Below, one piece after another: positions 1 through 32,390 of a DNA stretch of 32,390 bases. The position numbers and the translations under genes are program-made. Source of the stretch: Pseudomonadota bacterium (GTDB lineage Bacteria > Pseudomonadota > Alphaproteobacteria > Sphingomonadales > Sphingomonadaceae); contig JAFEEX010000053.1 of assembly GCA_018240895.1 (NCBI GenBank), positions 1-32,390 of the forward strand, read 5' to 3'. Under the pieces are notes generated by a model. It searched no databases. It saw nothing but the letters and a program-made list of their open reading frames with translations, and had not been told where the DNA came from. Numbering within the stretch: the first letter of the stretch is position 1; each line of letters begins with the position of its first letter.

Positions 1-667
1 GACCAAGAAGAGCCAGGTGTTCTCTACCGCAGAGGACAATCAGCAGGCGGTGACGATCCGCGTGTTCCAGGGCGAGCGCGAAATGGCCGCGGATAACAAG
101 GTTCTGGGCCAGTTCGATCTGGTTGGAATCCCGCCAGCCCGGCGCGGCGTGCCGCAGATTGAGGTGACGTTTGACATTGACGCCAACGGCATCGTCAACG
201 TCAGCGCCAAGGACAAGGGCACCGGCAAGGAACAGCAGATCAAGATCCAGGCTTCCGGCGGGCTTTCCGATTCCGACATCGACCAGATGGTCAAGGATGC
301 GGAAAAGTTTGCTGACGAGGACAAGAAACGGCGCGAGGCGGCGGAAGCCAAGAACAATGCCGACAGTCTGGTCCACGCCACCGAGCAGCAGCTTGCCGAA
401 CACGGTGACAAACTTGACGCCGGGCTGAAATCCGAGATCGAGGCTGCGATTGCCGAGGCCAAGACCGCGATCGAAAGCGGCGATGCCGAAGAGATGACCG
501 CCAAGACTCAGGCCCTGACTGACAAGGCCATGAAGATGGGTCAGGTGATCTACGAAAAGGAACAGGCTGCGGCGGCTTCGCCGGGCACCGAAGCTTCTGC
601 TGCGGGCGGCAACGAAGATGTTGTCGATGCGGAATTTTCGGAAGTTGACGATAGCAACAAGGGCTAA
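1..667 (+). CDS. dnaK: Chaperone DnaK (Hsp70), C-terminal part, 5' truncated by window edge
   Basis: This is the C-terminal part of the cytosolic Hsp70 chaperone, covering the end of the substrate-binding beta-sandwich and the helical lid. The reading frame is open from base 2, so the gene begins before the window. Visible landmarks are the [14 protein letters not shown] and [20 protein letters not shown] stretches of the beta-sandwich, the charged helical lid ([20 protein letters not shown]) and the acidic tail [13 protein letters not shown] common in alphaproteobacteria. The usually conserved PPAPRGVPQ segment reads PPARRGVPQ here, a single Pro to Arg change. dnaJ follows 122 bases downstream on the same strand, the usual order for this chaperone pair. 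A large nested inverted repeat lies between them. Confidence 0.97.
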
Positions 668-675
668 ATCCGGAT

Positions 676-769
676 CCGTCATTCCCGCTTGCAGTAAGGG
701 CCGCGTTCCCCAAAGCCGTCCGTCAGGAAGGCAAACAGGAACGCTTTCCTGGCAATGCGGGAATGACGG
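676..769. repeat. Nested inverted repeat between dnaK and dnaJ
   Basis: Perfect 13-bp arms CCGTCATTCCCGC (676-688) and GCGGGAATGACGG (757-769) enclose a second inverted pair, GCGTTCC (703-709) and GGAACGC (738-744). Transcribed, this gives a hairpin about 94 nt long spanning most of the dnaK-dnaJ gap and ending 20 bases before the dnaJ start. The GTCATTCCCGC core resembles dispersed palindromic intergenic repeats seen in many proteobacterial genomes, which is a family-level impression only. It may stabilise the dnaK message or limit readthrough into dnaJ. Confidence 0.7.
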
Positions 770-789
770 CGGATGTGAAGGGTTTAGCA

Positions 790-1932
790 ATGCCGGCCAT
801 CGAAGCGGACTATTACGAACTGCTTGAGGTTGAACGGACCGCTGACGATGCGGTGATCAAGTCATCCTATCGCCGTCTGGCGATGCGCTGGCACCCGGAC
901 CGCAACCCCGGTGATCATCAGGCGGAACACAAGTTCAAGGCGATCAGCGAGGCCTATGAATGCCTCAAGGATCCGCAAAAGCGCGCAGCTTATGACCGGT
1001 TCGGGCACGAAGCGTTCAAGCAGGGGATGAATGGCGGCGGCGGTGCTGGCGGCCCTGGCGGGATGGGCGCGGGCTTTTCCGATCTGGGCGACATCTTCGA
1101 AACGATTTTTGGCAGTGCCTTTGGCGGCGGACGGCAGCAGGCACGGCGCGGCGCGGATATGCGCTATGATCTGGAGATCACGCTGGACGACGCCTTCCAT
1201 GGCAAGACCGCGCAGATCGAGATCGAGGTTGCGACCAAGTGCGAACCGTGCGGCGGTTCCGGCGCGGAGCCGGGCACCGGCACCCGGCGCTGCAACCTGT
1301 GCGGCGGCCATGGCCAGGTTCGTGCCCAGCAGGGTTTCTTCATGGTAGAGCGGACCTGCCCCACCTGCCATGGCCGGGGCGAGGTTATCGAGAAGCCATG
1401 CCGTTCCTGCCGCGGGGAAGGGCGGGTGGATCAGGCGCAGACCCTGGACGTCACCATCCCGCCGGGAGTCGATACCGGCACGCGGATCCGTCTGGCCGGC
1501 AAGGGAGAGGCGGGGCCGCTGGGCGCACCGCCGGGTGATCTTTACATCTTCATTCACATTCGCCGCCACGCGGTGTTCGAACGCGAGGAGACAAACCTTG
1601 TCACCCGCGTGCCGATCGCCTTCACCACGGCGGCCTTGGGCGGAACGATCGAAATCCCCGGGCTCGACGGCAGCCGGATCACGCTGGACATTCCGGCCGG
1701 GATTCAGAACGGCAAGCAGCTGCGCAAACGGGGTGAAGGTATGCCGGTGCTGCAAGGGCGCGGGCGTGGCGATCTGGTGGCGGAAATCACCGTCGAAACC
1801 CCGACCAGGCTTTCCGCCCGCCAGAAAGAGCTGCTGCGCGAATTGCAGCAGACCGAAACGGGTGATGAAACGCCGCAATCCAAAGGCTTTTTTGACCGGA
1901 TCAAGGAAGCGTGGGATGGTTTGACGGACTGA
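790..1932 (+). CDS. dnaJ: Chaperone protein DnaJ (Hsp40)
   Basis: Co-chaperone that stimulates DnaK ATP hydrolysis and delivers unfolded substrates. The 380-aa product has the full type I layout: a J domain at residues 1-70 with the HPD triad at H35-P36-D37, a Gly/Phe-rich linker (about 78-118), a zinc region with four CxxCxG repeats (CEPCGGSG, CNLCGGHG, CPTCHGRG, CRSCRGEG), and the C-terminal substrate-binding domains. The start at 790 (MPAIEADYYELL) is preferred over an in-frame upstream start at 763. It has a GAAGGG ribosome binding site about 8 bases upstream and gives the family's normal N-terminus. The stop lies 9 bases from the end of the convergent patatin-like gene. Confidence 0.97.
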   Translation: MPAIEADYYELLEVERTADDAVIKSSYRRLAMRWHPDRNPGDHQAEHKFKAISEAYECLKDPQKRAAYDRFGHEAFKQGMNGGGGAGGPGGMGAGFSDLGDIFETIFGSAFGGGRQQARRGADMRYDLEITLDDAFHGKTAQIEIEVATKCEPCGGSGAEPGTGTRRCNLCGGHGQVRAQQGFFMVERTCPTCHGRGEVIEKPCRSCRGEGRVDQAQTLDVTIPPGVDTGTRIRLAGKGEAGPLGAPPGDLYIFIHIRRHAVFEREETNLVTRVPIAFTTAALGGTIEIPGLDGSRITLDIPAGIQNGKQLRKRGEGMPVLQGRGRGDLVAEITVETPTRLSARQKELLRELQQTETGDETPQSKGFFDRIKEAWDGLTD

Positions 1933-1941
1933 TCGATTTGG

Positions 1942-4278
1942 TCAGGTAGCCGAACGCGCTTCCCACGCCTGGTCAATTTCGCGGCGCAGACCGGGCACAA
2001 GCGACGGATCGAACCGGAGGCGTTGCTCCTCTTCATCCATCACGGCCAGGAACGCTTCGTGCTTCAGCGCGGCCAGATCGTCTGGATCAAGCGCCACGCC
2101 GTCGGGCATGGCCGATGCGACGATGTCGATCATCCGTTCCACTCCGTGCAGCCGGCCCCACAGATAATCGTTCTCACGATAGGCGCGGCTGAAAAAGGCG
2201 CCGAAGTTATAGAATTCCACCCCGCGCAGCGTCGCCCTGGTTCCGCCCGGGCGGATCGCATTGCAATCGTCGGGTGAAATACGGTCCACCTTGGCCGGTT
2301 CAAACTCGCTGCTGCCATCGCCGCGCAGCAGCGGCAGGGTGACGGTGTCGTAAAACGGAAATCCCAGATAGGTCAGCAGAATCCGCCGGCGCAGTTCGCG
2401 GGGAAGGCCAGCCATGCCTTCAACCAGCATTGCGTCTACCACCAGGTCGGTCGCGGGAAGCTGGCGGCGATTGGCGATGGTTTGCAGCACCGCATCAGGT
2501 TCGGCAAATATCCGCGCCGCCACTTCGGGAAAGTCGCGGCCCAGCGATTGGCTCATTTCCCGATCGAAATAGAGCGACAGCGCACGATAGACCACGTCGC
2601 GCGCCGCCTGACGCGCATCGGGCGCGAAGCCATCAATATCGTCCCAGTCTTCAGACAGACGCCGGGCCAGCAGCCGCAGGCGGCGGATGCGAAAGCCCAG
2701 ATCATGGTCGCGAAAGAATGTGATCGCCTCCTCGCTCGCGCCGCCCCTGGCTTTGGAAATCCGGTCAAGCCCGGCCTCGGCCAGGTGGCGCATCAGAAAA
2801 TCAGCGATGGTGACGCCGCGTGCGCGCTCCAGTTCAGGGGCAGCCGTCTGGATCGCATCGGCCAGTGCCTGGACAATCGCGGTCAATTTGACCTGGCCAT
2901 AGGCCTGAAAGGCATAGCCGGCCTGTTCGGCGGCGGCCTGCTGCGCCTTGGCCCGCCAACTGGTCAAACGGCCAACCGTGGGGCGATCAAAAAACAGCGT
3001 GCGGCCAAACAGCCGCGAAACCGTTTCCTCCACCTCTGGCCGCAATGCATCGACGATCTGTTTAAGCCGCGCCCTTTCGTGCGAGGCCTTGGCAATATCT
3101 TCCAGATTGTCACGTACCGGCTGTTCGCGCGGGATCGAGGACAGCGACCCGAATATGACCGAGAAGAACCCCGGAGGACGCGGATCGCTGCGCGACAGCC
3201 CGCCAACCTGATCGGGGTGAGGATCGATATAGACGAAACGGCGATCGACCTCCCGCTGGGCCGGGCGATCACGCAGCACGGCCATGGCCTCGGCAAAGGG
3301 GGCGTTGACCAGCACTGACCCGTCGATCAGCGCCACACCATCGGCATCGCCGCGCTGGCTGTGTTCGGGCATGACGCGTTCGACAAATGCGGTCCTGCTG
3401 GGCCATCCGCCGGAATGCTCCGCGGCCAGGGCGTCCGTCTCGGCAAGCTGCAGGGCCGGAAATGCGCCGGGAAAACTCGCCGTCGCCCGCGCGGCGAAAA
3501 CCAGTTCCAAGGGAAAGGCCAGCGGCGTGCCGCCTTCCTCCGGCGTCAATGACCGGAATCCGATCGTCAGCCGGTGCTCGCTTTCCTCGACAATCTTGGG
3601 GCTGTGGAGCCGCAGCCACTCCGAATGCCCCTTGAAATCGGTGGCGGTGACGAACAGGTCGATCGGGTGATCGGCGGGAAGCAGCGGTGCATCTGCCTGG
3701 CCTGACGCCATGGCGTCAAACGCGCGGTACAACAGGCGGGAAAAGCCCAGCCCGCTGAACGGCGGTTCAAACCAGCGAGAGCGGATCAGCCGTGACAGCT
3801 TGGTCCGCACCTCGCTGCGGGTTTCCGGCGCGACGCTGGCCGACACGACGTTGCCCGGCCGTTTCAACATATAATAGACCAGCGGCATCGCCCAGAATTT
3901 GCTGATCCGTGACCAGGGCTTGGCATCAGGATCAAGCAGCACGTCAACGTCGGCGCATTCCAGCCACAGCTCGGTCAAATGATCGAGCGATTGGCCAGAA
4001 TGGATTGCCTGGGCCAGGAATATCCCGTTGATCCCCCCGGCACTGGCCCCGGCAACAATGTCGGGCAAGATCCGCAAGCGCAGCGCATGACGTTTGGCGA
4101 TCCGTTCCAGCAGGCGGAGATACACAGCCTCTGTGCCGTCGGCCACCGCCGGACCGCCATGGAAAGCGCGGCTGGCCCGCGCCAGCTTCCACAGCTCCTT
4201 GGTGACGCCGTGCATATAAACGGCGAGGCTGACTCCGCCATAGCAGACCAGCGCGATTCGAAGTTCCTTCTGACGCAT
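1942..4278 (-). CDS. Patatin-like phospholipase family protein (TIGR03607 type)
   Basis: Predicted lipid acyl hydrolase using a Ser-Asp dyad. From the chosen start the protein is 778 aa. The N-terminus carries the patatin oxyanion-type segment CYGGVSLAVYMHG, then the nucleophile elbow GASAGG with Ser79, and the second active-site motif LIDGS with Asp319. The part after about residue 400 is a long, mostly helical region of unknown role. Overall length and the opening RQKELRIALVCYGG match the patatin-related family TIGR03607. The start is uncertain: in-frame ATGs occur at 4278, 4287 and 4317, and none has a strong ribosome binding site. 4278 matches the family N-terminus best. No signal peptide is evident. 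It is transcribed divergently from radA, with about 109 bases between them. Confidence 0.9.
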   Translation of the reverse strand: MRQKELRIALVCYGGVSLAVYMHGVTKELWKLARASRAFHGGPAVADGTEAVYLRLLERIAKRHALRLRILPDIVAGASAGGINGIFLAQAIHSGQSLDHLTELWLECADVDVLLDPDAKPWSRISKFWAMPLVYYMLKRPGNVVSASVAPETRSEVRTKLSRLIRSRWFEPPFSGLGFSRLLYRAFDAMASGQADAPLLPADHPIDLFVTATDFKGHSEWLRLHSPKIVEESEHRLTIGFRSLTPEEGGTPLAFPLELVFAARATASFPGAFPALQLAETDALAAEHSGGWPSRTAFVERVMPEHSQRGDADGVALIDGSVLVNAPFAEAMAVLRDRPAQREVDRRFVYIDPHPDQVGGLSRSDPRPPGFFSVIFGSLSSIPREQPVRDNLEDIAKASHERARLKQIVDALRPEVEETVSRLFGRTLFFDRPTVGRLTSWRAKAQQAAAEQAGYAFQAYGQVKLTAIVQALADAIQTAAPELERARGVTIADFLMRHLAEAGLDRISKARGGASEEAITFFRDHDLGFRIRRLRLLARRLSEDWDDIDGFAPDARQAARDVVYRALSLYFDREMSQSLGRDFPEVAARIFAEPDAVLQTIANRRQLPATDLVVDAMLVEGMAGLPRELRRRILLTYLGFPFYDTVTLPLLRGDGSSEFEPAKVDRISPDDCNAIRPGGTRATLRGVEFYNFGAFFSRAYRENDYLWGRLHGVERMIDIVASAMPDGVALDPDDLAALKHEAFLAVMDEEEQRLRFDPSLVPGLRREIDQAWEARSAT

Positions 4279-4387
4279 CGCTATCATCCATGTGCCAGAT
4301 GAGGCCAGCCTTCGCAAAGGGGGTTTGGACGCAAATCGTCAGAGTGATCTACTTGCGTTCACTTTACGTTCTTATTAACAGGCAGCT

Positions 4388-5755
4388 ATGGCCAAACCGA
4401 AACGTCGCTATGTCTGCCAAGCCTGTGGCAGTATTTCCCACCGCTGGCAGGGGCAATGCGCCGATTGCGGAGAATGGAATTCGCTGGGCGAGGAAGCGCC
4501 GCAAACGGTGTTTGCGCAAAAGCATGATCTGTCATCCGGCGGAAGGCCGATCGTGTTTGAACCGCTCGATATGCCGGGCGTCACGCCGCAGCGGCGTGGA
4601 ACCGGGCTGGCGGAATTTGATCGTGCGCTGGGTGGCGGTCTGGTTCCCGGTTCGGCGATCCTGATGGGCGGCGATCCCGGCATCGGCAAATCGACCCTGC
4701 TGCTGCAGGCCGCGGCCAGGGTCGCGATGAGCGGGGGCAGCGCAGTTTATATCAGTGGGGAGGAAGCCGCCGGACAGGTGCGGCTGCGATCAGAGCGGCT
4801 GGGCCTGGCTGCCGCGCCGATCCAATTGGCGGCGGCAACTTCAGTGCGCGATATCCTGACCACGCTGGGCGGGATGGAACCGCCGGCGCTGCTGGTGATC
4901 GATTCGATCCAGACGATGCATTCGGACCAGATCGAGGGCGCGCCCGGCACGGTCAGCCAGGTGCGTGGCTGCGCTTTCGAACTGATTCGCTATGCCAAGG
5001 AAAACGGCGTGGCGCTGGTGCTGGTTGGCCACGTCACCAAGGATGGCAGCATCGCCGGCCCCCGCGTGCTTGAGCACATGGTTGATGTGGTGATGAGTTT
5101 TGAAGGGGAACGCAGCCACCAGTACCGCATTCTGCGCAGCCTGAAGAATCGCTTTGGCCCGGTTGATGAAATCGGCGTGTTCGCCATGGCCGGGGCAGGG
5201 CTGGAAGAGGTGGGCAACCCTTCCATGCTGTTCCTTTCCGGCCGCGATCAACCTGTGGCGGGCAGCGCGGTGTTCCCGGCGATCGAAGGCACGCGGCCGG
5301 TTCTGGTCGAAATCCAGGCGCTGATCGTTCGCCTTGCCAGCGGAGCGACTCCGCGCCGCGCGGTTGTGGGGTGGGATAACGGACGCCTCGCCATGCTGCT
5401 CGCCGTGCTTGAAGCGCGCTGCGGGCTCAATTTTTCCAGTGCAGAGGTTTATCTCAATGTTGCAGGGGGTTACCGATTGGGTGACCCGGCAGCGGACCTG
5501 GCTGTGGCCGCAGCATTGGTTTCTGCCTTGGCGGACCGGCCACTTGCCGCTGATGCCGTCTGGTTTGGCGAAGTATCGCTCGCTGGCGAAATCCGTAACG
5601 TTTCCCACGCTGGGCTGCGGCTGAGGGAGGCGGGAAAGCTGGGCTTTCGGCGGGCGAGCGGTCCGGCTGACGGGGCCGGTGCAGACCATGGCGTGCGATA
5701 TGACGGGCTGGCGTTTCTCCCAAATCTCGTTGACCGGATCATGGCCGACGCATAA
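4388..5755 (+). CDS. radA: DNA repair protein RadA
   Basis: RecA-like ATPase that promotes branch migration of recombination intermediates during DNA repair. The 455-aa product opens with the four-cysteine zinc finger (CQACGS...CADCGEWN). It continues with the RecA-like core containing Walker A GGDPGIGKST (Lys101), Walker B LLVIDS, and the RadA signature KNRFG (SLKNRFGPVDEIGVF). It ends with the Lon-protease-like domain (YLNVAGGYRLGDPAADLAVA). Length is normal for the family. The upstream 110 bases also serve the divergent patatin-like gene. A TTGGAC - 17 bases - TCTACT arrangement at 4324-4352 is a weak promoter candidate. cvpA follows 12 bases downstream. Confidence 0.97.
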   Translation: MAKPKRRYVCQACGSISHRWQGQCADCGEWNSLGEEAPQTVFAQKHDLSSGGRPIVFEPLDMPGVTPQRRGTGLAEFDRALGGGLVPGSAILMGGDPGIGKSTLLLQAAARVAMSGGSAVYISGEEAAGQVRLRSERLGLAAAPIQLAAATSVRDILTTLGGMEPPALLVIDSIQTMHSDQIEGAPGTVSQVRGCAFELIRYAKENGVALVLVGHVTKDGSIAGPRVLEHMVDVVMSFEGERSHQYRILRSLKNRFGPVDEIGVFAMAGAGLEEVGNPSMLFLSGRDQPVAGSAVFPAIEGTRPVLVEIQALIVRLASGATPRRAVVGWDNGRLAMLLAVLEARCGLNFSSAEVYLNVAGGYRLGDPAADLAVAAALVSALADRPLAADAVWFGEVSLAGEIRNVSHAGLRLREAGKLGFRRASGPADGAGADHGVRYDGLAFLPNLVDRIMADA

Positions 5756-5767
5756 ATTCGCATACCT

Positions 5768-6334
5768 ATGACCGGTTTTGATATCGCTGTTCTGTTGCTG
5801 GTGGGGCTGGGTGTCATCACCGGCTTCATGCGCGGGTTTGTCCAGGAAGTTCTGACCCTCGCCGCCTGGGTGCTGTCAGTAGTCGCTATCCATTCCCTGC
5901 ACACGCCGCTGTCGGACTGGCTGATCCCGAAAGTCGGTTCCGAATCCGGCGCAATGGTCCTGGCTTTCGCGATCCTGCTGCTGATCCCCTATGCGATCGT
6001 CAAATTGCTGGCCAACCGCCTGGGTTCAGCCAGTCGCGATTCCGTGCTTGGCCCGATTGACCGGGTGCTGGGCTTCGGCTTTGGCGCGGTGAAGGGCGTG
6101 TTGATTTCTGTCATGGCCTTTTCCGTGCTGGTTCTGGGATACGATACCGTCTGGGGGGCAGGGGGCCGACCAGACTGGATCAGCCAATCGCGATCCTATC
6201 CCTTTATCAACGCCGCCAGCATGGAAATGGTCCAGGCCCTGGCAGACCGCCGGCAGCAGGCACTGGATGCCAATGCCGAAGCGGAAAGCAAGCCGGCCGC
6301 CAAAAGCAAGAAAAAGCGGAAACCGGTGGACTGA
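5768..6334 (+). CDS. cvpA: CvpA family inner membrane protein
   Basis: Integral membrane protein of the CvpA/colicin V production family, 188 aa. Four hydrophobic segments are visible (about residues 3-25, 30-47, 62-81, 100-122). The family pattern of a glycine-rich first helix followed by GFMRGFVQEVLTLAAW is present, as is the SRDSVLGPIDRVLGFGFGAVKG stretch around residues 88-110 (quoted in part). A lysine-rich cytoplasmic tail (KSKKKRKPVD) ends the protein. The molecular role of the family is poorly defined; links to purine synthesis loci, biofilm and envelope stress are reported for relatives. It sits 12 bases after radA, and its stop codon is 1 base before the next gene, suggesting one operon. 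Confidence 0.88.
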   Translation: MTGFDIAVLLLVGLGVITGFMRGFVQEVLTLAAWVLSVVAIHSLHTPLSDWLIPKVGSESGAMVLAFAILLLIPYAIVKLLANRLGSASRDSVLGPIDRVLGFGFGAVKGVLISVMAFSVLVLGYDTVWGAGGRPDWISQSRSYPFINAASMEMVQALADRRQQALDANAEAESKPAAKSKKKRKPVD

Positions 6335-6335
6335 C

Positions 6336-6770
6336 ATGGCCACAACAGCGGCGCTTTATACACCGCAGGTTCTGGCTCTGGCCACCAGCCTTTCCGCCTA
6401 CCCCGATGAGCCGGAGCTGCCGCTGCGCGGCAGTGCCCGCTCGCTGGCGTGCGGATCAGCCTTGAAGCTTGGCCTTGCTATCGACACGCAAGGCCGGATC
6501 GAACGGGTCGGGCTGACAACCCATGCCTGTGCGATCGGCCAGGCATCCGCTGCCGTGTTTGCCGGTGCGGCGATTGGCAAAAACCGGGACGATATCCAGA
6601 CCGCGCTGATGCAGTTGCAAGACTGGCTGGTAAGCGCCGCCGAACTGCCATCATGGCCCGGGCTTGAGGCGATTGCCGCAGCCCGAGCCTTTCCGGCGCG
6701 CCACGGGGCCATATTGCTTTCGTGGCGGGCGGCGATTGATGCCCTTTCCTCTGCGCCTCGCGGCGGATAG
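6336..6770 (+). CDS. Iron-sulfur cluster assembly scaffold protein (IscU/NifU-N like)
   Basis: Predicted scaffold for building and passing on Fe-S clusters. The 144-aa product has two of the conserved cysteine motifs of the IscU/NifU-N fold: LACGS (about residue 34) and THACAIGQASAAVFAGA (about 63-79). These lie in the usual spacing for cluster ligands. The third ligand cysteine seen in classical IscU near the C-terminus is absent; that region reads FPARHGAILLSW, as in the divergent alphaproteobacterial relatives. Start at 6336 is chosen because it follows the cvpA stop by one base and gives the family N-terminus; an upstream in-frame ATG at 6267 would overlap cvpA. It is probably translationally coupled to cvpA. 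Confidence 0.85.
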   Translation: MATTAALYTPQVLALATSLSAYPDEPELPLRGSARSLACGSALKLGLAIDTQGRIERVGLTTHACAIGQASAAVFAGAAIGKNRDDIQTALMQLQDWLVSAAELPSWPGLEAIAAARAFPARHGAILLSWRAAIDALSSAPRGG

Positions 6771-6803
6771 AGCGGCCCAGAGCGAACGGGGGAGAATCCA
6801 AGC

Positions 6804-8438
6804 ATGAGCGAAGCGGCGCAGCCTTCTGCGGGTCAGCCCAGTACGTCCGAAATGCGGCTGGTCATTGCGGCGTCGTCGATGGGCACCGTGTTCGAATGGT
6901 ATGATTTTTTCATCTACGGAACGCTCAGCGCGATTCTGACCAAGGCGTTCTTCCCGGCTGACAACGCCACTCTGGCGACACTGCTGTTCTGGCTTGTCTT
7001 CGCGGTCGGGTTTGGCTTCCGCCCGCTTGGCGCAGTGTTGTTCGGGTTTCTGGGGGACCGGCTTGGCCGCAAATATACCTTCCTAGTCACCGTCACCCTG
7101 ATGGGCATCGCCACGGCCGGCGTGGGATTGATTCCCTCTGCCGATGCGATTGGGCTTGCCGCCCCGGCGCTGGTGATTCTGCTGCGCGTTCTGCAGGGGC
7201 TCGCGCTGGGCGGAGAGTACGGCGGCGCGGCAGTCTATGTGGCGGAGCACGCGCCGCCGGAACGGCGCGGCTATTTCACCAGCTATATCCAGGCCAGCGT
7301 GGTCGGCGGCTTTGTGCTCAGCCTGATCGTGGTGCTGACCTGCAAAGGCCTGATGCCGGACGATGTCTGGAAGGCATGGGGCTGGCGCGTGCCGTTCCTG
7401 CTCAGTCTGGCACTGCTGGGCATTTCGCTGTGGATGCGGCTCAAGCTGTCGGAAAGCCCGGTGTTCCAGGCCATGCGCGAAGAGGGCGAGCTGGCGGGCA
7501 ATCCTTTTGTCGAAAGCTTTACCTACCCCGGCAACAAGCGCCGCATCTTTATCGCCCTGTTCGGCATCGCCGCCGGGCTGACGGTGATCTGGTACACCGC
7601 GATGTTCACCGGGCTTTCGTTTCTGACCAGCGCGATGCGGGTTGAGGACACCCGCGCCCAGATCATCGTCGGCATTGCCGCAACGCTGGGCATGGGCTTC
7701 TATCTCTATTTCGGCCACCTGTCTGACCGGATCGGGCGCAAGCGGCCGATTGTCTGGGGCTATGCCCTGACCCTGCTGGCGATGTTCCCGGCCTTCTTCC
7801 TGATGGGCACCCATGCCAACCCGGGATTAACCTTCATTTCCCGGCACGTGCCGGTGGTCGTGTCAGGGCCGGAATGCAGTTACAGCCCGTTCCATGCCGA
7901 ACAGGCCACCAATTGCGGCAAGCTGCTGGGCGATCTGACCGCGCTGGGCGTGCCGTACTCCATCAAGAATGAGGCCTATGGCGAACCGCAGATTACCGTT
8001 GCCGGGCAGGATCTGCCGCTGTCCACGTATGTCTGGGGAGACAAGGCCGCGCGCAGCAAGCAGCTTCAGGGCTGGCTGGACACGGCTGGCTATGACCTGA
8101 CAAAAGTAAGCCCGGGGCTGGGCGACAGCCTGATGATCGGCCTGGCGCTGCTGGTGATGATGGCGCTGTCCGGGGCGACCTATGGCCCGGTGGCGGCGCT
8201 GCTGTCTGAAATGTTCCCGGCGCGTATCCGCTATTCCTCCATGTCGATCCCCTATCATATTGGCACAGGCTATTTCGGCGGTTTCCTGCCGGTTATTTCC
8301 GGCTATATCGTCGCCAAGACCGGCAATCCCTATAACGGATTGTGGTACACATGGGGCGTCGTGCTGATGGCCTTTGTTGTTGCCGCTTGGGGACTGAAAG
8401 GCGGCCCGCCGCGCGACTATGGTGATGATGCCGCCTGA
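6804..8438 (+). CDS. MFS transporter, metabolite:H+ symporter (MHS) family
   Basis: Proton-coupled transporter of small organic acids or osmolytes, 544 aa, in the inner membrane. The N-terminus has the MHS signature GTVFEWYDFFIYG. The MFS loop motif GFLGDRLGRK and the second-half counterpart GHLSDRIGRKRPIVWG are both clear, and RVLQGLALGGEYGGAAVYVAEH marks helix 4-5 (quoted in parts). Twelve hydrophobic segments can be read. Unusually, about 98 hydrophilic residues (about 338-436, including SGPECSYSPFHAEQ) are inserted between two helices of the C-terminal half. A GGGGGAG ribosome binding site precedes the ATG. The substrate cannot be deduced. The end overlaps the alr start by up to 20 bases, suggesting translational coupling. 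Confidence 0.92.
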   Translation: MSEAAQPSAGQPSTSEMRLVIAASSMGTVFEWYDFFIYGTLSAILTKAFFPADNATLATLLFWLVFAVGFGFRPLGAVLFGFLGDRLGRKYTFLVTVTLMGIATAGVGLIPSADAIGLAAPALVILLRVLQGLALGGEYGGAAVYVAEHAPPERRGYFTSYIQASVVGGFVLSLIVVLTCKGLMPDDVWKAWGWRVPFLLSLALLGISLWMRLKLSESPVFQAMREEGELAGNPFVESFTYPGNKRRIFIALFGIAAGLTVIWYTAMFTGLSFLTSAMRVEDTRAQIIVGIAATLGMGFYLYFGHLSDRIGRKRPIVWGYALTLLAMFPAFFLMGTHANPGLTFISRHVPVVVSGPECSYSPFHAEQATNCGKLLGDLTALGVPYSIKNEAYGEPQITVAGQDLPLSTYVWGDKAARSKQLQGWLDTAGYDLTKVSPGLGDSLMIGLALLVMMALSGATYGPVAALLSEMFPARIRYSSMSIPYHIGTGYFGGFLPVISGYIVAKTGNPYNGLWYTWGVVLMAFVVAAWGLKGGPPRDYGDDAA

Positions 8439-9471
8439 ACCTCCCTCTGCCGCGTTGCGGCTTGCGATCGATCGTGACGCGCTCAAGACGAACTGGCGGA
8501 CGCTTGATGCCCTGTCGGGATCGGCGAGCGCCGGTGCCGCGGTAAAGGCGGATGCCTATGGCCTGGGTGTTGACGTCGCCATGCCGGCGCTGCGTCAGGC
8601 GGGGTGCCGCGACTTCTATGTTGCGCACTGGCTGGAGGCGCAGGCCGCACTGGCCAGTGCCCCGGCATCGGCGATTGGCGTGCTGCATGGCCCGCTCAAT
8701 GCGCAGGATGCGGCTTTCGCCGTGGCGACTGGCCTGCGCCCGGTAATCAACTCGCTTGATCAGGCCCGCCTGTGGGCGGAAGCCGGCGGCAGGTGCTGCG
8801 ATCTGATGATCGATACCGGGATCAACCGGCTGGGCCTGCCCATGGCCGATCTGGGCAACCCGCTGATCGCCGCGCTTCAGGTTGACGTACTGCTTTCGCA
8901 TCTTGCCTCGGCAGACGAGGATTCGCTGCTTAACCCGCTCCAGCTTGCGCGCTGGCAGGACGCGCGGCGACAGGTTGCGCACCGCCGCGCCAGCCTGGCT
9001 AACAGCGCCGGGATAACATTGGGCGACGCCTATCATGGTGACCTGACCCGTCCGGGGATTGCGCTTTATGGCGGGGTGCCGTGTGCGGGGCTGGAAGGGA
9101 CGGTCCGTCAGGTCGTTCGCCCGGAGGCTGCGCTGATCCAGATCCGCACCCTCTCTGCCGGCGACAGCGTAGGCTATAACGCCACCTTCACTGCGACGCA
9201 GCCGATGCGTGTCGGGGTGATCAGCCTGGGCTATGCCGATGGATACCTGCGGGCCTGGTCAGGCAAGGGCATGATGCTGGCGGGCGAACGCCGCTTGTCC
9301 GTGCTGGGCCGGGTTTCAATGGACATGACCGTGATTGACCTGTCCGCCGCGCCCGATCTGCGTGAGGGGGACTGGGTTGCGGCCTGTTACGATCTGCCCC
9401 GCGCCGCTGCCGCGACCGGCCTGTCACAATACGAATTGCTGACCACTCTGGGCCGCCGCTTTGCCCGCTGA
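8419..9471 (+). CDS. alr: Alanine racemase
   Basis: PLP-dependent enzyme that interconverts L- and D-alanine for peptidoglycan synthesis, in the cytoplasm. The 350-aa product has the PLP lysine motif AVKADAYGLG near residue 41, a TIM-barrel body with DTGINRLGL and SLANSAG, and the C-terminal domain with the catalytic tyrosine segment SVGYNATFTA and VISLGYADGY. Length is near the family norm. The start is ambiguous: ATG at 8419, 8425 and 8428 are all in frame, all lie inside the transporter gene's end, and no clear ribosome binding site is found. Coupling to the upstream transporter, possibly of amino or organic acids, is suggested by the overlap. Confidence 0.95.
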   Translation: MVMMPPEPPSAALRLAIDRDALKTNWRTLDALSGSASAGAAVKADAYGLGVDVAMPALRQAGCRDFYVAHWLEAQAALASAPASAIGVLHGPLNAQDAAFAVATGLRPVINSLDQARLWAEAGGRCCDLMIDTGINRLGLPMADLGNPLIAALQVDVLLSHLASADEDSLLNPLQLARWQDARRQVAHRRASLANSAGITLGDAYHGDLTRPGIALYGGVPCAGLEGTVRQVVRPEAALIQIRTLSAGDSVGYNATFTATQPMRVGVISLGYADGYLRAWSGKGMMLAGERRLSVLGRVSMDMTVIDLSAAPDLREGDWVAACYDLPRAAAATGLSQYELLTTLGRRFAR

Positions 9472-9502
9472 TGCCGCGCAGCACGGTTTTGTTGCATTGC
9501 CG

Positions 9503-9511
9503 TTGCTGCAA
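9503..9511. promoter_or_regulatory. Possible PhaR operator upstream of phaR
   Basis: The 87-base gap between alr and phaR contains a perfect odd palindrome TTGCTGCAA (9503-9511), with further TTGC/TGCAA half sites around it (GTTGCATTGCC at 9491-9501, CACTGCAAG at 9522-9530). PhaR proteins are known to bind TGC/GCA-rich dyads and repress their own gene. The site is therefore a reasonable autoregulation candidate, but the assignment is inferred from motif type only. Confidence 0.35.
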
Positions 9512-9558
9512 ATGCTAACGTCACTGCAAGCGGGGTTTTCCCACGCAGGGGACAGGTA

Positions 9559-10110
9559 ATGAGCGAAGCCAGCGGTGAAACCGTCATCATCAAGAAGTAC
9601 GCCAACCGGCGGCTCTACAACACCAAGTCTTCCAGCTATATAACGCTGGACCATCTGGCGAAAATGACGCGCGAAGGCGTGGATTTCAAAGTGCTTGACG
9701 CCAAGACCGGAACGGACATCACCCATTCGATCCTGACCCAGATCATCATGGAGGAAGAAAGCGGCGGCGGTGAGCAGATGCTGCCGGTCAACTTCCTGCG
9801 GCAATTGATCGCGATGTACGGCAATTCGATGCAGAGCCTGGTGCCGCACTATCTGGAAGCGTCGATGGACAATTTCCGGTCCAACCAGACCAAGCTGCGC
9901 GAAGCCTTCGAAGCCAGCCTTGGCGCCAATCCGCTGGCCAAGCTGGCGCAGCAAAACTTTGCGATGTTCAAGGCCGCAGCATCGGCTTTTGTCCCCGGCC
10001 TGGGTGATGAAAAGACCGATGCGAAAGAAGGCGGGCGCGAGGATGAGATTGCCGCGCTGCGTGCCCAGATGGCGGCCATGCAGGAAAAGCTCGACAAGCT
10101 GGGCAAGTAA
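9559..10110 (+). CDS. phaR: Polyhydroxyalkanoate synthesis repressor PhaR
   Basis: DNA-binding regulator of polyhydroxyalkanoate granule genes; relatives bind the polymer and release DNA when granules form. The 183-aa product begins with the highly conserved PHB/PHA accumulation regulator DNA-binding domain (IIKKYANRRLYNTKSSSYIT, residues about 10-29). This is followed by the regulator domain (about 80-130, MLPVNFLRQLIAMYGNSMQ). It ends in an alanine- and lysine-rich helix that reads as a coiled coil (EDEIAALRAQMAAMQEKLDKLGK, quoted in part). A GGGGACAGGT stretch ahead of the ATG serves as ribosome binding site. No phaC or phasin gene lies next to it in this window. Confidence 0.95.
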   Translation: MSEASGETVIIKKYANRRLYNTKSSSYITLDHLAKMTREGVDFKVLDAKTGTDITHSILTQIIMEEESGGGEQMLPVNFLRQLIAMYGNSMQSLVPHYLEASMDNFRSNQTKLREAFEASLGANPLAKLAQQNFAMFKAAASAFVPGLGDEKTDAKEGGREDEIAALRAQMAAMQEKLDKLGK

Positions 10111-10177
10111 TCGTCGCGGCGGGGCTTGACCCGCAACCGCTGACGGTTAGGCAATTCCACCCGTTTCACCAAACGTT

Positions 10178-10194
10178 CCCCGCGCCCTGCGGGG
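10178..10194 (+). terminator. GC-rich hairpin between phaR and proS
   Basis: CCCCGC (10178-10183), a 5-base loop and GCGGGG (10189-10194) form a 6-bp all-GC stem 16 bases ahead of the proS ATG. No T-run follows, so an intrinsic terminator is doubtful. It could be a 5' leader structure of proS or part of the phaR 3' end. A second small stem, GCGGG/CCCGC, lies at 10119-10134. Confidence 0.3.
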
Positions 10195-10210
10195 CTGACG
10201 AGTATAATTC

Positions 10211-11752
10211 ATGACCCAGATCCGCCACGCCCTGTCCGTCACCCGCGACGCCGATTTCGCCGCCTGGTATCAGGAAGTTATCTCCGAAGCCGAAATGGCG
10301 GAGGAAAGCGGCGTGCGCGGCTGCATGGTGATCAAGCCTTGGGGCTATGGCATCTGGGAACGGATCCAGCATCTGATGGACACGCGGATCAAGGCGGCGG
10401 GGGTGGAAAATTGCTATTTCCCGCTGTTCATCCCCTTGTCCTACTTCGCCAAGGAAGCCGAACACGTCGATGGTTTCGCCAAGGAAATGGCCGTCGTCAC
10501 CCATCACCGCCTGATTCAGGACGGCAAGGGCGGGCTGATCCCCGATCCCGAGGCAAAACTGGAAGAACCGCTGATCGTGCGGCCCACATCGGAAACGGTG
10601 ATCGGCCAGGCGATGGCGCGCTGGATTCAGTCATGGCGCGATCTGCCCTTGCTCACTAACCAGTGGGCCAACGTGGTGCGCTGGGAAATGCGCACGCGGA
10701 TGTTCCTGCGCACCAGCGAATTCCTCTGGCAGGAGGGCCATACCGCTCACGCCGACCGCGACGATGCGATGAAGGAAACGCTGCGCGCGCTGGAGATGTA
10801 CCGCCAGGTTGCCGAGGATGATCTGGCGATCCCGGTGGTGGTTGGCGAAAAGCCTGAGAACGAGCGGTTTCCCGGTGCGGTCGCGACCTATTCGATCGAG
10901 GCGATGATGCAGGATGGCAAGGCGCTGCAGGCCGGCACCTCACACTATCTCGGCACCGGCTTCGCCGAGGCGGCAGGCATCCGCTATCAGGACAAGGACG
11001 GCCAGCAGACGCTGTGCCACACGACATCGTGGGGCGTTTCGACCCGGATGATCGGTGGGCTGATCATGGTCCACGGCGATGATGACGGGCTGCGCGTACC
11101 GCCGCGCGTTGCGCCGCAGCAGATCGTGATCCTGCCGATGCTGCGCGAGGACGATGGTGACGAGACGCTGCTGGCCTATTGCGAGGAACTGCGTGGCAAG
11201 CTTGCCGCTCAATCCGCACTGGGAGAGCCGATCCGCGTCCTGCTTGACAAGCGCGCCGGCAAGGCCACGCAAAAACGCTGGACCTGGGTCAAGAAGGGCG
11301 TGCCGCTGATCCTTGAGATCGGCGGACGCGACGCTGCGGGCGGCCAGGTTTCGGTGCTGCGCCGTGACCGGCTGTGGCGCAATGACGGCAAGGTCAACTT
11401 CATCGCGCAGGGCAGGGACGAGTTCCTGGTTCAGGCCGCGACTGAACTGGAAGATGTGCAGCGCGCGCTCCACGGGGAAGCTGCCGAGCGCCGCAATGCC
11501 CAGATCAACCGCACGATCACCGATCTTGCCGGTCTGGAAGCGTTCTTCGCAGAGGACAAGCGCTATCCCGGCTGGGCCGAAATCGCCTGGTCCCGCCCGA
11601 CAGGAGCGGCGCTTGAAGCTGTGGTCCAGACACTCAAGGCGCACAAGCTGACCATCCGTAATACCCCGCTGGACGGCGCGCCGGTTTCAGGAACCTGCCT
11701 GTTCACTGGCCAACCAGCGGTGGAGCGTATCTATGTCGCCCGGGCGTACTAA
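10211..11752 (+). CDS. proS: Prolyl-tRNA synthetase, archaeal/eukaryotic-like (type 3)
   Basis: Charges tRNA-Pro with proline. The 513-aa product lacks the editing insertion of the long bacterial enzyme and instead matches the shorter archaeal/eukaryotic-like form. Motif 2 reads RTRMFLRTSEFLWQEGHTAH; PTSETVIGQAMARW and the motif 3 segment TSWGVSTRMIGGLIM are present. After the anticodon-binding domain (VAPQQIVILPML onward) comes the type-specific C-terminal domain ending in ERIYVARAY. Most alphaproteobacteria carry a type 2 enzyme of about 440 aa, so this subtype is worth noting. The end overlaps the next gene by 20 bases. Confidence 0.95.
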   Translation: MTQIRHALSVTRDADFAAWYQEVISEAEMAEESGVRGCMVIKPWGYGIWERIQHLMDTRIKAAGVENCYFPLFIPLSYFAKEAEHVDGFAKEMAVVTHHRLIQDGKGGLIPDPEAKLEEPLIVRPTSETVIGQAMARWIQSWRDLPLLTNQWANVVRWEMRTRMFLRTSEFLWQEGHTAHADRDDAMKETLRALEMYRQVAEDDLAIPVVVGEKPENERFPGAVATYSIEAMMQDGKALQAGTSHYLGTGFAEAAGIRYQDKDGQQTLCHTTSWGVSTRMIGGLIMVHGDDDGLRVPPRVAPQQIVILPMLREDDGDETLLAYCEELRGKLAAQSALGEPIRVLLDKRAGKATQKRWTWVKKGVPLILEIGGRDAAGGQVSVLRRDRLWRNDGKVNFIAQGRDEFLVQAATELEDVQRALHGEAAERRNAQINRTITDLAGLEAFFAEDKRYPGWAEIAWSRPTGAALEAVVQTLKAHKLTIRNTPLDGAPVSGTCLFTGQPAVERIYVARAY

Positions 11753-13061
11753 GCTTGCCGCGGCGCTTGCTGCCCTTTCGCTGGCCGCCTCGGCCAGGGC
11801 CGAAACGACGGATGCGGTATCGGAAACCAAGCTGCGCGCCGATGTGGAGAAACTGGTTTCATTCGGTACGCGCCACACCCTTTCCAGTCAGGACGATCCG
11901 GCACGCGGTATCGGTGCGGCCCGGCGTTGGGCCGAAGCGACCTTGCGCGAAACGAGCAAGGCCTGTGGTGATTGCCTTACCATCGTCCTGCCCGAAACCC
12001 TGATCACCGGTGAGCGGATCAAGCAACCGACCCGGCTTGTGAACGTTGTTGCAGTTCAGCGTGGGACTGACCGGCCGAACGAGGTTGTCATCGTTCAAGG
12101 CCACATCGATAGCCGCGTCACTGATGTGATGGATGCGATATCCGACGCACCTGGTGCCAACGACGATGGATCGGGAACAGCGCTGGTGTTGGAAGCAGCG
12201 CGTGTGCTGTCGAAGCGCAAATATCCCACGACCATCGTTTACGCCGTTCTGTCCGGTGAGGAGCAAGGCCTGTTTGGTGGGCAATTGCTCGCTGACTACG
12301 CCAAAAGCCAAGGCTGGATTGTCAAGGCAGTGCTTAACAACGACATCGTCGGGAATACCCGTGGATCCGACGGGTTAATCGACAACAAAATGGTGCGCGT
12401 TTTTTCCGAGGGCCCGCGCTCTGACAGCGATGACGCCATCCGCGCCGCTGCCCGCCGCTTCGGGGGTGAGAATGACAGTCCCAGCCGCAACCTCTCGCGC
12501 TACGCAGCGGGGCTTGCCAAGCCAGAATTGCGCGTCCGGCAAGTGTGGCGCACAGACCGCATGGGCCGGGGCGGTGATCACGTGCCTTTTCTGGGCCTTG
12601 GCTATCCCGCGATCCGCTTTACCGTCGGGGTTGAGAATTACGATCATCAGCATCAGAACCTGCGCACCGAAAAGGGCACGGTCTATGGCGACACGATCGA
12701 TTTCATGGATTTTGCCTATCTCGCCAAGGTGACACGGCTCAACGTCGCCGTTCTGGACCGGCTTGCCCAGGCGCCCATGCCGCCAGAGCCGCAGGTCGAA
12801 GCGGCCGTCCAGACCTACACGATGCTCCGCTGGGAACCCGTGGCAGGCGCTGTCAGTTATCGCATCTGGCGACGGCGCACCGACGCGCCCGGTTGGAATG
12901 CAAAGCCGCAAATCGTAAAGGCCGGTCAGCCAACCGAGGTGAACCTGGCCGGCGTGCGCGGCGATGACTGGCTGTTTGGTGTATCGAGTGTGGATTCCAA
13001 TGGAATCGAAAGCCCGGTGGCTTCCGCCGTTCCCGGCGGCGCGTTTCGACCGCTCAAGTAA
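11733..13061 (+). CDS. Secreted M28 family zinc aminopeptidase
   Basis: Predicted di-zinc exopeptidase of the M28 family, exported through Sec. Residues 1-23 form a signal peptide (LAAALAALSLAASARA, then ETTDA). Metal and catalytic residues are in family order: GHIDS (His124), NDDGSG (Asp144, with Asp145 adjacent), SGEEQGLFG (Glu176/Glu177), LNNDIVG (Asp204), and a histidine-rich YDHQHQN segment near the end of the catalytic domain. The last 90 residues (YTMLRWEPVAGAVSYRIWRR onward) read as a fibronectin type III-like domain. The start overlaps proS by 20 bases and has GGAGCG 6 bases upstream. Its TAA stop shares one base with the rnr ATG (TAATG). Confidence 0.92.
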   Translation: MSPGRTKLAAALAALSLAASARAETTDAVSETKLRADVEKLVSFGTRHTLSSQDDPARGIGAARRWAEATLRETSKACGDCLTIVLPETLITGERIKQPTRLVNVVAVQRGTDRPNEVVIVQGHIDSRVTDVMDAISDAPGANDDGSGTALVLEAARVLSKRKYPTTIVYAVLSGEEQGLFGGQLLADYAKSQGWIVKAVLNNDIVGNTRGSDGLIDNKMVRVFSEGPRSDSDDAIRAAARRFGGENDSPSRNLSRYAAGLAKPELRVRQVWRTDRMGRGGDHVPFLGLGYPAIRFTVGVENYDHQHQNLRTEKGTVYGDTIDFMDFAYLAKVTRLNVAVLDRLAQAPMPPEPQVEAAVQTYTMLRWEPVAGAVSYRIWRRRTDAPGWNAKPQIVKAGQPTEVNLAGVRGDDWLFGVSSVDSNGIESPVASAVPGGAFRPLK

Positions 13062-15316
13062 TGGCACGACTGCCCAAACCTCAGCCCGGTCTCCCGTCCC
13101 GTCAGCAGATCCTGGATTTTATCGCCAGTGCCGATGAACCCGCCGGCAAGCGCGAAATCGCGCGGGCGTTCGGGTTGAAGGGGCAAGAAAAGATCGCGCT
13201 CAAGGCCTTGCTCAAAGACATGGCGGAAGAAGGGCTGATCGATGGCAATCGCACGGCGTTTCACCGGATGGGCGGGGTGGCCAAGGTCACGGTCCTGCGC
13301 GTGGTAGCGATTGATGAGGGCGAGGCGATTGCGGTGCCCGATGCCTGGAAATCTGACGATGCAGTACCTCCGCCCCGGCTGACTCTGCGCGAAAAGGGCA
13401 GGGGCTCGGCGCTGCGCAAGGGTGACAGGGTGCTGGCCCGGACCGAGGAGACGGCGACCGGCTGGATCGCTCACCCGATGAAGAAGCTGCCGGCCATGGC
13501 CGATCAGATCATGGGGGTGGTCGAGATTGACAAGGCTGGCAAGGGCTGGCTCGCCCCGATCGACAAGCGTGATCGCAACGCGGCGCCAATCGCTGATCTT
13601 GGCGGGGCGGAAGCCGGTCAACTCGTGCTGGCGGAGCCTGCCGGTCGTTCCCCGCGTTCGGGCGTGAAGGTTACGGCAGTGCTTGGCGATCCGCTTGCCC
13701 CAAAGGCTTTCAGCCTGATTGCGATTCACAAGTTCGGCATTCCTTTTGCTTTCGATCCTGAAACACTTGCGGAAGCCGACCGGGCCGCAACACTGCCGCT
13801 GAGCGAGAGCCACCGCGAAGACCTGACTCATCTGCCGATCGTTGCGATTGATCCCAGCGATGCGCGGGACCATGACGATGCGATCTGGGCCGAGCCGGAT
13901 GGGCAGGGCGGTTTCCGCGCCGTGGTCGCGATTGCCGATGTCAGTTTCTATGTCCGCCCCGGCGGCGCGCTGGACCGCGAAGCGCGCAAGCGCGGCAATT
14001 CGGTCTATTTTCCTGATCGGGTCGTGCCGATGTTGCCCGAGGTGCTCAGCGCGGATGTCTGCTCGTTGCGGGCGGGTGAGTGCCGCGCGGCCATGGTCTG
14101 TCATTTTGAAATCGCCGCCAGCGGCAAGGTGACGGCCTGGCGGTTTACCCGCGCCATCGTCAGGATTGATGAGGTGATCGCCTACGAAGAAGCGCAGCGG
14201 CGGATCGACGAGGGGCAGGCCAAGGACAATCTCGTCAATCTGTGGGATGCCTGGCGAAGGCTGGAGCAGGCACGCAAGGACCGCGATCCACTTGAGCTGG
14301 AATTGCCCGAGCGCCGCGTGGTCTTGAACGAGGCTGGCAAGATCGAGGAAATCCGGCTCCGAGAGCGGCTGGATGCGCACCGCGTGGTGGAAGATTTCAT
14401 GATCGCCGCCAATGTCGCCGCGGCCAAGGCGCTTGAAAGCAAGGCGTCACCGGTGGTGTACCGGATTCACGAGCCGCCCAGCCGTGAAAAGCTGGTCGCG
14501 CTGAAAGACTATCTTGCCACATTCGATCGCAAACTGGCGCTGGGGCAGGTGATAACCCCGGGCCTGTTCAACCGAATGCTGAAAGATGTGGCGGACGAAT
14601 CTGAAAAGGCTTTGATAATGGAGGCCGTGCTGCGCAGCCAGACTCAGGCCTATTACGGCCCGCGCAACGCCGGGCATTTTGGGCTGTCATTGGGCAGCTA
14701 TGCGCATTTCACCTCGCCAATCCGTCGCTATGCTGACTTGCTGGTTCATCGCGCGCTGGGCGATGCCTTCGGCCTTGAACAGCCCGCACCCAAGGAAGAT
14801 CTGCCGCCGCGCACCGGCCTGTCGGACCGCGACAAGGCTGATCTTTCGCGGGTAAGCGAGGCGATCAGTACGGCAGAACGCCGCGCGATGGAGGCCGAAC
14901 GCGAAACGGTCGATCGTTATGTCGCAGCATGGCTTTCAGCGCGCGTCGGCGAAGTGTTCGAATGCCGGATTACCTCCGTGCAGCGGTTCGGCCTGTTCGC
15001 CACCATCCTGGGACTGGGCGGGGACGGGCTGGTCCCCATTTCGGTGCTGGGGGACGAACGCTTTCACCACGATGACAAGGCGCAAGTGCTGGTCGGTGAG
15101 CGCAGCGGAACGACATTCGGCATCGGGCAGTGCCTGCGCCTGCGTCTGGCCGAGGCCAATCCGCTTACCGGGGCGCTGAAATTTGAACCTGAGCAGGGCG
15201 CAGGCTCCAGGATAGAAGTGCGCGGCAAACCACTGCCATTGAAAAAAAAGGGAGGGCACATGGCCGGAAAGCGCGGCCGCCCCGGGAACATTCGCCATCA
15301 GGGCAAACGGCGCTGA
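13061..15316 (+). CDS. rnr: Ribonuclease R
   Basis: Processive 3'-5' exoribonuclease that degrades structured RNA. The 751-aa protein has an N-terminal winged-helix/cold-shock part (1 to about 230), then the RNB catalytic domain starting near residue 255. The acidic active-site set reads IDPSDARDHDDA: Asp264, Asp270, Asp272 and Asp273 match the D-x5-D-x-D-D spacing of RNase II/R. An S1 domain follows (about 629-706, FECRITSVQRFGLFATI) and a short basic tail (KKKGGHMAGKRGRPGN). The start codon overlaps the M28 peptidase stop by one base, which implies translational coupling. Its TGA stop abuts the convergent stress-protein stop inside a TGATCA palindrome. Confidence 0.97.
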   Translation: MARLPKPQPGLPSRQQILDFIASADEPAGKREIARAFGLKGQEKIALKALLKDMAEEGLIDGNRTAFHRMGGVAKVTVLRVVAIDEGEAIAVPDAWKSDDAVPPPRLTLREKGRGSALRKGDRVLARTEETATGWIAHPMKKLPAMADQIMGVVEIDKAGKGWLAPIDKRDRNAAPIADLGGAEAGQLVLAEPAGRSPRSGVKVTAVLGDPLAPKAFSLIAIHKFGIPFAFDPETLAEADRAATLPLSESHREDLTHLPIVAIDPSDARDHDDAIWAEPDGQGGFRAVVAIADVSFYVRPGGALDREARKRGNSVYFPDRVVPMLPEVLSADVCSLRAGECRAAMVCHFEIAASGKVTAWRFTRAIVRIDEVIAYEEAQRRIDEGQAKDNLVNLWDAWRRLEQARKDRDPLELELPERRVVLNEAGKIEEIRLRERLDAHRVVEDFMIAANVAAAKALESKASPVVYRIHEPPSREKLVALKDYLATFDRKLALGQVITPGLFNRMLKDVADESEKALIMEAVLRSQTQAYYGPRNAGHFGLSLGSYAHFTSPIRRYADLLVHRALGDAFGLEQPAPKEDLPPRTGLSDRDKADLSRVSEAISTAERRAMEAERETVDRYVAAWLSARVGEVFECRITSVQRFGLFATILGLGGDGLVPISVLGDERFHHDDKAQVLVGERSGTTFGIGQCLRLRLAEANPLTGALKFEPEQGAGSRIEVRGKPLPLKKKGGHMAGKRGRPGNIRHQGKRR

Positions 15317-15769
15317 TCAGCCCAGACGTTCCAGCGCGGCGTCGCTCAGTCCGCCGGGAATGATATAGACCGGACAAGGCAGCTGGCCCGAAACGGCGGT
15401 GAAGTGCGATATCAGCGGGCCCGGCCCGCCGCCGGTTGCCGCGCCCAGCACCAGCGCCGAAACTTCGGGATGTTCGGCCAGATATTCACGGATCACCTGT
15501 TCGCCGCTGCCGGTTTTGACTGCAATCGCCGGCATGGTGCCGCCTTCGCTGAGCAGGCTTCCCGCAGCGGTGGTTACCAGCGCCTCGGCGCGGGCGCGGG
15601 CTTCTTCCTCAATCGTCGCCTGTATCCCGCCAAAGGCAACGAAGGGCTGGCGTGGAACCAGGGCCAGCAGGTGGACCTGCCCCCCGGTGCGCGCCGCACG
15701 GCGCGCGGCGAAACGCAAGGCCGTGCCAGCCTCTTCCGTCTCGTCCATGATCACCAGATAGACCCGCAT
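15317..15769 (-). CDS. Universal stress protein (UspA family)
   Basis: Small cytoplasmic stress protein of 150 aa with one Usp domain. The ATP-binding type glycine motif is visible near the C-terminus (VLGAATGGGPGPLISHFTAV), in the G-x2-G-x9-G(S/T) style of ATP-binding members. The Asp of the first strand segment is at VIMDETEEAG. It is transcribed towards rnr, and the two genes end on adjacent stop codons with no room for a terminator. It diverges from the PDH E2 gene, sharing a 125-base upstream region with it. Confidence 0.9.
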   Translation of the reverse strand: MRVYLVIMDETEEAGTALRFAARRAARTGGQVHLLALVPRQPFVAFGGIQATIEEEARARAEALVTTAAGSLLSEGGTMPAIAVKTGSGEQVIREYLAEHPEVSALVLGAATGGGPGPLISHFTAVSGQLPCPVYIIPGGLSDAALERLG

Positions 15770-15795
15770 TCACTTCCCCCCGGACATTGATATAT

Positions 15796-15814
15796 CCGAT
15801 ACAAACGTATTCGG
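15796..15814. promoter_or_regulatory. Imperfect dyad in the divergent usp/pdhC upstream region
   Basis: CCGATAC (15796-15802) and GTATTCGG (15807-15814) form an inverted repeat with one extra base in the right arm and a 4-base centre, in the 125-base gap between two divergent genes. Its place fits a regulator site or overlapping promoter, but no known regulator is recognised. Confidence 0.3.
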
Positions 15815-15894
15815 CGCAAGCACCTTGCCGAACGCCGGCAATTTGGCCAAGGACGTAACGTAACCGCTACCTGCGAGAGGACCGGAACTGCCCC

Positions 15895-17154
15895 ATGCCG
15901 ATCGAGATCAAGATGCCCGCGCTGTCCCCGACCATGGAAGAGGGCACGCTTGCCAAATGGCTGGTCAAGGTTGGCGATACGGTATCGTCAGGCGACATCA
16001 TGGCCGAGATCGAGACGGACAAGGCAACGATGGAATTCGAAGCCGTCGATGAGGGGGTGATTACCGCGATCACCGTTCCCGAAGGTGCCGAAGGGGTCAA
16101 GGTTGGAACAGTCATCGCCACGCTTGCGGGTGAGGACGAGGACGCATCGGCACCGGCAAAGCCCGCCGCTCCACCTCCGGCCGCCAAGGCAGAAACGCCC
16201 AACGCGGAGGCTGTGGCCCCGGCTGCCGCCGCGCCAGTTGCCGCCCCCGTCCCAGCACCCAAAAGTGATCGGCTGATCGCCTCGCCGCTTGCCCGGCGTA
16301 TTGCCGAACAGAAGGGGCTCGATCTCAAAGGGGTGCAGGGCAGCGGCCCCGGCGGGCGGATTATCAAGGCGGACGTCGAAGGCGCCGAGCCGGGCGTTGC
16401 GGCTGCCCCGGTCATCGCTGCGGCGGTTGAGGCTCCGAAGGCTGCCACCGCTTTCACCTCTGACATTCCGCACGAAGCGGTCAAGCTGACGATGATGCGC
16501 AAAACCATTGCCCGCCGCCTGACCGAATCGAAGCAGACCGTGCCGCATATCTATCTGACGGTGGACATCAGGCTTGATGCGCTGCTCAAACTGCGCGGTG
16601 AACTTAACAAGGCACTTGAAGCACAGAGCATAAAACTTTCAGTCAATGATCTTTTGATCAAGGCACTGGCCAAGGCGCTGGTTCAGGTGCCGGCCTGCAA
16701 CGTCACCTACACGCCAGAGGCGTTGATCCAGTATCACCGCGCCGATGTGTCGGTGGCGGTCAGCACGCCGACCGGGCTGATCACCCCGATCATCGTCGAT
16801 GCCGCGAACAAGGCGGTGAGCGCGGTTTCCACCGAGATGAAGACCCTGGCGGAAAAGGCCAAGGCCGGAAAGCTGCAACCGCACGAATTCCAGGGCGGCA
16901 CGGCCAGTCTGTCAAACATGGGGATGTTCGGGATCAAGCAGTTTGAGGCGGTGATCAACCCGCCGCAGGGCATGATCATGGCAATCGGCGCGGGCGAGCA
17001 GCGCCCCTATGTGGTTGACGGTGCTCTGGCCGTGGCCACGGTGATGAGCGCCACCGGCAGCTTTGACCACCGCGCGATCGACGGGGCGGACGGGGCGCAA
17101 TTGATGCAGGCGTTCAAGAACCTGGTCGAGGCACCGCTTGGTCTGATTGCCTGA
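15895..17154 (+). CDS. pdhC: Pyruvate dehydrogenase E2 (dihydrolipoyl acetyltransferase)
   Basis: Core subunit of the pyruvate dehydrogenase complex; transfers acetyl groups from lipoate to CoA. The 419-aa protein has a single N-terminal lipoyl domain with the lipoylation motif ETDKATMEF (Lys43) and an Ala/Pro-rich linker (about 83-122). A peripheral subunit-binding domain follows ([20 protein letters not shown], about 127-160), then the catalytic domain ending in [13 protein letters not shown] with catalytic His392 and Asp396. The opening [20 protein letters not shown] is the PDH rather than the 2-oxoglutarate type. E1 subunit genes are not adjacent in this window. A thioesterase gene and E3 follow on the same strand. 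Confidence 0.95.
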
Positions 17155-17161
17155 CGCGGCG

Positions 17162-17533
17162 ATGTCTGAAAGCCTTGTCATCCGCGTCACCGCCATGCCG
17201 ACTGATCTCAACCCCTATGGCGGGGTGTTTGGCGGCTGGTTGATGAGCCAACTCGCACTTGGGGCAGGTTCGCTCGCCTCGCGGATCGGGCAAGGCAAGG
17301 CTGTGGTGGTTCACGCTACCGATTTTACCTTTCCCGGGGCAATGGCGGTTGGTGATGAACTGTCAGTCTATGCCAGGGTTGCCGCCCGCGGCCGCACATC
17401 GCTGACCATCGCCGCGCGCGGCGAGGGGCGGGCGCGGAATGGCGAGACGGTGACACAGGTGGCGCAAGGCCTGTTCAAATTCGTGCTGCTGGATGGCGAA
17501 GGCCGTCCGCGCGTTCACGGCGATACGGAGTAA
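17162..17533 (+). CDS. Hotdog-fold acyl-CoA thioesterase (YciA-like)
   Basis: Predicted to hydrolyse acyl-CoA to free acid and CoA. The 123-aa product is one hotdog domain. The N-terminal segment NPYGGVFGGWLMSQLALGAG matches the active-site helix region of YciA/BACH-type thioesterases (compare NxxGxIFGGWxMSQ). VVHATDFTFPGAMAVGDEL is the family's second conserved block. ATG at 17162 is chosen over a TTG at 17147 that would overlap pdhC. It lies 7 bases after pdhC and 2 bases before lpdA, inside an E2-E3 operon, which suggests a link to acetyl-CoA or CoA balance (inference). Confidence 0.87.
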   Translation: MSESLVIRVTAMPTDLNPYGGVFGGWLMSQLALGAGSLASRIGQGKAVVVHATDFTFPGAMAVGDELSVYARVAARGRTSLTIAARGEGRARNGETVTQVAQGLFKFVLLDGEGRPRVHGDTE

Positions 17534-17535
17534 TC

Positions 17536-18948
17536 ATGGCAGATCAATATGATGTTATCGTGCTGGGTTCGGGGCCGGGCGGCTATGTCGCGGCGATCCG
17601 CTGTGCACAGCTTGGCCTGAAGACCGCCATTGTCGAGCGTGAAAACCTGGGCGGGATCTGCCTGAACTGGGGTTGCATCCCCACCAAGGCGCTGCTGAGA
17701 TCGGCCGAGGTGCTGCACAACATGAAGCACGCCGCGGCCTATGGATTGGCGGCGGACAATATCCGTGCGGACCTTGATGCAGTGGTCAAACGCAGCCGGG
17801 GCGTGGCCAAACAGCTCAATCAGGGGGTCACCCACCTGATGAAGAAGAACAAGATCACCGTTTACATGGGGGAGGGCAAGCTGACTGCCCCCGGCAAGCT
17901 GGAAGTGAAGGGCGAGAAGGGCAGCGAGACGCTGACCGCCAGGCACATCATCGTCGCCACTGGCGCCCGGGCGCGTGACCTGCCCTTTGCCAAGACCGAC
18001 GGCAAGCGGATCTGGACCTATCGCCACGCCATGACCCCCACCGAAATGCCGGGCAAGCTGCTGGTGATTGGATCGGGCGCGATCGGTATTGAGTTTGCCA
18101 GTTTTTACAATGATATGGGTAGCGAAGTTACTGTTGTTGAAATGCTTGACCGGATCGTTCCGGTTGAGGATGCAGACGTGTCCACCTTCCTTGAAAAAGC
18201 CCTGAAGAAGCAGGGGATGACGATCCTGACCGGTGCCGGGGTTGAGGCGCTGGCGGTGAGTGACAAGGGCGTGAAGGCAAAGATCAAGACCAGCGACGGC
18301 AAGGTCAGCGAAAGCGAATTCAGCCACGTTATCGTCGCGGTTGGCATTGCCCCCAATACCGAGAACATCGGCCTTGAAACGCTGGGCGTGAAAGCTGAAC
18401 GCGGGATCATCGCGGTGGACGGCCTATGCCGCACTACTGTTCCGGGCGTGTGGGCAATCGGCGACGTGACGCCGGGACCATGGCTTGCCCACAAGGCCAG
18501 CCATGAAGGCGTGATTGCCGCAGAGGCCATTGCCCAGGCCTTGGGTAACAAGGAGGTTCACCCTCATGCGATGGACAAGGCCAATGTCCCCGGCTGCACC
18601 TATTGCCATCCGCAGATCGCCAGCGTGGGCTTGACCGAGGCCAGGGCCAGGGAAGCGGGCTATGAAGTGAAGGTTGGCAATTTTCCCTTTATCGGCAACG
18701 GCAAGGCGATTGCGCTGGGTGAGGCGGAAGGCTTCGTCAAGACCGTGTTCGATGCCAAGACCGGCGAACTGCTGGGCGCGCACATGATCGGCGCGGAAGT
18801 GACCGAACTGATCCAGGGTTACACCGTGGGCAAGCAGGCCGAACTGGTTGAGCAGGACTTCATCCAGACGGTATTCCCCCATCCGACGCTGAGCGAGATG
18901 ATGCATGAAAGTGTGCTGGGCGCTTACGGACGCGCCCTGCACATTTAA
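17536..18948 (+). CDS. lpdA: Dihydrolipoamide dehydrogenase (E3)
   Basis: FAD enzyme that reoxidises lipoate on E2 and reduces NAD. The 470-aa product has the N-terminal FAD-binding motif VLGSGPGGYVAAIR and the redox disulfide GGICLNWGCIPTK (Cys42 and Cys47). The second dinucleotide fold is VIGSGAIGIEFASFY, followed by the FAD motif WAIGDVTPGPWLAHKA. The dimer-interface active site is HPTLSE (His449, Glu454). Length is typical. GGAG 5 bases ahead of the ATG is the ribosome binding site and overlaps the end of the thioesterase gene. It most probably serves the PDH complex together with pdhC. Confidence 0.97.
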   Translation: MADQYDVIVLGSGPGGYVAAIRCAQLGLKTAIVERENLGGICLNWGCIPTKALLRSAEVLHNMKHAAAYGLAADNIRADLDAVVKRSRGVAKQLNQGVTHLMKKNKITVYMGEGKLTAPGKLEVKGEKGSETLTARHIIVATGARARDLPFAKTDGKRIWTYRHAMTPTEMPGKLLVIGSGAIGIEFASFYNDMGSEVTVVEMLDRIVPVEDADVSTFLEKALKKQGMTILTGAGVEALAVSDKGVKAKIKTSDGKVSESEFSHVIVAVGIAPNTENIGLETLGVKAERGIIAVDGLCRTTVPGVWAIGDVTPGPWLAHKASHEGVIAAEAIAQALGNKEVHPHAMDKANVPGCTYCHPQIASVGLTEARAREAGYEVKVGNFPFIGNGKAIALGEAEGFVKTVFDAKTGELLGAHMIGAEVTELIQGYTVGKQAELVEQDFIQTVFPHPTLSEMMHESVLGAYGRALHI

Positions 18949-18970
18949 CGGGACAATTAACAGCGCTGGC

Positions 18971-18985
18971 ATTCGCGGCGCGAAT
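18971..18985. promoter_or_regulatory. 15-base palindrome between lpdA and the membrane-protein gene
   Basis: ATTCGCG (18971-18977), one central base and CGCGAAT (18979-18985) form a perfect palindrome 22 bases after the lpdA stop. A second small stem GGCGC/GCGCC sits at 19006-19020, just ahead of the next gene's ribosome binding site. The first could be an operator for the downstream gene; no regulator is recognised. Confidence 0.35.
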
Positions 18986-19032
18986 CGGCTCTATTCCCTT
19001 CCAAAGGCGCACAGCGCGCCATTGGGAGAGGA

Positions 19033-19557
19033 ATGTCGATGACTGACCAAACTTCAGCCGCGCCCCCGCCGGGGCCGATGGCAGGCGTGGTGATCACCGC
19101 CATCGTCGTGGTGCTGATCATCGCCTGGATCGCGATCGGGCTGCAATTCATGGCCGTCACCTCGCTGGTGGGCGGGTTCCTGTTCCTGTGGTACTGGGCC
19201 AACAACGAACAGCTTGAAATACGGCGGTTGCCGCCCGCGCTTATCGGTGCGGTGGTCGGGATCGGGATCGGCTGGTTCATGCTCTATGCCGCCACAAAAT
19301 TCGGCGGGGCAGGACTGGCCGCTGGCGTCGGCGTGCTGGTGCTGGCGCTTTATCTGGACGTGATCAAGGCCGTGCCGATGGTGGTCAACACCGCGACCAT
19401 GCTCTACGTCACCATTGCCGCCGCGCCCTTGGTGCAATTGCACGTCAATTGGACCGAGCTGGTGCTTTCAACGGTCATCGGCGGATTGTTCTTCGGCGGC
19501 GCGGTCGAAGGGTTGAAACGGTTGACGGCAAAAGCAACACCGGCACCCGGCGGTTAG
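19033..19557 (+). CDS. Hypothetical multi-pass membrane protein
   Basis: 174-aa protein of unknown function. Five or so hydrophobic helices can be read: about residues 16-38, 42-56, 68-86, 90-107, 110-134 and a last one at 140-158. A short proline-rich N-terminus (SAAPPPGPMAG) and a basic C-terminus (KRLTAKATPAPGG) flank them. I do not recognise the family. The ribosome binding site GGGAGAGGA abuts the ATG at 19033; a second in-frame ATG at 19039 has better spacing and may be the true start. Its stop codon overlaps the stop of the convergent 1714-aa gene by three bases (TTAG). Confidence 0.75.
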   Translation: MSMTDQTSAAPPPGPMAGVVITAIVVVLIIAWIAIGLQFMAVTSLVGGFLFLWYWANNEQLEIRRLPPALIGAVVGIGIGWFMLYAATKFGGAGLAAGVGVLVLALYLDVIKAVPMVVNTATMLYVTIAAAPLVQLHVNWTELVLSTVIGGLFFGGAVEGLKRLTAKATPAPGG

Positions 19558-22500
19558 CGGTTCAGGCCAAGCCACCCCAGCGTGCTGGTGTCAAACTTCA
19601 TCCGCAGCGTTGCGAACAGGCCCTCTTCCGTGGTCCGCGCCGCGGAAAAGTCCCGGTCGCGGAACCCGACAATGTTGTAACCGACCGTCAGAAGAACGTC
19701 GCGCGCCGGGGCAATGCCGATTTCCGGACCAAAGGCAAAGCTGGTGGTGTGATCGGACAGATTGGTGCGCACTGTTGCCGTGCCGCCAAATTCAAGCCGG
19801 TCACCCAGGCCGATGCGCACATCGAGCCCGCCGAACAGTGAGGTTCCCTGCAGATCAAGGTCATTGCTCTTGTCCAGACCGTATCGCACCGCACCGAACA
19901 GGCCGATCTCGGTCCGCTGGACGAATTCATCATCACCGTTGCCGTTGACCTGATAGCGGCTCTTGGGTGACCAGTTGGTCGATACGCTGCCGATGATCCG
20001 GGTCGATTGCATATCGCCAATGCCGCTGAGCGCGGTGCGGCCGCTGTTGGTTGCCATGGCGCCGTTGGCTCCGGTTACCTTGTCGCTGCGCAGTTCAACC
20101 TTGGTCAGGGTGGCGAAATCGGAATTGCTGGGGCGATGGGCAAATGCCAGGGCACCCGTAAGGACTTCCGTTGATGAGGCGTCGCTGCCATGGGCGCTGG
20201 TCCAGGTCACGCCCGATCCCACCATGCTGCCATCGCCAAGCTGACGGATCGCACCGAAAGTAACGCCCTTGCGCTTGGCAAATTCGCCGTCGCGCCATTC
20301 GCTGCGCAGGGTTACGGTCCAGCGGTCCTCGCGCCAGGCCGCACCGGCGGTGATTGCGGTGAAGTCTTCGGTCAGGGCACCGTTGGCGTTGATCTGGCCG
20401 CCGCTGGTCAGCGGGTGAGCGGGATTGATCACCCGCGCCAGATCGACACCGCCCAGAACCTTGGTACTCTCCAGCGATCCATCCAGCGAAAGGTGCCGGG
20501 TCACGTCAACACTCTGCGCCAGCCCGAACGAAGCGAAGCTGCGCTTGCCATATTCGGCAATGTCCTGTTCGCCCATTCCGCCGCTGAGACGCGCGCCGCG
20601 CCAGGGGGCCAGTTCAATGCCGATCCGCGCGGTGCGTGCATCGATCGCGCTGCCGCTGGCGATTTCATAAGTGCCGGTCAGCTTGGCGGCGTGTGTCAGG
20701 GCGTAACGCGCGCTGAACTGATAGCGGCTGGGAAGGTCAACCGATTGGGTCGAACCCAGCGCAATGCTGCCAGAGGCATCCAGCTCCAGCCGGTTGTGCA
20801 GCAGGCGGCGCGAGACCCCGGCGTCCAGCACGGTTGAGGAGGCAGTGGTGCCATCGGCCAGATGATCGTCAATCCGGCTGATTCCAGCGCGGAAATCGGT
20901 GGAAGCGGTGCGGTATTCGGTTTTCAGCTGCACGGCATCGCGGCGGGTATTGTCAGTCAGGCTGTTGTCGAGCCAGCCGCTGGCAATCAGCGACAGGTTG
21001 TCGTTGAGCGAATAGCGGGCATCGACACCAAATTTGCGGCGGCCGCTTTCAGCGCCATTGGCCTGTCCCACGCCATAGCCGCGATCCATCGAACGGGCAT
21101 AGGCGAGCACATCAAGCTTGCGGTCGTGATGCTCGGCCTCAACCAGCCAGGCGGTATTGGTGCCCAATTGCGCCGAATGGCTTGCCGCGAATTCTGCGCG
21201 CAGTTCGGTGTTCTGGCTGATCTTGGCCTTTACATCGACGCCGCCCAGTTCGGTGCGCGGACCGTTTCCGGTGTCGGTAAGGGCAGTGGCGCCAATCCGC
21301 AGCTTCCCCTTGGCCGTCGTCATATCAACTCGCACCCCGGCGTTGAGCGCGCCGGAAGCGACGTTGGTATCAACTTCATAGTCGGCGACAATGAACTGCG
21401 GGTTGAGATCGGCATCGCGGCTCAGCACCGGGGCCTTGAAGGTGATCGTGCCAGCCAGCAGATCAACGTCATAGTCGATGAAGCGCGTCAGCGTTTGTGT
21501 CGAGACGATCTTTTCTGACCGGAAACGGTCCCTGACCTCGATCGCGATGGTTTCGCTGTTGGCGATGATCGCCGGGCTGGACAACGCATAGGGGCCAGAG
21601 ATTCCCGCGCCCTGGATTTCATCGCGGCGGTGGGCCGAGGCGATCCGCGTGGCATAGGCCTGGGCATGAAGCCCGCCCATGTGCAGTTCACCCTTCACCC
21701 CGGTTCCGGTGCGTTGATAGCGGGCAAGCTGAGTCTGGTTGAATCCGGTCTGGAAATCACCAAACATCGCGAAGAATTCGCGGCTTTCAACGCGCACATA
21801 GAGCTTGTTGCGGCTGGCCGCATCAAACCGGCGGTCGGAACCATCTGCAAAGACGGTGTAATAGGCGCGCGGATCAATGGTGCCGAGCAACTGCGTGTCG
21901 GCGCGCTGCTTGGCGCTGTCATAGGCCAGGGTAACCAGGTACTTACCCAGGACGCGGCCCTTGGCATAGAAAGCGGTGCGCGCATGGTCACCCAGATCGC
22001 TGTCGAACTTACCGGTGCGCTGCATGGCATCGGCGACAGTCTTGGCGCCGACTGAACCTTCGGCCAGGCCAACCAGCGTCCACTTGATATCACCGGGCAC
22101 GACCCAGGCATTCAGCGTCTGGTGACGAAGCTGCTTGTTATCCGCAAAGTCGAAATCAAGCTGGACAGAGCCGGAAACCATTGTCGGCGCCAGTTCGACC
22201 AGAGCGATGCCGTCATCACCCTTGACCGTCCAGTGCGGCGTAGTGCGGCCAAGGCCGACCAGCGCACGGCTTTGCATCATGTCCAGTGATTCTGCGCTTT
22301 CATAAGGGGCGCTCAGCGAAAACTCGCCGGAGATGCCGGCGTGCACCGGATTCCCCTGACGGTCGCGGATCCGCAGCGCAATCACCGGGCGGGTCCGGCC
22401 ATCTGCAACCAGATGCGTCTGTTCCGGCACCACCTGCACATCAAAGGCAGTGGTGTTGAAATGCACATCGCGGGTCAGTTCAGCCGCAACCGTGCCATCG

Positions 22501-24698
22501 TGATTGATCACGCGCGCGGCAAGATGAGTGACCTCATTGGTAAGCGGGATTGCGCGCCAGCTGCTGACAGCCCAGGCCCCGTTGGGCGAACGGCGCATGG
22601 CGTCGAACGAAACGCGGTCAACCGGCTTGCCGTCCGCCATCAGTTCAACCTTCTGGTCGGGCTTGTGGCGGATCACCGCACGGACGACCGGCGCGCGCGG
22701 ATTGTGGTCCACTGCCGGGAACAGGAAAGCTGGCGGGCCATCGCCCATTGCCATCCAGTCGGTTTCAGCACCGGCGGCGACCCGATCGGCCCAGGCGGCA
22801 TCGTCGATTGCAATCGGTCCCTTGCCGGGTTGCAGCGCGGCGATGGTATGAACGGGCTTGTCCTTGCCGCCGTCAGCGCCGCCGTCAATGGCCTTGGCAT
22901 CGAGGCCGGCGTTCAGATGAGCGGCCTGCCGCCAGGTGGCCGGCAGCTCGGCATGAAAATCAGCAACGGCAAGGCTGCCGCCCTGGCCGCGAACAAAGCG
23001 CGAGCTGGCGCTGCCTGCTTCGCGGGTGGAACGGCCGCAGTTCACGAGCTTGCCACCTTCGGGCAGGGACTGTTCCTGCGCCGCGACAACATGAGTGCCG
23101 GGCACCACGCCATCCAGGTGATAGCGCCCTTCGGCGTCGGTGATCGCATAGCTGCCATCTTCCATCACCACCTGGACGCCCGGGACACCACGCCGATCGC
23201 CCGTGACGGTGCATCCGCCATCGGTGATGCGGCCGATGATGGTCATCCGGCTGGTCAGGTTGTCACCATCGATCTGGACCACGGCGCTGGTAAAGCTTTT
23301 GAGGCCGCGCGAATCGGTGGTTTCCACCTTGTTGAGCGCTTGCCCGGGAGCAGCGTCGGCCCGAACCGTCATGGCATAGGTCACCGTGCGGCTGCCGCCG
23401 CCGGGAATTGTGCCAAAGTTCACCGTCAGTGAGCTGCCGTCCGGCGCGATCGACAGGATCGAGGGATTCGCTGCGCCATCGATGCGCACGCTGTCCGGGC
23501 GCAGGCGAAGTTCCCGCGCTGCCACGTCGACCATGGTAACCGCGCGCTTGGCGTGCGCCGGATCCGGATTACGCGCGGTCACAGTGTAAAACACCACGTC
23601 GCCGGGCTGGGCATTGCGGCGCGATGCAATCTTGGTCAGCGTCACGCTTACGGGCGGACGATCAACCGGTACGTCAACCTGAACCGGCTGCGGACCGCTA
23701 AGAGTGAACGTGCCGCCCCACGACGCCGGGTTCAACACCAGTGCGCTGCCGTCGATCCGCGTCAAACCGGCCAGCTGTGCGGCATTGAGTGCGGAAGGCG
23801 CATGATAGGGGGCCGGCGGCTCAACCACAATTCGGTAGCTTCCCTGGGCGACCAAGGGAAAGCGGTATTCGCCAGAGGGAAGCTGGACAGTGTTGCCGGC
23901 TGCATCCGTGACGGCCTGGCCGGTATAGACTGTGGACGGCCACAGCGTAACGCCGTCGGGCGCATAGACCGCAGCGGGTGCACCGGTAGCTGCATCGACG
24001 ATTGAAACCTTTGCGCCGTCGACTGGCGATCCGTCCTCGCTATCGAAGACCAGGCCAAACGGGTCTGCCAGGATGTTGACGGTGGCTTCGGCAACCGGTG
24101 TCGACTGGCCGACCAATTGGGCAGACACGCGGATCTTGTCGCCCACCGCAACGCTAAGCCGGCAATCGCCGGAAACCGCAGCGGCAGGGATAGGCCGGGT
24201 CGCGATGCTGCCGGCGAAAATGCCTGTGTTGGGGCCGGTTTCGAAGACGTTGATCGTCTCCAAATCACCGCTGGATCCGGTCAGTACGACATTGATCGAA
24301 TCAACCGCCGCAGGATTGGTGTTGCCGGAAGCCAGGACGATGCGGAAATAGAAGGTGTCGCCGGCATGAAATTCTGAAGAGGGGCGGGCGGTCGTGGTCA
24401 ACGATGCCGGCTGGCTTAGTGTTCCGATCGCCGGCGCAGCAGCGCAGTGCGATGGAATGAAGCTGAACGCGGTCCCGCCTGTGGTCGCTTGAGCGAACGT
24501 CTCGATGTTTACCGGCTGGGGCAGAACATTGAACGCCACGGTATTTGACGTGACGGAAAAGCCCTGGCCCTGATTCTGCCACGTGGCTTGAGCCGTGTTG
24601 GTTACCGATTGGGCACGCGCCAACGGCCCGCCCAGTATCACCATCAAAAGGGCCAGCAACGCAATGGCGGCCTTCCTGATGATTACTGAACGGGTCAT
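19554..24698 (-). CDS. Large outer-membrane protein: Ig-like/DUF11 N-terminal region plus C-terminal beta-barrel
   Basis: 1714-aa exported protein, last gene of a four-gene operon. A signal peptide covers residues 1-29 (cleavage ARA/QS). Directly after it comes SVTNTAQATW...SNTVAFNV, a motif shared with two operon partners. A DUF11-type domain lies at about 350-480 (SVTLTKIASRRNAQPGDVVF), then a carboxypeptidase-regulatory/SdrD-B-like domain at about 483-545 (VVMEDGSYAITDAEGRYHLD). A conserved block follows (KGRVLGKYLVTLAYDSAKQR, FADGSDRRFD, SREFFAMFGDFQTG), known from large uncharacterised outer-membrane proteins of other bacteria. The last 500-600 residues alternate polar and hydrophobic residues in short strands, as in outer-membrane barrels. 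A beta-signal-like GLFATLRMKF ends at Phe1702, followed by 12 extra residues. Function is unknown; surface anchoring or export of the partners is inference. No clear ribosome binding site precedes the ATG. Confidence 0.85.
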   Translation of the reverse strand: MTRSVIIRKAAIALLALLMVILGGPLARAQSVTNTAQATWQNQGQGFSVTSNTVAFNVLPQPVNIETFAQATTGGTAFSFIPSHCAAAPAIGTLSQPASLTTTARPSSEFHAGDTFYFRIVLASGNTNPAAVDSINVVLTGSSGDLETINVFETGPNTGIFAGSIATRPIPAAAVSGDCRLSVAVGDKIRVSAQLVGQSTPVAEATVNILADPFGLVFDSEDGSPVDGAKVSIVDAATGAPAAVYAPDGVTLWPSTVYTGQAVTDAAGNTVQLPSGEYRFPLVAQGSYRIVVEPPAPYHAPSALNAAQLAGLTRIDGSALVLNPASWGGTFTLSGPQPVQVDVPVDRPPVSVTLTKIASRRNAQPGDVVFYTVTARNPDPAHAKRAVTMVDVAARELRLRPDSVRIDGAANPSILSIAPDGSSLTVNFGTIPGGGSRTVTYAMTVRADAAPGQALNKVETTDSRGLKSFTSAVVQIDGDNLTSRMTIIGRITDGGCTVTGDRRGVPGVQVVMEDGSYAITDAEGRYHLDGVVPGTHVVAAQEQSLPEGGKLVNCGRSTREAGSASSRFVRGQGGSLAVADFHAELPATWRQAAHLNAGLDAKAIDGGADGGKDKPVHTIAALQPGKGPIAIDDAAWADRVAAGAETDWMAMGDGPPAFLFPAVDHNPRAPVVRAVIRHKPDQKVELMADGKPVDRVSFDAMRRSPNGAWAVSSWRAIPLTNEVTHLAARVINHDGTVAAELTRDVHFNTTAFDVQVVPEQTHLVADGRTRPVIALRIRDRQGNPVHAGISGEFSLSAPYESAESLDMMQSRALVGLGRTTPHWTVKGDDGIALVELAPTMVSGSVQLDFDFADNKQLRHQTLNAWVVPGDIKWTLVGLAEGSVGAKTVADAMQRTGKFDSDLGDHARTAFYAKGRVLGKYLVTLAYDSAKQRADTQLLGTIDPRAYYTVFADGSDRRFDAASRNKLYVRVESREFFAMFGDFQTGFNQTQLARYQRTGTGVKGELHMGGLHAQAYATRIASAHRRDEIQGAGISGPYALSSPAIIANSETIAIEVRDRFRSEKIVSTQTLTRFIDYDVDLLAGTITFKAPVLSRDADLNPQFIVADYEVDTNVASGALNAGVRVDMTTAKGKLRIGATALTDTGNGPRTELGGVDVKAKISQNTELRAEFAASHSAQLGTNTAWLVEAEHHDRKLDVLAYARSMDRGYGVGQANGAESGRRKFGVDARYSLNDNLSLIASGWLDNSLTDNTRRDAVQLKTEYRTASTDFRAGISRIDDHLADGTTASSTVLDAGVSRRLLHNRLELDASGSIALGSTQSVDLPSRYQFSARYALTHAAKLTGTYEIASGSAIDARTARIGIELAPWRGARLSGGMGEQDIAEYGKRSFASFGLAQSVDVTRHLSLDGSLESTKVLGGVDLARVINPAHPLTSGGQINANGALTEDFTAITAGAAWREDRWTVTLRSEWRDGEFAKRKGVTFGAIRQLGDGSMVGSGVTWTSAHGSDASSTEVLTGALAFAHRPSNSDFATLTKVELRSDKVTGANGAMATNSGRTALSGIGDMQSTRIIGSVSTNWSPKSRYQVNGNGDDEFVQRTEIGLFGAVRYGLDKSNDLDLQGTSLFGGLDVRIGLGDRLEFGGTATVRTNLSDHTTSFAFGPEIGIAPARDVLLTVGYNIVGFRDRDFSAARTTEEGLFATLRMKFDTSTLGWLGLNR

Positions 24699-24717
24699 GG
24701 TGATTTTTCTAGGTTTC

Positions 24718-24748
24718 CCGGCGGCGTTGACTGGGTCGCAGCCGCCGG
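24718..24748 (-). other. Hairpin between the 378-aa gene and the large barrel gene
   Basis: CCGGCGGC (24718-24725) and GCCGCCGG (24741-24748) are perfect 8-bp arms around a 15-base loop, in the 57-base gap between the two genes. In the direction of transcription no T-run follows, so it is not a standard terminator. It could slow polymerase or protect the upstream message, giving more of the small partners than of the barrel protein. Confidence 0.45.
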
Positions 24749-24755
24749 TCAGACC

Positions 24756-25892
24756 TTATTGAACCTTTACCTGGAAACGCAGACCAACCGCGCTGTTTGC
24801 AGCAACGTTGCTTAGTGATCCCGAGATATTGGCAGGAGTTGCGCCAGCCTGAGCGGTGTAACCCGCATCAGCCGTTACCGCGGTGCCGCCAGAGCAGGTG
24901 GCCGAAGCTCCCGATCCGGTGACTGTCGCGTTCAACCAGATCGCGTTGGACCCGGCCGTATAGGCAACATAGGCCGGATAGGGCGAAACGGCCGATTGCG
25001 GCAGCGGGTCATTCACGCTGACGTTGGTGGCAGTTGCGGCGCCGGCAGCGTTGGCGACGATGATGCAGTATTCGATAACGGCACCCGGAATCGCCTTGGG
25101 ATTGGTGGTGCCGTCAATCGGATCGCTGATGATCGTCATGTTCTTGTTGACCGACAGCACCGGCGCGGAGACGGTGTAGTCACCCTTGGCCGAATGCTTG
25201 CCATCGTTGGCGGCGTCGCCCGCTACCACACCGGCTGCGTCACCGCAGACGTTGTCGATACCGGCGGTGTTCGCCGAAGCATTCTGGCAGGTCAGCACCG
25301 CTCCCTGAGTGCTGGCCACGCCGCCAGCTTCGGCCGTTCCCGTCAGCATGATACCGCCCACTTGAGCATTGGTGGCGGTGGACGGGATGTCGGCAACAAC
25401 CAGCAGCTTCACGGTCGCATCGGGTGCGATCTCGTCAAGATAGGTGATCTGCGTCACGCCAGATCCGCCGACGACTCCGGTGCCGTTGGGGTCAAGGTAG
25501 TATTTGACGTTGGTCAGCGAGGGCACAAACGCGGTGGTGGCACCGTGTTGTGCGGTCTGGCCGGTTGCCTGGGCTGTTGCGGCAAGCGCAAAGTCCAACG
25601 TGTCGTTTGAACTGTTTGTCAGGGTCCAGGTAGTGACGGCGTTGGTCTGCCCCGGAACCACCGTGGTGGTGGCCCCGGTGTTGGCGACCGCCAGCACGAC
25701 CTTGCGATCGACCGTCACCGTGTTCGATGCGGTCGTCCCGGTTTGCGCAACGCCGCCAACACTGTAGTTGACTGTTGCCGTGTTGACGATGTTGGTGCCG
25801 GCCAATGTACCTGCGGCAAGCGCGGGTGCCGCACTCGCCAAAAGCGCAGCGGCAAGCGATGCTGCCCCAACGCGTCTATAGTGAATGCTCAT
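24756..25892 (-). CDS. Secreted DUF11-type repeat protein, 378 aa
   Basis: Exported protein of unknown function. A signal peptide spans residues 1-26 (cleavage ALA/AG). The mature N-terminus GTLAGTNIVNTATVNYSVGG matches the 327-aa paralogue and the barrel protein. The central part carries DPNGTGVVGGSG and LLVVADIPSTA, which parallel the 327-aa protein's DSNNNGVYDPGTD and FVLVGLPASGA. The C-terminal domain (about 246-378) is DUF11-like (IPGAVIEYCIIVANAAGAAT, NVSVNDPLP) and ends in a beta strand FQVKVQ. Ser, Thr, Ala and Gly are abundant and charged residues rare, as in surface-layer or adhesin-like proteins. GGGGAAG lies 6 bases ahead of the ATG. The preceding gap is strongly AT-rich. Confidence 0.87.
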   Translation of the reverse strand: MSIHYRRVGAASLAAALLASAAPALAAGTLAGTNIVNTATVNYSVGGVAQTGTTASNTVTVDRKVVLAVANTGATTTVVPGQTNAVTTWTLTNSSNDTLDFALAATAQATGQTAQHGATTAFVPSLTNVKYYLDPNGTGVVGGSGVTQITYLDEIAPDATVKLLVVADIPSTATNAQVGGIMLTGTAEAGGVASTQGAVLTCQNASANTAGIDNVCGDAAGVVAGDAANDGKHSAKGDYTVSAPVLSVNKNMTIISDPIDGTTNPKAIPGAVIEYCIIVANAAGAATATNVSVNDPLPQSAVSPYPAYVAYTAGSNAIWLNATVTGSGASATCSGGTAVTADAGYTAQAGATPANISGSLSNVAANSAVGLRFQVKVQ

Positions 25893-25941
25893 TGTATACT
25901 TCCCCTATGCATATCTAATATTATAAATTTATATCAACATA
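25893..25941 (-). promoter_or_regulatory. AT-rich gap with TATAAT, possible internal promoter
   Basis: The 49 bases between the 158-aa and 378-aa genes are far richer in A and T than anything around them and contain a perfect TATAAT on the minus strand (25919-25924). A -35 element at the right distance is weak. It could be a second promoter for the 378-aa gene, or an RNA processing site within the operon. Confidence 0.35.
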
Positions 25942-26418
25942 CTATCGCACAACGGCATGATAGCTGACCATTCCCGATCCACCCGGGGCGATTGTCGGAA
26001 TCACCCAGCGGATATGCGTTACGTCAGCTTCGGTCGCGGGTCGGCTCGAACCATCGGCGGCAACCACCGTCAGATTGGCAAGCTGGCCCCAGGTCTTTCC
26101 GCCATTGACGGAAACCTGGCCATTGTCGGCAGGGTCGGCCACATAGACCACACCCTTGGGAAGGGGGTTGGTGACCACGAAATTATCGATCCTGGTCGCC
26201 CCGGCATTGCGATAGCCGGTTGTGAAGAGCAGCTTGTTGCCCGGCACCGCGCGGGTAACCGGTGCGAGCACGGTTTTTGTCTCGCCGCTCTCCGTGACGG
26301 TCTTTTCAATCTTGACGTCGCTTTGCAGCGCAACAGGCGCAGGCCCGGCGGCATAGGCCGCACCGGACAGTGCCAGGGCGGAAAAGAGGCCAACGATGGA
26401 AGCAATACGGAACTTCAT
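25942..26418 (-). CDS. Small secreted DUF11-type protein, 158 aa
   Basis: Exported single-domain protein, unknown function. A signal peptide covers residues 1-23 (MKFRIASIVGLFSALALSGA, cleavage AYA/AG). The mature part is one DUF11-like beta domain: VKIEKTVTESGETKTVLAP, VPGNKLLFTTGYRNAGATRI, FVVTNPLPKGVVYV, and a final strand GMVSYHAVVR. The VTNPLP and PGxxLxxTxxYxN features are the DUF11 signature. The start at 26418 is chosen because AAGGG lies about 8 bases upstream and it begins the signal peptide; a start at 26451 would overlap the upstream gene. It sits 29 bases after the 327-aa gene. Unlike its neighbours it lacks the NTA...SNTV N-terminal motif. Confidence 0.87.
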   Translation of the reverse strand: MKFRIASIVGLFSALALSGAAYAAGPAPVALQSDVKIEKTVTESGETKTVLAPVTRAVPGNKLLFTTGYRNAGATRIDNFVVTNPLPKGVVYVADPADNGQVSVNGGKTWGQLANLTVVAADGSSRPATEADVTHIRWVIPTIAPGGSGMVSYHAVVR

Positions 26419-26447
26419 TTTTGCAACCCTTTCAATGATATAAAATA

Positions 26448-27431
26448 TCAATTGATTTTTACTTTGAAGCTGATGGACTGATCGGCGGACCCGCCGGCGA
26501 CATTACCCAGGTTCACGTCGACGCCCGATGCCTGGCTCGCCTGACCGGCGTCCGTATCGGCGCTGTCAGTCAGCACGGCGGCGCCCAGTTTCAGCGTCCC
26601 CGCCTGATAGGTGGTGCCGGTCGGGATAACGTCAGTGATGTGCAGGCCGTTTGCCGTGCCGGAACCCGTCACGTGCGAGGCGATGGTGTATGTCACCACC
26701 GCGCCGGGAACCGGGGTCGTGCCGCCAAACGGATCGGCAATGACTGCCGATTTGATCAGCGTAACCGCGGCCAGGCTGGCGATGATCGCATCTTGACCGC
26801 TGGCAACGCCGGTTGAGCTGCCAACAACGGCATCCACCCCGCCAACGCCGCCATGAGACACCAGAGTACCCGGGGTTCCGTTGCCGATCGATGACGTTGC
26901 GGTCAGCTTGACCTGGCTGGTGGTGTTGTCGGTCGCGCCCGATGCGGGCAGGCCCACAAGCACGAACACCTTGATGGAACCGTCGGCGTTGATGAGCGGG
27001 GTGGCACTGCCGGTTGTATAGACAGTGTCGGTGCCCGGATCATAGACGCCGTTGTTGTTGCTATCGATAACGACCTGCTGGATCGTTCCGTTATAGGAAT
27101 TGCCGCTGACATTCGGATCAGCCGCAAGCGTGAAGGTGCTTGGCCCGTTGCCGGTGTTGGTGACCGAATAGGTCAGCACTGCCGGCGAAGACGACGCGGG
27201 AACCGGTGCGCTGTTAAGGCCGGCCACGGCAACGTCGATCAACTGATCCACAGTGACGGCAACCGTGTTGGAGGTGACCGTGTTGGTCGCCGAACCAGAG
27301 TTATAGGTAGCGGTCGCCGTGTTTTGAATCGAAGTTCCGGCGGGCACACCGCTGGCCAGCGCGGGGCTGGCTGCGACGGCAGCGGTAAGCGCAATTGTGG
27401 CGACGACAGGCTTGATAAGGTGACTGTTCAT
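26448..27431 (-). CDS. Secreted DUF11-type repeat protein, 327 aa (first gene of operon)
   Basis: Exported protein of unknown function. A signal peptide covers residues 1-26 (cleavage ALA/SG). The mature N-terminus GTSIQNTATATYNSGSA leads into TSNTVAVTVDQL. An acidic loop DSNNNGVYDPGTD (about 122-134) resembles calcium-binding loops of repeat proteins. The C-terminal 105 residues are DUF11-like (LIKSAVIADPFGG, VPGAVVTYTI, ITDVIPTGTTYQAGTLKLG) and end in SISFKVKIN. It is a paralogue of the 378-aa protein with the same order of blocks. Its ribosome binding site is poor (GGGGG only one base before the ATG). As first gene it should be driven from the 27432-27600 region. Confidence 0.87.
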   Translation of the reverse strand: MNSHLIKPVVATIALTAAVAASPALASGVPAGTSIQNTATATYNSGSATNTVTSNTVAVTVDQLIDVAVAGLNSAPVPASSSPAVLTYSVTNTGNGPSTFTLAADPNVSGNSYNGTIQQVVIDSNNNGVYDPGTDTVYTTGSATPLINADGSIKVFVLVGLPASGATDNTTSQVKLTATSSIGNGTPGTLVSHGGVGGVDAVVGSSTGVASGQDAIIASLAAVTLIKSAVIADPFGGTTPVPGAVVTYTIASHVTGSGTANGLHITDVIPTGTTYQAGTLKLGAAVLTDSADTDAGQASQASGVDVNLGNVAGGSADQSISFKVKIN

Positions 27432-27844
27432 GCCCCCTGTCTACCATTCGATGGTTACCAACCCGTTTAGAAATAGGTACTTTCCCTGAGCGTTCGGGCA
27501 GAACGCCCAAATTGGCCGCAAACGATTGCTGTTGGGGTGAAATTTCGCGCTATTCCGAAAGGCGTGTGAGTTTGCGCCACGACGGTGATTGCGCCTGAGC
27601 CGGTGTTCCCGGAGATACCCTGCGCAGATCTTTGGGCGGTGCGCTAACAGGTTTGGCGGACCTGCTGAGCGCGGGTTCGAACCATCTTACTGAAATGTTA
27701 CGAGAATGGAACAACATTCTCCAGCATTCCAGCCTTGGTCAGAATCAGGCCCAAAACACCAATGAACGGAAGGACGAGCGCGCCCCGCGCGATGGCCTCC
27801 CGGCTGTCGGGCGGAGGCGCAAGATAGCATAAGAGGGGGCTGGC
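27432..27844. other. 413-base non-coding region: DUF11 operon leader and mobilization upstream region
   Basis: No credible gene lies here. The left part holds the leader of the DUF11 operon, with two overlapping dyads: ACCAT-TCG-ATGGT (27443-27455) and GGTT-ACC-AACC (27453-27463). The minus-strand GTAACCAT within them differs by one base from the CtrA half site TTAACCAT. The right part is the upstream region of mobC, with two hairpins (27702-27721 and 27795-27818), and GAGGGGG as the mobC ribosome binding site. The junction between chromosome and mobile element probably falls in this stretch, but no att repeat can be shown. Confidence 0.6.
27702..27721. other. Candidate oriT hairpin upstream of mobC
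   Basis: GAGAATG (27702-27708), a 6-base loop GAACAA and CATTCTC (27715-27721) form a perfect 7-bp stem about 120 bases upstream of mobC. Transfer origins of mobilizable elements usually have such an inverted repeat beside the nick site and lie next to the mobC/relaxase genes. A second, GC-rich hairpin (GCCTCC/GGAGGC, 27795-27818) is closer to mobC and is an alternative. No known nick sequence is recognised. Confidence 0.4.
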
Positions 27845-28210
27845 ATGGCAAAACGCCCGGCCCCGTTCTCTCTCCGGCTTACATTCGAGCAGCGCGCCCG
27901 GCTAGAACGGGACGCCGGGGATATGTCCCTGAGCGCCTATATCCAGTCACGCCTCTTCGATACAGAAAATCCTACGCCGCGCCGCCGGGGCAAACGGCCC
28001 GTGAAAGATCATCAGGCCTTGGCTCAGGTTCTCGGGCTGTTGGGTCAATCCCGCTTATCGTCGAACCTGAACCAGTTGGCGCGATCTGCCAATTCCGGGA
28101 GCCTGCCTGTCACGCCGGACACGGAGGCCGCGCTTATGACGGCGGCGGCAGATATTCAGGAAATCCGCCGAATCTTGATCGAAGCCCTCAATCTGGAGGC
28201 GAGGCCATGA
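27845..28210 (+). CDS. mobC: MobC-like relaxosome accessory protein
   Basis: 121-aa basic protein of the plasmid mobilization MobC kind, which helps the relaxase melt and bind the transfer origin. The N-terminal part (FSLRLTFEQRARLERDAGDM, then SLSAYIQSRLF) reads as a ribbon-helix-helix type DNA-binding fold. A basic linker PRRRGKRPVKD follows, then the MobC-typical segment SSNLNQLARSANSGSLPVTP and a helical C-terminus. A GAGGGGG ribosome binding site lies 7 bases upstream. The stop overlaps the relaxase start (ATGA), so the two are translationally coupled. The symbol is given by family role; the exact subfamily is not established. Confidence 0.85.
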   Translation: MAKRPAPFSLRLTFEQRARLERDAGDMSLSAYIQSRLFDTENPTPRRRGKRPVKDHQALAQVLGLLGQSRLSSNLNQLARSANSGSLPVTPDTEAALMTAAADIQEIRRILIEALNLEARP

Positions 28211-29493
28211 TCGTCAAAGCCTCACAGCGGAGCGGCGCGAAGCAACTCGGGATGCACCTCCTGAAAACGGAGGAAAACGAACACGTTGAGATTCACGAGG
28301 TCAGCGGCTTCATGTCCGATGACCTGATGGGGGCAATGAAGGAAGCCCACGCCCTGTCCTTGGGGACCAAGTGCAGGCAATATTTGTTCTCCGTTTCGCT
28401 CAATCCGCCCTCCACTGAATCCGTCCGGCCAGAAGTATTTGAGCAGGCCTGCAATATGATTGAAGAGCGACTGGGCCTGACGGGCCAGCCGCGCATGATC
28501 GTATTCCATGAGAAAGAGGGCCGTCGCCACGCTCATGCGGTCTGGTCGCGGATTCACGCAGAAACCATGACCGCGAAACCGCTCCCATTCTTCAAGCAAA
28601 AGCTCAACGGCATCGCCAAGGAACTCTATCTTGAAAACGGCTGGTCGATGCCGGATGGATTCCGTGATCCCAACTTGCGCGATCCCCGCAATTTCACCTT
28701 GGACGAGTGGCAGCAGGCAAAACGCGCCCAGCTTGATCCTCGGGAACTCAAGGCGACCGTGCAGGATTGCTGGAACAGGTCCGACAATGGTGTAGCCTTC
28801 GCGAAGGCTCTGGAAGAACGCGGCCTGTTTCTTGCCCAAGGGGATCGGCGCGGCCACGTCGCGATGACTATTGATGGGGAGGTTTTCTCCCTGTCGCGTC
28901 TGATCGGCAAAAAGGGCAAGGATGTGACGGCGAAGCTTGGCGATCCCAAGTTAGCCAGAAGCGTAGCCGATACCGCCCGATATATCGGCGAAACCATCGC
29001 ACCGCGCCTGTCTCGCTATATCTCGGAAGCGAAGCGGTTGGCATCCAACGCCATGAAGCCGCTCAATGAGCAACGGCAGAATATGAAGGGGCAGCATCAG
29101 CAGGAGCGCAAGCTTCTGGCTGATAAACAGCAACAGCGTCATCTGGCGGAGCAACAGGCGCGGTCTGCCCGTGTCCGGACGGGCGCGAAAGGCGTCTGGG
29201 ATATTCTGACCGGACGCTATTTCAAGGTGCGGAAACAGAACGAAATGGAGGCGCATTTCAGCCTTCAGCGTGATCGCGCCCAAAGGCATGATCTGGTTTC
29301 CGCGCAACTCAAGGAACGGCAAACCCTGCAATCCCAGATTGTCGCCCAGCGTGAACGCAGTGCTCGGCAACTGCTCGGACTATATCGCGATGCGTCCCAA
29401 TATCGCCGTGTCATGCGCGACGGGCAGTTCGAACGAGGAAGTAGGGATCAATCCCGGTCATCTGCGCCGCGCGGTCCCGAACTGGGCAGGTAA
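28207..29493 (+). CDS. Relaxase / mobilization nuclease (MobA/VirD2-like domain)
   Basis: Nicks and leads the transferred DNA strand in conjugative mobilization. The 428-aa protein has the relaxase domain in its first 170 residues: MIVKASQRSGAKQL, YLFSVSLNPP, and the metal-binding histidine motif HEKEGRRHAHAVWSRIH with His101, His108 and His110. The place where VirD2/TraI relatives have the nicking tyrosine (L-x2-Y-L/I) reads LGMHLL, with His17. The middle part (DPRNFTLDEWQQAKRAQLDP, GDRRGHVAMTIDGEVFSLSR) is conserved in chromosomal and plasmid mobilization proteins of alphaproteobacteria. The C-terminus is a glutamine-rich coiled coil (QQQRHLAEQQARSAR). No helicase or primase domain is present, consistent with a mobilizable rather than self-transmissible element. 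Confidence 0.88.
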   Translation: MIVKASQRSGAKQLGMHLLKTEENEHVEIHEVSGFMSDDLMGAMKEAHALSLGTKCRQYLFSVSLNPPSTESVRPEVFEQACNMIEERLGLTGQPRMIVFHEKEGRRHAHAVWSRIHAETMTAKPLPFFKQKLNGIAKELYLENGWSMPDGFRDPNLRDPRNFTLDEWQQAKRAQLDPRELKATVQDCWNRSDNGVAFAKALEERGLFLAQGDRRGHVAMTIDGEVFSLSRLIGKKGKDVTAKLGDPKLARSVADTARYIGETIAPRLSRYISEAKRLASNAMKPLNEQRQNMKGQHQQERKLLADKQQQRHLAEQQARSARVRTGAKGVWDILTGRYFKVRKQNEMEAHFSLQRDRAQRHDLVSAQLKERQTLQSQIVAQRERSARQLLGLYRDASQYRRVMRDGQFERGSRDQSRSSAPRGPELGR

Positions 29494-29701
29494 GTCATTC
29501 TCGCCTGAAGCGGCAATCTGCGTGGTTCTGCGCGAGCGTCTCTGCCATTTACCTGATTTCTTCTGTCGCTTTTCCACCCCGCCGGGGCGCTGGTTGGGTC
29601 TTGTTATCCGACCATGAATGTCCGGGTGCAAGGCGCGGCTGCGCCGCTGGCCTTCTCCATATCCATTTCGCTTGGCGAGCAATGCACCTCATTCACGGCA
29701 C

Positions 29702-29760
29702 GGATTCCTGCCTCCTCAACGCGGCCCATCGGGGGCGGCGCAAGACAACAGGAGGAATCC
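29702..29760 (+). promoter_or_regulatory. Stem that sequesters the ribosome binding site of the 56-aa gene
   Basis: GGATTCCT (29702-29709) and CCT (29711-29713) can pair with AGGAATCC (29753-29760) and AGG (29750-29752), with one bulged G at 29710. The right arm contains the whole AGGAGG ribosome binding site and ends at the base before the ATG at 29761. Translation of the small gene could therefore depend on opening this stem, for example by an upstream translating ribosome or a bound protein. Confidence 0.5.
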
Positions 29761-29931
29761 ATGTTCAAAATGACCAAAGACGATCTGGCCAAGAAAACCG
29801 ACGCGCAACTCACCGCGCTGTTTCAGGAGACTAGCAAAGGCCTGATCGCCACCAAATCCGGCCTCGCATCGGCGCAATCGCTCTTGGTGATGATAAGCGC
29901 TGAAATCGCTCGGCGTGACCTGCGCCCGTAG
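29761..29931 (+). CDS. Small hypothetical protein (56 aa) downstream of the relaxase
   Basis: Short basic, helical protein starting MFKMTKDDLAKKTDAQLTAL and ending EIARRDLRP. Nothing identifies its function. The start at 29761 is supported by a strong AGGAGG 5 bases upstream; the frame stays open back to 29614 but that part is low quality and contains the hairpin. Its two helices (about 5-25 and 33-52) could form a small helical bundle. Position after mobC and the relaxase suggests an accessory of the mobilization module. The stop is 18 bases from the end of the convergent ardA. Confidence 0.6.
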   Translation: MFKMTKDDLAKKTDAQLTALFQETSKGLIATKSGLASAQSLLVMISAEIARRDLRP

Positions 29932-29949
29932 GCGCAGTGACGCGAGAGG

Positions 29950-30447
29950 TCAGCCGCACCTGTAAACGATGCGGCGACCAGAAACTGTGGTTTCGCTGTA
30001 GTCGCAGGCAAGATCGCGAGCAATCAGGTCATAGTCAAGATAGCAGGCGATGCGATCCGGGATGTCACCGAATAGCCCTTCATCTACAAACTGGCGGGCA
30101 AGTTCCGTCAGGCTGTCGATCTCGTAGAGGTCGATGTCGAGCCGGTCGGGATCACAATCGCGATCATAGCCGCACTCGCCGACTGCGATGATGAACCGGG
30201 TTTTCTCGTCGTCTCCCCATTCGTCGGCAAGGTTGATGAACCGAGCAATGTTGGCCTGATTGATGCCAAAGGCATCCGCGAAAGCGGCATCGAGGTCGTC
30301 GCCATCGATGAAATGAATCTCGAACTCCTCTATGGGCTGGCCGTAATCGTTCTGGGAGGCGCGGGCCTTGGCCTGATAATCGTCGAAGCTGTCTAAGTAG
30401 AAGCCTGTGGCGCTGATGTCATAGGGCTGTGCAAAGAATGTAGTCAT
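29950..30447 (-). CDS. ardA: Antirestriction protein ArdA
   Basis: 165-aa highly acidic DNA mimic that blocks type I restriction enzymes and helps mobile elements enter new hosts. Family features are the opening FFAQPYDISATGFYLDS, an Asp/Glu-rich middle (FEIHFIDGDDLDAAFADAFG, FINLADEWGDDEKTRF), and the C-terminal IPDRIACYLDYDLIARDLAC followed by a short tail. Length equals the plasmid and Tn916 types. The start at 30447 has GGAG 7-8 bases upstream; the frame is open further to 30645 but that extension is Arg/Ser-rich noise. Its ATG overlaps the ATG of a divergent small reading frame. It is not in the same operon as mobC and the relaxase, being on the opposite strand. Confidence 0.93.
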   Translation of the reverse strand: MTTFFAQPYDISATGFYLDSFDDYQAKARASQNDYGQPIEEFEIHFIDGDDLDAAFADAFGINQANIARFINLADEWGDDEKTRFIIAVGECGYDRDCDPDRLDIDLYEIDSLTELARQFVDEGLFGDIPDRIACYLDYDLIARDLACDYSETTVSGRRIVYRCG

Positions 30448-30682
30448 GTCCGAACTCCTTTCGCTGTTTCGTGAGGACGCGAAGGAGAGGGACCGGGGAA
30501 TAAGCCGGGAGGTCAGCCGGAAGGCGAAACAGGCAACACGGAAGCGAAGCGAACGGAGCGGGCAGCCTGTTGACCACACGGTGCGCCGGGCCATCGTCGC
30601 GGCATTAACTCGGGAAACGGCTGATGGAGAGTGGAGCAGCGGCAACCGTTCCAGCTTTCAGCGCGGTACGTTCAGTCCGTAA
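30446..30682 (+). CDS. Possible small basic protein divergent from ardA (78 aa)
   Basis: Open frame MSELLSLFREDAKERDRGIS onward, rich in Arg and Lys (SREVSRKAKQATRKRSE) and then VDHTVRRAIVAALTRE, which reads like a ribbon-helix-helix or accessory DNA-binding segment. The third-position GC content looks like that of a coding frame. Against it, no ribosome binding site is present, its start codon overlaps the ardA start codon on the other strand, and the last 25 bases overlap the end of the 235-aa gene. It could be a regulator of ardA or just a chance frame. Confidence 0.4.
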   Translation: MSELLSLFREDAKERDRGISREVSRKAKQATRKRSERSGQPVDHTVRRAIVAALTRETADGEWSSGNRSSFQRGTFSP

Positions 30683-31365
30683 TCGGCTTCAAGCATGTCG
30701 ATAATCTTGACCAACGCGCGGTAGATGCTGAGTTGGTTGGCTCCGAACCGATAATGTCCAGAAACAAGCTCCTCGGGCTGCAAATCTTCAAAGCGCCCTC
30801 GACGTTTTGCGGGCTCACCGTTGCGGAGGACAGTGACAGGATAGCGGAATGATCGACCTTCGCCTTCCCAGACGCCCCACGAGCTATAGTTCTGGATGTT
30901 GTCGTTATAGCACTCGTCGCCGATGATTGATTCCATTCGGATCAGCAGGTCGCGGATAGGGCCGATCTTGGCCCGCGTGTCGCGCACATAGCGGAAATGC
31001 TGCATACCTCCGCTTACCTCGTCGAGCTGCGATGAATACCAGTCATGTTCCGCTGCGGCTTTGCGCTTCAGCTCAGCGAAAACTTCGGCAGGGACGTCCT
31101 CGGGAGGGTCTTCAAGCTCTGCATAGGCTTCAACTTCATCTTCGACGAATGTGGCGCGATCTTCCCACAAATTGCTGTATTCGTTGGCCCAAGCGAGGAT
31201 CTTGTCCCTTACCGCAAGGGCAGGACCAAAATCCATCGCTTGGATTGCTAGATAACCTCTGGTTCCCTCGTCGATGTAATATTCCTGCATATCGGCATCA
31301 TTTGGCCACTCATCTTTCGCGGCAGACTTGATAGCTGCAAGAATATCGGCGGGAACATTGGTCAT
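30658..31365 (-). CDS. Hypothetical protein coupled to the type III restriction gene (235 aa)
   Basis: Unrecognised acidic cytoplasmic protein with no signal peptide or membrane segment. It begins MTNVPADILAAIKSAAKDEW and contains an acidic helical middle (EDPPEDVPAEVFAELKRKAA). The C-terminal part is richer in aromatic residues (YSSWGVWEGEGRSFRYPVTV) and ends IIDMLEADYGLNVPR. The start at 31365 has GGAG 11 bases upstream and lies 2 bases after the restriction gene stop; a TTG at 31374 would overlap that gene and has the GGAG too close. Tight spacing implies one transcript with the restriction subunit, so it may modulate or immunise against it (inference). Confidence 0.8.
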   Translation of the reverse strand: MTNVPADILAAIKSAAKDEWPNDADMQEYYIDEGTRGYLAIQAMDFGPALAVRDKILAWANEYSNLWEDRATFVEDEVEAYAELEDPPEDVPAEVFAELKRKAAAEHDWYSSQLDEVSGGMQHFRYVRDTRAKIGPIRDLLIRMESIIGDECYNDNIQNYSSWGVWEGEGRSFRYPVTVLRNGEPAKRRGRFEDLQPEELVSGHYRFGANQLSIYRALVKIIDMLEADYGLNVPR

Positions 31366-31367
31366 GT

Positions 31368-32390
31368 TCAGCAATGCTCCATAAGGTCGTCGATCTTCGT
31401 GGCCTTGATGTAGCTGGCCGGATTCTTGTCAACGGCGAGCGCCTTGAAGTGCGCTTCGCCACAGGCGATCTTCGCAGCTTCGTTGTCGCGGAGGTCGTCA
31501 GTGAACAGGCTGCCCTTCGTCTCGATAACGAAATAGAGGCGTTCACCGCCCTCAACCTGCACCAGTACCGCCCAATCGGGATTGTAAGTGCCGAGCGGCG
31601 TCGGGACTTTGAACCAGCCGGGCAGTTTGGCGTAAACCTTCACAGCCTCGTTCTTTTCGAGCTGTTCCGCGAAGGTGCGTTCGACGCCGCCGGAATCGTA
31701 AATGACGTGCTCGAACACGGATTTCTGCGTGTCCTGAAGCATATTCTTGAGGTAGCCGGTCAGTTCCTCCTGCTCGAACAGTTCCTGCGCGTAGAAATGG
31801 TCGTCGCCGACACGCTGGTATTTGATGCCGTCAACAAGCGCGAGGCGCTTGGTGCGGTTGATGGTTTCCGCCGCCAATTCAATGAAGGCTTGAGGGTTGC
31901 GCTTGAAGTCGCCAAGTCTGCCGCTCTCGGTCAGGATTGTGACGAGGCTGCGGCGGGTGAGCTGGGTGCGGTCCTGCAAGTCGGTCAGCACGTCAGGAAG
32001 GGCAATATCGCCTTCCTCAATCATCACAGGACCAGAGATCGAGGTTTCCTTGGCAATCACGCCGCCTTGACCGATGGCAAGGTCGGCTTTGCGGATGACC
32101 GCCTTCGCCTTGGTGATTGGCGCGGCATTGGCGATTGCCTTGGTGCAATCCTCGATAAGTTTGGCGTTGTCGAAATGAACGCGATAGGTCGTGCGATGCT
32201 TGATGCGGTCCCATAGCGCCTGAAATTCTGCGCTATGCAGGACTTCCTTGCGCACACGCACGGCCTTGCGGTCATCGGCGTTCTTTACGTCGAGCTTCCC
32301 TGCGATTTTCCGCAGAACTTCTTTGATTTGGGGAAGATGCGCCGCGTACTGGTCGGGGACGGTCAGCGTGTCCGTCGTCAGAACATTTGG
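31368..32390 (-). CDS. res: Type III restriction enzyme Res subunit, C-terminal part, truncated by window edge
   Basis: C-terminal 340 residues of a type III restriction endonuclease subunit, which cleaves DNA after ATP-driven communication between unmodified sites. The frame is open to base 32390 without a stop, so the helicase part lies outside. The PD-(D/E)xK nuclease is visible: YNPDWAVLVQ followed by YFVIETKGS, giving Asp...Glu-x-Lys. The preceding LTRRSLVTILTESGRL and QEELTGYLKNMLQDTQKSVF are typical of Res C-termini. The complete gene would be about 900-1000 codons. The partner methyltransferase (mod) is not in the window; it is usually upstream, which here means beyond the right edge. 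Confidence 0.88.
   Translation of the reverse strand, partial: PNVLTTDTLTVPDQYAAHLPQIKEVLRKIAGKLDVKNADDRKAVRVRKEVLHSAEFQALWDRIKHRTTYRVHFDNAKLIEDCTKAIANAAPITKAKAVIRKADLAIGQGGVIAKETSISGPVMIEEGDIALPDVLTDLQDRTQLTRRSLVTILTESGRLGDFKRNPQAFIELAAETINRTKRLALVDGIKYQRVGDDHFYAQELFEQEELTGYLKNMLQDTQKSVFEHVIYDSGGVERTFAEQLEKNEAVKVYAKLPGWFKVPTPLGTYNPDWAVLVQVEGGERLYFVIETKGSLFTDDLRDNEAAKIACGEAHFKALAVDKNPASYIKATKIDDLMEHC

Follow-up and report, generated by a model that had tools for sequence, protein, structure and literature searches.

What do three small secreted proteins and one very large protein, encoded end to end, build together at the cell surface? The question is raised by four genes, from a member of the Novosphingobium group, in the window, the whole 32,390-nucleotide stretch of DNA analysed here. 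Their product is probably a self-assembling surface fibre or stalk, joined by donor-strand assembly, locked by a covalent bond that forms by itself, and based on a barrel protein.

Gene order and conservation

Genes P4, P3, P2 and P1 adjoin in that order on the minus strand, with gaps of 29, 49 and 57 bases. The coordinates bear out the sequence-only reading of this layout, and the signal peptide it gave each product is recognized by eye (Sec-type, at the start of each of P1–P4). P4 (26448..27431, minus strand) is a secreted subunit of 327 aa with an N-terminal donor hairpin, one Ig-like domain and a C-terminal truncated DUF11 domain, the putative acceptor. P3 (25942..26418, minus strand), 158 aa, consists of a single truncated DUF11 domain without a donor hairpin. 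Its start is taken as the ATG at 26418; the mechanical ORF list gives a TTG start overlapping the end of P4. P2 (24756..25892, minus strand), a secreted subunit of 378 aa, has a donor hairpin, an Ig-like domain and a truncated DUF11 domain. P1 (19554..24698, minus strand) is the candidate base protein, 1714 aa, with a predicted outer-membrane barrel.

P4, P3 and P2 lie upstream of P1 in 74 of 80 related loci, the remaining 6 being without upstream DNA, and in 9/9 loci of the genus that have both upstream DNA and a P1 of the full-length type. A tenth region of the genus, L024, contains a core-domain relative of P1 only and none of the small genes. Among 14 distant loci fetched, 12 have upstream DNA; a P3-type gene and at least one P2/P4-type gene are upstream of P1 in 12/12. 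The sequence-only reading had tied its proposal to co-occurrence of the genes in relatives; P1 and P4 occur together in 59/59 genomes of the genus having a substantial P1 match, 8/67 genomes with core-domain or fragment P1 matches only being left out of the count. Two further genomes of the genus have a P4 match without P1. Since gene order is kept across related loci, the four-gene arrangement is beyond chance. Gene order is computed directly, as are the truncation, the donor-like N-termini, the split of the triad and the barrel-like predicted fold described below. No PapD-type chaperone is matched in the four proteins or in ten neighbouring ORFs scanned.

A fifth gene type, P5, with variable heads, was outside the view of the sequence-only reading. 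It is near the operon in 47 of 60 related loci with room for it; in the assembly of this genome it is present only unlinked to the operon. Two unlinked proteins of this genome carry the same kind of C-terminal domain. Among ten P5 proteins scanned, P_proprotein heads are found in 2, a CshA_NR2 head in 1 and SpaA_3 in 2; the internal DUF11 domain is matched to profile position ≥106/114 in 6.

Truncated DUF11 domains

The description of the three small products as DUF11 proteins holds. P3 exceeds the Pfam DUF11 (PF01345) cut-off of 24.6 with 29.3 bits. P4 remains below it (18.7 bits), and for P2 Pfam yields nothing at E≤0.1; both pass NCBIfam TIGR01451 (cut-off 24), P2 with 27.2 and P4 with 29.6 bits. 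The truncated domain of P4 comprises residues 217–327 (26451..26783, minus strand; Lys227, Asp267) and its match ends at about 96/135; that of P2 comprises residues 238–378 (24759..25181, minus strand; Lys250, Asp295). By eye, the C-termini of P2, P3 and P4 stop straight after a beta strand, without LPXTG or a tail such as the sorting signal borne by subunits of sortase-assembled pili.

The cut was located with a custom DUF11 profile of 135 positions (Asn at position 107), for which proteins from outside the genus were used exclusively (five proteins from other genera, 42 domains). Median match ends of the C-terminal domains are 96 (P2), 96 (P4), 91 (P5) and 86 (P3). Hits at i-E<0.01, from 75 P2, 76 P4, 52 P5 and 75 P3 proteins, reach position 107 in 3/61, 0/73, 1/26 and 1/61 cases, respectively. 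A complete DUF11 fold in one chain is therefore not what P2–P5 end in: 5/221 C-terminal hits reach the Asn-bearing strand. Internal DUF11 domains reach the Asn position in 80/80 (P1) and 35/55 (P5) hits. The 'unrelated parts' of the sequence-only reading are not upheld; P1–P5 all have DUF11-type domains, and P2–P5 end in one that is cut at the same place.

Donor-like N-termini

At the N-terminus of mature P1, P2 and P4 is a hairpin similar to the part that the cut DUF11 domains lack. In P4 it spans residues 27–68 (27228..27353, minus strand; Asn37 at 27321–27323) and aligns to the profile end; in P2, residues 27–68 (25689..25814, minus strand; Asn37 at 25782–25784); in P1, residues 31–62 (24513..24608, minus strand; Asn34 at 24597–24599). 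Appended to acceptors, the P4 N-terminus raises the mean score by 8.4 (P2), 12.3 (P4), 3.9 (P5) and 8.9 bits (P3) and carries the match on to position 131. Scores fall by 2.7–3.4 bits with a shuffled P4 N-terminus and by 2.9–4.0 bits with the 42 P4 residues after the hairpin. Alone, the P4 N-terminus matches the profile end (median 89–131), with i-E<0.01 in 22/76, 9 of these matches starting at position ≥90. The P1 and P2 donors alone give no significant profile match (0/80 and 0/75 at i-E<0.01); joined to P5 acceptors they change the score by −0.7 bits, their shuffles by −2.3 and −4.0.

With the Pfam DUF11 model, joining donor to acceptor in the window proteins gives little or no gain (22.8 vs 23.4 bits). 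The P4 domain goes from 23.2 to 22.8, 21.8 or 25.3, the P2 domain from 22.6 to 20.0 or 22.5 and P3 from 30.3 to 32.0. With a reversed peptide as control the score is 20.7, and the alignment is extended as well. P4 joined to its own N-terminus also matches DUF7619 at 26.7 bits, just below cut-off. Against PDB, a joined-sequence profile yields weak pilin matches only (4hsq, E 0.091; 4hss, E 0.16; 7woi, E 0.2), the unjoined-sequence profile none; the comparison is not counted as evidence. The search for natural two-subunit fusions with the predicted junction gave one weak match, without the expected junction, and three further regions inspected by eye contain none. In an 880-aa protein of Pacificitalea, the tail of a complete internal DUF11 domain runs, by eye, into another Ig-like stretch in the predicted order.

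Scarcely rising Pfam scores favour a non-covalent or unrelated coat, with DUF11 domains as plain stalk modules, the N-terminal motif as part of the first Ig-like domain and P1 as an autotransporter-like protein. The Foldseek matches listed for the P4 model, integrins, complement and others, also show mainly tandem Ig-like domains (one donor-strand pilin, SafDAA-dsc, is at rank 35). Against such a coat stand the score losses with shuffled and other-segment controls, the conserved separation of Lys/Asp from Asn, and the P4 model itself, in whose strand list, by our reading, residues 67–218 already form a complete strand set of the first domain. The coat is considered highly improbable.

Lys-Asp-Asn triad

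Lys and Asp are in the cut domains of P2, P4 and P5, Asn in the hairpins of P1, P2 and P4. In P2, Asn37, Lys and Asp are each conserved in 75/75. In P4, Asn37 is present in 70/76 (3 Ser, 3 gaps), Lys and Asp in 73/76 each; the Lys/Asp exceptions are two short ORFs and one apparently frameshifted. P5 acceptors have Lys and Asp in 52/52 each. The donor Asn34 of P1 is kept in 76/80 (3 gaps, 1 Gln), and each residue of its internal triad in 79/80; one P1 (L102) has lost internal Lys, Asp and Asn together. The P3 triad is broken, Asp being replaced by Asn in 71/75. The C-terminal residue was set aside as bond partner because it varies, being Asn in only 42/75 P2, 29/76 P4 and 18/52 P5; with Asn or Asp combined in 59/75, 60/76 and 22/52, it may nevertheless have this role.

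The same conservation would result if P2 and P4 were circularly permuted DUF11 proteins, the hairpin of each filling its own groove, so that they form a coat of self-completed monomers and only P5 or P3 pairs with P1. The AlphaFold2 monomer of P4 is confident from about residue 30, and its N-terminal hairpin is placed with pLDDT 96–98; a single chain completing itself would agree with this just as well. A two-ended chain pattern speaks against it: P5 and P3 are acceptors without an evident donor, P1 is a donor without a C-terminal acceptor. Moreover, the P4 donor also lifts the scores of P2, P3 and P5 acceptors. Self-completion is judged unlikely. A profile of P4 finds no meaningful relative in PDB.

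Candidate base protein

An N-terminal Ig/DUF11 and SdrD_B-like region had been read in P1. Its DUF11 part stands (PF01345, 25.6 bits, above the cut-off of 24.6): an internal complete domain at residues 345–485 (23244..23666, minus strand) with Lys356, Asp391 and Asn456. SdrD_B is only sub-threshold (24.4 bits vs cut-off 29.7); in the same stretch, residues 499–542 (23073..23204, minus strand), CarboxypepD_reg passes its cut-off in the profile search. Residues 870–1181 (21156..22091, minus strand) are common to barrel-type proteins of other taxa, tblastn pieces being found on plasmids of other genera and in genomes of other families. Neither P1 nor its internal DUF11 domain has a meaningful relative in PDB.

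Residues 1100–1714 (19557..21401, minus strand) are predicted to form a C-terminal barrel of about 30 strands (AlphaFold2, pLDDT 79.4, pTM 0.75). The barrel had been placed at about residues 1000–1702, which is nearly right; the long strands of the model begin at about residue 1100. Foldseek returns outer-membrane barrel proteins for all but one among 50 matches listed, at TM-scores of only about 0.1–0.2; FimD is merely one barrel among many. These results support the earlier proposal of a surface system, of which P1 is the probable outer-membrane anchor.

P1 might instead be mainly a pore that secretes P2–P5 in a two-partner-like way, with DUF11 as export signal and polymerization secondary. 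The large size of the predicted barrel favours this, as do the tip-type proteins far from the operon with the same C-terminal domain and, in four other genera, the related barrel-type proteins encoded directly after giant DUF11 proteins. The profile search of P1 finds no POTRA, FhaC, usher or autotransporter family at E≤0.1, and export alone leaves the P1 donor hairpin with its conserved Asn unexplained. A role mainly as pore is regarded as doubtful, though less so than self-completion.

Proposed assembly

The C-terminal DUF11 (CLIPPER) domain of each secreted subunit would end just short of its final two strands, and these would be lent by the following subunit as an N-terminal hairpin with a motif like I-x-N-T-A. 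Filling of the groove would bring the hairpin Asn beside the acceptor Lys and the catalytic Asp; a Lys-Asn isopeptide bond could then form unaided and lock the joint. Chains would start from either of the two acceptors that lack a donor, P3 or the head-bearing tip protein P5. The P3 joint is expected to be non-covalent, since its triad Asp is Asn. P2 and P4, with donor and acceptor, would be chain links. P1 would end the chain and hold the fibre in the outer membrane, because its donor hairpin is N-terminal and its barrel C-terminal; the barrel may also export subunits. We infer the inter-subunit contact and the covalent bond, as well as fibre length, export route and adhesion.

More tentatively, the operon may represent an undescribed class of fibre in several families of one phylum, a possibility rated somewhat below even. 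Its features would be a hairpin inserted into a truncated DUF11 domain, a self-catalysed Lys-Asn weld that dispenses with chaperone, usher and sortase, interchangeable adhesins as tips, whose genes lie within the operon or elsewhere, and covalent rooting in a barrel that is a possible exporter. If the assembly is as proposed, split isopeptide domains (the SpyTag/SpyCatcher principle) are already natural fibre builders in environmental bacteria, Novosphingobium and Erythrobacter among them. Truncated DUF11 proteins would gain a function, and known surface fibres an extra assembly route. Some barrel proteins that currently carry the label TonB-dependent receptor or OmpA family would have a suggested role, and a source of new covalent tag pairs would be available.

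Comparison with known systems

Neither this operon nor a natural split DUF11 polymer is described among the literature matches listed. In the passages seen, PMC13082335 deals with a different fibre and PMC12282271 merely mentions DUF11. Two-partner secretion (type Vb), to which the locus had been likened, has a POTRA-bearing TpsB with a 16-strand barrel and a TpsA with a TPS domain; no such family is matched in the four proteins at E≤0.1, and about 30 strands are predicted here. The classical autotransporter (type Va, 12-strand barrel) was rejected likewise, without a family match at E≤0.1 and with a much larger barrel predicted. Donor-strand assembly of chaperone-usher pili is the closer working analogy. 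In these pili the tip adhesin consists of a head and an acceptor without a donor, and an outer-membrane barrel protein is at the base. As in the proposed fibre, subunits of type 1 and P pili are incomplete Ig-like domains completed by the N-terminal extension of the next subunit, according to passages of PMC9715654. A chaperone-usher system as such was rejected, P1 matching no FimD-type usher family at E≤0.1. The locus differs further in the lack of a PapD match among the proteins scanned, in its DUF11 subunits, in the probable covalent lock, in a donor that would be a hairpin rather than one strand, and in a base donor belonging to the barrel protein itself.

In DUF11 domains a Lys-Asn bond can arise with the aid of Asp, as set out in passages of PMC12617251. 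The DUF11/CLIPPER domains described there are the same domain with the same triad, Lys715, Asp748 and Asn806 in the solved one. Their bond is intramolecular, within one chain; at the present locus two proteins share the triad, one contributing from its C-terminus and the other from its N-terminus. The thread of Sulfolobus acidocaldarius similarly combines donor-strand complementation with a proposed inter-subunit isopeptide bond, but the partners in that bond are Asn57 and the N-terminal amine of subunit n+2, not Lys and Asn; DUF11 or a barrel anchor does not appear in the passages of PMC9715654 on it. Type V pili and TasA fibres have other subunit folds, anchoring and maturation, and we know of no DUF11 split in them. 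Both are likewise strand-exchange fibres, Mfa5 having an isopeptide bond (PMC7835359, PMC9674648). SpyTag/SpyCatcher and other split isopeptide domains (PMC6539128, PMC5487036, PMC5333627) rejoin covalently, as is proposed for the present locus; those domains are engineered, whereas the fibre proposed here would be a naturally occurring polymer of the same design.

Operon in the window

The window is part of contig C53 of draft genome G000 (completeness 89%). The operon lies on the minus strand and comprises the ORFs of P4 (26448–27431), P3 (25942–26418), P2 (24756–25892) and the 1714-aa protein P1 (19554–24698), separated in that order by 29, 49 and 57 bases. Each product has an N-terminal signal peptide, judged by eye. 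P2, P3 and P4 are matched by DUF11-type models in a profile scan. P1 carries a DUF11 domain (residues 353–462) and a CarboxypepD_reg/SdrD_B-like stretch (499–542); no other Pfam family exceeds its cut-off in this protein. A 174-codon ORF on the plus strand (19033–19557), overlapping the end of P1 by 4 bases, has no Pfam match at E ≤ 1e-5.

Mobile-element-like genes are found upstream of the operon (28207–32390). They encode a MobA/VirD2-type relaxase (28207–29490), an ArdA-like antirestriction protein (29953–30645) and a product carrying a RE_endonuc endonuclease domain (31371–32390). GC content is lowered here to 0.565–0.586 (2-kb windows). A mobile element probably adjoins the operon.

Truncated DUF11 domains and putative donor hairpins

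The DUF11 domain solved in PMC12617251, a recent survey, and renamed CLIPPER there was shown to have an intramolecular Lys715–Asn806 bond, with Asp748 as the presumed catalyst and a last strand following the bond Asn. Five long proteins from other genera supplied the 42 domains for a DUF11 profile of 135 positions, in which the triad Asn occupies position 107. Profile matches to the C-terminal domains of P2, P3, P4 and P5, the last a fifth gene type, stop short of this position, with median ends at 96 (P2), 86–88 (P3), 96 (P4) and 77–91 (P5) in two runs. A donor-like stretch, I-x-N-T-A-x-A-x-Y ... S-N-T-V-x-V, is present at the mature N-terminus of each of P1, P2 and P4 and resembles the missing DUF11 end.

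Joining the P4 donor to these truncated acceptors lengthens the match to position 131 and raises the score by 8.4 (P2), 12.3 (P4), 3.9 (P5) and 8.9 bits (P3). Corresponding changes are +2.6, +6.5, −0.7 and +3.1 bits with the P2 donor and +1.4, +3.9, −0.7 and +1.4 bits with the P1 donor. Every mean is negative for shuffled donors (−0.9 to −4.4 bits) and for similarly long control segments of those proteins (−0.3 to −4.7 bits; residues next after the donor in P2 and P4, residues 111–146 in P1). However, joining brings scant or zero gain under Pfam's own DUF11 model, and this counts against a lent hairpin. The AlphaFold2 model of the P4 monomer is very confident (pLDDT 93.1), with strands in the hairpin region between residues 34 and 60 and a last strand at 318–326.

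Split Lys-Asp-Asn triad

Lys and Asp of the acceptor are each kept in 75/75 P2, 52/52 P5 and 73/76 P4 sequences, and the expected place of the partner Asn holds no Asn in the same chain. The donor-hairpin Asn is kept in 75/75 P2, 70/76 P4 (exceptions: three Ser, three gaps) and 76/80 P1 (three gaps, one Gln). The P4 gaps and Lys/Asp exceptions are cut, short or seemingly frameshifted ORFs; all three Ser occur in full-length proteins. In the complete internal DUF11 domain of P1, Lys, Asp and Asn are each present in 79 of 80 sequences, the single exception lacking all three.

Locus L102 of Porphyrobacter sp. IPPAS B-1204 is a second operon copy; the same assembly yields L073 on another contig. 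The internal P1 triad of L102 is wholly lost and its P4 donor Asn is replaced by Ser. This operon may be a non-covalent version. In P3, a motif search found no donor hairpin in 69/75 sequences and the triad Asp is Asn in 71/75; the P3 joint should therefore not turn covalent. Cys276 and Cys333 of P2 (25065–25067 and 24894–24896) are invariant in 75/75 truncated domains, and several P5 sequences have a similar Y-C motif. A disulfide next to the proposed isopeptide bond is possible, judging by these residues.

Proposed base protein P1

The AlphaFold2 model of P1 residues 645–1714, built with 71 relatives (pLDDT 79.4, pTM 0.75), contains about 30 strands of at least 8 residues from residue 1100 onward. 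Foldseek against the PDB gave 141 matches at E ≤ 0.001. The best 50 of these, with TM-scores of about 0.1–0.2, are all outer-membrane barrel proteins except ApoB100, and include SlpA, LptD, TonB-dependent receptors, SprA and FimD. P1 is predicted to be of barrel type and is assigned to no particular known family.

Distribution and gene order

P1 matches were obtained in 11 of 41 genomes, own genome counted. Within the genus of the window, profile matches occur in 67/195 genomes for P1 and 61/195 for P4. P4 is present in 59/59 genomes with P1 (eight with mere core-domain or fragment P1 matches excluded) and occurs without P1 in two. At the level of the order, 72/296 genomes contain P4, all of them from the window's own family. 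A scan of genome contigs gave 341 relatives, of which 80 loci were retained (Novosphingobium, Erythrobacter, Qipengyuania, Porphyrobacter and others). Genes for P4, P3 and P2 lie upstream of P1 in 74/80; the other six have less than 2.6 kb of upstream DNA. Frames are broken or cut in a few of these 74, namely L052, L064, L067, L081 and loci at contig ends, L043 and L047 among them.

Fifth gene

Among the 60 loci whose flanks reach at least 5 kb upstream and at least 2.3 kb downstream, P5 (at least 366 codons, weak P2-like match at the C-terminal end) is present in 47 and absent from 13. It follows P1 on the same strand in 37, frequently with a 4-base overlap, lies upstream in five and downstream on the opposite strand in five. 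N-terminal parts differ among 10 representatives in a Pfam scan: P_proprotein in two, CshA_NR2 in one, Calx-beta in one (below its cut-off), no named Pfam family in the rest. The C-terminal domain is preceded by an internal DUF11, matched nearly to the model end, in 6/10 and by SpaA_3 in 2/10. No P5-type gene stands beside P1 in the window. Contig C37 of the same genome encodes two unlinked P5-type proteins, of 858 aa (L115, 2373–4949) and 303 aa (L116, 1962–2873), both ending in the truncated DUF11 type of P2–P5. The N-terminal stretch of the former presumably resembles DUF4347.

Wider occurrence

P1 residues 870–1181 are shared with plasmid proteins of other genera (23 records, one from Novosphingobium), labelled TonB-dependent receptor, OmpA family, hypothetical or other. 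In Pelagibacterium, Sinorhizobium, Croceibacterium and Eleftheria, two-gene units (L111, L112, L113, L114) place a giant protein, labelled hypothetical, DUF11, OmpA or SdrD_B-like, directly before the relative of this stretch; the giants contain 9, 14, 12 and 6 DUF11 domains, respectively. On an Acinetobacter haemolyticus plasmid, several small DUF11/NEW3 genes, some seemingly cut, are accompanied by a P1-like gene of 2008 aa, by an OmpA gene and by a DUF11 gene of 978 aa with a like C-terminal end (by eye). P1 profile matches, many spanning only a part of P1, occur in 11/337 genomes of the class and 58/398 of the phylum, own family counted. Fourteen distant regions were selected from them. 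In each of the 12 with upstream DNA, P1 is preceded by a gene of P3 type together with one or two of P2/P4 type. The gene order is P4-P3-P2-P1-P5 (the full set) in one region and P5-P4-P3-P2-P1 in another; only P3-P2-P1 is seen in a further one.

Proposed assembly and comparison with known systems

P5 or P3 would serve as acceptor only, P2 and P4 as acceptor and donor, and P1 as donor only. Such a chain would be the simplest use of the split-triad layout seen in the sequences. A split-domain joint between subunits is probable, and its being covalent is favoured by a smaller margin of confidence. Chances are even that the product is a true multi-copy fibre and not a short stalk; export via P1 is a tentative proposal, rated somewhat lower. 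Among top-ranked literature matches, with most subscription journals and bioRxiv outside coverage, neither this operon nor a natural split DUF11 polymer is described. The proposed assembly would parallel chaperone-usher pili, whose incomplete Ig subunits each take up the N-terminus of the next subunit, but the system is not a member: usher and PapD matches are absent from all that was scanned. It would also resemble the archaeal thread (PMC9715654), in which strand donation goes together with a proposed isopeptide bond between subunits, but the bond itself differs.
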